A stretch of 35,403 nucleotides of DNA from a virus. The stretch lies in the IMG/VR virus record IMGVR_UViG_3300020205_003196, positions 1 through 35,403 of that record. One strand, written 5' to 3'. Shown here in pieces: positions 1-35,403 of this stretch (positions within the stretch are counted from its first letter, which is position 1; the number at the start of each line of letters is the position of its first letter). Under the pieces are notes generated by a model, which saw only the letters and a program-made list of their open reading frames with translations, did not search any database and was not told the DNA's origin. The translations under genes were made by a program, and so were the position numbers.

Positions 1-1
1 A

Positions 2-949
2 CGTCTGGATGACGAGTCTGGTCGTATTGCACTTTGCACACTGGGCTCAATCAATTGGGGTGCGTTCCGTAACCCAGAAGACATGCGCCGTGCTTGCCGC
101 ATACTGCATCGTAGCCTTAATAACATTCTTGACTATCAAGACTTCTTATCCATTCAATCTAAACTATCCAACGATGAAATCAGACCACTGGGAATCGGTG
201 TTACCAACCTTGCCTACTGGCACGCCAAACGTGGATTGCTGTACGGAGACCAAGGTTCCTTGGATGAAGTCAAGACGTGGATGGAACATCAAGCCTACTA
301 CCTAACAGAAGCCACAGTGGAATTGGCCAAAGAACGTGGCCGGTGCAAGGACTCGGACAAAACACGATATGGTCAAGGCATATTCCCGTGGGAATTGCGG
401 GCTGCTGGGGTTAACGAGCTTACTGACTTCTCTCCGGAATTAAACTGGGAAGTGTTGCGAACTGAAATGAAACAGCACGGTGTACGTAATGCAACATTAA
501 TGGCAATTGCTCCGGTGGAGTCTAGTAGCGTGGTAATTAATTCAACCAATGGTATTGAATTGCCCATGAGTTTGATCTCTGTGAAAGAATCCAAAGCAGG
601 GAGCCTTACACAGGTTGTTCCAGATTACCACAAGTTAAAAAATAAATATCAACTGATGTGGGCTCAGAAAGACTGTGACGGATATTTGAAAACTGCAGCC
701 GTATTGGCAGCATATGTTGATCAAAGCATTAGCACAAATACATTTTACAACCCAGCACATTTTGCTGACCGTAGGGTTCCCACAACCCTTATTGCTCGAA
801 ACTTGATGCAATCACACCACTGGGGTCTAAAAACTTTCTACTACAGCCTGATCAACAAAGCAGGTAGCAAAGGTCAAGACGAAGTGGTTGCACCATTAGA
901 AGCAATTGACTTTGATGATGAATCGGACTGTGAAAGTTGTAAACTTTAA
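2..949 (+). CDS. nrdA: Ribonucleoside-diphosphate reductase class Ia, alpha subunit, 3' part
   Basis: This is the C-terminal 315 residues of the large RNR subunit, which reduces ribonucleotides to deoxyribonucleotides; the 5' end lies outside the window. The fragment opens just before the second active-site cysteine (IALCTL, Cys12 here, equivalent to E. coli C462). It then shows the family signature NSTNGIELP, the DQSISTNTFYNP region and the KTFYY tyrosine pair that carries the radical from the small subunit. It ends with Cys310-Glu-Ser-Cys313-Lys-Leu, the mobile redox tail that is re-reduced by a glutaredoxin or thioredoxin; a glutaredoxin is encoded at 3517. The cytochrome gene follows after 14 bases. 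The assignment is firm; only the N-terminal two thirds are unseen. Confidence 0.95.
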   Translation, partial: RLDDESGRIALCTLGSINWGAFRNPEDMRRACRILHRSLNNILDYQDFLSIQSKLSNDEIRPLGIGVTNLAYWHAKRGLLYGDQGSLDEVKTWMEHQAYYLTEATVELAKERGRCKDSDKTRYGQGIFPWELRAAGVNELTDFSPELNWEVLRTEMKQHGVRNATLMAIAPVESSSVVINSTNGIELPMSLISVKESKAGSLTQVVPDYHKLKNKYQLMWAQKDCDGYLKTAAVLAAYVDQSISTNTFYNPAHFADRRVPTTLIARNLMQSHHWGLKTFYYSLINKAGSKGQDEVVAPLEAIDFDDESDCESCKL

Positions 950-963
950 TAAAGGAACTCAAA

Positions 964-1263
964 ATGAAATTATTAGTGTTAGTTGCTGCAATAGTATTGG
1001 TATCGGCATCTGCATCAGCACAAGATGCTGCACAGGGCAAGGCCAAATATGCCACCTGTGTGGCCTGTCATGGTGCTCAAGGTCAAGGCGGAGTGGGCCT
1101 AAAACTTCAAGGTCAAAAGCCTGAAGTAATTGTGAAAAAACTCACTGCCTACAAGAACAAACAACAAGTTGGACCTCAAAGTCAACTCATGTGGGGCATG
1201 GCTGCAGGGTTGACTCCTGCTGATATGGCAAATATTGCCGCATACACGGCCACCTTGAAATAA
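964..1263 (+). CDS. Periplasmic class I cytochrome c (c553-like)
   Basis: The 99-residue protein has a signal peptide (about residues 1-19, hydrophobic core then ASASA). A single haem-attachment motif CVACH lies at residues 32-36, followed by a HGAQGQGG loop and candidate axial methionines at 76 and 79 (LMWGM). The small single-haem fold matches soluble c553/c5-type electron carriers, which shuttle electrons in the periplasm after haem attachment by the host cytochrome-maturation machinery. The start is backed by AAAGGAA 8 bases upstream. It sits between nrdA and nrdB in the same direction, an odd place for a respiratory protein. The family call is strong; the role in infection, such as keeping respiration running, is inference. 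Confidence 0.9.
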   Translation: MKLLVLVAAIVLVSASASAQDAAQGKAKYATCVACHGAQGQGGVGLKLQGQKPEVIVKKLTAYKNKQQVGPQSQLMWGMAAGLTPADMANIAAYTATLK

Positions 1264-1273
1264 CATGTTATTT
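1258..1273. repeat. 16-bp perfect palindrome over the cytochrome c stop codon
   Basis: Bases 1258-1273 (AAATAACATGTTATTT) equal their own reverse complement, and the cytochrome stop codon TAA is inside. There is no loop or T-run, so it is not a standard intrinsic terminator. It could be a protein-binding site or chance in AT-rich DNA. Confidence 0.4.
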
Positions 1274-1308
1274 GCTCCGGGTATGATATATATTTTAAGA
1301 AGACAACT

Positions 1309-1941
1309 ATGAGTTTTTTAGTAGCAAATTTACCTCCAATAAAATGCTTTGTTCGTAGAGAATTTCTCTATGATTTTGAGAAGGGGCAAGGAGAACTTGA
1401 ACCTTGTTGGTGGATAACAATCAAGTCTCAACGGAGCCAGGCATTTAGAATTGAAGCGTACTTGAATCAATACGGTGCGTTATATGACAAACTACCATTA
1501 CACGCATTTTGCTGGAAACCCATAGAAGGTGACCCGTATCCGTTAGATTTTTTACAATTATGGAACAGCATGTCTTATGATGTTACTGTGATTAAAAAAG
1601 CAATGATAGCAAATATGAGATGTAAAATTAAGATGAAAGATGGATCATGGTTAGAGGGTGAATATCTTTTTACTGTTGATTCTACACATCCAGATTTTAA
1701 TACCATAGATTGCGGGCATAGTGAAGATGTTGAAGATCACAAAAGTTTTAACTTTATCAAATGCGACAACGGTCAATTTGCTGCACAACCAAACAATCGT
1801 GTTGTTATTTTAGAACCAGCAAGTAATCCCAAAGAAATGAAAATACCAGATTTTAATGTTGCTACCACTAGATGGAATGTTGAAATGGATCCAAAGTGGG
1901 ACTATGGATTGCCAGAAAACAAATGGCGAATGAACGAATAA
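1309..1941 (+). CDS. Conserved phage-type hypothetical protein
   Basis: I do not assign a function. The 210-residue protein is soluble, with no signal peptide or membrane segment. It has an aromatic- and charge-rich N-terminal half (EPCWWITIKS, YGALYDKLPLHAFCW) that I associate with proteins found beside RNR genes in marine T4-like phages; that link is from memory and not checked. The upstream AAGAAG is a weak ribosome-binding site, and the 45-base gap after the cytochrome contains a possible TATGAT -10 box. It lies between nrdA and nrdB in the same direction, so co-expression with nucleotide metabolism is likely. Confidence 0.8.
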   Translation: MSFLVANLPPIKCFVRREFLYDFEKGQGELEPCWWITIKSQRSQAFRIEAYLNQYGALYDKLPLHAFCWKPIEGDPYPLDFLQLWNSMSYDVTVIKKAMIANMRCKIKMKDGSWLEGEYLFTVDSTHPDFNTIDCGHSEDVEDHKSFNFIKCDNGQFAAQPNNRVVILEPASNPKEMKIPDFNVATTRWNVEMDPKWDYGLPENKWRMNE

Positions 1942-1964
1942 AAACAAATAACAAGAAAATACCA

Positions 1965-3065
1965 ATGAGCCAGGCACAATACAACTTAAACACCAAGACA
2001 GACTATCTCAATCGTAAGATGTTTCTAGATCCAGCAGGGCCAGTGACTATACAACGATTTGAAGAAGTCAAGTACAACAAGATTGCCAAGTATGAGCAAG
2101 AAGCACGTGGGTTCTTTTGGGTACCAGAAGAGATCTCTTTAACCAAAGACAGCCAAGACTTTAAAGATGCAAGTGAAACAGTCAAGCATATCTTTACTAG
2201 CAATCTACTAAGACAAACAGCACTAGACAGTTTACAAGGTCGTGGCCCAAGCCAAATCTTTACACCTGTGGTGAGTTTGCCAGAACTAGAAGCCTTGGTT
2301 TACAACTGGACTTTCTTTGAGACCAACATTCATTCACGTAGTTACAGCCACATCATTCGTAACATCTACAACGTGCCCAAGGATGTGTTTAACACCATCC
2401 ATGACACAAAAGAAATTGTAGACATGGCATCCGGCGTGGGCAAGTATTATGAGTGCCTGCATATGATCAATTGCCGCAAAGAACTAATGGAAAAGTTTCC
2501 TGAACGTGAACACATTCGAGCTATATGGATGGCATTGCATGCCAGCTATGCCTTGGAGGCATTCCGCTTTATGGTTAGCTTTGCCACAAGTTTGGCAATG
2601 GTGGAGAATCGTATTTTCATTGGCAATGGCAACATCATTCAGCTAATCCTGCAAGATGAAATACTGCATAAAGAATGGACTGCTTGGTTAATCAATCAAG
2701 TGATCAAAGAAGATCCCCGATTTGCTGCCATCAAGGCCGAATGCGAGGCCGAAGTGTACCAACTGTATCGGGATGTGATCCGCGAAGAAAAAGACTGGGC
2801 TGATTACCTGTTCAAGCATGGTCCGGTGATTGGACTCAATGCCAACATCTTGAGAGACTTTGTGGACTTTACTGCCAAAAACGCACTTGGCGAAATTGGT
2901 ATCAAGTACACGGAACCCGCACCTAAATCAACACCTATTCCCTGGTTCAACAAGCACGTTGACACCAGCAAGAAACAAACTGCGCTCCAGGAGAACGAAT
3001 CAACTAACTATGTTATTGGTGTTATGAGCGACAGTATTAACTATGAGGAGTTACCAGACCTATGA
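1965..3065 (+). CDS. nrdB: Ribonucleoside-diphosphate reductase class Ia, beta subunit
   Basis: This 366-residue protein is the small RNR subunit, which holds the di-iron/tyrosyl radical cofactor. Visible ligands include the Asp of ALDSLQG, Glu119 and His123 in ETNIHSRSYSH, the Glu in LEAFRF, and Glu232/His235 in DEILH; the radical tyrosine is Tyr127. The first Glu-His pair is spaced ExxxH rather than the usual ExxH, a one-residue insertion. I chose ATG 1965 because an in-frame upstream start at 1896 lies inside the previous gene and adds a non-family N-terminus. The ribosome-binding site is weak. The stop overlaps the next ATG (ATGA). Confidence 0.94.
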   Translation: MSQAQYNLNTKTDYLNRKMFLDPAGPVTIQRFEEVKYNKIAKYEQEARGFFWVPEEISLTKDSQDFKDASETVKHIFTSNLLRQTALDSLQGRGPSQIFTPVVSLPELEALVYNWTFFETNIHSRSYSHIIRNIYNVPKDVFNTIHDTKEIVDMASGVGKYYECLHMINCRKELMEKFPEREHIRAIWMALHASYALEAFRFMVSFATSLAMVENRIFIGNGNIIQLILQDEILHKEWTAWLINQVIKEDPRFAAIKAECEAEVYQLYRDVIREEKDWADYLFKHGPVIGLNANILRDFVDFTAKNALGEIGIKYTEPAPKSTPIPWFNKHVDTSKKQTALQENESTNYVIGVMSDSINYEELPDL

Positions 3066-3520
3066 ACAACGACATTCGACGAACAATCGAAGCAATACAA
3101 CCGCGTGTGGATGATGAGTGGTTTGGCAGCGGTGCATTTTCCACATTCAAACACCCCACCCCAATTCAGTATCAAACAGCCGCGGAACCGGGCACAATCA
3201 AAACACTTGAAGGCCCAGTGGATTACATTGCCGGCCACAAGATTATCACAGGTCCCAAAGGTGAACAGTATCCTGTAACACCTATAAAGTTTGCTGCCTA
3301 TTATGATGACAACGGAGACGGGACTGCTACTCCCAAAAAGATTATGAAAGTAGCAAAACTGGCCGACCATGATGGTGTACTACATACGTCATGGGGTGAT
3401 TTAAATTACAGCAAAGGCCAGGACTACATTGTCAAGCATGGCCCAGGCGATTATGGTGCCGTTAAAGCAGACATCTTTGCCAAGACCTATGATAAATCAA
3501 AAGAAGGAAAATACAAATGA
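3062..3520 (+). CDS. PGDYG-domain protein
   Basis: The 152-residue protein ends in a segment containing YIVKHGPGDYGAV, the signature that names the PGDYG family, whose biochemical role is not known to me. The middle part (PVDYIAGHKIITGPKGEQYPV, residues about 52-72) repeats the theme of a substituted or exchanged compound seen in that family. There is no signal peptide or membrane segment. It overlaps nrdB by four bases and the glutaredoxin gene by four bases, so it is translationally coupled into the nucleotide-reduction operon, which suggests but does not prove a linked function. Confidence 0.7.
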   Translation: MNNDIRRTIEAIQPRVDDEWFGSGAFSTFKHPTPIQYQTAAEPGTIKTLEGPVDYIAGHKIITGPKGEQYPVTPIKFAAYYDDNGDGTATPKKIMKVAKLADHDGVLHTSWGDLNYSKGQDYIVKHGPGDYGAVKADIFAKTYDKSKEGKYK

Positions 3521-3750
3521 AAGCAATTGTATGGAGCAAATACCACTGCCCCTATTGCGATCAAGCAAAGGCACTATTAAAACAAAAAGGTATACAGTTT
3601 GAAGAACGCAAAATTGGCGACGGTTATACAAAAGAAGAATTGCTAGAAGCAATCCCCACAGCCAGAACAGTACCACAGATTATCCTCAACGGAGAACTGG
3701 TAGGCGGGTTTACAGAACTCAAAGCAAAATTAACAGAAAGCATCGGATGA
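3517..3750 (+). CDS. Glutaredoxin
   Basis: The 77-residue protein has the dithiol active site CPYC at residues 11-14, the TVPQI cis-proline motif and the GGFTEL glutathione-binding end, so it is a complete small glutaredoxin. Its likely partner is the C-terminal CESC tail of the nrdA product encoded upstream, giving the phage its own electron donor for ribonucleotide reduction. It could also be called NrdH-like, but CPYC and GGFTEL favour a glutaredoxin. It overlaps both neighbours by four bases, which indicates a coupled operon. Confidence 0.92.
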   Translation: MKAIVWSKYHCPYCDQAKALLKQKGIQFEERKIGDGYTKEELLEAIPTARTVPQIILNGELVGGFTELKAKLTESIG

Positions 3751-4052
3751 AAATTATAGCAGAAATTGGTAAAGTTTACACTTTTAAACTAAACTCAGGA
3801 GAAGAACTCATTGCCAAAGTCACAGAGGTATCAAATGAATGGGTCACAGTTGAAGAACCAGTGAGTGTGGCGCCTGGACCGCAGGGACTGGGACTGGTAC
3901 CTAGTATGTTTACCGCTGACCCCAAGGAAACTGTGAGACTAAATATTAATAGTGTATCAATCTATTCTCTTACCGACGATTCAGTAAGAATGAAGTATAT
4001 TGAAGCCACAACTGGTATCAAGGTACCAGAAAAGAAATTGATATTAGGATAA
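3747..4052 (+). CDS. Small beta-barrel protein, Lsm/Sm-like
   Basis: The 101-residue protein begins with KVYTFKLNSGEELIAKVTEV, a strand-turn-strand pattern like the Sm1 motif of Lsm/Hfq-type barrels (LxNGxxxxGxV). It has no signal peptide. Similar short proteins occur in T4-like marine phages. RNA binding is possible by analogy but is not shown by any specific residue. It overlaps the glutaredoxin stop (ATGA) and is followed one base later by the PAAR gene, so it bridges the nucleotide and virion blocks. Confidence 0.6.
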   Translation: MKIIAEIGKVYTFKLNSGEELIAKVTEVSNEWVTVEEPVSVAPGPQGLGLVPSMFTADPKETVRLNINSVSIYSLTDDSVRMKYIEATTGIKVPEKKLILG

Positions 4053-4053
4053 C

Positions 4054-4320
4054 ATGCCGTCAGTACAACGTCAAGGCGATTCAGACTCAGGAGGTGGAGT
4101 AATAGTTGCTGGCATAAATTCAGTACGAACCAACGGAATTCCCACAGCCACAATCAACATGCCAGTAAGTGCTCACAGTAGGAAACCCACTCATGTTCCG
4201 CAAACTGCCGGTGGAGTGCCCAGTGTACGAGTGGCTGGCCAGGCAATCAGTGTAACAGGCAACGCTGACACCTGTGGTCATGCTCGAGTTGGCGGCAGCT
4301 TTGATGTAAGGGCAGGATAA
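4054..4320 (+). CDS. PAAR-motif spike-tip protein
   Basis: The 88-residue protein shows PAAR-type repeats (SVRTNGIPTATI and SVRVAGQAISVTGNADTCGHARVGGSFDVRAG) with His/Cys residues suited to bind one metal ion. PAAR proteins cap the membrane-piercing spike of contractile tails, the T4 gp5.4 equivalent, and of type VI secretion systems. Here it precedes three large structural-type genes, which supports a phage baseplate role. It ends one base into the next ATG (TAATGG). The family is recognised from motif pattern alone; alternatives are few. Confidence 0.78.
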   Translation: MPSVQRQGDSDSGGGVIVAGINSVRTNGIPTATINMPVSAHSRKPTHVPQTAGGVPSVRVAGQAISVTGNADTCGHARVGGSFDVRAG

Positions 4321-5714
4321 TGGCTGGTCCAGGATTCAGTGCTCCAGGTATATACACACCGTTGCAATTGATTGCAGGTGCAGGCCTGTTGCAAAATCAA
4401 GGCATTGCGGTACCAACTGCGCTGACCAATGCAGTAACGTCGTATAATTCGTTGTCATTGATTTCCAATCTCATGAGTACCATTGCTGCTGCACCCTCAT
4501 ATGGATTGAGTGCTTCGGTTGTGACCACTCTCAAATCACTTGGCGCCGGTACATGTCCAGCTCTTGGGGCAAGTGTGCCAACAGCATCGGCCAATACCAA
4601 TCCATTGTTGCCTACCAGTGAGCCTGGGGGATTTGGCAATCTTGTGGCCAATAATGCTGCCATGTATTTGGGCGATGGCGAAGTTGATAAATTCTGTCAA
4701 GTATTTCAGATAGTGTCTGGTTATCGATCAACCACAAATACCCTGATATGCAGTGCTGTAAATGCTACCACTTATCTTGGTCCTACCTTTACCACAATGA
4801 ATGATTTAATCACTGGCCAGGCCACTGGTGTGAATTTAGCCGTGAAATGTTTAGGGCGGGATCTTGCCAAGTCTGGTGATTTAATAAATTTGGCAAAATT
4901 AGAAGATTTTGGCACCCCAACTGGATTGTTGCAGCAAATTAGCAAGCTGGCTGGAATTAAATCAGGCACCATCGGAGTTGTTGCCACAGCGTTGCTAGAT
5001 CAAGGGCTTACTCCCAAGGAGATTGTCTCATTGTGTACTCCCAACAGTGTTAACGGTGCTTTAGGTGGTGGCGCAGGTGGCGGTGGTGTCAACGGTGGTG
5101 GTGGCGGTGCAGGTGGTGGTGGCGGTGCAGGTGGTGGTGGCGCAGGTGGTGGTGGTGGCGCAGGTGGTGGTAGCGCAGGTGGTGCAGGTGGTGGTAGCGG
5201 CGCAGGTGGTGGTGGTGGTGTCAATGGCGGTGGTGGCGGCGATGGATGGGCTGCTTTGCCTAATGGTGCAGTTGATCCAAATGAATTAAATAAATTACAA
5301 AAAAAGGCTTATCCAGCACTGAAAAATATCAAAGGTACAGATCTAGCAGAGGTATTGCAAATCTTAAATGTGTTTACTCCTAATATTAATAACCTTGCCG
5401 ATTTATTAAATCTACAAAAGATTTTCCCCACCAGTTGGTCATCAATGACTGTTCCCTCTACTGCGCCTAGAAATAACAATGTACCGGGTGTTAATATATT
5501 GATTTTTGAACCCGACGGTTCATTGAACCCCCTGGTAGAAAATGCACTAAATGACAGTACATCTATTGTGTTGCCATCCGGCTGTGATGAATTGGCCAAA
5601 ATCATTCCTCCTGAATTGGCCGTGGCAAACAAAGTGTTTCAGTCTTCTTTACAACAGATTGGTGGAATATCAACTATCAGTGCACCGCGGCTTGCAGTTG
5701 CATTACTAGGGTAA
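4320..5714 (+). CDS. Virion/baseplate-type protein with Gly-rich tract
   Basis: The 464-residue protein is Ala/Thr/Ser/Asn-rich with four or more cysteines in residues 70-180. It is interrupted at about residues 245-310 by an almost pure Gly/Ala/Asn/Ser tract, then continues with a normal globular domain (KKAYPALKNIKGTDLAEVLQIL). It lies directly behind the PAAR gene, so I infer a tail or baseplate component. A contiguous glycine tract recalls the polyglycine modules of T-even gp38-type adhesins or a flexible linker; neither can be proved here. The start ATG overlaps the PAAR stop. There is no signal peptide. Confidence 0.75.
   Translation: MAGPGFSAPGIYTPLQLIAGAGLLQNQGIAVPTALTNAVTSYNSLSLISNLMSTIAAAPSYGLSASVVTTLKSLGAGTCPALGASVPTASANTNPLLPTSEPGGFGNLVANNAAMYLGDGEVDKFCQVFQIVSGYRSTTNTLICSAVNATTYLGPTFTTMNDLITGQATGVNLAVKCLGRDLAKSGDLINLAKLEDFGTPTGLLQQISKLAGIKSGTIGVVATALLDQGLTPKEIVSLCTPNSVNGALGGGAGGGGVNGGGGGAGGGGGAGGGGAGGGGGAGGGSAGGAGGGSGAGGGGGVNGGGGGDGWAALPNGAVDPNELNKLQKKAYPALKNIKGTDLAEVLQILNVFTPNINNLADLLNLQKIFPTSWSSMTVPSTAPRNNNVPGVNILIFEPDGSLNPLVENALNDSTSIVLPSGCDELAKIIPPELAVANKVFQSSLQQIGGISTISAPRLAVALLG
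5065..5245 (+). repeat. GGT/GGC/GCA triplet-rich tract coding for a Gly/Ala run
   Basis: Imperfect repeats of GGTGGTGGCGGTGCA-like units encode a Gly/Ala run flanked on both sides by VNGGGG. The two VNGGGG borders suggest internal duplication by slippage. The tract is in frame with its host gene, so length changes in multiples of three would be tolerated. Confidence 0.8.
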
Positions 5715-5716
5715 TT

Positions 5717-6400
5717 ATGGAAACACTCAAAGGCCTACCTCTTGTAGAAAATGTTGCCAAGGCAGTGCCTGACGCTGTGACATCTTATTATCAGACAACT
5801 TTTGCAACAGGTACTGGAGAATTTGGAACTTTTAGAATACAAGATTTTCTAGGTACATCAGCCGGAATAATATCAAAACAAACAATGTTAAACGTTGTTG
5901 CAGTGATCAACAGCATGAATGTTTCGGCATTGACCAGTCTGTACAATACCATGTTACTCACAGTGCAAGGTACCTATGGGGCTGCTGCTGGTCCGGTCAC
6001 CATTCCCTCTGGACCAGCAGCTGGAGTATATGCCACTGGTGATCTTGCATTTACCTCAGGATTAATTCCGGCTGCAAACACTATAATTTCCACATTGATA
6101 GCCACATATCCGTTACAAACCAACTCACTCAATCGACAGTTTACAAATATTTGTAATCAATACACATATGAATATACCAATCAAGTTCGTGCCGGTGTAG
6201 ATTTTACTGAACTTGTATCAGGATCACAGAATGCCACTTTTAGTTTCATGAGCAGTTTGGCCACCATTGGACAGGACAGCATGCGGGGCGGCCAAGCAAA
6301 TTATATAAATGTAGTGGCAAATCCAGAAATTCAATCTGGACAAGCTGTGATTGGCGCTCTAAGAGAAGGCCGAAATATTTTGTTAATGGATAAATCATGA
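5717..6400 (+). CDS. Structural-type hypothetical protein of the tail block
   Basis: I do not recognise a named family. The 227-residue protein is soluble and rich in Thr, Ser, Ala and Asn, with few charged residues, typical of virion proteins, and it has no signal peptide. It starts two bases after the preceding stop and overlaps the next gene by four bases, so all three genes from 4320 to 7794 are probably one transcript. Its position after PAAR and between two Gly-rich proteins suggests a role at the tail tip or baseplate. Confidence 0.75.
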   Translation: METLKGLPLVENVAKAVPDAVTSYYQTTFATGTGEFGTFRIQDFLGTSAGIISKQTMLNVVAVINSMNVSALTSLYNTMLLTVQGTYGAAAGPVTIPSGPAAGVYATGDLAFTSGLIPAANTIISTLIATYPLQTNSLNRQFTNICNQYTYEYTNQVRAGVDFTELVSGSQNATFSFMSSLATIGQDSMRGGQANYINVVANPEIQSGQAVIGALREGRNILLMDKS

Positions 6401-7794
6401 CCATCAAACATGATAACATCATTCCCAGCTCAAGTTGTGGCAAGGTGGCCACATCAACTGGATTGCCTAATGCCCTGGTTGGTAATGATACAGGATCAGC
6501 GTTGTCAGTTGGAGTGGGACAGGCACGAGTGCTGGGTGCAATACAACAAGCAGTTGGCGGCCCCGGATCACCAGATTTTAAATTTTACAACAACTCTAGA
6601 ACATTAGTAAACAATCAACTGCCTGCAATCAACTTGCCTCCCCCTGCACTTTATCAGGTTCCGGGCAATGCAAACTCGACTGATTATGCATGTGGCAGTC
6701 AAGCACGCCGCCGAACTCAGGAAATGAATGAACCAGAAGAAGAATTTCCAGAGTTGCCGCCGCCGGTTGTTACTTTGGAAATTTTGGGAATCTACGAATC
6801 AAATTACAGTTTACCATTGGGATATGATCCTACTTTAAAGGCAACCGAACTCCTGATAGGTACTGATTTTTATGTAAATTTAAGAATACGACCCAGTGTG
6901 GGACTGGCAGGACTAGGAGCAGGTACGTTGGATCCCACTATATTTACATTGGATCTTGTGATTGACGGAACTTCATATCCCATGCCAGCCGGGTTCACAG
7001 GATGGGCAGCCGGTGACGATGCCTCTAACTTCACTGGTGATTTTTATTGTTTTCCTGGATCATACTTGGGACAGTCTGGAATTGCCACAATGAGCTTTAC
7101 TGGCGGCCAACCAACCATAAATGTGGTATTTGGAATGGATTCCGCATCCATTCCAGTCACAACCACCGGATGTGTGGTCACAGCCAGTGTGCAACAACTG
7201 GGATGGTTCCAGGGAATATTTTTGCCAGGATTGATCAACACAGTGTATGTTGGACCAGAATTGCAATTGGTAGTAAACGGTCCAGTGTCGGCACCTTTCA
7301 GATATTCACTGCCCTGGGCGTCTGGTACTGGCACAACTGATGCCAATGGACTGAGTATCATTGCAGGAATAAACACTCAGCAGGCCGGCGATTGGAATTT
7401 CACAGTGGATTTTTATACCAGTCCTCAACATACAGAATGTAACAATCCTCTCAACCAACCATTTCGTGTGTTGCGAGGCAAAACCGCTCAGCCAAAATCC
7501 AATCAAGGATGGCCAGGCGTGCCCACTCCCAATGACGTTGGCGGCGGAGGAAATTTTGGAGAGGTAGATTTTGGGTATGGGTTTGTTGATGTAAACGCAG
7601 ATTTTTCATATTCTACCGACGGTCTTGCCGTGGGTGATAGTGACACCGGTGAGGCTGGCGAGTCTGGTACAAATACAGGAACTGCCGGCGGCAACCCAGC
7701 GGGTGATGGTGCCAACACTGCCGGCGGCGGCGGCGATGGTGGTGATGGTAACGGTGGTGATGGTGGCGGCGGCGATGGTGGCGGTCCACAGTAA
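6397..7794 (+). CDS. Virion-type protein with beta-rich core and Gly/Asp-rich tail
   Basis: The 465-residue protein has an N-terminal region related in style to PAAR-neighbour proteins (residues 1-100), a short acidic/proline hinge (EPEEEFPELPPP, about residues 113-124) and a long beta-rich core to about residue 400. The C-terminus is an almost pure Gly/Asp/Asn run (about residues 415-465). Four or more cysteines are present. There is no signal peptide. The gene ends the presumed tail operon. A host-contact or adhesin role is inferred from position and the Gly-rich tip, without a detected domain. Confidence 0.75.
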   Translation: MTIKHDNIIPSSSCGKVATSTGLPNALVGNDTGSALSVGVGQARVLGAIQQAVGGPGSPDFKFYNNSRTLVNNQLPAINLPPPALYQVPGNANSTDYACGSQARRRTQEMNEPEEEFPELPPPVVTLEILGIYESNYSLPLGYDPTLKATELLIGTDFYVNLRIRPSVGLAGLGAGTLDPTIFTLDLVIDGTSYPMPAGFTGWAAGDDASNFTGDFYCFPGSYLGQSGIATMSFTGGQPTINVVFGMDSASIPVTTTGCVVTASVQQLGWFQGIFLPGLINTVYVGPELQLVVNGPVSAPFRYSLPWASGTGTTDANGLSIIAGINTQQAGDWNFTVDFYTSPQHTECNNPLNQPFRVLRGKTAQPKSNQGWPGVPTPNDVGGGGNFGEVDFGYGFVDVNADFSYSTDGLAVGDSDTGEAGESGTNTGTAGGNPAGDGANTAGGGGDGGDGNGGDGGGGDGGGPQ

Positions 7795-7808
7795 TAAAAT
7801 AACACTGG

Positions 7809-7837
7809 TTGACCAACAACAAAATCTTTGCTATAAT
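7809..7837 (+). promoter_or_regulatory. Sigma70-type promoter with extended -10, leaderless geometry
   Basis: TTGACC at 7809-7814, a 17-base spacer ending TTGC, and TATAAT at 7832-7837. Transcription should start about seven bases after the -10 box, which is the A of the ATG at 7844. Confidence 0.85.
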
Positions 7838-7843
7838 ACTGCT

Positions 7844-8281
7844 ATGCTGTATTTTAGTTATGGAATGAATACCAATGTGCAAGAAATGCACTCTCGCTGC
7901 CCCGGAGTGCAGAGTCTCGGGCACAGCCGCTTGATCAACTATGCATTTCGATTTGCCCAACATGCTGATGTTGTCAAGTGCAACGGCTCTTATGTGGACG
8001 GTGTGTTATGGGAAATAACCACTGATCATTTGAACTCGCTTGATCAGTTGGAAGCATATCCCTATTACTATAATCGTCGAGAACTACGGGTGGCAATTGC
8101 CAATAGAACAGCCATGGCAATTGTTTATTTCATGCAACCCGGACATGTTGATCATCCACCAAATGATTACTATTTCAACTCAGTTATACAAGGGTACACC
8201 CAGCATGAGGTGCCAGTTGATCAATTGTACAACAGTTTACAACTGATACAAATCAATCAAAATTCACATTCGATGTTGTAA
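7844..8281 (+). CDS. Gamma-glutamylcyclotransferase-like (AIG2/GGCT fold) protein
   Basis: The 145-residue protein begins MLYFSYGMNTN, the substrate-binding loop of the GGCT fold (YFAYGSN), and has LDQLEAYPYYYNRREL, matching the LDxLEGxPxxYxRxxV segment that carries the catalytic glutamate. The family releases 5-oxoproline from gamma-glutamyl amines or peptides, so glutathione-related or modified amino-compound turnover is plausible. I chose ATG 7844 because the family signature starts there; no ribosome-binding site precedes it, and the -10 box ends six bases upstream, so the mRNA is probably leaderless. Longer in-frame upstream sequence is the shadow of the previous gene. Confidence 0.8.
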   Translation: MLYFSYGMNTNVQEMHSRCPGVQSLGHSRLINYAFRFAQHADVVKCNGSYVDGVLWEITTDHLNSLDQLEAYPYYYNRRELRVAIANRTAMAIVYFMQPGHVDHPPNDYYFNSVIQGYTQHEVPVDQLYNSLQLIQINQNSHSML

Positions 8282-8291
8282 AAATACAACA
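8274..8291. repeat. Inverted repeat TGTTGTA-AAAA-TACAACA
   Basis: Perfect 7-bp arms with a 4-base loop, covering the stop codon of the preceding gene and ending ten bases before the next promoter. A similar element lies at 8828. No T-run follows on either strand, so a regulatory or RNA-processing role is as likely as termination. Confidence 0.5.
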
Positions 8292-8300
8292 AAATCACAG

Positions 8301-8329
8301 TTGACCAGAAACTCCCGTTTTGCTACAAT
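8301..8329 (+). promoter_or_regulatory. Sigma70-type promoter (copy 1 of a repeated cassette)
   Basis: TTGACC at 8301-8306, 17-base spacer ending TTTTGC, TACAAT at 8324-8329 with an extended TGC -10. The 43 bases from 8300 are nearly identical to those from 8887. Transcription should start near 8336, giving a short leader with CGGAG before the ATG at 8360. Confidence 0.85.
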
Positions 8330-8359
8330 AGAAGTATAGTAAACAACACGGAGCACTAG

Positions 8360-8581
8360 ATGGGCTATAAAGTAATTGCTGGCAAGGACGAGATGGACAT
8401 GATGCGTGTCAAATACGGTCCACGCAAAGGACTGGAAGGCCCGTTTAACTTCTCAGGTCGAGTGTTGTATTATGACAACATAGAGGGCGCCTACTACGAT
8501 CCTACTACGGATTTCTATGTGACACAAGACGAGATGGATATGATCAACAACCGGCTTATGGGCATCCTGAAGGCCGCATGA
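8360..8581 (+). CDS. Small hypothetical protein
   Basis: The 73-residue soluble protein is not recognised. It has charged DEMDM motifs near both ends (residues 9-13 and 57-61) and an aromatic middle (RVLYYDNIEGAYYDPTTDFYV). It is the first gene behind the promoter at 8301, with a good ribosome-binding site (GGAG), and overlaps the next gene by four bases, which fits an early small-protein operon. Confidence 0.8.
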   Translation: MGYKVIAGKDEMDMMRVKYGPRKGLEGPFNFSGRVLYYDNIEGAYYDPTTDFYVTQDEMDMINNRLMGILKAA

Positions 8582-8826
8582 TGCAACCTTTCTACATCAC
8601 TTATGATCTAGTCGAAGAGTTACTACAGAAGCACGATTTTCATTGTGTGTTTGAACTGGATGCACCTGAGAAGATCTTTGCCAGGCTGATGAATGCTGGA
8701 TTCTATACTTCACAAGATGTCCGTGATCGCGAAGCTGACTTCAAACAATGTTGGGCACTCAGCGAGATCTACTGCCCACATGAAGGCATTGACCGGCGAA
8801 GCGAATACGGAATGGAGACTGCCTAA
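8578..8826 (+). CDS. Small hypothetical protein
   Basis: The 82-residue soluble protein is of unknown function, with several cysteines and histidines (HDFHC, QCW, YCPH) that could bind a metal but form no recognised motif. It starts ATGATG, overlapping the previous stop, so translation is coupled. It ends just before the inverted repeat at 8828, which closes this two-gene unit. Confidence 0.75.
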   Translation: MMQPFYITYDLVEELLQKHDFHCVFELDAPEKIFARLMNAGFYTSQDVRDREADFKQCWALSEIYCPHEGIDRRSEYGMETA

Positions 8827-8827
8827 T

Positions 8828-8847
8828 CTGTTGTTAAAAAACAACAG
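8828..8847. repeat. Inverted repeat CTGTTGTT-AAAA-AACAACAG
   Basis: Perfect 8-bp arms with a 4-base A loop, two bases after the stop of the preceding gene and 40 bases before the promoter at 8888. It mirrors the element at 8274 in sequence, loop and placement. Confidence 0.5.
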
Positions 8848-8887
8848 AAAAATTGCAGATTTTTGTGTGAAAAGTTCCAGATTTTGG

Positions 8888-8916
8888 TTGACCAGAAACA
8901 CCCGTTTTGCTATAAT
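8888..8916 (+). promoter_or_regulatory. Sigma70-type promoter (copy 2 of a repeated cassette)
   Basis: TTGACC at 8888-8893, 17-base spacer ending TTTTGC, TATAAT at 8911-8916 with an extended TGC -10. Downstream bases up to about 8928 also match copy 1. The ribosome-binding site AGGAG follows at 8936-8940 before the ATG at 8947. Confidence 0.87.
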
Positions 8917-8946
8917 AGAAGTATAGTAAGTAATTAGGAGCACAGT

Positions 8947-9300
8947 ATGTTAGAAATGACTCGCCAGGAAGAACTCCATAGCATTTACTGGGAGATGTAC
9001 AAGAGCGCCCATGGCATTCGCCCACGTGGCATTGATACCTCCGGTTGGACTGAAGCAGACTTCAACCAGGAGTTTGAGAACCTGGACCTCATTTCAGAAC
9101 TCAACTGCCGTCGGCAGCAGGCAGATGAACAGATTGCGATTCAGCAGTTTGAAGACCGTGTTACCAGCCTCATGCACACCGGTACCAACCGTGAGCGTGT
9201 GATTGCCTGGCTCATGGACGCCGAAAACGCCAATGGCGACCATGACTATTTCTGTTTTTGCCTGGGCCTGCCCTACGGCTACTTCCGCAAAGCGGCTTAA
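8947..9300 (+). CDS. Conserved phage-type hypothetical protein
   Basis: The 117-residue protein is acidic and helical, with the segments YWEMYKSAHGIRPRGIDTSGWTE (residues about 14-36) and a C-terminal GLPYGYF. I recall similar proteins in many tailed phages but know no function. It has a strong AGGAG site and its own sigma70-type promoter, pointing to early expression. The next gene follows after ten bases with its own ribosome-binding site. Confidence 0.82.
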   Translation: MLEMTRQEELHSIYWEMYKSAHGIRPRGIDTSGWTEADFNQEFENLDLISELNCRRQQADEQIAIQQFEDRVTSLMHTGTNRERVIAWLMDAENANGDHDYFCFCLGLPYGYFRKAA

Positions 9301-9310
9301 GGAGTTGTCA

Positions 9311-9568
9311 ATGGCTTATGTACTAATTCATCGTAGAGAATCTGGCACACCAACGGTGCTAAAAAGATATCCCAGTCACAGCGCCGCACGTTGCGGCATG
9401 CGGATCAGCAATCGTAATGCAGGCTGGACCCGTGTCACAAGAGGGTTTGCTGGTGCTACTGAAATGGAATGGTGTGCCAGAGACAATGGCTTGCCGGTTT
9501 ATAATTATGGTCCTTATGTGATTATGTTTGAAGCGGCTTATTCCAATATTTTTAAAACAGGAGTTTAA
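9311..9568 (+). CDS. Small hypothetical protein
   Basis: The 85-residue basic protein (MAYVLIHRRESGTPTVLKRY onward) is not recognised. I use ATG 9311 because AAGGAG lies seven bases upstream; in-frame sequence before it is a shadow of the preceding gene. It is rich in Arg and aromatic residues and has no membrane segment. It belongs to the same transcript as its neighbours. Confidence 0.75.
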   Translation: MAYVLIHRRESGTPTVLKRYPSHSAARCGMRISNRNAGWTRVTRGFAGATEMEWCARDNGLPVYNYGPYVIMFEAAYSNIFKTGV

Positions 9569-9569
9569 C

Positions 9570-9854
9570 ATGACTACCATTCACGAAATCAATAGCTCAA
9601 TCATTGCCGGGTCATTTACTAATAGCCAACTCACCAGCATCATTGATGCAGTCAAGTATGCTCGGGCTCAGCTCATGCATCAAAAGAAACGTGAGTTTTA
9701 TCCTGGATGTGCAGTAAAGTTTACCAGCAGTCGTACCGGAAAAACTGTACATGGAACTGTTCTTAAAATTGCTATCAAGTATGTGACCGTGAGTGAAAAT
9801 GGTAGCACATTTGCCCAGTGGCGAGTGCCAGCTAACATGTTGGAAACAGCATGA
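9570..9854 (+). CDS. Small hypothetical protein, possible SH3-like barrel
   Basis: The 94-residue protein has a helical N-terminal half and a C-terminal half with FYPGCAVKFTSSRTGKTVHG (residues about 46-65) followed by VLKIAIKYVTV, a pattern like a small SH3/KOW-type barrel that may bind nucleic acid. The start at 9570 follows AGGAG. It overlaps the next small gene by four bases (ATGA). Confidence 0.75.
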   Translation: MTTIHEINSSIIAGSFTNSQLTSIIDAVKYARAQLMHQKKREFYPGCAVKFTSSRTGKTVHGTVLKIAIKYVTVSENGSTFAQWRVPANMLETA

Positions 9855-10021
9855 CTATTAAACCTTTTCGTGAGTGGCTGGTGGATTTATGGCGTGTGAA
9901 TTGTGATGAGCATGATGGATGGGGCCAGCCACGCATGACCATGAACGAATACTTCAAACAGTACCGTTGGTGGCTCAAACGGGAATATCAATATCAAAAA
10001 GGAGTTAGACGTGGGTCTTGA
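9851..10021 (+). CDS. Very small hypothetical protein (56 aa)
   Basis: This short frame starts with ATG overlapping the preceding stop and ends inside the next gene, ten bases past its GTG start. The product is rich in Trp, Arg and Tyr (FREWLVDLW, YRWWLKREYQYQ), with no signal peptide. Overlap at both ends and the lack of any other use for this stretch favour a real gene. The function is unknown. Confidence 0.65.
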   Translation: MTIKPFREWLVDLWRVNCDEHDGWGQPRMTMNEYFKQYRWWLKREYQYQKGVRRGS

Positions 10022-10364
10022 CATGTATGCCTATACCGCGGCCAAAGCTGATGCTGACAGTGTCAGTCAGCGAGAGCTGGCTTACTGGCGCAAGCATCCT
10101 AACCTGCATGGTTGGATGGAAAAACTTGCCGAATCAAAAAATCTCAAGTACAGCACATTCAACGGTGTTGAACTAGAACTCACCTGGGAGGAGTTGGATG
10201 AACTGGAACAGGCAGTGACTCACTGGGAACTACCAGAAACATCGGGATTCTTTTTTGGAAACGATTCAGATTCTGAGTATCAAGAACACGACTTAAATTT
10301 TATTAAAAAGGCAAAGGCCGAGCTCTTTCTTGGATTAAAAGTATTTTATAATAGTTCGTGGTGA
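10011..10364 (+). CDS. Conserved MGLDMYAY-type phage protein
   Basis: The 117-residue protein starts with GTG. MGLDMYAYTA is the conserved start of a family common in phages and some bacteria, and AAGGAG lies seven bases upstream. Later family segments are YWRKHPNLHGWM, ELTWEELDELE and LPETSGFFFGNDS. Members are sometimes mislabelled phosphoglycerate kinase in databases, but nothing here resembles that enzyme and the function is unknown. It ends with a TATAAT-like sequence at 10344 that might help transcribe the exported-protein genes that follow. Confidence 0.85.
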   Translation: MGLDMYAYTAAKADADSVSQRELAYWRKHPNLHGWMEKLAESKNLKYSTFNGVELELTWEELDELEQAVTHWELPETSGFFFGNDSDSEYQEHDLNFIKKAKAELFLGLKVFYNSSW

Positions 10365-10367
10365 AAT

Positions 10368-10688
10368 ATGTTCAAAAAAATATTACTATCTAGTCTAATA
10401 GGTGCAGCAGCCCATGCAGATCCCATGCCGGAACCAGGATTGGCCACGCCGGCATACACGCCTCCGGTGATAACATCACCTACGCCGGCATACACGCCTC
10501 CGGTGATGTATGCACCCCCGCCGATGTATGCACCCCCACCACAGATCATGACCAATCAACCAGTTGCCACTGTTTATTACGTGACAAGGCCATCCGCATA
10601 TCCTAAACCACTGGTTACATATTATTATCCGGCGCAATCAAGCAACCGTCCGGTGTTAAAAATAACTCAGGTATTCAATCAGAAATGA
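10368..10688 (+). CDS. Exported proline/tyrosine-rich protein
   Basis: The 106-residue protein has a signal peptide (MFKKILLSSLIGAAAHA, cleavage near residue 17). It then has Pro/Tyr-rich repeats (two PAYTPPV units and two MYAPPP units) and a C-terminal segment with YYVTRPSAYP and KPLVTYYYP. It should act in the periplasm or at the envelope, possibly in contact with peptidoglycan or outer membrane, but no enzyme motif is present. It overlaps the next gene by four bases and begins a run of five predicted exported proteins. Confidence 0.78.
   Translation: MFKKILLSSLIGAAAHADPMPEPGLATPAYTPPVITSPTPAYTPPVMYAPPPMYAPPPQIMTNQPVATVYYVTRPSAYPKPLVTYYYPAQSSNRPVLKITQVFNQK
10446..10540 (+). repeat. Tandem direct repeats in the Pro-rich gene
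   Basis: A 26-base unit beginning ACGCCGGCATACACGCC occurs at 10446-10471 and 10482-10507 (period 36). It is followed by an 18-base unit GATGTATGCACCCCC(G/A)CC at 10505-10522 and 10523-10540. All periods are multiples of three, so the repeats keep the reading frame. Confidence 0.85.
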
Positions 10689-10948
10689 AACTACTATTGG
10701 TATTATTGACTGTTGTAATTATAGGATGTGCCGGTCCTGTACCACACACTCGACCCTCTGTAATAATTGAATCGGCAATACCAAACTGTGTTACTGCAAG
10801 AATGCAAATCAAATCGCACGAGTATCAAATTGAACAATATTATCGCACTCATCCCGGTACACTAACCACAGATGGACGAAGATTTATTGCCTGGTCGAAA
10901 AATATTATTTGGTCATTAAAATCCACATGCGCCGCCCACTATCTCTAA
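10685..10948 (+). CDS. Small putative lipoprotein
   Basis: The 87-residue protein has a short hydrophobic N-terminus and a lipobox-like VIIGC at residues 11-15, so it is probably lipid-anchored. The mature part is helical and has two further cysteines. No family is recognised. It overlaps the previous gene (ATGA) and runs into the next gene, which starts 22 bases before its stop, which suggests coupled translation of an envelope-directed set. Confidence 0.72.
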   Translation: MKLLLVLLTVVIIGCAGPVPHTRPSVIIESAIPNCVTARMQIKSHEYQIEQYYRTHPGTLTTDGRRFIAWSKNIIWSLKSTCAAHYL

Positions 10949-11487
10949 TTTTGGCCATGAGTATGGCAGGATCAGCATACTCTGAATGTTACAGTCGCAT
11001 TGCAATGAATAACAAAACCCAGGATAAGATATTAACTATCACTGATGTTCAACGAACCGTTGTCCCAATTAGTTTAACTCAAGCCAAATGTGTGGTTAAT
11101 TATCGAGCCCAAATAGATGGCACGTGGCACACGGTCGAAGGAGAAGCAGTTGGATTAAAATCAACCAATTCTGATTCAATTTGTGCCGAGGCTGTGTCAT
11201 CCAGCAAACGGCAATTTTTATTGCAAAACGGCAACCGAGTGAATATTGAACAAGACATGGTATGTACCGACCAAACAATTCCAACAATTAAATCTGTTGA
11301 AATTGGAGACCGTATTCGTGAAAGCCAAGTGGTACCGCATCCTAATTTTTTAAAACGATTTGAATATCGTGCAGCACAATGTCGGTGGTTTATCGAAGCT
11401 GAAGCGATCAGCCGGGATCTTGTACAACGACAAGGTATCATTTGCCAAATTCGAGATTCGGATTGGCAAGTGGTTGACAAGTGGTAA
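10927..11487 (+). CDS. Exported cysteine-rich protein
   Basis: The 186-residue protein has a signal peptide (MRRPLSLILAMSMAGSAYS, cleavage before Glu-Cys). Six cysteines in the mature part suggest disulfides and a periplasmic or surface location. I prefer ATG 10927 over an in-frame TTG at 10909, because the signal peptide fits better from the ATG. No enzyme motif is seen. The promoter for the next gene overlaps its 3' end. Confidence 0.75.
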   Translation: MRRPLSLILAMSMAGSAYSECYSRIAMNNKTQDKILTITDVQRTVVPISLTQAKCVVNYRAQIDGTWHTVEGEAVGLKSTNSDSICAEAVSSSKRQFLLQNGNRVNIEQDMVCTDQTIPTIKSVEIGDRIRESQVVPHPNFLKRFEYRAAQCRWFIEAEAISRDLVQRQGIICQIRDSDWQVVDKW

Positions 11488-11502
11488 CATGTGTGTTACA
11501 AT
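11474..11502 (+). promoter_or_regulatory. Sigma70-type promoter for the LPP20-like lipoprotein gene
   Basis: TTGACA at 11474-11479, 17-base spacer ending TGT, TACAAT at 11497-11502 (extended -10). It overlaps the stop codon of the preceding gene and is followed by CAGGAG before the ATG at 11534. Confidence 0.82.
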
Positions 11503-11533
11503 CAAGTATTAGATATTATTACCAGGAGAAATC

Positions 11534-12376
11534 ATGAAACGTCTAATTATTACAAGTGGAATCGTAGTGGCATTGGCAGGGTGTTCTAGTCTTGGACTGG
11601 GCACTAAAACAGCGGAGGTGTCACCCACCCCTCCGGTCACAAAGGATCAAACTATCCCTGCAGCAGGCAAATTGGATAGTCCACTGACTATTGATTTGCC
11701 CAGTTGGTATATCAAGCCTCCATCAGGAACTGATGACCACCTGTGGTTTGCTGGTACTGGATATAGTTCTGATTTGAGCATGAGTCGAGAAAAAGCCATA
11801 CTTGACAGTCAGATGAAGTTGGCAGATACAATCAATGGCTCCATGAATGCCATGATCAAGCAACAAAAATCCGACAATTCAGGATCTCTTTTTACAGATA
11901 AAACATCAATCACAATCAAGAAAATTATTGCCAACACAATAATGACTGGCTATCGAATTGAAGACAGTCGAGTGATCAGTGAGAACCGTCATTATAGAAC
12001 ATTTATCCTAGTGCGATATCCAGTGGGTGATGCCAATCGTTTGCTCAAAGACAAGCTACAGCAAGAGAGCCAAAATAACAGTTCAGATGACGCTTTACAA
12101 AAAGAACTGGGTCGAGAAATTACCACACCTCCGGTCAAAGCCAAAACTAGCAGTGTGGTGGCACCAGATCAACTGCCTAACACAGTATCTGTAACAACGG
12201 ATCCGGGACCCGGACCGTCACCCACAGCATATCAGTTTGTATCGCTGCCAACACCTACTGAGCCGCTGCCAGCTGCGGTAGCTTTACTACAAACAAACAA
12301 CAAAGAATATATCAAGCGTCGAGCCGAAGCATTACAAAAACCTGGTGCAATTGTTATGCATGAAACACTTCGCTGA
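11534..12376 (+). CDS. LPP20-like outer-membrane lipoprotein
   Basis: The 280-residue protein has a signal peptide with lipobox LAGC (Cys17). A domain at about residues 55-165 starts with LPSWYIKPPSGTDDHLWFAG and includes SMSREKAILDSQMKLADTI, the pattern of LPP20-family lipoproteins. The remainder is a low-complexity Pro/Thr/Ser tail. LPP20 proteins sit in the outer membrane of many Gram-negative bacteria without a settled enzymatic role. In a phage, altering the host surface against superinfection is a reasonable inference. It has its own promoter and a good ribosome-binding site. Confidence 0.75.
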   Translation: MKRLIITSGIVVALAGCSSLGLGTKTAEVSPTPPVTKDQTIPAAGKLDSPLTIDLPSWYIKPPSGTDDHLWFAGTGYSSDLSMSREKAILDSQMKLADTINGSMNAMIKQQKSDNSGSLFTDKTSITIKKIIANTIMTGYRIEDSRVISENRHYRTFILVRYPVGDANRLLKDKLQQESQNNSSDDALQKELGREITTPPVKAKTSSVVAPDQLPNTVSVTTDPGPGPSPTAYQFVSLPTPTEPLPAAVALLQTNNKEYIKRRAEALQKPGAIVMHETLR

Positions 12377-12400
12377 ACATAAGCTCGTACATTATACCAA

Positions 12401-13786
12401 GTGTTGGAAAATAAATATATGAATGATTTTGACAACAGCAGGTTTAATAACATAATGTCAGCGGGCTGGATCAGTGATCTTGAAAGCTCCGACAGCCGAA
12501 CACATAAAGAAAAAACAATTGAAAAAGCCTTGATGGCAGCTAAATTGGGCAGTGCCGATGCACAGGCTTTTCTGTTCAATTGCTACCAGGCGTACAATCC
12601 TTTCCATGTGTTTGGTATCAAACAGGTGCCCGAAACTGTCGGACTGACCGACCGTCCCAATCCCTGGCCAACATTTTGGGCATTGCTAGAAAGTCTTCGT
12701 ACTCGTAGCGTGACTGGTAATCGTGCAAAAGAAGCCATTGAAACATGCAGTGAATTATTTGATTCCAACGAATGGAATAATCTTGCCCGTAGAGTATTAA
12801 TCAAAGACTTGCGGTGTGGCATCACTGACAAGACATTGAACAAAGTTCTGGGTAAAACAGAATACAAGATTCCTGTGTTCACTTGCCAACTGGCACAAGA
12901 CTCTACAGATCATCCTAAAAAACTCCGGGGCATCAAACGCCTTGAAGTTAAATTGGACGGGGTACGTGTGTTAGCAGTTGTATCCGGAGATGTTTGTACA
13001 TTGTACAGTCGTAATGGCAAAGAGTTTGAAAACTTTCCGCAGATCTCAGATTTTGTTGAACAACACCGCAAGGCGTTCCAAAATAATTCAGGGTTTGGAG
13101 GACAATTTGTGCTGGATGGCGAAATTGTTGGCAAGAGTTTTCAAGCATTGATGAAGCAAGCTCAGCGCAAACGTGATGCCAAAACAAACGATATGATTTA
13201 TCATGTGTTTGACATCATGCCGTTGACCGAGTTCCGCGATGGATTTTGCAACATTAAACAAAGCAAACGCATTGAACTATTGAAACGCTCGCAAGCATTC
13301 CTACCGGAATCGGGATGTGTGCAGGTCATGCCAGGAATTGACGTGGATTTGGACACTGCCGAAGGGCATGACATAATGCAACGGTTTGCCAGCGCATCAG
13401 TTGCAGAAGGGTATGAAGGCATCATGATCAAATCAATGGATGCCCCGTATGAATGCAAACGCAGTGATTTTTGGATGAAATGGAAGCCTACCATCACAGT
13501 GGACTTGAATATTGTTGGGTTTGAAGAAGGCACCGGTCGCAATCTCGGCAGACTTGGCGCCATAATATGTGAAGGAGTTGACAATGCCAGAACTATACGT
13601 GTTAATGTTGGTAGCGGTTTGTCTGATAGCGACCGCGATGAGTATTGGGCCGCTCGCAATGAGCTGGTTGATCGAGTGGTTGAGGTTGAGGCGGACGCAG
13701 TTACACAAAACCAAGACGGATCATACAGTTTAAGATTTCCTCGATTTGTTCGTTTCCGTGGATTCGAAGCTGACGAAAAATTGTGA
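12401..13786 (+). CDS. ATP-dependent DNA ligase
   Basis: The enzyme seals nicks during phage replication and repair. The nucleotidyltransferase motifs appear in order: motif I EVKLDGVRV with the AMP-accepting Lys (codon at 12950), YSRNGKEF, LDGEIV (III), HVFDIMP (IIIa), EGIMIK (IV) and WMKWKP (V), followed by an OB-fold region. The length of 461 residues is close to T4 gp30. The start is uncertain: GTG 12401 is used here, but ATG 12419, with GGAAAA upstream, is equally possible and loses no domain. Promoter evidence before it is weak. Confidence 0.93.
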   Translation: MLENKYMNDFDNSRFNNIMSAGWISDLESSDSRTHKEKTIEKALMAAKLGSADAQAFLFNCYQAYNPFHVFGIKQVPETVGLTDRPNPWPTFWALLESLRTRSVTGNRAKEAIETCSELFDSNEWNNLARRVLIKDLRCGITDKTLNKVLGKTEYKIPVFTCQLAQDSTDHPKKLRGIKRLEVKLDGVRVLAVVSGDVCTLYSRNGKEFENFPQISDFVEQHRKAFQNNSGFGGQFVLDGEIVGKSFQALMKQAQRKRDAKTNDMIYHVFDIMPLTEFRDGFCNIKQSKRIELLKRSQAFLPESGCVQVMPGIDVDLDTAEGHDIMQRFASASVAEGYEGIMIKSMDAPYECKRSDFWMKWKPTITVDLNIVGFEEGTGRNLGRLGAIICEGVDNARTIRVNVGSGLSDSDRDEYWAARNELVDRVVEVEADAVTQNQDGSYSLRFPRFVRFRGFEADEKL

Positions 13787-13827
13787 ATCAACCAATTAAC
13801 AAACTTGATCTTCACATTCAATAACCC

Positions 13828-13842
13828 GTTGACCTGGTCAAC
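13828..13842. promoter_or_regulatory. Palindrome GTTGACC-T-GGTCAAC
   Basis: Perfect 7-bp arms around one base, 20 bases before the next ATG. One arm equals the TTGACC -35 element used elsewhere in the window, but no -10 box stands 17 bases downstream. It could be an operator or a pair of opposed -35 elements. Confidence 0.4.
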
Positions 13843-13862
13843 AATCATTTAGAAAGTTTCAA

Positions 13863-15149
13863 ATGAAGCGTCTAGCAGTTGTATTATCTTTGGCGGTGTT
13901 GTTTCTTGTTGGATGCGGAGGAGGCGGTGGTGGTGACAGTCCAACTCCGCAAGCCAAACAATCATCAATGACATACAGAGCTGATCTTCCATTGGTATCA
14001 ATGGTCCCGGCTAGTTTTGCCCGTGGTATTAAACATGTTGTGGTCGCTGGGTGGGGGTACGGTGTCTCAAGCCGACCGATCCCAGTTAAAATTTATCAGA
14101 TTAATAGTAATGGATCAGGTGCAGATGTTACTAAAGACATTCTTGGGAGCGAACAACTTGCATTGACTAATGTTCCGTTGATTGCCGATTTTAACAATGA
14201 CGGAATTGACGATATTTTTCTTCCAGGTTTTGACGATATTGGCACAATGGGACTAATATCTAGCATGGTGTTTATTAGTAGGCCTGGCCAAATTCATCAA
14301 CTAATTGAATTGCCCGGCAAGACCTGGTCGCATGGTGCTACGCCAGTGGACCTTAATAATGATGGCCATATTGATGTAATAAACAATCATGGACAAATGT
14401 GGATTAATGACGGTAAGGGTAATTTCCAGTTCAAACAACATAGTTGGGACTCCGGGTTATGGATGCATGGATCGGGCGTGTGTGCTGGAGATTTTAATAA
14501 TACTGGACGTAAACAGATTGTAATAACAGATCTCATGGTAGATGCAAACGCAGGCCCGATTGCGGACACTGTAATTTTTGAATTGAATTCAGAGTTGGTG
14601 CCAATTATATCACATACACTTCCGGTCCCAGTATTGGATAGGAATACTACTACCTCGGACGCTAGCCACGATGTTGGGTGTGTATCAGTAGATCTAAATA
14701 ACGATGGTCTATTAGATATACTAGTTTTTAGCCGGCCAAACCCCACTGTTAATAGTAATTGGACAAACCAGGGTGTGGCACAAGTGTTGATTAATCGTGG
14801 AAATTGGAAATTTGATGACATAACAGATGTTGCAATGGTGGGATACCCAACCAACACACTGATATCATATACACCTATTGTGGCTGACTTTAATGGTGAC
14901 GGGAAGCCGGACCTTTGGCTGGGATATTTTGATTTTGATTCTGGGTTAGCCAATCACGCCTGGATCAACAACGGGGCTGGAATCTTTACTAGAACATTAA
15001 AATCAATTATTAATTCTTTTAAATCCAATGGACCAATGGTGCCAATCGAATTCAATCAAGGATATGCATTTGTATATTCCATACTAACTGAACATGGGCT
15101 TACCTTGTATGTCACTCCTCCACAGTATACATTTGACCGGGCCAATTAA
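13863..15149 (+). CDS. FG-GAP/VCBS-repeat lipoprotein
   Basis: The 428-residue protein has a signal peptide ending in lipobox LVGC (Cys18) followed by a Gly run, then a repeat fold. Five calcium-loop motifs are visible: DFNNDGIDD, DLNNDGHID, DFNNTGRKQ (degenerate), DLNNDGLLD and DFNGDGKPD. Such FG-GAP beta-propellers mediate adhesion or ligand binding outside the cell membrane. The protein should be anchored in the host envelope rather than the virion. It is not known from standard T4-like genomes that I recall, so acquisition from a bacterium is likely. The gene stands between DNA ligase and the BI-1 gene. Confidence 0.88.
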   Translation: MKRLAVVLSLAVLFLVGCGGGGGGDSPTPQAKQSSMTYRADLPLVSMVPASFARGIKHVVVAGWGYGVSSRPIPVKIYQINSNGSGADVTKDILGSEQLALTNVPLIADFNNDGIDDIFLPGFDDIGTMGLISSMVFISRPGQIHQLIELPGKTWSHGATPVDLNNDGHIDVINNHGQMWINDGKGNFQFKQHSWDSGLWMHGSGVCAGDFNNTGRKQIVITDLMVDANAGPIADTVIFELNSELVPIISHTLPVPVLDRNTTTSDASHDVGCVSVDLNNDGLLDILVFSRPNPTVNSNWTNQGVAQVLINRGNWKFDDITDVAMVGYPTNTLISYTPIVADFNGDGKPDLWLGYFDFDSGLANHAWINNGAGIFTRTLKSIINSFKSNGPMVPIEFNQGYAFVYSILTEHGLTLYVTPPQYTFDRAN

Positions 15150-15209
15150 ATATATTTTATCACGCAAATACATGTAAATATGTAAACACCACCGTTGAAA
15201 GGTAATATT

Positions 15210-15896
15210 ATGTTTGGTACAATGTACACAGGAAATCTTGAATATCGAGATGCTAGCGAAATAAATTCTGCCATGGGCAGAGTTTATGGACATATGAGTT
15301 TGGCAGTGCTCACCTCTATGATTATCAGTTGGTTTGTGGGCTCTAGTCCGGATCTGCTACAGTTCTTTTTTACCGGTATCCTAAAATGGATTGTAATTTT
15401 TGCTCCATTAGTGGCAATATTTGCCATTGGATTCTTGATGGAAAAAGTAGGCAAGTCAGGAGCGCAGATCATGCTGCACGGATTTGCCGCATTGATGGGA
15501 TTGAGTTTTGCAACAATCTTTGCCATTTACACCATGGGATCGATTGTAAACGCATTTATGGGAGCGGCAGTGCTGTTTGGAGTGCTCAGTGGATATGGAT
15601 ATTTTACCAAACGCAGTTTAGACAGTGTTGGCAAATGGATGTTTGTGGGGTTGATTGCCATCGTAATCGCCAGTATAATAAATGTATTCATAGGTAGTAG
15701 TGTGGGGCAAATGGTAATTAGTGCATTGGCAATTGTTATATTTCTTGGATTAACTGCATATGACACACAAAAGATTCGTGAAGAATTGAGTTTCGACACC
15801 AATGGTGTAGCTGAAGTTCGGGGCGCATTAACGTTATACCTTGACTTTATTAATATTTTTATTCACTTGTTACAACTGTTTGGCGGTAGGAAATAA
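15210..15896 (+). CDS. Bax inhibitor-1 / YccA-family membrane protein
   Basis: The 228-residue protein has about seven hydrophobic helices. It has the family N-terminus (MGRVYGHMSLAVLTSMIISW), the central GVLSGYGYFTKRSLDSVGKWM and the terminal LTAYDTQKIREE signature with the acidic residues of the BI-1 channel. Bacterial relatives include YccA, a modulator of the FtsH membrane protease, and YbhL/YetJ-type calcium-leak channels. I chose ATG 15210 because GAAAGG lies upstream; an in-frame TTG at 15195 is less likely. Protection of phage proteins from FtsH or ion-flux control are inferences. Confidence 0.9.
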   Translation: MFGTMYTGNLEYRDASEINSAMGRVYGHMSLAVLTSMIISWFVGSSPDLLQFFFTGILKWIVIFAPLVAIFAIGFLMEKVGKSGAQIMLHGFAALMGLSFATIFAIYTMGSIVNAFMGAAVLFGVLSGYGYFTKRSLDSVGKWMFVGLIAIVIASIINVFIGSSVGQMVISALAIVIFLGLTAYDTQKIREELSFDTNGVAEVRGALTLYLDFINIFIHLLQLFGGRK

Positions 15897-15937
15897 GTGA
15901 CAATCTCACTATAACAAAACTATTAACTCCAATACCG

Positions 15938-15966
15938 TTGACAACTGCTGATTGCATTGTTATAAT
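15938..15966 (+). promoter_or_regulatory. Consensus sigma70 promoter TTGACA-17-TATAAT
   Basis: TTGACA at 15938-15943, exactly 17 bases, then TATAAT at 15961-15966. It is the best promoter in the window. It faces a leader of about 178 bases rather than an immediately adjacent gene. Confidence 0.93.
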
Positions 15967-15972
15967 TAACAT

Positions 15973-16150
15973 GCATGATCAGGGAAATAATGCAGTTCAA
16001 TAGGGTGGCGGGGTGAATCGATAACCTGGGCCTGCTACGCCTGTGGCACTGGAACGTTAGTCATTTAGGTTGCGACACTGTCTCTGGATTCGTCCAAAAC
16101 TCAGCTGATACCTGAGGGTATGCCAACAGAGAAACAAACAGGGAAAGGAT
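15973..16150 (+). ncRNA. Candidate structured leader RNA or small RNA
   Basis: The transcript predicted from the promoter at 15938 carries no convincing gene before 16157. Its 3' half folds by eye into a three-way junction: outer stem TCTCTG/CAGAGA (16081-16086 with 16127-16132), a hairpin GGA-TTCG-TCC, and a hairpin CTCAG-(7)-CTGAG. The 5' half offers GGCG/CGCC and GGT/ACC pairings. The ribosome-binding site AAAGGA at 16144-16149 follows directly. It matches no riboswitch class I know. It could be a cis-regulatory leader or a separate small RNA. Confidence 0.55.
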
Positions 16151-16156
16151 ATGCAA

Positions 16157-16468
16157 ATGTCTGTTGAAACAGAGACCTCTGCGTCGAGCATGTCTGAGTC
16201 AATCAACTCGCTTAATTTAACGCCCCTGGTCATGCACCGCATTTGGTTTGAATTGCGTGATACCAATCAGTGGTACGCAATCATGAAAGAAGCTAGGACC
16301 CTGTATGGGGGCAATTGGAAAGGTCAAGGTCGTGTCAAACGACGACTAAAAAGTGCGTGGCGCATGCCAATGGCTTATTTGATTTGGTTTGACGTGCCTG
16401 ATCCCACGTTTGGCACATGGTGTGCAGTAAAACACACGGTGATTGTGGCAAAAAATCCCGGTAAATAA
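16157..16468 (+). CDS. Small hypothetical protein behind the structured leader
   Basis: The 103-residue soluble protein has an unstructured Ser/Glu-rich N-terminus and a basic, aromatic core (MHRIWFELRDTNQWYAIM, residues about 26-43, and GRVKRRLKSAWRMPMAY). I prefer ATG 16157 to ATG 16151, because AAAGGA at 16144-16149 is seven bases from 16157 but only one base from 16151. No family is recognised. It is the gene controlled by the strongest promoter and the long leader in this window, so it may be needed early and at high level. Confidence 0.75.
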   Translation: MSVETETSASSMSESINSLNLTPLVMHRIWFELRDTNQWYAIMKEARTLYGGNWKGQGRVKRRLKSAWRMPMAYLIWFDVPDPTFGTWCAVKHTVIVAKNPGK

Positions 16469-16473
16469 ATTCT

Positions 16474-17976
16474 ATGATATTTGGTTTTAGCATTTTGACC
16501 ACAGCTCTGCTATTGAGCTTGGTAGCTGCATATTATTCAGTAGCCGGGCTTACCGCCATATTCTCCGCGGCTGCAATACCCGTGATAATCATGGGCGGCA
16601 GTTTAGAACTAGGCAAGATTGCGGCCACAGTATGGTTGCATAATAACTGGCGGCGTGCCGGGATTATGTTTAAACTATATCTAATACCGGCCATAGCATT
16701 TCTCATGGTGCTTACCAGCATGGGTATCTTTGGATATCTAAGCAAAGCACATTCAGACCAAAGTTTAGTTTCGGGTGACGTACAAAGTAGGATAGCAATC
16801 TATGATGAAAAAATCAAAACAGCACGAGAAAATATTGAAGCCAACCGCCGGCAACTCAAACAAATGGATGAGGCAGTTGACCAAGTCATGGGCCGCAGTA
16901 CAGATGAAAAAGGTGCCGACAAAGCAGTCAGCGTACGGAAAAATCAGTCCCGTGATCGCGTTGCTTTGGCCAAAGACATTGAAGCCAACCAGAAGCTTGT
17001 TGCTAAACTTAATGACGAAGCCGCACCTATTCGCGCAGAAGTACGCAAGGTAGAAGCCGATGTAGGCCCAATCAAATACATTGCCGCATTGGTATATGGC
17101 GATAATCCTGATACCAACATCTTAGAACGTGCGGTACGATTGGTAATCATAATGATTGTGTTGGTGTTTGATCCACTGGCACTGACATTGATATTGGCTG
17201 CCAACAAACAATTTGAATGGGTGAGAAAAGGCAAGGGTGGCTGGGCTCATGACGATCCCCAGGCATATCCGCCCGACGATAGTCCACTGTCCCCTGAACA
17301 GATTGCACAGATAAAAGAAACAGCCAAAGAAGATTTACCAACAGGTCCGGTTATTACCAAGACCTGGATGTCGGGTGATATTCCTAAACCCTATCCCATG
17401 ACAGAGCCCGAGGTAGAACAAGTGATAACAGAGTTTGATCGAGCTAGACATGCATACCTAGACAAACCATTTGTTCATTTTGAGAATTTAAAACCAATGG
17501 TGGCTCCCACGGAACCAGAGCCAATCACAGCATCAGTAATAGATTATGACCCAATGGATCCCAATGATTCAGTGGATATGAAAGCGGCCAAGAGTGTGTG
17601 GAAAGACCTGCATCCTAACGATACATTGAAGATGGAACGTATTAAATTGGCCAAAGGATTGATTACAGAATTGCCGTGGGTAAAACTTATTAAGAATGTA
17701 CCTACTTCGGGATTTGGTAATGTATTTCCAATGGCCGCTGGCAAAGGTGATACCTATATTCGTATAGACAGTTTACCAAATCAATTGTATAAGTTTAATG
17801 GCAACGAGTGGATCGAGGTTGACACACATACAACTAACAGTTATACTTACGATATAGCATATCTTGATTATCTCATTGAAAAACTAAGTACCGGTGAGTA
17901 CGATCCTGAATTGCTGAGTGCAAACGAGCAAGAACAAGTGACACAACGTTTACAAGACAAACCAACCGATACATGA
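16474..17976 (+). CDS. Inner-membrane protein with periplasmic or cytoplasmic coiled coil
   Basis: The 500-residue protein has about three hydrophobic helices at residues 3-90 (with GGSLELGKIAATVWLHNNW) and a charged coiled coil at about 98-195 (YDEKIKTARENIEANRRQLK and QKLVAKLND). Another hydrophobic helix follows at about 222-245 and then a long soluble tail. The tail has FPMAAGKGDTYIRIDSLPNQ near residue 420, which looks like a small domain of its own. I recall similar proteins in marine T4-like phages without a function. There is no ribosome-binding site; it starts five bases after the previous stop and overlaps clpX by four bases. Confidence 0.8.
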   Translation: MIFGFSILTTALLLSLVAAYYSVAGLTAIFSAAAIPVIIMGGSLELGKIAATVWLHNNWRRAGIMFKLYLIPAIAFLMVLTSMGIFGYLSKAHSDQSLVSGDVQSRIAIYDEKIKTARENIEANRRQLKQMDEAVDQVMGRSTDEKGADKAVSVRKNQSRDRVALAKDIEANQKLVAKLNDEAAPIRAEVRKVEADVGPIKYIAALVYGDNPDTNILERAVRLVIIMIVLVFDPLALTLILAANKQFEWVRKGKGGWAHDDPQAYPPDDSPLSPEQIAQIKETAKEDLPTGPVITKTWMSGDIPKPYPMTEPEVEQVITEFDRARHAYLDKPFVHFENLKPMVAPTEPEPITASVIDYDPMDPNDSVDMKAAKSVWKDLHPNDTLKMERIKLAKGLITELPWVKLIKNVPTSGFGNVFPMAAGKGDTYIRIDSLPNQLYKFNGNEWIEVDTHTTNSYTYDIAYLDYLIEKLSTGEYDPELLSANEQEQVTQRLQDKPTDT

Positions 17977-19166
17977 ACACATCTAAAAATCCCGATACCT
18001 GTAGTTTCTGTGGCAAACACAAAGACACAGTAACTAAACTTATTGTAGGTGAAGATGTAGCAATATGCAATGAATGCGTGGACCTATGCCAAAATTTGTT
18101 AGTAGATCAAATTGATCCTAAACCAGTTGACCACCCAAATCTCAACCCCAAACAAATACGACAACACCTTGACAAATACGTAATAGGCCAAGATCATGCT
18201 AAAATCATGCTCAGTGTGGCTATTGCCAATCATTACAAACGAATCAGGAACACAGATACCGGCGCCGAAATTGAAAAGGCCAATATTCTCATGCTTGGTC
18301 CCACCGGCTCGGGCAAAACATTGTTAGCACGTACTGTGGCACGTTATTTAGATGTTCCATTTGTGATTGCAGATGCAACTAGTTTAACTGAAGCAGGATA
18401 TGTGGGAGATGATGTTGAAAGTTTAATCAGTAGACTGTTTGCCGCAGCCGGCAACAATGTTGAAAAAACACAACAAGGTATTATATTTGTAGATGAAATT
18501 GATAAAATTACTAGGAAAAGCGAAGGCTCCAGTATCACCCGTGATGTATCGGGGGAAGGGGTACAACAAGCCTTGCTCAAGTTAGTGGAAGGTACCAAAT
18601 GTCGTATTACGGCCACAGGTGGTCGAAAACATCCGTCGGGTGATATGATTGAGATTGATACTACTAACATTTTGTTTATTGCTGGCGGTGCATTTGTTGG
18701 ATTAGAAAACATTGTAAAAAGTCGTATACAAGGTACTAGCATGGGATTTAATGCCGAAATATCAAATACACACAATGAAAAATTACATCTAGATCAAACC
18801 ACCCCCGACGATCTTGTGCGGTACGGATTAATTCCAGAATTTGTCGGACGCTTTCCTTCTTGGGTGGCTCTTAAAGAGCTTGACAAGAAAGATCTCATAC
18901 GTATTCTTAAAGAAGTCAAACACAATTATATAAGTCAATATCAATGGTTGTTCAAGCAGGATAATGTAGAATTGGCATTTACCTCAGACAGTTTGGAGTT
19001 GATTGCCGAACGGACAATTAAAAATAAAACAGGGGCTCGTGGGTTGCATTCAGAACTGGAGCGGGTGTTACTGCCACATATGTACAATCTAGCACAATAT
19101 CGCACAGATGGAATTGATCATGTGGATATATCAACTGAGGAGGTGAACATTCCAAAAGAATTATAA
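17973..19166 (+). CDS. clpX: ATP-dependent unfoldase ClpX
   Basis: ClpX unfolds tagged proteins and feeds them to ClpP. The 397-residue protein is nearly complete against 424 in E. coli. It has zinc-finger Cys10, 13, 32 and 35, Walker A GPTGSGKT (109-116), pore loop GYVG (142-145), Walker B IIFVDE (170-175), RKH loop (218-220) and sensor-2 GAR (354-356). The ClpP-docking tripeptide is MGF (257-259) rather than IGF, so docking to a host ClpP is probably kept. No clpP is in this window. Its ATG overlaps the preceding stop without a ribosome-binding site, so translation is coupled to the membrane-protein gene. Confidence 0.96.
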
Positions 19167-19179
19167 TTCACAGCCCTGG

Positions 19180-19187
19180 TATAAATA
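19180..19187 (+). promoter_or_regulatory. T4-late-like promoter box TATAAATA before dnaK
   Basis: The exact T4 late consensus lies 66 bases before the dnaK ATG, in an 86-base gap. Downstream, 19194-19217 can fold (GTAGA/TCTAC plus CCC/GGG). No good -35 hexamer is present, as expected for a late promoter. Confidence 0.55.
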
Positions 19188-19252
19188 TTATAGTAGATGC
19201 CCATGGTGGGGTCTACATTACAAAGTCATCTTGCTTTTTAAAGGAGAAAAAT

Positions 19253-21130
19253 ATGACAAAGCATGTTATTGGCGTGGATTTAGGAACAACTAATTCCTGT
19301 GTAGCCATAATTGAGAACGGAATCCCCAAAATCATTGAAAACAGTGAAGGTGCTAGAACAACACCGTCAATCGTTGCCTACGCCAATGATGAAATCTTAG
19401 TAGGTGCTAGCGCAAAGCGTCAAGCAGTTACTAATCCAAAAAATACAGTATATGCCGCAAAACGGTTAATCGGTCGTAAATTCACTGAACAAGCTGTACA
19501 AAAAGATATTGACTTAATGCCATACAAAATCGTACAAAATGATAACGGTGATGCATGGGTTCAAGTTAATGATGACAAGTTAGCACCTCCGCAAATCAGT
19601 GCTGAAGTCTTACGCAAAATGAAAAAGACTGCGGAAGACTATCTTGGACATGAAGTAACACAGGCAGTTATTACTGTACCTGCTTATTTCAATGATAGTC
19701 AACGTCAAGCAACTAAAGATGCAGGACGTATTGCAGGCTTAGAAGTATTGCGTATCATTAACGAACCAACTGCTGCTGCATTGGCATATGGTGTAGATAA
19801 ACAAGACAAGCGTGACCGTAAAATTGCTGTCTATGACTTGGGTGGTGGTACATTTGACGTATCTATCATTGAGTTAGCAGATGTTGACGGTGAAAAACAA
19901 ATTGAAGTATTATCAACAAACGGAGATACATTCTTAGGTGGTGAAGACTTTGACCAACGTATCATGGATTTCTTAGTTGAAGAATTTAAGAAAGACTCCG
20001 GCGTTGATTTAACCAAAGACGTACTAGCATTACAACGTCTAAAAGAAGCCGCTGAGAAAGCTAAAATTGAATTGTCAAGTTCAAATCAAACTGATGTTAA
20101 CTTGCCATACATTACAGCAGATGCAAATGGTCCTAAACATATGAATGTTAAACTAACCCGTGCTAAGTTGGAAAGTTTAGTTGATGAATTAATTACACGT
20201 TCAATACAACCGTGTAAGCAAGCATTGAAGGATGCTAATGTTAATGTTTCTGACATTGACGAAGTTATTTTAGTTGGTGGTATGACACGTATGCCTAAAG
20301 TTATTGAAACAGTTGAGAAATTGTTTGGTAAGGCACCACGTAAAGACGTTAACCCAGACGAAGCAGTTGCTGCCGGAGCAGCTATTCAAGGTGCTGTATT
20401 AAGCGGTGATCGCAAAGACGTACTATTGTTAGACGTTACTCCATTAAGTTTGGGCATTGAAACAATGGGCGGAGTCTTTACTAAGATTATTCAAAAGAAC
20501 ACAACCATTCCAACTAAAGCATCACAAACTTTTAGTACTGCGGAAGATAATCAACCAGCAGTTACTATCAAAGTTGGGCAAGGTGAACGTGAGATGTTTG
20601 GATATAACAAAAATCTCGGTGAGTTCAACTTAGATGGGATTGCACCTGCACAACGTGGTAAACCTCAAATTGAAGTTACATTTGATATTGATGCAAATGG
20701 TATCATGCATATTAGTGCAAAAGATAAGGGCACAGGTAAAGAGAACAAGATTACTATTAAATCTAGTTCTGGATTAAGTGAATCTGAAATACAACAAATG
20801 GTTAAAGATGCTGAATTAAATGCAGAAGCGGATAAGAAGCAAGTTGAATTGATTCAATCACGTAACAATGCTGAAGGTACATATAATTCCTTTAAGAAGG
20901 ATTTTGATGAGTACAAGGATCAAGTAACTGAAGAAGAAAAAGCTAAAGCAGAAACTGCAATGAATGCTATCCAAGAAGCACTTAAAGGTGAAGATGTAGA
21001 AGCAATCAGAAAAGCTACAACAGATTTATACGAAGCAATGAACCCGATTACTGGTAAAAAGTATGAAGCGGAAGAAAAGGCAAAAAAAGAATCTGAAGTA
21101 GTTGACGCAGACGCTACTGAAACTGTTTAA
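19253..21130 (+). CDS. dnaK: Chaperone DnaK (Hsp70), full length
   Basis: The 625-residue protein is a complete Hsp70: GVDLGTTNS phosphate loop, [65 protein letters not shown] at the start of the substrate-binding domain, and a helical lid to the end. The E. coli EEVDKK-type tail is replaced by DADATETV. The strong AAAGGAG site and late-type promoter suggest high expression. Codon use differs from its neighbours (more TTA, GTT and GAT, few GCC), which fits later acquisition or tuning for expression. No dnaJ or grpE is in the window, so host cochaperones are presumably used. Hsp20 follows after 11 bases. Confidence 0.97.
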
Positions 21131-21141
21131 GGAGAAAACAA

Positions 21142-21594
21142 ATGACAAAAACTTTACACCTTCGTTCCCTTGATATTCCAGGAATTCACAAATTTGGTAT
21201 CGGTTTTGATAACATGTTTGATGAACTGTTGCGAGTGAATGCTCAACAATCAAACAACAATTATCCACCGTACAACATTGTACAAGTCAATGACGACGAG
21301 TTTATGATTAGTATTGCTGTTGCAGGATTTGGTCACGATAATCTAACAGTTACCAAGGAAAAAAACTTCTTGATAATTGAAGGCAAAGAGTATGAATCCA
21401 CTGGTAAAAAAATTGAGCCAAACTATCTACACAAAGGTATCAGCAACAGAGATTTCCGTAGAGAATTCCAATTGGCGGATCATGTGGAAATTAATGGAGC
21501 ACACCTTGAACTTGGTATATTGAGCGTTCACTTAAAACGTGAAGTTCCTGAAGAAGCCAAACCAAAGACCATTGCTATCACTCACACTTTGTGA
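21142..21594 (+). CDS. Small heat-shock protein Hsp20
   Basis: The 150-residue protein has the IbpA-like alpha-crystallin domain: YPPYNIVQVNDDEFMISIAV at about residues 41-60, NLTVTKEKNFLIIEGKE, and the ISNRDFRREFQLADHVEI strand block, with a short C-terminal tail (KPKTIAITHTL) that holds an IxI-like motif. Hsp20 holds unfolding proteins for DnaK. Hsp20 genes are common in T4-like marine phages, but here the gene sits in an operon with dnaK (gap 11 bases, AAGGAG site), so the pair could form a working holdase-refoldase set. Confidence 0.94.
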   Translation: MTKTLHLRSLDIPGIHKFGIGFDNMFDELLRVNAQQSNNNYPPYNIVQVNDDEFMISIAVAGFGHDNLTVTKEKNFLIIEGKEYESTGKKIEPNYLHKGISNRDFRREFQLADHVEINGAHLELGILSVHLKREVPEEAKPKTIAITHTL

Positions 21595-21608
21595 TATAAT
21601 AGTAAATA

Positions 21609-21634
21609 CAGTGGCAGCAATAGTGCTGCCACTG
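21609..21634 (+). other. Perfect 11-bp hairpin between hsp20 and clpS
   Basis: Arms CAGTGGCAGCA and TGCTGCCACTG enclose the loop ATAG. It starts 15 bases after the hsp20 stop and lies just before the clpS ribosome-binding site, without a T-run. A TATAAT at 21592-21600 precedes it. It could be an attenuator, a processing site or a stability hairpin. Confidence 0.65.
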
Positions 21635-21649
21635 CAATAGGAAATAACC

Positions 21650-21958
21650 ATGTCACAATCAGAAACACAAACAAGAATTAAACCAACTAATCAGATCAAG
21701 GAACCTCCTATGTTCAGGGTGATTTATCTAAATGATAACACAACCTCTGTGGAATTTGTAATGGAAAGTTTGGTAGAATTTTTTAACTACACAGCCGACA
21801 CAGCTGAGGCAATTACAAATGCCATACACGAGTCTGGATCTGCTGTGGTTGCTGTGCTGCCTTATGAAATTGCCGAACAAAAAGGAATTGAAGTCACAGT
21901 CCGAGCTCGCAATAGCAGTTATCCATTGCAAATCAAACTTGAGCCTGATCAGGTCTAG
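21650..21958 (+). CDS. clpS: N-degron adaptor ClpS
   Basis: ClpS binds proteins with bulky hydrophobic N-terminal residues and hands them to ClpAP. The 102-residue protein has a flexible N-terminal extension of about 20 residues (needed for delivery in E. coli), then EPPMFRVIYLND. The ligands for the N-terminal amine are kept: Asn28, Asp29 and His60 (E. coli N34, D35, H66). Two changes stand out: D36 is Asn30 and the gatekeeper M40 is Val34. The acidic/Lys patch of the ClpA interface is partly present (EIAEQKG). No clpA is in the window. The stop overlaps the convergent gene by four bases. Confidence 0.92.
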   Translation: MSQSETQTRIKPTNQIKEPPMFRVIYLNDNTTSVEFVMESLVEFFNYTADTAEAITNAIHESGSAVVAVLPYEIAEQKGIEVTVRARNSSYPLQIKLEPDQV

Positions 21959-22743
21959 ATATCTATAACAACCCGACGTGGGTAGTACACATGCTGCCCG
22001 TGTGGTGTGTTACCACGCCCGCGGCCATGACTCAAATATCTAATTCCATTTCGATTCTGATCAACTGAATTATGATAATGCCCAAAACACCAGGTATGTA
22101 TTTTGCGCTCAGTGTCCACATCAAATACCTGTCGCATGTATCTGTTGCCCATGGTATTAAATAGCCAAGAGTTTACCAGTGATAAATCGTGTGAAATCAA
22201 CACAGGATCGGGCACAGTATGAGTTACCATTATTATTTTTTTAACATCCTGGTGTGTTTGTAATTTTTTCACTGCACTTACCATGTACATGGCATCTGTG
22301 TTGGCCATTTTGTAAATTGATTTCACTGCATCTGTTGTGATACCAAACTTTTCTTGATACATTTTAGCACAGTGAGTGGAATCTAACGACAAATCAAAAT
22401 CAAATCCCCACCATCCATTGGTTCCTAATATGGCCACGCCATTGGCCACTACCACATTGTCTTGAAGATATACCACATTTGAAATACAGTTGATTCTGCT
22501 GACTAGGTCCGAATAACTTTGTCCTAAATTATTTAAATAATTGGCATGTTCATCATTGCCGTCTACATAAAACACAGCTTGATAGTTTTTGCCCAGATGA
22601 GTCAATACTTCCACCAGGTCGTTGCGATCACATGCAATATCGCCCACCACTATGGCCACTGGACTGGTAGCAATTCCAGTCCAGTCAAATTTAGGCCAAG
22701 TGTTCACATGTAAATCGCTTATGAGATCAAATGCAAATTCCAT
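21955..22743 (-). CDS. Calcineurin-like metallophosphatase
   Basis: The 262-residue protein has metal-site motifs in order: SDLH (Asp10, His12), GDIA (Asp35), GNDEH (Asn63), VTHTVP and GHYH. The third motif is normally GNH(E/D); here the catalytic His position is Asp64, with a His two residues later, so activity or substrate may be altered. Phage relatives hydrolyse phosphate mono- or diesters, but the substrate cannot be told from sequence. It is transcribed toward clpS and divergently from the gene at 22831. It may belong to the sugar-related block downstream. Confidence 0.85.
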   Translation of the reverse strand: MEFAFDLISDLHVNTWPKFDWTGIATSPVAIVVGDIACDRNDLVEVLTHLGKNYQAVFYVDGNDEHANYLNNLGQSYSDLVSRINCISNVVYLQDNVVVANGVAILGTNGWWGFDFDLSLDSTHCAKMYQEKFGITTDAVKSIYKMANTDAMYMVSAVKKLQTHQDVKKIIMVTHTVPDPVLISHDLSLVNSWLFNTMGNRYMRQVFDVDTERKIHTWCFGHYHNSVDQNRNGIRYLSHGRGRGNTPHGQHVYYPRRVVIDI

Positions 22744-22830
22744 GTCTGTTATCTAACTTTTTTTAAATGTGTTTGCATGAGTTTTTTATAGAGCAAGTTT
22801 GGTCATCATACATATTTAAAAGGAAATGCA

Positions 22831-23193
22831 ATGAACATTATTTTTGGAGACTCTGTCAAACAAATCCCCAACAGTTACACAGTGTTAGAACTGGATACTC
22901 TACGTCTGTTGCCAGACAACAACTTGGTCACAGCCTATTGTGTGATTGAAAAAATTCCTCTCAACGATTATCCATTGATAGATGTGTATGTAAAATTGCA
23001 CCATAATATACTGATAAATTATCGTCAGCAACACTGGGATTATTGTGAAAAAGCCATTGATTCGTTGATGGGCAAATGGAACGGTGATGTTGATACATTT
23101 TATCAAGAATTGTTGCATCGTATAACTCAATATAAACAAACGCCACCACCCGGTGATTGGGACGGAACCCATGTAAAAACAACCAGTAAATGA
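22831..23193 (+). CDS. Conserved phage-type hypothetical protein
   Basis: The 120-residue soluble protein (MNIIFGDSVKQIPNSYTVLE, then LDTLRLLPDN and VTAYCVIEKIPL) resembles small proteins I remember from T4-like marine phages. The function is unknown. AAAAGG precedes the start. The 87-base gap before it, shared with the divergent metallophosphatase, is AT-rich, and I see no clear promoter in it. Confidence 0.78.
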   Translation: MNIIFGDSVKQIPNSYTVLELDTLRLLPDNNLVTAYCVIEKIPLNDYPLIDVYVKLHHNILINYRQQHWDYCEKAIDSLMGKWNGDVDTFYQELLHRITQYKQTPPPGDWDGTHVKTTSK

Positions 23194-23233
23194 TCCACGT
23201 CAATGGTGTAAATATTCATGGAGGAAAAATCAC

Positions 23234-23395
23234 ATGAGTTGGTTCAAAAGAAAACCGCATTTAAAACCACTGCCCAAACCCCCGCCACCGTATCATTCCA
23301 GTCCAGCTGCTGACCAGGCGCTGGCCAAAGCAAAACAATCTGCTCCAAGCTCACCACCGCAACTAAATAATTCTTTAAAAGATCATTTGATTTGA
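23234..23395 (+). CDS. Very small Pro/Lys-rich protein (53 aa)
   Basis: The frame has a strong GGAGG site seven bases before its ATG. The product starts MSWFKRKPHLKPLPKPPPPY, then turns Ala/Ser/Gln-rich, and is probably disordered. Similar MSWFK-starting small proteins occur in marine T4-like phages, from memory. Its stop overlaps the TTG start of the glycosyltransferase gene, so it may set the translation of that gene. Confidence 0.7.
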   Translation: MSWFKRKPHLKPLPKPPPPYHSSPAADQALAKAKQSAPSSPPQLNNSLKDHLI

Positions 23396-24255
23396 AAACA
23401 GCAAGAATATTCATGATTGGGGCACATCGAATTGGCAATGCCTGCTTGAGTTTGCAATTTGACCACAATTTAACCAAATTTGATCAAACTTATGTGGTAT
23501 GTCCACTTGGTGGTGATCGTATGAAAAAAGTTTTTGAAAAATACAAAATAAACACACAAGGATTTGTGTACGTAAGTGACAGTGATCTGTTTGAAAAATT
23601 CCCATCCGTTGCCAACTGGTATATGACTGGGGAAACTCGCGGTAGTTGGTTGACTCAACAGGCCATGAAATTTTGCATGTTAGATACTGTGGATGCTGAT
23701 GTGATATGTATTCAGGATGCTGATATATTTTTTATCAAACCATACAATTGTGTTGTGAATGACAAATTAAATGTATTTTATGTCAGTGGCCGGTATGCAA
23801 AACATCCGCAACAATATTATCAGGCATTTGAAAATATCACAGGATTGCCCAGACAAACAGAATATTCGTTTGTGACGGATATAATGCCAGTTTTTAAACA
23901 GGATTGGAACCAGTTGAAATCCTCCATAGCTTCAAGATTTGATCAGCATTGGTTGGATGTACTGATTGATCAAACTCCCTGGGATTATATAGAAAATTTA
24001 AAATGGTTTAGTGAATACGAAATACTAGGCAACTGGATGATCAGTCAGCACACACAATTTCAGTTGATTGAACAGGGTAGATTTGAATACAAACGTTTGG
24101 AACAATTGACTCATGAAGATTTCCCCAGTGGCATTGATTGTCAAATTGAAAGAAATCCGTATGGACGTATATTACCTTTTGATTATGGAACTGACACTGT
24201 GTTGAATTTAGACGCAGTGCTAGATCGATTTGTCCGTGCCGGCCTGTTGAATTAA
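23392..24255 (+). CDS. Glycosyltransferase-like protein (DUF6492 type)
   Basis: The 287-residue protein starts with an opening beta strand (MKTARIFMIG) and has a DxD motif DAD at 109-111 (VICIQDADIFFIKP), which in GT-A folds binds the metal and nucleotide sugar. SEYEILGNWM later matches the (E)YE-type motif of DUF6492 transferases. The start is TTG overlapping the previous stop; ATG 23413 is an alternative but would remove the first strand. Its 3' end overlaps the convergent gene by 36 bases. A role in adding sugars to host surface or virion is inferred. Confidence 0.78.
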   Translation: MKTARIFMIGAHRIGNACLSLQFDHNLTKFDQTYVVCPLGGDRMKKVFEKYKINTQGFVYVSDSDLFEKFPSVANWYMTGETRGSWLTQQAMKFCMLDTVDADVICIQDADIFFIKPYNCVVNDKLNVFYVSGRYAKHPQQYYQAFENITGLPRQTEYSFVTDIMPVFKQDWNQLKSSIASRFDQHWLDVLIDQTPWDYIENLKWFSEYEILGNWMISQHTQFQLIEQGRFEYKRLEQLTHEDFPSGIDCQIERNPYGRILPFDYGTDTVLNLDAVLDRFVRAGLLN

Positions 24256-25524
24256 TACATCAATTTCGTCCTGGTGTTGCAGGCTGTCTAGTATCATTGG
24301 TGGTGGGGAAATAATTCTTGCTTGCCATCTTTGCTGCATTTGTTTCCAATAGCTGCCAGTTTTGTGTTGCTCCATAATGGCCAAACCCTGATTGATATTT
24401 GTAACAAATTCATTGAATATGCTCGCTTGCCACTGATCGCTAAAAAATAAATCTTGATTGTTTTTGGCCACACAATATACAGCATGCCATAAACTGCGTT
24501 TGTCTTCTGCAGACAATTGGCTTATTCTTTTCATCTCATTTGTTATTGCAGCAAGTCTCAATAATGGGTCTTGAATAGTATCATAGTTTTCATCAATATA
24601 TGGAGCAAATGTTTGAAAACCATAACTTCTAATGTATTGCAAACTGCCAGCAGTGGCTGCTAGAATAAATGGTCTACCACATGCAATTGGCCTTAGAGAT
24701 TTTTCAGTCAAATGCCACCTCTGATCATCAAACAATGTTTCTAACACAACTTCAATGCCAATACTGCCATAGTCTTCACTGTTGTAGTCTGCACTGCTAT
24801 CACTATTTGCATGACATGGTTCAAAGTAATTTTCTATATCGTAACGATTGGCTTTAAATGCAGCATTAACTGGTTGAAAATCTCGATAATGGCATTGATC
24901 GTCCATTGGGTTGAATTTCATGTTACAAAAATCTTGCAAATTATGATCAACTATCATTTCGGTGAATTTAACACGATATTCTCGTGTGCCTGCCCAGGCA
25001 CGATTGTATATCAAAAAGTCTTTGGTCATGCGTTCAAAATTAATGGCCAATCCAATATCATGTTTAGCAAAGCGATACCAGTCACATGCAATTGCAGCAT
25101 GTGCCCACCAGTATACTCCAATGAATTCAGATTGGCAAAATTGATCAAGATCACGGCTGTTTTTTTCGCTGTGTATCAGTAGAGTTTTATCATAGATACT
25201 GTATTGAAAAACAGTAAGGGCTCTGAACCAATACTTTGCTGCTAATTCAGACTGAAATGGGGCCATGTAATCCAATTGTGCTCTGTTACAGAAATTTGTA
25301 ACAATAGACATTGCCGTGGTGGTATTAAAATACAATGGTTCCTGATCGTGAACTATTACCCCCGGCGTGAGCAGACACCACCGCCAGCCCATTGGGAGAT
25401 AGTTATTCAATTCACGTAGGTCAGATAGATTTTTTGAACCATGCGGACTAAAGCGATAAATTAATAAATCATGGTTGCACAAACTGTCTAAATAGTTGTA
25501 TAATCGATCTAAAGGAACACTCAT
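24220..25524 (-). CDS. Glycosyltransferase-like protein (GT-B type candidate)
   Basis: The 434-residue soluble protein has a C-terminal half with WHLTEKSLRPIACGRPFILA and GSLQYIRSYGFQTF, matching the donor-binding pattern of fucosyltransferase-like GT-B enzymes (TEK...G.P...). The N-terminal half (VIVHDQEPLYF) is less typical. No fixed family is claimed. Its ATG lies three bases from the divergent ATG of the dehydrogenase gene, and no ribosome-binding site is visible before it. Its end overlaps the convergent transferase, which places both in one sugar-related cluster. Confidence 0.65.
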   Translation of the reverse strand: MSVPLDRLYNYLDSLCNHDLLIYRFSPHGSKNLSDLRELNNYLPMGWRWCLLTPGVIVHDQEPLYFNTTTAMSIVTNFCNRAQLDYMAPFQSELAAKYWFRALTVFQYSIYDKTLLIHSEKNSRDLDQFCQSEFIGVYWWAHAAIACDWYRFAKHDIGLAINFERMTKDFLIYNRAWAGTREYRVKFTEMIVDHNLQDFCNMKFNPMDDQCHYRDFQPVNAAFKANRYDIENYFEPCHANSDSSADYNSEDYGSIGIEVVLETLFDDQRWHLTEKSLRPIACGRPFILAATAGSLQYIRSYGFQTFAPYIDENYDTIQDPLLRLAAITNEMKRISQLSAEDKRSLWHAVYCVAKNNQDLFFSDQWQASIFNEFVTNINQGLAIMEQHKTGSYWKQMQQRWQARIISPPPMILDSLQHQDEIDVLIQQAGTDKSI

Positions 25525-25527
25525 ATT

Positions 25528-26766
25528 ATGAAAAAAATTGGATTTATTGGCATTGGGAAATTGGGATTAGACTGCGCCGAAGTCATGGCAGAGAAGCATA
25601 CAGTGCGGGGCTATGATATTTACCCACGAACCAGCGCCACCGTAAAAGTTTGTGACATTGATGAATTAGTCAATCAGAGTGAATGGATTTTTATTGCTGT
25701 TCCTACTCCACATGCTGAGGGCTACGATGGATCGGTTCCGTCCAGTCATATGGTGCCACGAGATTTTGGACACGATGCTGTGATTGATGCTATCAATCAG
25801 ATCAATAGGTATGCCACCTCAAGTAAGAAAGTTGTGTTGATTTCCACAGTGTTGCCAGGCACTACCCGTTCTAAATTTGTACCATTACTAGATAAAAAAC
25901 ATCAGTTTTTATACAACCCTTACTTGATTGCCATGGGATCAGTTAAATGGGATATGGCCAATCCAGAAATGGTTATTATCGGAACCCAAGACGGAGAACT
26001 GACAGGTATTGCAGGTGAACTGATTGAGCTGTATAAGACCATGATGAATAACGATCCTCGTTATGAAATTGGCACCTGGGACGAGTGCGAAGCTATCAAG
26101 ATCTTCTACAATACCTATATCTCGGCCAAGGTTGGAATTGTTAATATGATTCAAGACTTTGCTATGAAAATTGGTAATATCAATGTTGATGTGGTTACCA
26201 ATGCCTTGGCACGTAGCACAATGAGATTGCAAGGACCCAAATACATGACCGCAGGCATGGGCGATGCCGGCGCTTGCCATCCACGTGACAACATTGCATT
26301 GCGTTGGTTGGCCGAACATTATGATGTGGGCTATGACCTGTTTGATACCATAATGCATGCTAGAGAAATTCAAGCTCGTAACTTGGCTTGGTTCCTGGTC
26401 GAGCAGTCTAACACCACAGGATTGCCCATTGTAATACACGGCAAGGCCTATAAACCTGACGTTGAATACTGTATTGGATCGTATTCAACCTTGGTTGGCC
26501 ATTATATTAAAGAAGCTGGACTGCCTGTGGTATATGTTGATCCGCTGGCAGACAATCAAACAGACGTGGTCAAAGAAGTTGGTGGCCCGGCTGTGTATCT
26601 CTGGGCACATAACCGTAAAATTACTTACGAATATACTGGTGAACAACAAGACACGCAAGCATATTGTGACATTGCCACTGGATCCGTTATTGTTGATCCA
26701 TGGCGTAAACTTGTATCAAATAACAATATCAAAGTTGTACATTATGGCAACACCCGTGGTCAATAA
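25528..26766 (+). CDS. UDP-glucose/GDP-mannose 6-dehydrogenase family protein
   Basis: The family oxidises a nucleotide sugar twice to a uronic acid using NAD+. The 412-residue protein has the Rossmann motif GFIGIGKLG (residues 5-13), IAVPTPHAEG, STVLPGTTRS and NPYLIAMGS. The catalytic Cys250 is in GDAGACHPRDN, where the usual motif is GGSCFPKD, so the surroundings are unusual. The C-terminal domain has VIHGKAYKPDV. Which sugar is used cannot be read. AAAGGA lies within the divergent gene 14 bases before the ATG. It heads a tight three-gene unit. Confidence 0.87.
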   Translation: MKKIGFIGIGKLGLDCAEVMAEKHTVRGYDIYPRTSATVKVCDIDELVNQSEWIFIAVPTPHAEGYDGSVPSSHMVPRDFGHDAVIDAINQINRYATSSKKVVLISTVLPGTTRSKFVPLLDKKHQFLYNPYLIAMGSVKWDMANPEMVIIGTQDGELTGIAGELIELYKTMMNNDPRYEIGTWDECEAIKIFYNTYISAKVGIVNMIQDFAMKIGNINVDVVTNALARSTMRLQGPKYMTAGMGDAGACHPRDNIALRWLAEHYDVGYDLFDTIMHAREIQARNLAWFLVEQSNTTGLPIVIHGKAYKPDVEYCIGSYSTLVGHYIKEAGLPVVYVDPLADNQTDVVKEVGGPAVYLWAHNRKITYEYTGEQQDTQAYCDIATGSVIVDPWRKLVSNNNIKVVHYGNTRGQ

Positions 26767-27262
26767 ATATCAAATCCCATTTTTTTGGAATGATGATTAC
26801 AAGACTCTTGACTATATCCAGGAACCATTTAACGATCCTGAGAGTGTGGCCACATGGATGGCTCAAGGGTATCATACTAAAATTACCGGAGACTTATGCG
26901 ACATGCGGCATCAACTGCCTGTATGGAGCAAGAAATTTATTGCCATCTATGCTGAAATGGGATGGAAAGATATTGGCCTGGCATTTTACCGAATGCCTAC
27001 TGGTACAGTAATGCCAGTGCATCAAGACTTGTACAAAAAATATATTGATATATTTCAATTACATGGTAACGAAACTAAAATTAAAAGAGCTCTTGTTCTA
27101 TTAGAAAATTGGAAATCAGGACATTATCTCGAAGTTAATAATCAACCGTTTGTAAATTGGGTGGCCGGGCAAGTGGTTGAATGGAACTATGATACTCCGC
27201 ATTCTGCTGCCAACATTGGATTGGAAGATCGATATACATTACAAATAACTGGCCACATATGA
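26744..27262 (+). CDS. Fe(II)/2-oxoglutarate dioxygenase-like protein
   Basis: The 172-residue protein has the spacing of a cupin-fold 2OG oxygenase: HxD at His93-Gln-Asp95 (PVHQD), a distal His153 (TPHSAANIG) and Arg163 ten residues later to hold 2-oxoglutarate. The pattern is closest to aspartyl/prolyl-hydroxylase-like enzymes and to small phage oxygenases. The substrate is unknown; a sugar, amino acid or peptide is possible. It starts 23 bases inside the dehydrogenase gene and overlaps the amidinotransferase gene by four bases. Confidence 0.75.
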   Translation: MATPVVNKYQIPFFWNDDYKTLDYIQEPFNDPESVATWMAQGYHTKITGDLCDMRHQLPVWSKKFIAIYAEMGWKDIGLAFYRMPTGTVMPVHQDLYKKYIDIFQLHGNETKIKRALVLLENWKSGHYLEVNNQPFVNWVAGQVVEWNYDTPHSAANIGLEDRYTLQITGHI

Positions 27263-28176
27263 TACACACACACAACGAATGGGACCCACTGAAAAAAATC
27301 ATAGTAGGTGATGCCACTCATGCCAATTGGCCACGTCATGATCCTGTATTTTCACTTGAGAGTGAAAAAACCACGTGGAAAGAAACTCCAGTCCCTGTGG
27401 GGCCAGTACCACAATGGATTATAGATCAAACCAATGAAGACTTGCAAACATTGGCTGATACACTCACTGCCCTGGGAGTAGAGGTAGTGAGACCAACCCC
27501 GTTGAACTTTCAAACACATGATGGCCTTTACAATTATTGTCCACGTGACCGCTTGCTGATTGCTGGATCCACAGTGATCGACACAGCCATGATGTATCCT
27601 TGCAGAGACATGGAACTGCAATGTTATCATGACATATTAAAAGATACTGTCATGATCACCATGCCTCGAAATCAGGGCATGGTATTAGATGCTGCCAATA
27701 TATTACGGTTCGATGATCGTTGGTTATTTTTAGAATCAGCCAGTGGAAATCGTGCTGCGTATGAATGGTTGCACATGCAATTGCCCTGGATAGACATAGA
27801 ACTTTGTAACTTTTACTCTGGGGTACACATTGATTCAACCATAGTACCATTGCGAGAAGGACTGGTCATGCTCAATGCCAGTCGTGTGGGATTTGATTCG
27901 GTTCCTGACATATTCAATGGTTGGCACAAGATTTGGATTGGCGACGTTGTGCCACAAACGTTTTATCAATATCCATATGCATCAAAATGGATTGCAATGA
28001 ACATGTTGGTGGTGGACCCACACACAGTCATAGTGGATAAGAATCAACCAGAATTAATCAAGACCCTCGAAAGTTACCAATTTGATGTCATTCCATTGCA
28101 ACTGCGGCACAGTCGTACATTAGGCGGTGGATTTCATTGTGTTACATTGGATTTAATTCGGCAAGCAAGCAATTGA
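27259..28176 (+). CDS. Glycine amidinotransferase-type enzyme
   Basis: The family moves an amidino group from arginine to an amine such as glycine. The 305-residue protein aligns with arginine:glycine amidinotransferases throughout: NEWDPLKKIIVG, YCPRD (94-97), Asp144 (VLDAANILRF), His190 (GVHIDSTIV), SKWIAMNMLVVD, and the nucleophile Cys294 in LGGGFHCVTLD. The acceptor cannot be told; secondary-metabolite relatives use glycine or amino sugars. Being coupled to a nucleotide-sugar dehydrogenase and an oxygenase suggests a modified sugar or amino compound rather than creatine-type metabolism. Confidence 0.92.
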   Translation: MIHTHNEWDPLKKIIVGDATHANWPRHDPVFSLESEKTTWKETPVPVGPVPQWIIDQTNEDLQTLADTLTALGVEVVRPTPLNFQTHDGLYNYCPRDRLLIAGSTVIDTAMMYPCRDMELQCYHDILKDTVMITMPRNQGMVLDAANILRFDDRWLFLESASGNRAAYEWLHMQLPWIDIELCNFYSGVHIDSTIVPLREGLVMLNASRVGFDSVPDIFNGWHKIWIGDVVPQTFYQYPYASKWIAMNMLVVDPHTVIVDKNQPELIKTLESYQFDVIPLQLRHSRTLGGGFHCVTLDLIRQASN

Positions 28177-28201
28177 CCAGTTATGCAATTGAGTATATAA
28201 T
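28173..28201 (+). promoter_or_regulatory. Sigma70-type promoter, leaderless geometry
   Basis: TTGACC at 28173-28178 (overlapping the preceding stop), 17-base spacer, TATAAT at 28196-28201. The ATG follows six bases later at 28208, the position expected for the transcript's first base. Confidence 0.87.
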
Positions 28202-28207
28202 ACTCGT

Positions 28208-29227
28208 ATGACTACAAAAATTGGATTCTGTTGCAAATGGCTCAATGACCCCAATGAATGTGGAGGCATGAAAGTCAACGCTGTGGACCGTGACATAAAC
28301 GGTAGATCAACCACCATGCGATGGCTTCGCGAACATGCCGACGAAGCTGAACAGCGACAATGGGATATAATGAATCACAATGCCAGCGCCGCACTGAAAT
28401 TGGTCGAGCGAGTGGGTGCCCTGGTTCCCGAACGTAGAATGGTACGGCTTGGCAGCGAAATGCTACAAGGCTATACTGAATCAAGTTGGATTGCCTGGTG
28501 GCAACGTACTGAGATTCAAGATCATTGTGCAAAAATATTTGCGCCTGTAGGTGAAGCAGCTCGCAGACTAGGTGTGCGACTGAGCTTCCATCCTGGTCAG
28601 TTCTGTGTGTTGGCCAGTGAATCTGATGAGATTGTGGAACGTAGCATATTAGAATTTGAATATCATGCGGATCTGGCTCGTTGGATGGGCTATGGCAGCG
28701 GCTGGCATGATCATGGATTTAAAATAAATGTGCATCTCAGTGGCAAGGGCGGCGCATCAAAGTTTCTTAGAACACTGGGACGATTGAGCACACATGCTAG
28801 AAATCTAATAGCCATTGAAAACGACGAAATGACCAATGGTATTGACGTTACATTGGCCGTGGCCAAACATTGTGCTCTCACGCTGGACATACATCATCAC
28901 TGGATTCGTACTGGTGAATATATACAGCCCAGTGATGCCAGATCTCAACAGGTGTTGGAGTCCTGGCGCGGTACTCGGCCGATTCTTCATTACAGTACCA
29001 GCCGTGAAGATATCCTAGTTGATCATGACACCAATACTCGTCCTGATTTGTTGACCTTGTTGGCGGCCGGTCATAACAAACAAAAACTACGTGCCCACAG
29101 CGATTTTTGTTGGAATTCAAGTGTGAATGCCTGGGCATTGACTTTTGCAGATCAATGGGATATACAAGTGGAAGCCAAGGGCAAGAACCTGGCCAGCCAA
29201 CAACTGTATGAACAATATATTAGTTGA
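28208..29227 (+). CDS. uvsE: UV-damage endonuclease (UVDE family)
   Basis: The TIM-barrel enzyme cuts DNA 5' of UV photoproducts, starting excision repair. The 339-residue protein has the family start (KIGFCCKWLND), RLGSEM, the metal-site segment LSFHPGQFCVLASES, INVHLSGKGG, AIENDEM, LDIHHHWI and RAHSDFCWN. The start is fixed by the family N-terminus. No ribosome-binding site precedes the ATG, and the promoter predicts a leaderless mRNA. Its 3' end overlaps the next gene by 20 bases. Genes of this family occur in several large phages. Confidence 0.93.
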   Translation: MTTKIGFCCKWLNDPNECGGMKVNAVDRDINGRSTTMRWLREHADEAEQRQWDIMNHNASAALKLVERVGALVPERRMVRLGSEMLQGYTESSWIAWWQRTEIQDHCAKIFAPVGEAARRLGVRLSFHPGQFCVLASESDEIVERSILEFEYHADLARWMGYGSGWHDHGFKINVHLSGKGGASKFLRTLGRLSTHARNLIAIENDEMTNGIDVTLAVAKHCALTLDIHHHWIRTGEYIQPSDARSQQVLESWRGTRPILHYSTSREDILVDHDTNTRPDLLTLLAAGHNKQKLRAHSDFCWNSSVNAWALTFADQWDIQVEAKGKNLASQQLYEQYIS

Positions 29228-29495
29228 TATTTTTTCCTGGATCAAACATGACTATCAAACGTATCCTGCTCGGTTTGTCGTGGAAATTATGGCTTGGGCT
29301 GTTAGTATCGGATGTTCGATTACTATGGCGGCAACAGTCCCCAATCCTCCACTTATTGTTTTATATCCCATTTGGATTGTTGGTTGCAGTATGTATGCTT
29401 GGGCTGCTTTTAGCCGCAAATCTTTTGGCATGCTGGCTAATTACCTCTTGCTTGTATCTATAGACAGCATTGGGCTATTGCGTATGATTTTGTAA
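29208..29495 (+). CDS. Small membrane protein
   Basis: The 95-residue protein (MNNILVDIFSWIKHDYQTYP, then RFVVEIMAWAVSIGCSITMA) has about three hydrophobic helices and a basic loop AFSRKSFGMLANY. It resembles small membrane proteins I recall from marine T4-like phages, which supports this frame over an overlapping hydrophobic frame at 29224. ATG 29208 lies within uvsE, so translation is coupled. The function is unknown. Confidence 0.75.
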   Translation: MNNILVDIFSWIKHDYQTYPARFVVEIMAWAVSIGCSITMAATVPNPPLIVLYPIWIVGCSMYAWAAFSRKSFGMLANYLLLVSIDSIGLLRMIL

Positions 29496-29500
29496 TTTTG

Positions 29501-29527
29501 CCAAAAGAAAACCCACCAAAGTGGGTT
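29501..29527 (-). terminator. Rho-independent terminator of pstS
   Basis: On the minus strand the stem AACCCAC-(TTTG)-GTGGGTT is followed by TTTCTTTTGG, a usable U-rich run, 47 bases past the pstS stop. Read on the plus strand it has no T-run. Confidence 0.72.
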
Positions 29528-29573
29528 CACTGCTGGTTACGCAAATCCAGCGACACGTTATCTTGTGCCCGAT

Positions 29574-30569
29574 TTAAAATAGTCCCAATCGCTTCCAATC
29601 TGCACGAATCTTGGATTTAACTGCCGCAGGCAATGCAACATAATCTAAATCGTCAGCCATTTTGTCACCGTTGGCAAAACACCAATCAAAAAATGTCAAT
29701 GCACTTTTTACATCTGCTGGTTTGTCAGATTTTAATGGCACCAATATAAATGTAGCACCGCTGATTGGCCAGGTCTCGCGGCCTGCTTGATTGGTCAGAA
29801 TCTGATAGTATGATCGGTTCCAATCCGCACCATCGGCAGCAGCCTTAAAGGAATCCTCTGAGGGTGTTACCCAAGTTCCGGCAGCATTTTGAACATTAAC
29901 CCAATTCATTTTGGTTTGTTTTACATAGGCAAATTCAACATATCCAATGGAGCCTGGCAGTTGTCTAACCATAGCAGCCACTCCTTCGTTGCCCTTGCCA
30001 CCAGCACCAGCACGCCAGTTAACTGCGGTACCTTCACCAATGGTATCTTTAAACTCTCGACTGATTTTGCTTAGATAGTTGGTCCATATAAATGTTGTAC
30101 CCGATCCATCTGCACGGCGAACCACTGTGATTGCTTGGTCAGCCAACGCTAACTTGGGGTTCAATGCAGTAATAGCAGGATCATTCCATTTGGTAATCTT
30201 GCCCAAGTAAATATCAGCAAGAACCATGCCTGTCAATCTCATTGATCCAGGATCAATGCCCTTGACATTAATAACTGGAACCACTCCACCTATCACTGCA
30301 GGAAATTGAAACAAGCCCAATGCTGCCAATCGGTCGTCAGGCAGCGGCATATCACTGGCACCAAATGCCACAGTTCGAGATTCAATTTGTTTAAGTCCAG
30401 CGCCCGACCCTATGCTTTGATAGTTGACCTGTATACTAGTGGCTTTATTATAGGCTTCGGCCCATTTTGAATACAGTGGAGCAGGGAATGTTGCACCTGC
30501 TCCATTGATGTTCTGTGCTTGTACGGCGAATGTCATGGCCGTTAATAAAATAGCAAGTAGTTTTTTCAC
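29574..30569 (-). CDS. pstS: Phosphate ABC-transporter substrate-binding protein PstS
   Basis: PstS captures phosphate in the periplasm for the PstCAB importer. The 331-residue protein has a signal peptide (cleavage near AVQA-QN) and phosphate-loop motifs INGAGATFPAPLYSKW, IGSGAGLKQI, FGASDMPL, VRRADGSGTTFIW and the late GSIGYVEFAY. It lacks the rest of the pst operon, so it must act with host PstCAB. This is the pattern known for pstS in marine cyanophages, where it raises phosphate uptake during infection. A Pho box precedes it and a terminator follows. GGAGA near the ATG is a good ribosome-binding site. Confidence 0.96.
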   Translation of the reverse strand: MKKLLAILLTAMTFAVQAQNINGAGATFPAPLYSKWAEAYNKATSIQVNYQSIGSGAGLKQIESRTVAFGASDMPLPDDRLAALGLFQFPAVIGGVVPVINVKGIDPGSMRLTGMVLADIYLGKITKWNDPAITALNPKLALADQAITVVRRADGSGTTFIWTNYLSKISREFKDTIGEGTAVNWRAGAGGKGNEGVAAMVRQLPGSIGYVEFAYVKQTKMNWVNVQNAAGTWVTPSEDSFKAAADGADWNRSYYQILTNQAGRETWPISGATFILVPLKSDKPADVKSALTFFDWCFANGDKMADDLDYVALPAAVKSKIRADWKRLGLF

Positions 30570-30603
30570 TGAGATCTCCTTGTGTTAGTGATGACATTAT
30601 TTA

Positions 30604-30617
30604 AACACAATTGTGTT
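30604..30617. promoter_or_regulatory. 14-bp perfect palindrome in the pstS promoter
   Basis: AACACAATTGTGTT equals its own reverse complement, lies between the Pho box and the -10 of pstS, and overlaps the Pho box by three bases. It could be a second operator. Confidence 0.45.
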
Positions 30618-30632
30618 ACAGTTTTATTACAA
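30615..30632 (-). promoter_or_regulatory. Pho box upstream of pstS
   Basis: On the minus strand the bases read TTGTAAT-AAAA-CTGTAAC: two 7-bp direct repeats separated by four A's, the layout of PhoB sites (CTGTNAN repeats). Eleven bases further comes TAAATAAT, a plausible -10. Host PhoB could activate phage pstS when phosphate is low. Confidence 0.75.
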
Positions 30633-30643
30633 AATCAATTGTT

Positions 30644-30823
30644 TCATGCGCCTGGTTGCCAATTAAACCAACAGTGTTTTTGTAGCTCTTTTATTATGTC
30701 TGCCTCACTTTCGTTGTATTCTCTTGCAGCCATGGCAACAAATTCCACCCAGGCATGTGGCCAATCATCTCGGCCCTGACTCCACTGTTGATACATTATC
30801 TCCATGTGTCGAGCATTTATCAT
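30644..30823 (-). CDS. Very small hypothetical protein (59 aa)
   Basis: The frame starts with ATGA overlapping the stop of the upstream minus-strand gene and ends 75 bases before the pstS start. The product is acidic and Trp-rich (MYQQWSQGRDDWPHAWVEFV) with no signal peptide. The coupled start and the tight fit between neighbours argue that it is real. The function is unknown. Confidence 0.68.
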   Translation of the reverse strand: MINARHMEIMYQQWSQGRDDWPHAWVEFVAMAAREYNESEADIIKELQKHCWFNWQPGA

Positions 30824-31122
30824 ACTACCGGACCGGTGAATATTTGACGGCTACTTACACCAGACCCTAGAATACAGGCCATGTCTTTGTCAAATTGTAC
30901 TATGGTCCAAGTTTTTGTCGTTTCGTTGGCAAATATAGTAGTACTACTGGTATCAGAACCATTGCCTCGGCCAAGCCATATGGGTTTTTCACCGGCCTGG
31001 TCAGACAATGCTTGAAATACCAACGGGGTAGACTCACACATAACGGGTTTTTTTATCTGCGTTGGTTCCGCTAATACCAGTAACGGAATCAGCGGAATCA
31101 ACATGAGAAACACCAGGTACAT
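30820..31122 (-). CDS. Small exported hypothetical protein
   Basis: The 100-residue protein has a signal peptide (MYLVFLMLIPLIPLLVLA, cleavage near Ala-Glu-Pro) and two cysteines in the mature part. Residues around WTIVQFDKDMACILGSG recall small exported phage proteins. No ribosome-binding site precedes the ATG; instead AATAAATA, one base from the T4 late consensus, ends five bases upstream, so a late, near-leaderless mRNA is possible. It overlaps the 59-residue gene downstream. Confidence 0.72.
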   Translation of the reverse strand: MYLVFLMLIPLIPLLVLAEPTQIKKPVMCESTPLVFQALSDQAGEKPIWLGRGNGSDTSSTTIFANETTKTWTIVQFDKDMACILGSGVSSRQIFTGPVV

Positions 31123-31185
31123 GTTGTATTTATTAGCCTGGCTGCTATTTTAGTGTAGCCATTAAATCCTTATCAATCATGTCAT

Positions 31186-31213
31186 AAAAAAACCCCACGT
31201 ATCACGTGGGGCT
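31186..31213 (-). terminator. Rho-independent terminator of the EF-hand gene
   Basis: On the minus strand the 8-bp stem CCCCACGT-(GAT)-ACGTGGGG is followed by seven T's, 22 bases past the stop of the gene at 31235. It is the clearest terminator in the window. Confidence 0.87.
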
Positions 31214-31234
31214 TGCAAATTAAATAGCACTACA

Positions 31235-31642
31235 TTACGTGGCTTTTTTTACACGGGGTTTTGCCGGTGGCTTTGCTTCAACAGCAGGCCTTAGTAGTTT
31301 TGTTTGCTTGGCTCGAGTTTTTGCAACTTTTTTCTCAGATGCATCAACCACGCCGTCTTTGTTCAAGTCCAGTTTCTCTACCCAAACTGCCTTTTCTTCT
31401 GCCGAAACAACTCCGTCTTTATTTAAATCTCGGTTGTCTTTGGTGGCCGGAGCAACCACAGCTTCTGGTGCAGATGTCACTGCCGGTGGTGCCGGCACCT
31501 CTACTTTGTAAGGCGCCGACGGTTCGTCAACATACAAGTCTACTTTGTAAGGCGCAACTGGCTGAGATTGGTCTTTCTTTTCTCTGAGAAAAAACCACCA
31601 AACTGCTACACCTGCTGCCAATACCAATATAATAATTTCCAT
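31235..31642 (-). CDS. Membrane-anchored EF-hand protein
   Basis: The 135-residue protein has one N-terminal membrane helix (MEIIILVLAAGVAVWWFF), a duplicated APYKV segment in a Pro/Ala linker, and two calcium-loop motifs (DLNKDGVVSAEE and DLNKDGVVDASE). The tail is Lys/Arg/Pro-rich and could bind nucleic acid or membrane. Twin DxNxDGxxxxxE loops indicate calcium binding, as in bacterial calmodulin-like proteins. The biological role is unknown. AGGAG precedes the ATG; an extended -10 promoter and an 18-bp palindrome lie upstream. Confidence 0.85.
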   Translation of the reverse strand: MEIIILVLAAGVAVWWFFLREKKDQSQPVAPYKVDLYVDEPSAPYKVEVPAPPAVTSAPEAVVAPATKDNRDLNKDGVVSAEEKAVWVEKLDLNKDGVVDASEKKVAKTRAKQTKLLRPAVEAKPPAKPRVKKAT

Positions 31643-31673
31643 GTTATAATCTCCTATAAAGTATTTACATGAA

Positions 31674-31682
31674 ATTATAACA
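31674..31682 (-). promoter_or_regulatory. Extended -10 promoter for the EF-hand gene
   Basis: On the minus strand the bases read TGTTATAAT, an extended -10 with perfect TATAAT. No -35 match stands 17 bases upstream; the palindrome at 31692 lies in that region and may be a control site. A short leader ends in AGGAG. Confidence 0.62.
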
Positions 31683-31691
31683 ATGAAAAAA

Positions 31692-31709
31692 TTAGTGACT
31701 GGTCACTAA
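31692..31709. promoter_or_regulatory. 18-bp near-palindrome between divergent genes
   Basis: TTAGTGAC-TG-GTCACTAA has perfect 8-bp arms around two bases. It lies where a -35 element would be for the EF-hand promoter and upstream of the phasin-like gene, so it is a candidate operator for one or both. Confidence 0.55.
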
Positions 31710-31744
31710 TGTGCTCAAAAAAATGCTGCAACCGCACATCTTTA

Positions 31745-31752
31745 TATAAATA
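31745..31752 (+). promoter_or_regulatory. T4-late-like promoter box TATAAATA before the phasin-like gene
   Basis: Exact T4 late consensus 70 bases before the ATG. TGTTACAAT at 31753-31761 offers a second, extended -10. The leader includes an ATAAGG/CCTTAT stem (31769-31796). Confidence 0.5.
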
Positions 31753-31822
31753 TATGTTACAATAGAACATAAGGTGCTGAATAGGTCGGGCCTTATAGTA
31801 AACTTGCTAGATAGGAGAAATT

Positions 31823-32098
31823 ATGTTTACATTAGACGCAACAATCGACGCCGTACAAAACGGTAAAAAACAATTTGTCAAGACATTTGTCCAAAACGAA
31901 AAAATGGCTGATGCAATGAACTTGTTCATTGATGCACAAGCTTCTTACACCAAACAAGCATTCAAAGTTGGTGTTGACACAGCTACTGCACTGGCCAGCG
32001 AAACTACCAAAACGGTTCAGGAAGCCATGAAATTTGACTACACCAAATTTGGTGAAGGCATCATGAAGGCTTATACTGCCACAACCAGCAAGAAGTAA
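31823..32098 (+). CDS. Phasin-like amphipathic helical protein
   Basis: The 91-residue protein is all-helical, amphipathic and without cysteines (FVKTFVQNEKMADAMNLFID and KQAFKVGVDTATALASETTK), the style of phasins that coat polyhydroxyalkanoate granules. The match is by character, not by a fixed motif, so another small helical phage protein is possible. AGGAG, a late-type box and a structured leader suggest strong late expression. Confidence 0.55.
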   Translation: MFTLDATIDAVQNGKKQFVKTFVQNEKMADAMNLFIDAQASYTKQAFKVGVDTATALASETTKTVQEAMKFDYTKFGEGIMKAYTATTSKK

Positions 32099-32109
32099 TA
32101 CCACCCAGG

Positions 32110-32138
32110 TTGACCGGGAATCCGGGATATGCTATAAT
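32110..32138 (+). promoter_or_regulatory. Sigma70-type promoter with extended -10
   Basis: TTGACC at 32110-32115, 17-base spacer ending ATGC, TATAAT at 32133-32138. It drives the overlapping small-gene chain starting at 32172. An ATG at 32144 opens a seven-codon frame (MDRIFYE) right at the expected transcript start. Confidence 0.87.
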
Positions 32139-32171
32139 TACGCATGGACCGGATTTTTTACGAGTAAAATT

Positions 32172-32324
32172 ATGAAACCGTTAACTTTTGTACTACAATT
32201 GCCCAGACTCCGCAGACGGGCGGTGGAGTTGTATTCACGCAACAGCCCGTTCAAATCACGTGCAGAGAAATCAAAAATAGTGTATAATCGTAAGATCAAA
32301 CATCCCGACCAGGACAGCGCATGA
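32172..32324 (+). CDS. Very small basic protein (50 aa)
   Basis: The product is strongly basic (LPRLRRRAVELYSRNSPFKS) with no membrane segment; nucleic-acid binding is possible. It follows its own promoter after 33 bases, has only a weak GAG site, and overlaps the next ATG (ATGA). Similar short Arg-rich proteins are known to me from marine phages. The function is unknown. Confidence 0.7.
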   Translation: MKPLTFVLQLPRLRRRAVELYSRNSPFKSRAEKSKIVYNRKIKHPDQDSA

Positions 32325-32542
32325 ACAAACGAATTAAACTACTGATTGAACAGGCTACTACCTATATTGATCCAATAGCCAATGACGGAGCATGTTGGGA
32401 CTTTGACAGAGAAAAGTTCGCCCAGTTGATTGTGCAGGAATGTGCCGAGGTTATATTTGAAACTCCAGTTAAGTATACTGAGATTGATATAATGCATATC
32501 ATACGAGATCGTGTTAGAGAACATTTTGGAGTTGAACCATGA
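32321..32542 (+). CDS. Small conserved phage-type hypothetical protein
   Basis: The 73-residue soluble protein is helical, with CWDFDREKFAQLIVQECAEV, a pattern I associate with small proteins of T4-like marine phages. No catalytic motif is visible. It overlaps both neighbours by four bases in the small-gene chain driven from 32110. Confidence 0.8.
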   Translation: MNKRIKLLIEQATTYIDPIANDGACWDFDREKFAQLIVQECAEVIFETPVKYTEIDIMHIIRDRVREHFGVEP

Positions 32543-32898
32543 GCGGTTGGAATACAATTCAAAGAATTAAAAATCTTGAACAAGAAATTGACCTGCTGGG
32601 CTTTAAATTCAGCAAGAGCAAGCACGGTGATTTTAGCGATCTTGAAGGTGCTCTGAGCCTTATACCACGAGATGCAGATGCCTTGCCAATTTACTCACGA
32701 GATGCTGAACTGTTTGTGGGTAGCGTGGAACGGCTGGAAGATTGGCTGTCCGGAGTAAGGTGGGCACGTGACTACGACCGTATGACAATTAATAAAAACA
32801 TGGACCAACAGCGAAAACGCAAAGAACAGGACATGCGTAACCGCCACCTCATGCAAACTGTTAAAGACGGTAAACTCGTTAAAGGAGTTGAAAAATGA
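32539..32898 (+). CDS. Hypothetical protein
   Basis: The 119-residue protein is charged and mostly helical, with a C-terminal basic stretch (NMDQQRKRKEQDMRNRHLMQ). A central part reads YSRDAELFVGSVERLEDWLSG. No family is recognised. It overlaps both neighbours by four bases, so its translation is coupled. Confidence 0.78.
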   Translation: MSGWNTIQRIKNLEQEIDLLGFKFSKSKHGDFSDLEGALSLIPRDADALPIYSRDAELFVGSVERLEDWLSGVRWARDYDRMTINKNMDQQRKRKEQDMRNRHLMQTVKDGKLVKGVEK

Positions 32899-33227
32899 CT
32901 GAGTATACCCCAGATAAATGGGTAGTTGTCAAACTGACAAACAAGCAGGACAAGATTCATTACCGTGTGTTTGCTTGTTGGTACGGCGGATTTGCTGGCA
33001 GTGACTCCTGGAAACTGAATTCAGGAATCACCAAAGTAAACTCAGTTGATGACACATATGAATTTTCAGGATCCAGTGGATCTGTGTACCGGTGTCGCAA
33101 GAATATATATGGCACCTCGGGCTATGGGCACGGTGTTTTAACCAATCTAATAAACTCCGCCAAAGAACTCACAATTGAAGTTATGCCAGAAGATACAGAT
33201 TTTCTTAAAATGGAAATTGCTGAATGA
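32895..33227 (+). CDS. Conserved phage-type hypothetical protein
   Basis: The 110-residue beta-rich soluble protein has DKWVVVKLTNKQDKIHYRVF and GGFAGSDSWKLNSGIT, typical of a family of small proteins in marine T4-like phages, from memory. The function is unknown. AAAGGAG lies 12 bases before its ATG and it overlaps both neighbours. Confidence 0.8.
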   Translation: MTEYTPDKWVVVKLTNKQDKIHYRVFACWYGGFAGSDSWKLNSGITKVNSVDDTYEFSGSSGSVYRCRKNIYGTSGYGHGVLTNLINSAKELTIEVMPEDTDFLKMEIAE

Positions 33228-33646
33228 AAAAAGAACTTGACGAAGCACTGTGTGCAAAATATCCAGAAATCTTTGCCGATCGCACTGGCGATATGCAAAT
33301 CACTGCCATGTGTTGGGGCTTTGAGTGTGGAGATGGCTGGTATGATTTGATTGATCATCTATGCGGTGAGATTCAACATCATCTCAAGCACAATGCCAAA
33401 CCTGATACTGCTCAATTTGTAGCATCACAAGTCAAAGAAAAGTTTGGCACACTTCGTTTCTACGGTTCCGGCGGAGATGATAAAATTGATGCGTTTATTT
33501 GGTTTGCAGAATCATTCAGTGGGAAGATTTGTGAAACTTGCGGAGCACCCGGCAAACGTAGAGGTGGTGGGTGGATATACACAGCATGTGATGAACATAC
33601 AAAAGATTCTGATTTAGATCAAACCGACGAGCCAAATCTCTTTTAA
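33224..33646 (+). CDS. Conserved hypothetical protein with a C-terminal zinc-ribbon-like segment
   Basis: The 140-residue protein has EKFGTLRFYGSGGDDKIDAF followed by CETCGAPGKRRGGGWIYTAC and DEH, a Cys-x2-Cys...Cys-x2-His arrangement that could bind zinc. The N-terminal part includes CWGFECGDGWYDLIDHL. Proteins of this type are widespread in phages, without known function. It closes the small-gene chain; a late-type promoter follows 8 bases after its stop. Confidence 0.8.
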   Translation: MKKELDEALCAKYPEIFADRTGDMQITAMCWGFECGDGWYDLIDHLCGEIQHHLKHNAKPDTAQFVASQVKEKFGTLRFYGSGGDDKIDAFIWFAESFSGKICETCGAPGKRRGGGWIYTACDEHTKDSDLDQTDEPNLF

Positions 33647-33653
33647 ATTGAGT

Positions 33654-33661
33654 TATAAATA
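33654..33661 (+). promoter_or_regulatory. T4-late-like promoter box TATAAATA before the second small-gene chain
   Basis: Exact T4 late consensus 25 bases before the ATG at 33686, in a 39-base gap between two gene chains. No -35 element is visible. Confidence 0.52.
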
Positions 33662-33685
33662 AAGAAAATATCCCGTGGACATGAC

Positions 33686-33883
33686 ATGAATGTATCTAAC
33701 ATAACCGATCAAAACAATGTGTTGTATCGTCAAATGACGGTGAACAATCTAGAGAAGAGACATGAGGCTCTGAGAATAGAAGAAATGCGGGTGCGCGAAG
33801 CACTTAAAAATAATGAAGACAAACGTGTGGAGATGAATCGTCAGATGAATCGTGCCGGACAAAATATAGATAAACTTGCATGA
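33686..33883 (+). CDS. Small coiled-coil protein
   Basis: The 65-residue protein is highly charged and helical (NLEKRHEALRIEEMRVREAL, NEDKRVEMNRQMNRAGQNID), predicting a coiled coil. It has no signal peptide. It overlaps the next tiny gene by four bases. It may act as a chaperone or scaffold, but nothing specific is visible. Confidence 0.72.
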   Translation: MNVSNITDQNNVLYRQMTVNNLEKRHEALRIEEMRVREALKNNEDKRVEMNRQMNRAGQNIDKLA

Positions 33884-33963
33884 TATTATTGATTGGTTTT
33901 ATTATTGGATTAATAGCAGGTGTTGCTGGGTTACTTTGGTACCAACATATCAGAGTAAAATGA
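33880..33963 (+). CDS. Tiny membrane protein (27 aa)
   Basis: The frame overlaps both neighbours by ATGA and encodes a single hydrophobic helix (ILLIGFIIGLIAGVAGLLW) with a basic tail (YQHIRVK). Its coupled position makes it a likely gene despite its size. It could be a small membrane effector or a regulator, as many such peptides are in phages. Confidence 0.6.
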   Translation: MILLIGFIIGLIAGVAGLLWYQHIRVK

Positions 33964-34157
33964 ATCGACTTGAACAAAGCCTGGTCTATCTCAGGCAATA
34001 CTTGCAAGCAAGGCGTACTGCACCATGGATTGTGGCCCAGCATCCCAGCATAGAAGCTCGTGCTAGATGGTGTCTCCAGGACTTGGATGGTATGGCAGGA
34101 GATTGGAACACCAGCAGGCCTTATTGTTATTATTACTTGCAAAGGACACCCGAATGA
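33960..34157 (+). CDS. Small hypothetical protein
   Basis: The 65-residue protein is basic and aromatic (YLRQYLQARRTAPWIVAQHP, then WCLQDLDGMAGDW). It overlaps the tiny membrane protein gene and the next gene by four bases. I chose ATG 33960 because upstream in-frame sequence shadows that tiny gene. The function is unknown. Confidence 0.72.
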   Translation: MNRLEQSLVYLRQYLQARRTAPWIVAQHPSIEARARWCLQDLDGMAGDWNTSRPYCYYYLQRTPE

Positions 34158-34402
34158 ATCACGCTGCAATACTACAAGAGGATGACATGACAATTACGCC
34201 AGCTAATGGGATTACTGGACATTTACTACGTTCGGGCTATGATGTGGTGTTTCGAGTGTATGACGGAACAACATTCACAGACTACGATTTGACACACAGT
34301 GATCTATGTGTTACAATAACAGATGAAGATGCTGCCTTTTATTCCGAACCGCGGAGTGATAGGTTGGACCACAGTCCAGCAACTTTGGGTATTACAGATT
34401 AA
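34154..34402 (+). CDS. Small hypothetical protein
   Basis: The 82-residue acidic protein (GHLLRSGYDVVFRVYDGTTF, then TDYDLTHSDLCVTITDED) looks like a compact beta-rich fold. ATG 34154 overlaps the previous stop; ATG 34187, after AGAGGATG, is another possible start. It has no membrane segment. It ends the chain that begins at 33686. Confidence 0.72.
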   Translation: MNHAAILQEDDMTITPANGITGHLLRSGYDVVFRVYDGTTFTDYDLTHSDLCVTITDEDAAFYSEPRSDRLDHSPATLGITD

Positions 34403-34421
34403 CTTGATTAAGGAAATTAAA

Positions 34422-34931
34422 ATGAATGAGAAATTTACTATTACATTAGAAGAAGATCCCGAAACTAAGGATCTAATCATGCCTTTTCCCGACGGGCTGT
34501 GTGATCGATTGGGCTGGGAAATAGGAGATACATTGCATTGGAATCAATCAACAAATGGGTCATTTATTTTGTCAAAAGAACAACAACAAACACAATGGGT
34601 TCTGGTAGAATGTGTTTCTACATTCCGTCAACGCTATATGGTCGAGGTGCCAGTAGGCATTGATGACCATGGAAAAGACAAATCATTGTGGGCCTTGGAT
34701 ACCGTAACACTGGAAGAGGCAACAGAATTTAGTAGTGAACATCTGGGAGAAACCATTGTGTCACATCGGGTGGTGACAAAAGAGGAGGCATTGACATTGT
34801 GTGACCAGGACAATGATTATTGCATGTCCTGGGATGAACAATTGAAAACTAAAAACTTTTTTACCACATGGTCACAACAGACAGACAGTACTTCTGACCA
34901 GCTGTCTGATGCATTAAATCATGTATTCTAA
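34422..34931 (+). CDS. Protein with an AbrB/MazE-like N-terminal segment
   Basis: The 169-residue protein has an N-terminal part with IMPFPDGLCDRLGWEIGDTL followed by HWNQ, the SpoVT/AbrB swapped-hairpin pattern (P..L...LGW..GD.L.W) often found in phage DNA-binding or regulator proteins. The rest (RQRYMVEVPVGIDDHGKDKS, then LWALDTVTLEEATEF) is of a type I have seen in other phage proteins of unknown role. The start at 34422 is set by AAGGA 8 bases upstream. Confidence 0.72.
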   Translation: MNEKFTITLEEDPETKDLIMPFPDGLCDRLGWEIGDTLHWNQSTNGSFILSKEQQQTQWVLVECVSTFRQRYMVEVPVGIDDHGKDKSLWALDTVTLEEATEFSSEHLGETIVSHRVVTKEEALTLCDQDNDYCMSWDEQLKTKNFFTTWSQQTDSTSDQLSDALNHVF

Positions 34932-34937
34932 CATCGT

Positions 34938-35231
34938 ATGAAATTGTATTTTGAAATTATTAACCATCATGCTCGGGAGAATTTCAAAAATCTTTATAAC
35001 ATCTCAGGCAGCATGACTGTTAACAAATCGTGGGAATTTGAAATTATTCGATACTCACGAGATTTTGTCAGACTGTTGATTGATCTCAGTTGGAAAGGTC
35101 GTGATCATGCTGGACCGGAAATTTTGATTGGCCTGTTTGGATATTCATTGTCTGCTAAAATACATGATAATAGACACTGGAACTGGGAAACCAAAGATTG
35201 GGTGTCATCTGAATCAGAAATAATTGTGTAA
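34938..35231 (+). CDS. Hypothetical protein
   Basis: The 97-residue protein is soluble, with FEIIRYSRDFVRLLIDLSWK and DHAGPEILIGLFGYSLSAKI. No family is recognised. It starts six bases after the previous stop and has no strong ribosome-binding site. It precedes the entericidin-like gene in the same direction. Confidence 0.72.
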   Translation: MKLYFEIINHHARENFKNLYNISGSMTVNKSWEFEIIRYSRDFVRLLIDLSWKGRDHAGPEILIGLFGYSLSAKIHDNRHWNWETKDWVSSESEIIV

Positions 35232-35251
35232 CTTTAGAAAAGGTACTTGTG

Positions 35252-35389
35252 ATGAAATTTGTAATTTTAATGCTGGTGGCAATGACAATTGCCGGATGTG
35301 GTACTATAGCCGGAACATTACGAGGTGCCGGAGAAGATATCAAAACTGGCACAGATACTGTGGCCGATTGGGTTAAACCAAAAAAATAG
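35252..35389 (+). CDS. Entericidin-like small lipoprotein (45 aa)
   Basis: The product has a short hydrophobic leader with lipobox IAGC (Cys16), then GTIAGTLRGAGEDIKTGTDT, very close to the entericidin EcnA/B pattern (GC.T..G.G.D....G). Entericidins are small inner-membrane-facing lipoproteins of a toxin/antidote pair linked to bacterial cell death. Only one member is present here, and the pair partner could lie beyond the window. AAAAGG precedes the start at a slightly long distance. A role in host lysis or exclusion is inference. Confidence 0.82.
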   Translation: MKFVILMLVAMTIAGCGTIAGTLRGAGEDIKTGTDTVADWVKPKK

Positions 35390-35403
35390 AGTGACCGTGC
35401 TCC

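Follow-up and report, generated by a model that had tools for sequence, protein, structure and literature searches.

The 35,403-base virus record IMGVR_UViG_3300020205_003196, which we call the window in its full length, encodes a complete c-type cytochrome with a single haem site. Small haem proteins of this sort normally ferry electrons in bacterial respiration, and we think it reasonably probable that the phage supplies a periplasmic electron carrier that keeps host respiration going to the host terminal oxidase. The gene and its motifs, its phage origin, purifying selection, a gene cassette in relatives, and the substitution of pseudoazurin or another cytochrome for the carrier are all read from sequence; the function proposed is built upon them.

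A cytochrome c gene in a phage nrd locus

The cytochrome ORF (Table 1) matches Pfam Cytochrom_C (E=3.2e-9) with 38.4 bits, above the curated cut-off of 21.3. By inspection its leader resembles an export signal, being short and hydrophobic, with Met-Lys followed by a hydrophobic run and ending ...SASASA-QD. Residues C32, C35, H36, and M76 are invariant across the viral rows examined. The mature product is predicted to be a His/Met cytochrome of about 8 kDa, presumably haem-loaded and redox-active. The sequence-only reading had described a complete, signal-peptide-bearing, single-haem cytochrome c encoded by a phage, and the Pfam match, the CVACH motif, the leader, and the phage genes on relatives' contigs (see below) all agree with that description.

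Table 1. Positions of the cytochrome gene, its motifs, and other features of the window ("freshwater" and "marine," here and in the text, are labels drawn from sequence groups and host-like relatives)
Feature	Position	Strand	Evidence
nrdA, 3' part (window starts inside gene)	2-949	+	PF02867 1.8e-50, phrog_84
Block 96% identical to L002, flanking genes diverged	945-1268	+	sequence comparison
AAAGGA, likely ribosome-binding site 5' of cytochrome	951-956	+	sequence
Cytochrome c precursor, 99 aa	964-1263	+	Pfam PF00034 3.2e-9; ORF, ATG start
Signal peptide, residues 1-19	964-1020	+	predicted by inspection; leader-like N-terminus in freshwater relatives
CVACH haem-attachment motif, residues 32-36	1057-1071	+	Cys/Cys/His invariant
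Probable axial Met76 and Trp77	1189-1194	+	M in 42/42, W in 41/42 viral rows
210-aa ORF, phrog_3704 family	1309-1941	+	PHROG match
nrdB	1965-3065	+	PF00268 4.1e-40, phrog_86
Glutaredoxin, likely reductant of ribonucleotide reductase	3517-3750	+	PF00462 5.1e-14
Bax-inhibitor/YccA-like membrane protein	15195-15896		
Protein quality-control block: ClpX, DnaK, small heat-shock protein, ClpS	17973-21958		
PstS phosphate-binding gene	29574-30569	-	best match 65% identity (search of one bacterial order only), too low for a host assignment
Small secreted protein, c8 family (in relatives follows cytochrome)	30820-31122	-	E=2.2e-48 to c8 profile

By sequence, the solved chains closest to it are those of cytochrome c554, a Thioalkalivibrio cytochrome c, and c552. 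An AlphaFold model built from 28 aligned sequences, with a mean pLDDT of 75, superposes best on c546/556, c554, and c552 (Z 7.1-7.8) and reaches Z 6.1 with the c4 of a bc1-cbb3 supercomplex; with Z values this middling, it is the sequence that establishes family membership. For placement within the c5, c554, or c4 subfamilies, trees of 82-97 columns contain many unsupported forks, and the best structural matches differ by no more than 1 in Z.

The genes at this end of the window run in the order nrdA (partial), cytochrome, 210-aa ORF, nrdB, PGDYG protein, and glutaredoxin. The cytochrome had been placed between nrdA and nrdB in the same direction; that position stands, but the gene is not the neighbor of nrdB, from which the 210-codon ORF separates it. 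This ORF belongs to a mainly cyanophage/pelagiphage family whose members are named ferredoxin, PurM, or hypothetical in the records; as a Pfam search returned no match for it, the "ferredoxin" of its PHROG label seems to be an error carried over between records. The best phage match of nrdB is Xanthomonas phage X1 (62.8%), in which nrdA and nrdB are adjacent. Genes for a class II aldolase and IscA-type iron-sulfur carriers occupy the same gap in another contig (L017, 1386-3581), and the gap therefore looks like a general cargo site. Elsewhere in the window, the order of the protein quality-control block partly recurs in contig L020, and the YccA-like gene has relatives on two cytochrome contigs, L003 and L020, next to the cytochrome in the latter; a similar-looking gene also sits near bacterial cytochromes in L425 and L428.

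Because the window and several relatives have the gene between nrdA and nrdB, a redox role specific to nucleotide synthesis could be suspected. The protein, however, appears to be exported whereas the reductase is cytoplasmic, the glutaredoxin next door is the likely reductant, and most relatives lie away from nrd genes: they occupy several unrelated loci in other phages, and just 10 of the 60 distinct viral cytochromes retrieved are within 4 kb of nrdA or nrdB (some flanks being short). We regard such a role as very improbable and, on the same grounds of compartment, shifting position, and reductant, rejected a direct tie of the cytochrome to ribonucleotide reduction. The nrd position is incidental, and the stress that the sequence-only reading laid on the ribonucleotide reductase operon finds no support.

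Phage origin, exchange, and selection

Cellular respiratory genes in viromes are a published concern (PMC3877843), and the window might accordingly represent host DNA or a chimeric assembly. Against this, the arrangement is repeated on independent contigs. One of them (L002) carries nrdA, an aldolase-II gene, the cytochrome (96% amino acid identity), and nrdB, and the cytochrome also lies between nrdA and nrdB in L017, L019, L022, L023, and L024; a chimera at the nrdA-cytochrome or cytochrome-nrdB junction, which the earlier reading had named as the finding that would overturn it, is contradicted by these six contigs. Relatives also lie beside capsid, polymerase, and terminase genes. A Gp23-type capsid gene shares contig L031 with a cytochrome that directly follows the gp41 helicase and a small gene, and in L037 the cytochrome follows gp46/47 and DNA polymerase. 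Among larger cytochrome-bearing records, Gp23 is present in G024, G450, G452, G454, and G456 and terminase in G450, G452, G454, G456, and G457 (the terminase profile phrog_2 gave a single weak match on the first records, and PF03237 and Gp23 were used instead). We consider contamination or misassembly extremely improbable: judged by the T4-type capsid and terminase genes on the contigs of its relatives, the cytochrome is phage-borne. Searches for Gp23 and Terminase_6N in the window's closest freshwater records, which reach 99.5 kb and are probably fragments, gave no match; what marks these records as phage is other shared genes, for example those for nrd, helicase, and recombination functions. 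Large records encoding the 2-TM protein described below, searched for a complete freshwater cytochrome-bearing genome, yielded no cytochrome match.

Viral loci encoding relatives of the cytochrome numbered 41 in a first scan of IMG/VR and 237 in a profile-guided scan, of which 80 were kept. By tblastn, one freshwater and one marine copy found no match in 50,697 annotated phage records, whereas cyanophage plastocyanin, as a control in the same mode, retrieved 401; relatives too distant for tblastn would escape such a search. That c-type cytochromes are not generally known from phages thus fits the annotated records, within the limit set by published phage SoxD genes with cytochrome c motifs (PMC8190135).

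All bacterial relatives found are from proteobacteria or a few further groups outside the cyanobacteria. A weakly supported tree of 126 sequences (82 columns) unites 60 viral sequences with seven bacterial ones, and 21 mostly freshwater-type viral sequences, including that of the window, form a bacteria-free group. The seven bacterial members comprise one Luminiphilus locus (L044) and six loci of the same order (L418-L423). Several of these bacterial cytochromes share an N-terminal anchor region with the marine phage copies, and the marine phage group likely acquired its cytochrome from marine gammaproteobacteria, as far as sequence relationships indicate. A virus-only clade was rejected, because the Luminiphilus locus looks chromosomal (glnK-amtB and comM-like neighbors) and L418-L423 fall among viral sequences; Met-Trp was dismissed as a hallmark of viruses on the same ground. 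The neighborhoods of five bacterial cytochrome loci, read by eye, showed no informative operon.

Pairwise NG86 dN/dS values for the cytochrome are 0.04-0.23, many of them rough because of synonymous saturation and two undefined; they indicate purifying selection across very diverged copies. With phage genes beside it, a homologue among bacterial metabolic genes, and such selection acting on it, the window cytochrome is a candidate phage auxiliary metabolic gene. The gene also moves. A 324-bp block shared by the window and L002 contains the cytochrome gene alone and has a pS of 0.085, whereas pS is 0.67 for nrdA and 0.77 for nrdB: the cytochrome gene alone was recently exchanged between two phage nrd loci. 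Contigs L020 and L013 share the window order ligase, o16474, and ClpX, and their cytochrome has its place between the ligase side and o16474 and not at an nrd locus. This variable position, exchange of the gene on its own, and its absence from many related phages are what would be expected of passing cargo (a moron) without function in infection. We hold that to be quite unlikely, given the purifying selection over very diverged copies, the repeated co-orientation with the same partners, and the replacement of the cytochrome by an unrelated carrier.

Partner genes, exchangeable carriers, and a proposed role

Clustering of the neighbors of the first 41 loci, near-identical contigs included in the counts, identified a 2-TM protein of about 125 aa (21 members), a DoxX-like membrane protein (16), a small secreted protein (8), COQ7 (5), and DUF2970 (4, in two phage groups). 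In two contigs, 2-TM, cytochrome, and DoxX follow one another at distances of 1-20 bp (L005 and L012; in L005, 2-TM at 4722-5159, cytochrome at 5180-5476, and DoxX-like at 5478-5933). A third (L025) carries, on one strand, 2-TM, DUF2970, cytochrome, COQ7, and DoxX-like genes, with Pfam values of 1.1e-38 for COQ7, 2.1e-22 for DUF2970, and 2.1e-4 for DoxX (just below cut-off). In this phage operon (7199-9301), the gene for a COQ7-type ubiquinone hydroxylase thus separates those for cytochrome and DoxX; the sole COQ7 match in phage records is to Wolbachia phage WO (24%). Against the DoxX profile PF07681 (cut-off 23.6 bits), the marine L195 copy scores above, at 30.4, and freshwater copies just below, at 22.3 and 23.1. 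DUF2970 was found in 15 of 21 genomes of the order around Polynucleobacter, and lies inside the aa3 oxidase cluster coxB-coxA-ctaG-DUF2970-coxC in two genomes examined of the host-like order (one Pfam-verified). A fold search with the 2-TM protein returned nothing interpretable. In the 35 kb of the window, profile searches for DoxX, 2-TM, and COQ7 gave no match, and the cassette argument reaches the window cytochrome only via its relatives.

A scan with a DoxX alignment found 288 viral DoxX loci, of which 80 were kept. Some marine phages have a pseudoazurin-like copper protein before DoxX (PF00127, 4.8e-16 and 1.4e-17), and others (L239 and L241) have a c550-type cytochrome after it. Within 2.5 kb of 51 distinct DoxX proteins, this cytochrome occurs 14 times, pseudoazurin 11 times, the c550 type once, and two carriers together never; the remaining 25 have none of the three profiled carriers within that distance, some for lack of flank. 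This interchange of unrelated carriers in one slot beside DoxX is our main argument that the role is electron carriage. A protein resembling COX4_pro_2 (aa3 oxidase subunit IV, PF07835; 20.8, 19.7, and 19.0 bits, just under the cut-off of 22) lies near seven of the 11 pseudoazurin cases, seven carrier-less ones, and none of those with the cytochrome. DoxX, 2-TM, and COX4_pro_2-like genes cluster in L195 (4498-6408) and L242 (6004-7487), with pseudoazurin directly before DoxX in the former and near the cluster in the latter.

Given DoxX-like, 2-TM, ubiquinone-synthesis, and oxidase-associated partners in relatives, the data suggest that these phages strengthen the quinone-to-oxygen end of the host respiratory chain. 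The precursor would be exported to the periplasm and receive its haem from the host cytochrome c maturation system; the cytochrome would then pass electrons from the quinol-oxidizing complex of the host to its terminal oxidase, most likely of the aa3 type, which may maintain proton-motive force and ATP during phage replication. A search for COX1 in 32 viral records found none, so the oxidase would be the host's, and the aa3 type is suggested by the associated small proteins. Support of host respiration or replacement of a host carrier had been the guess of the sequence-only reading, and the cassette in relatives lends it weight. Several observations count against the respiratory reading: the window has neither a DoxX nor a 2-TM match, DoxX is poorly understood in function, the COX4_pro_2 and freshwater DoxX matches fall just short of their cut-offs, 25 of the 51 distinct DoxX proteins have no profiled carrier nearby, DUF2970 accompanies only two distinct phage cytochromes, and the large cytochrome-bearing marine records searched are without DoxX.

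Archaeal DoxDA is a thiosulfate:quinone oxidoreductase, and the cytochrome could accept electrons from another oxidation, for example of a sulfur compound via DoxX, and so boost an accessory donor of the host. Besides the DoxX-like partner, several of the nearest bacterial cytochromes come from sulfur oxidizers (Thiomicrorhabdus and Thioalkalivibrio), and the structural matches of the model include domains of flavocytochrome c and TsdBA. We judge this unlikely, as DoxX is a broad family, no sulfur-oxidation gene was recognized in the cassettes read, and COQ7, DUF2970, and the COX4_pro_2-like partner indicate the quinone/oxidase side. Defense against oxidative stress, with the cytochrome feeding electrons to a periplasmic peroxidase or acting as a redox sink, would draw on the AhpC-like and glutaredoxin genes near some relatives; it seems distinctly improbable, because AhpC is cytoplasmic and its gene near only six of 60 distinct cytochromes, glutaredoxin accompanies nrd genes, and no cytochrome c peroxidase was recognized in the loci read. 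To the preferred reading, that of a respiratory carrier, we add a more speculative extension, for which we see a small but real chance: T4-related phages of heterotrophic aquatic bacteria might possess a modular respiratory unit with which they rewire the terminal part of the host's respiratory chain and perhaps circumvent the bc1 complex of the host. With equal reserve, its parts would be a quinone-synthesis enzyme, membrane proteins, an exchangeable cytochrome or copper carrier, and oxidase-associated subunits.

Relation to known systems

That phages control the energy supply of photosynthetic hosts is well documented. If phages of apparently non-photosynthetic aquatic bacteria carry a widespread, selected carrier cassette, such control would extend to aerobic respiration, and marine and freshwater carbon models would gain a direct, testable effect of viruses on respiration. 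Among the open-access papers searched, none was found to describe a monohaem cytochrome carrier encoded by phages of non-photosynthetic hosts.

SoxD genes with cytochrome c motifs have been published in phages, two of the reported phage copies being without the motifs (PMC8190135). These are likewise phage-encoded but are part of sulfur oxidation, whereas the window gene encodes a single-haem carrier that is complete, and no Sox partner was seen with it. Reads of cbb3 subunit I in the viral size fraction have attributed a respiratory gene to viruses of heterotrophs (PMC3474794); that evidence for a cytochrome oxidase is at the level of reads, and in the 32 viral records searched here no COX1 was found.

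Among cellular proteins, the proteobacterial monohaem cytochromes c552, c554, and c546 and c4-domain cytochromes share the fold, CXXCH, and axial Met, with 35-45% identity to the three best solved structures. The phage version differs in the Met-Trp after the axial Met, which it has in common with a few marine gammaproteobacterial proteins, and in the location of its gene in phage genomes.

The closest functional parallel lies in the plastocyanin (petE) and plastoquinol terminal oxidase of cyanophages: petE occurs in the 401 phage records mentioned above, all cyanophage-named, and S-TIM5 has both petE and a terminal oxidase. There, too, a small soluble carrier is encoded by T4-type phages and is thought to sustain electron flow during infection. 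The likeness is functional only, as the window gene encodes a c-type cytochrome and not a member of the blue-copper plastocyanin family, and its bacterial relatives are proteobacterial or belong to the few other, non-cyanobacterial groups.

Follow-up and report, generated by a model that had tools for sequence, protein, structure and literature searches.

The head of a stress-protein operon in large freshwater phages carries a structured RNA domain of 263 nucleotides, closed end to end, in which the untranslated leader, the Shine-Dalgarno (SD) sequence, the start codon and codons 1-27 of the first gene, orf105, are folded together. The RNA exists in at least 72 distinct versions, and comparison among relatives establishes its helices, the pairing of its SD, its single copy and its position in the operon. 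On this comparative ground we lean towards the reading that the RNA acts in cis as a translational gate heading the operon; by hiding the ribosome landing site, it probably sets the timing of the stress-protein gene set. The material analysed is one virus record of 35,403 bases from a large phage, and this whole stretch is referred to here as the window. The main features of the locus are the following.

15938-15966, plus strand: sigma70-type promoter TTGACA-17-TATAAT with TG before the -10 box, from a promoter scan, kept in 49 of 49 homologous leaders
15973-16235, plus strand: the whole structured RNA domain, covering leader, SD, start and codons 1-27, from covariation
16157-16468, plus strand: orf105, encoding a protein of 103 amino acids from the conserved start at 16157 (105 amino acids from 16151), from homologue alignment and a structure model
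16474-17976, plus strand: mem500, a predicted membrane/coiled-coil protein, beginning 5 nt past the orf105 stop
17973-19166, plus strand: ClpX homologue, its start overlapping the mem500 stop (ATGA)

The promoter had been described, in a reading made from the sequence only, as a consensus TTGACA-17-TATAAT site and the best of the window; a scan of 12000-20000 bears this out for that interval, as it is the sole site with 12 of 12 consensus matches among 31 promoter-like sites. A -35/-10 pair at 16-18 nt spacing, with GCAT just 3' of it, is found in all 49 homologous leaders, the GCAT lying at the same distance from the promoter boxes or at most 2 nt off; exact TTGACA and exact TATAAT each occur in 43 of the 49 (counted by hand from the alignment listing). 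From this arrangement we infer that transcription starts at the G of GCATG at 15973. An untranslated leader of about 178 bases had been predicted before the gene; the leader stands, and its length becomes 184 nt, since the start used by the homologues is the ATG that corresponds to 16157 and not to 16151. A leaderless upstream open reading frame beginning at the 5'-end GCATG was rejected on inspection of the alignment, where L204 reads GCATA and the frame ends vary. The scan of 12000-20000 gave no intrinsic-terminator-like site on the plus strand between the leader and orf105.

Relatives of Orf105 were met only in IMG/VR viral contigs, numbering 4, then 19, then about 202 in successive searches, 80 of the last being kept; none was found among 50,697 phage records or in bacterial and archaeal genomes, and the DNA of the window had no match in named phages. 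A DNA pattern derived from the leader matched 73 IMG/VR stretches, which together with the loci already collected gave 48 distinct leaders, or 49 with L015, and the same gene start follows the leader in all 49. The covariance model R1, built on these 49 leaders, matches each of the 80 loci chosen by protein alone and gives a single strong match in each of 18 records measuring 35-364 kb, so that in the data examined the RNA is present once per phage and cannot be separated from orf105. Among the loci found by leader and those found by protein, the RNA never occurs without the gene, and at every locus its 3' third overlaps codons 1-27. Removal of L205 (contig end) and L201 (duplicate) from the 49 leaves the 47 leaders of alignment A6, while alignment A4, unfitted to structure, has 47 distinct rows and alignment A5 is fitted to the model. 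The protein sets omit L205 and also L018, whose reading frame continues in another frame (204 aa).

Where a locus has sufficient flanking sequence, the RNA is followed in order by orf105, mem500, ClpX, then DnaK and/or Hsp20; the exceptions are L165, with its best mem500 match about 1 kb further on, and L159, with ClpX about 0.8 kb further on. The nearest cellular relatives of the DnaK, among the best matches listed, belong to Comamonadaceae and other Burkholderiales at 73-76%, which is consistent with a host able to read this promoter and SD. Weak relatives of mem500, over its residues 25 to about 255, occur in 13 named phage records, the jumbo phages XacN1, RAS14 and SCTP-2 among them. The RNA was found at none of three loci with mem500-like genes (Xanthomonas phage XacN1, Stenotrophomonas phage RAS14 and Pelagibacter phage Mosig), and in the two of these that were translated the neighbour differs from orf105 and is a gene that we take to be GroES-like. 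The jumbo-phage lineage of "moraphages" is not equated with the present phages, because its hosts are predicted to be Bacteroidota (PMC12619734).

Several neighbouring elements deserve mention for their own sake. Upstream of the promoter, window 15195-15896 encodes a Bax inhibitor-1 family membrane protein (Pfam Bax1-I, E 3.9e-51), which is present in only some relatives; window 13863-15149 encodes a lipoprotein-like protein with FG-GAP repeats, in a phage genome; and an open reading frame on the minus strand at 29574-30569 resembles, by eye, a PstS-type phosphate-binding protein. Within the same operon, sub-threshold matches to the ROSE_3 model occur at L015:7397-7463 (E 0.018), L020:7468-7531 (E 0.29) and L003:4498-4564 (E 3.2), each with its end on the start of hsp20 or dnaK or shortly beyond it, which suggests phage-borne RNA thermometers at those places. 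Weak matches to the Rfam freshwater-2 RNA, at window 21116-21144 (E 5), L196:3701-3781 (E 3) and L181:5049-5127 on the minus strand (E 4.3), all lie directly upstream of hsp20, and that family may include a phage hsp20 leader.

Within the leader, the sequence-only reading had proposed a three-way junction made of an outer stem, a TTCG hairpin and a 5-bp hairpin. These elements are present, and they are joined by a further hairpin and by the arm that carries the junction.

16002-16042, plus strand: hairpin P2 (16002-16012 with 16031-16042, one bulged base), from covariation
16076-16143, plus strand: arm PA (16076-16081 with 16138-16143), carrying the three-way junction, from covariation
16082-16085 with 16128-16131, plus strand: PB, outer stem of the three-way junction, from covariation
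16086-16095, plus strand: hp1, the TTCG hairpin, from covariation
16100-16116, plus strand: hp2, the 5-bp hairpin, from covariation

Folding energy alone failed to separate the leader from shuffled sequences: 15973-16156 folded by itself gives z +0.71, no better than shuffles, and its last 81 nt give z +0.33. The covariation analysis that had been recommended with the first description was run, and it rules out a chance fold of a single sequence. On A4, 219 cells show compensatory double changes, where shuffles give 91.7 +/- 7.8 and slid partners no more than 67; on A5 the figure is 248 against 91.5 +/- 7.7. P2, P3, PA, PB, hp1 and hp2 together have 84.2% of A4 cells paired, PB, hp1 and hp2 reaching 88-97%, while on A5 the two helices of P2 are 87% and 90% paired, with double changes at 8 of 11 pairs. 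Hairpin P3, in the region of 16048-16068, is 62-63% paired, which is too little to claim.

The structure had been thought to end at the ribosome-binding site (16156). It continues to 16235, and its closing helix uses codons 23-27 of the gene. A scan of all column pairs over the leader and 105 coding bases brought out P1 and the other pairs between leader and gene.

15973-15984, plus strand: 5' strand of helix P1, the inferred first 12 nt of the transcript, pairing with 16224-16235
16224-16235, plus strand: 3' strand of P1, from codon 23 to the first base of codon 27, pairing with 15973-15984
16072-16075, plus strand: 5' strand of helix PM (GMGA), in the leader and abutting PA, pairing with 16208-16211
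16208-16211, plus strand: 3' strand of PM (UCKC), codons 18-19, pairing with 16072-16075
16163-16167, plus strand: 5' strand of helix PX, codons 3-4, pairing with 16203-16207
16203-16207, plus strand: 3' strand of PX, codons 16-17, abutting PM, pairing with 16163-16167
16173-16195, plus strand: hairpin PY within the gene (16173-16176 with 16192-16195), from covariation

Across the 47 distinct leaders, 99.1% of the 1,175 cells of P1, PX, PY and PM are paired, and double changes occur at 15 of their 25 pairs, against 7.2 +/- 1.1 in shuffles, none of 500 shuffles reaching 15; sliding the partners by 1-3 columns lowers the pairing to 30-43%. The helices have sharp ends. Each of the 12 pairs of P1 is kept in 45-47 of 47 leaders (99.1% of its cells), while the next inner position (16223) pairs in one; the five pairs of PX are kept in 46-47 each (99.6% overall), with 0-1 on either flank. 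The four pairs of PM are kept in all 47, the second being A-U in 25 and C-G in 22, and pairing just beyond PM falls to 0-1 of 47 (none at the outer flank, and 21 of 44 at the position after that). PY keeps its four pairs in 42-47 leaders each (97.3% overall), with double changes at all four. Individual exchanges illustrate the pattern: L155 has GCAUGGGC opposite GCCCAUGC, L017 replaces the majority CAAGG/CCUUG with CUGGGG/CCCCAG, L204 turns a G-C of P1 into A-U, and L155 and L015 do the same in PX by way of codon 3. A pairing of GCAUG with a leader UAUGC, considered for the same 5' end, was superseded by P1, which covaries far more.

The helices were also read in a held-out set of 25 of the 80 protein-found loci, the rest repeating leaders already used. 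P1 pairs in 289 of 300 cells, PX in 125 of 125 and PY in 98 of 100, figures to be read with the knowledge that several of the 25 leaders are closely related to the training set, that L231 is the same contig as L011, which did not enter the derivation of the helices, and that in six leaders lacking one codon the reading was shifted by 3 nt, a choice made only after a first run. PM pairs in 92 of 92 cells in the 23 leaders where it was located by motif search, with the new pair types U-G and U-A, and the remaining two leaders pair GCGA with TCGC. Under a tree-aware null, which is strict, only three single pairs have E<0.05, two of them linking leader to gene; the next pair (PA, E 0.067) is tied with non-pairs, and the rest of the case for the helices relies on the counts. 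Single-sequence folds give P1 a mean probability of at least 0.95 in 11 of 12 sequences and miss PX in 10 of the 12; in the window none of the five PX pairs is recovered, and the energy support for its 263-nt domain is z -1.96 only.

The coding sequence bears the mark of this fold. The same codon is used among synonymous choices at a rate of 0.83 in codons 2-10 (0.32 expected from codon usage), 0.75 in codons 8-22 (0.28 expected) and 0.84 in codons 23-30 (0.33 expected), against 0.55 (0.43 expected) in codons 31-60 and 0.56 (0.39 expected) in codons 61-103. The three codon positions differ little in diversity within codons 2-27 (0.20/0.16/0.23), and the body of the gene shows a coding-like pattern (0.35/0.31/0.51). 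Helices with at least two covarying pairs number six in the domain and none in three control stretches, all of them coding regions within the same operon. The synonymous constraint in codons 2-30 is thus, by these comparisons, a constraint on RNA. It is very improbable that selection acts instead on an N-terminal peptide (a signal, tag or propeptide) and that the helices reflect shared ancestry; in favour of such a peptide, the amino acids of codons 2-27 are also well conserved, but synonymous sites are equally constrained, the amino acids of codons 2 and 3 change along with their pairing partners, and the helices hold in held-out leaders. All 34 distinct sequences keep frame 0 open, the other frames having stops in 27 and in all 34 of them (a count that omits six of the 49 rows), so the stretch of codons 1-27 is probably translated.

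The ribosome-binding site and the leader core take part in three more pairings.

16147-16162, plus strand: SD mini-hairpin, SD GG(A/U) with (U/A)CU of codon 2, from covariation
16045-16048, plus strand: pseudoknot strand GGCA, pairing with UGCC at 16121-16124
16121-16124, plus strand: pseudoknot strand UGCC, pairing with GGCA at 16045-16048

The SD reads GGA or GGU, preceded by AA, and its partner in codon 2 is UCU or ACU; the three core pairs are kept in 72 of 72 leaders. On a tree built from the other residues of the protein, the exchange between A-U and U-A needs five changes or more, a number probably inflated by the poor resolution of a tree of about 80 residues. Most leaders have 4-5 pairs, often reaching 5 bp through the start codon and including G-U pairs; since a hairpin of 3-5 bp with G-U pairs is weak, masking of the SD may be partial. 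By coordinates, the SD hairpin abuts PX (16162/16163), PX abuts PM (16207/16208) and PM abuts PA (16075/16076), and in the four-way junction of PM, PA, PX and the SD hairpin the AAA at 16144-16146 are the sole unpaired bases. The pseudoknot GGCA/UGCC is 98.9% paired with little variation, its first G-C becoming A-U in two held-out leaders, L262 and L264 (by inspection).

A fold of this kind could be a product in itself, and we regard this as unlikely. The closed 263-nt domain would then be a stable RNA or a component of an RNP, cut from the mRNA or coexisting with it, and it would be incidental that its 3' third codes for residues 1-27, a part with little structure in the model. The 12-bp pairing of 5' end to 3' end is what a stable RNA would show, and the conserved near-consensus promoter, the highly conserved unpaired stretches, the flat diversity of codons 2-27 and the placing of almost all of Orf105 residues 1-18 below pLDDT 50 speak in the same direction. 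Against this, the SD and start hairpin are kept in all 72 leaders, frame 0 alone stays open in every sequence, and the domain is never found apart from the gene. Were it so, the RNA would be abundant early in infection, with its 3' third overwritten by the first 27 codons of the gene, each molecule would be either folded RNA or translated mRNA, and the RNA would perhaps be bound as an RNP by the basic protein that it encodes.

The unpaired core raises the question of a ligand. A riboswitch, in which GUGGCA, UAARUC, AAAAC, GUAUGCC and the pseudoknot bind a small molecule or ion and thereby close or open the SD hairpin, would account for the complex fold with invariant unpaired bases and a little-varying pseudoknot, with the SD hairpin as expression platform. 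This is a rather doubtful reading, as the downstream genes suggest no metabolite, the RNA is single copy in one phage lineage, aptamer helices within a coding region would be unusual, and no riboswitch model in Rfam matches the leader, in agreement with the early statement that it is not a known riboswitch class. The Rfam search that had been proposed together with that statement was run: in Rfam 15 no family reaches its gathering score anywhere in the window, and at E<=10 the interval 15930-16300 has unrelated weak matches only. A weak match to the hairpin ribozyme (E 0.24) occurs in the window. In the literature searched, which covered few subscription journals, no description of this RNA was found. 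The suggestion of a new cis-regulatory RNA is well supported by the absence of an Rfam match, strong covariation, one copy upstream of one operon, and the SD hairpin. For the other early suggestion, a small RNA that acts on mRNAs of the host, the comparisons supply no evidence, and the sharing of the 3' third with codons 1-27 at every locus speaks against it.

We return to the translational gate. In its proposed operation, the strong host-type promoter would yield an mRNA whose first 263 nt fold as one closed domain, with P1 holding the 5' end in a duplex with codons 23-27. In the folded state the ribosome-binding site would be masked; if the fold were opened, or never completed, orf105 would be translated. 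The weak SD hairpin can be held shut by stacking, because PA and PM abut, as do the SD hairpin and PX. With the mem500 start lying 5 nt past orf105 and clpX overlapping mem500, translational coupling should pass the control of orf105 on to the genes that follow.

What would open the gate is a further matter. A switch without a dedicated ligand, in which the SD hairpin, weak and containing G-U pairs, gives way to temperature or ribosome load, is suggested by an operon that codes for ClpX, DnaK and/or Hsp20, by a hairpin of 3-5 bp, and by the ROSE_3 matches just before hsp20 or dnaK in three relatives. We consider it improbable: a thermometer needs no 12-bp end-to-end helix, four-way junction or invariant loops, and the leader matches no thermometer family, the ROSE models giving no match at the leader in the window or at eight loci.

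For the gate, the likeliest effector, although only tentatively put forward, is the basic Orf105 itself, binding its own RNA in autogenous control. Its AlphaFold model is confident in the body, with residues 27-98 forming a ferredoxin-like alpha/beta fold, and the body has pI 10.3 in the window and 9.7-11.0 across 47 of 47 proteins. Family searches placed Orf105 in no recognised RNA-binding family, no solved structure is related by sequence below E 1, Foldseek with the model gave no match at E<=0.001, and the best VIA-align 2 result (Z 6.9) is a common alpha/beta arrangement. As the protein belongs to no recognised RNA-binding family and has a widespread fold, the argument for autogenous control draws on its basic charge, its position and analogy. 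Orf105 would act as a repressor in the manner described for the uS4 and uS15 operators (PMC10931766).

What emerges is a structured RNA family, well supported and absent from Rfam, in phages whose nearest cellular DnaK relatives are Burkholderiales. It opens concrete tests of how a phage times a ClpX/DnaK/Hsp20 operon, and it offers a case for how a coding region and a large RNA fold share sequence. Leaders that control translation are a known kind, and closure end to end, as seen here, is also known from hok-type type I toxin mRNAs, which it keeps translationally inert and stable. In hok it is the 3' end that folds back, regulation includes an antisense RNA, and the message encodes a small membrane toxin; the first gene here encodes no such small hydrophobic toxin, but a basic 103-aa protein with an alpha/beta model. 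The operator of uS4 in the E. coli alpha operon is named Alpha_RBS in Rfam, and the covariance model of this ribosome-binding-site leader has no match at its gathering score in the window.

In that operator a pseudoknot holds the rpsM ribosome-binding site (PMC10931766). The phage fold is alike in including the SD (72 of 72) and the start codon of the first cistron, inside the domain closed by P1; the two differ in sequence and fold, as the phage 5' end pairs with codons 23-27 and the gene itself contains two of the helices, and the effector proposed here is a basic phage protein, Orf105. The rpsO/uS15 system of E. coli, described in the same source, is under autogenous control at initiation through a fold that embraces SD and start codon; its fold is a leader pseudoknot, whereas the phage RNA is a 263-nt domain closed by codons 23-27. 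In the icaR mRNA of Staphylococcus aureus, distant parts of the same mRNA pair and block initiation (PMC3868564). The partner of the SD there is the 3' UTR; in the phage RNA it is codon 2, and the 5' end is paired to other early codons. Against these known leaders, the phage RNA is unusual in that its 5' end is closed by codons 23-27, that its SD forms one arm of a four-way junction and that it overlaps 27 codons of the gene that it heads.

Follow-up and report, generated by a model that had tools for sequence, protein, structure and literature searches.

A phage-encoded ClpS with a fixed Tyr/Thr pocket and a changing gate residue

The viral record analysed here in its whole length (35,403 bases, hereafter the window), from a giant freshwater phage, carries on its plus strand a clpS gene whose product has a valine at the gate position of the N-degron pocket. 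Citing published work in which trimming of Met40, the gate of E. coli ClpS, admits beta-branched residues such as Ile and Val, the initial annotation proposed that this adaptor may read different N-degrons and could send a new set of host proteins to ClpAP. The locus thus raises the question of whether the valine is the decisive change in this protein, and of which protease the adaptor would serve.

21650..21958, plus strand: clpS, 102 aa, ATG start, recognised by Pfam ClpS, AF2 model and Foldseek

This open reading frame scored 79.7 bits against PF02617 (E 1.4e-22; cut-off 23) and matched the solved E. coli and Caulobacter ClpS structures in sequence at 1e-13. Its AF2 model (pLDDT 89.7, with low values at residues 1-20) has a flexible N-terminal extension of 20 residues, with PP at its end, followed by the ClpS core. 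When the model was used in Foldseek, the matches down to rank 38 were ClpS proteins or ClpS domains, with rmsd values of 0.6-1.6 Å to canonical bacterial ClpS crystal structures and TM values to ClpS chains of up to 0.97, normalised by target length, as is proper to the ClpS fold. The NCBIfam ClpS equivalog cut-off was missed (best 72.3 bits versus 149), the named models being narrow. Judged by its profile match and its predicted fold, the product is a genuine ClpS, with at most 43% identity to bacterial ClpS.

Residues were compared by alignment: adding 6 to a window position gives the E. coli number, and subtracting 19 from a Caulobacter position gives the window number. Accordingly, N28, D29 and H60 correspond to E. 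coli N34, D35 and H66, and the equivalences given by the initial annotation for Val34 (Met40) and Asn30 (D36) are correct. The Caulobacter pocket is formed by Ile45, Leu46, Asn47, Asp48, Thr51, Met53, Val56, Met75, Val78, His79 and Leu112 (quoted in PMC12493166); the pocket membership of window residues rests on this published list, not on model geometry. The positions of interest are the following.

21725..21727, plus strand: Tyr26 (E. coli L32 / Caulobacter I45), part of the pocket, Tyr throughout the phage clade and in no sequence of the bacterial sample
21737..21739, plus strand: Asn30 (E. coli D36 / Caulobacter D49), a clade-wide Asp-to-Asn change
21749..21751, plus strand: Val34 (GTG; E. 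coli M40 / Caulobacter M53), gate residue, variable in the clade
21815..21817, plus strand: Thr56 (E. coli M62 / Caulobacter M75), part of the pocket, Thr throughout the phage clade
21866..21883, plus strand: segment E73-K78 (EIAEQK; E. coli E79, K84), with the residues for docking on ClpA, which show no variation in the phage clade; contacts quoted in PMC12493166

Two scans of IMG/VR, the second based on a profile, returned 576 encoded relatives, far beyond chance, and at least 563 relatives, respectively. The best 80 of each were analysed, giving 81 distinct phage ClpS sequences, a sample thereby biased to relatives with identity of at least 65%. For comparison, 119 distinct bacterial ClpS were collected from 120 Pseudomonadota genomes (112 with ClpS) and six genomes chosen earlier. 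The ClpS of Acinetobacter 'phage' MD-2021a was excluded, because its argC, clpS and clpA genes look bacterial. In a tree calculated without the gate column, phage and cellular ClpS fall on opposite sides of a branch with 100/100 support. By sequence, the phage clade retains the fold of ClpS together with the Asn34/Asp35/His66 positions and the residues that dock on ClpA, and its N-terminal extension is about 20 residues long.

With regard to the amine site, N28, D29 and H60 are kept in 81/81 phage ClpS (best 80 per scan), and the initial annotation, which considered the amine-binding residues conserved, named them correctly. The Caulobacter amine contacts, however, are N47, D49 and H79 as quoted in PMC12493166, and since D49 equals E. 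coli D36, and thus Asn30 of the window, one of three contacts on this numbering has changed from Asp to Asn. This Asn is found in 78 of the 81 distinct phage sequences (best 80 per scan), while bacterial position 36 is Asp in 118/119 and Asn in 1/119. Should Asp49 be the key contact in the phage clade, the change may weaken amine binding. In the M. smegmatis ClpS crystallised with PheAla and TrpSer, position 36 is Pro, so Asp is not universally required there. A conserved amine site is therefore probable, but not certain.

Two further departures from bacterial ClpS lie in the pocket. Among the 81 distinct phage sequences (best 80 per scan), position 26 is Tyr and position 56 is Thr without exception, also in relatives with a Met gate. 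At the equivalent bacterial position 32 we counted 82 Leu, 28 Met, 9 Ile and no Tyr (n=119), and at position 62, 114 Met, 4 Thr and 1 Val (n=119). Both residues are in the pocket list of PMC12493166 and had been overlooked by the initial annotation. Instead of a canonical hydrophobic pocket with a Met gate, the window ClpS thus has Tyr26, Val34 and Thr56 in place of L32, M40 and M62.

On the tree of 80 phage ClpS, no change was found at columns 26, 28, 29, 32, 37, 56, 60, 73, 78 and 93, one change at column 59 and eleven at column 27, while the gate changed at least 18 times. Ten columns without change, against at least 18 changes at the gate, indicate strong constraint, and therefore a phage ClpS that is in use. 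This bears on a non-degradative role, in which the protein would bind no N-degrons and simply occupy ClpA, blocking its function in host or phage. The ClpA-docking residues E73/K78 are indeed kept in 81/81 distinct sequences (best 80 per scan), despite a drifting gate and the loss of D36. Nevertheless, the N34, D35, T38, V43, H66 and L99 positions and the Tyr/Thr pair are unchanged in 80 sequences, and since a dead pocket would decay, we regard such a decoy as improbable. Window residue 57 (E. coli 63), next to Thr56, is mostly Leu or Met in bacteria and shows about 30 changes in phages, forming a second freed site.

The gate itself behaves very differently in the two groups. In phages it is Met in 47-48 sequences, Tyr in 17, Val in 7, Ile in 3, Leu and Ala in 2 each, and Ser and Gln in 1 each (80-81 distinct; best 80 per scan); in bacteria it is Met in 111, Arg in 7 and Lys in 1 (n=119 distinct). 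Gate entropy was zero in the first bacterial set once three outliers were set aside (two Lys or Arg gates and one misaligned sequence). In phages the gate acts like a surface position, since 11 of the 84 columns of the core show as many changes. A phage pair with 94% identity carries Ala (GCA) in one member and Ile (ATA) in the other, two base changes within one codon. Such a moving gate is compatible either with relaxed constraint or with diversifying selection.

These data allow the original proposal, namely that the Val gate alone admits N-terminal Ile and Val and routes host proteins to the ClpAP of the host, to be weighed. Besides the exclusion of beta-branched residues by Met40 in E. coli (PMC12493166), it can draw on the Caulobacter ClpS M53A structures that have been solved (3g1b, 3g3p). 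Moreover, a valine gate, whose presence in the host protein would have spoken against it, occurs in 0/119 bacterial ClpS, a sample that need not include the host. The gate is indeed not Met; as the decisive change, however, Val34 fares less well, because relatives at about 70% identity carry Met, Tyr or Leu, the gate wanders throughout the clade, and the pocket is also lined by the invariant Tyr26 and Thr56. The published gate mutants were made in an otherwise canonical pocket, so their behaviour does not simply transfer to one in which these two residues differ, and with both fixed and the gate variable, predicting Ile/Val binding from those mutants is unsafe. Taken together with the phage proteases described below, owing to which the target could be other than the host protease, the proposal appears unlikely. 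Reading Ile/Val acceptance off Val34 is a weak inference; some kind of altered specificity is, from these comparisons, more plausible than the Ile/Val prediction itself.

A different possibility is that specificity has remained canonical, with Tyr26 filling the space freed by Thr56, so that the protein would read Phe, Tyr, Trp and Leu as host ClpS does and act through dosage, a raised level of ClpS in infected cells diverting ClpA from ssrA-tagged or other substrates. ClpS is known to lower the affinity of ClpA for ssrA-tagged substrates (PMC12493166). Furthermore, Met is still the commonest phage gate (47/80; best 80 per scan), the four bacterial ClpS with Thr62 all have a Met gate (4/119), and Pro36 in peptide-bound M. 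smegmatis ClpS indicates that D36N can be tolerated. The absence of Tyr32 from 119 bacterial ClpS, and a gate free to change in phages and not in bacteria, argue in the opposite direction, and we place this explanation somewhat below an even chance. That the protein prefers other N-terminal residues than host ClpS does, with gate variants tuning the preference between phages, comes close to an even chance; it would follow from a pocket rebuilt by fixed L32Y and M62T and nearly fixed D36N, in which the gate keeps changing.

To address which protease the adaptor would serve, 20 large records that encode this ClpS, 96-364 kb in length, were searched. ClpS is present as one copy in each of them and ClpX also in 20/20; ClpP was found in 18/20, with two loci in 17 of these 18, and a Clp_N protein (ClpA) in 12/20, among them each of the six that reach 300 kb. 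The large records that lack ClpA are shorter and may be fragments, and the window contig of 35,403 bases contains neither clpA nor clpP. Judged by the Gp23-type capsid present in 6 of 10 large records, these are T4-like phages. No Leu/Phe-tRNA transferase was detected in the 20 records; thus the phage supplies no such enzyme to make N-degrons.

About 755 residues long, the Clp_N protein can be aligned with almost the whole of E. coli ClpA (4-720; 1ksf, E 4.8e-173) and scores 793 bits against TIGR02639 (ClpA; E 2.5e-238), below the equivalog cut-off of 993; its best profile model and its best solved structure are both ClpA. It has both Walker A motifs and the IGF loop, and, in the alignment with E. 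coli ClpA, it keeps the positions E23, E28, T81 and R86. Glu23, Glu28, Thr81 and Arg86 of ClpA are residues which we take to be contacted by ClpS. These contacts are partly quoted in PMC12493166. Contact residues E79/K84 on one side and a partner ClpA with matching residues on the other suggest that the phage protein is a ClpA adaptor. The first phage ClpP is near the bacterial type, with GQAASMGS, MIHQP and an acidic motif, and the second is divergent, with Ser, His and Asp motifs kept (by eye). Several of these records, of T4-like jumbo phages, contain a full Clp set of ClpA, ClpX, ClpS and two ClpP genes, one canonical and one divergent, a few kilobases apart.

For other jumbo phages, Iyer and colleagues assumed host ClpAP (PMC7824862). 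The statement that this ClpS sends host proteins to ClpAP, taken as the host's, is in our view incomplete, as large relatives encode their own ClpX, ClpP and ClpA and ClpS may serve phage ClpAP besides or instead of that of the host. All together, the window protein is probably a phage-encoded ClpS adaptor of a large clade of T4-like jumbo phages. It would bind proteins exposing a particular N-terminal residue, dock on the N-domain of ClpA, phage or host, and deliver the bound proteins to ClpP. A broader proposal, which we consider doubtful, is that this clade runs a self-contained ClpS-ClpA-ClpP N-degron protease whose ClpS reads a non-bacterial set of N-terminal residues; conflict or a change of substrates would then diversify the gate, the other pocket residues being frozen in a phage-specific form.

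The interest of the locus lies in the fixed Tyr/Thr pocket and moving gate within a phage-encoded Clp set, rather than in the valine. A rebuilt pocket with a changed choice of N-terminal residues would represent a natural, virus-owned N-degron code. It would also offer, in one scaffold, a ready-made series of gates (M, Y, V, I, L, A, S and Q) for learning how ClpS chooses residues, of use as well for N-terminal-residue binders in protein sequencing. Moreover, the presence of ClpA, ClpX and ClpP suggests that giant phages may take over protein turnover in the host and not only redirect it. With the matching protease encoded by related phages, and a reworked pocket not seen in the bacterial ClpS sampled, these viruses may run their own protein-disposal line.

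Compared with known systems, the window ClpS shares with the E. coli and Caulobacter proteins (PF02617) the fold, N34/D35/H66, T38, V43, L99, E79/K84 and the flexible N-terminal extension; at 37-43% identity, it differs from them by L/I32 to Tyr, M62 to Thr, D36 to Asn and a non-Met, variable gate. A phage Clp set is not a new kind of system, as ClpX, ClpA, ClpB, ClpP-like proteins and ClpS were already reported in Atu_ph07 (PMC6102473). Cultured jumbo phages (Atu_ph07, PA5oct, Phosso and the RaK2/CBB group) also encode ClpS, with at most 41% identity to that of the window. In PA5oct and Phosso, Hsp20 is encoded beside or near ClpS as in the window, but the Met gate and Met62 are kept, and in ClpS of the RaK2/CBB group, unlike the window protein, the N-terminal extension is long and the motif has decayed. 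In RaK2/CBB/BF/Munch-type jumbo phages this longer ClpS lies beside IF-3 and its NDD motif has decayed (DSPKT in CBB); these proteins are perhaps not N-degron readers.

Natural non-Met gates are known from Leptospira ClpS1, which has Tyr (PMC12493166) and, like the window protein, Asn at the Caulobacter D49 position, from Arabidopsis ClpS1, with Arg, and from second Pseudomonadota ClpS copies, also with Arg. These are single paralogues, and none of those read combines Tyr32 and Thr62, whereas in the phage clade one gate position changes repeatedly.

The surroundings of clpS were compared with 155 related loci.

17973..19166, plus strand: clpX, above the NCBIfam ClpX equivalog cut-off, with zinc finger and, by eye, an MGF ClpP-binding-like loop
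19253..21130, plus strand: dnaK (Hsp70), between clpX and hsp20, by profile match and synteny
21142..21594, plus strand: hsp20, small heat-shock protein (Pfam HSP20 1.1e-15), directly upstream of clpS
21572..21600, plus strand: sigma70-like promoter TTGCTA-17-TATAAT, its second hexamer preceded by TG and its -35 lying within the hsp20 3' end
21607..21636, plus strand: hairpin between hsp20 and clpS, with compensatory changes in relatives; the minus strand scans as a weak terminator
21955..22743, minus strand: convergent gene without Pfam match, with phosphoesterase-like motifs by eye

Upstream of clpS, hsp20 is found in 155/155 loci (in most by about 500 bases, in some with a further gene interposed) and clpX in 152/155; the convergent gene lies downstream in 152/155. 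By comparison, dnaK sits between clpX and hsp20 in only 17/155 loci and the window, pointing to recent acquisition or repeated loss. The putative promoter scores 10/12 against the sigma70 consensus, about as many matches being expected by chance in the region. All 78 distinct hsp20-clpS intergenic sequences fold below -8 kcal/mol, a weak test because some contain an inserted gene. In 62 of the 69 gaps with TAAATA, this element is followed after 0-2 bases by a perfectly paired stem of 8-11 pairs, with compensatory changes at most inner stem positions across relatives and no match in Rfam. A generic promoter-plus-hairpin element was considered and rejected, since throughout the window a TAAATA-hairpin with a perfect long stem occurs only at the hsp20-clpS site. 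Our guess is that the hairpin stabilises the 5' end of the clpS transcript.

Elsewhere in the window, a small cytochrome c (964-1263) is an auxiliary gene with no counterpart in the related loci read. Another auxiliary gene, for the phosphate-binding PstS (29574-30569; NCBIfam equivalog), recurs in 23 related loci; host assignment through this protein was dropped, its best match, at 60% in a set of 143 genomes from a single bacterial class, being too weak. Finally, a Bax1-I family membrane protein (15195-15896), which matches the FtsH modulator YccA weakly, is encoded close to the Clp genes and present in 37/155 loci, and is another possible modulator of a host protease.
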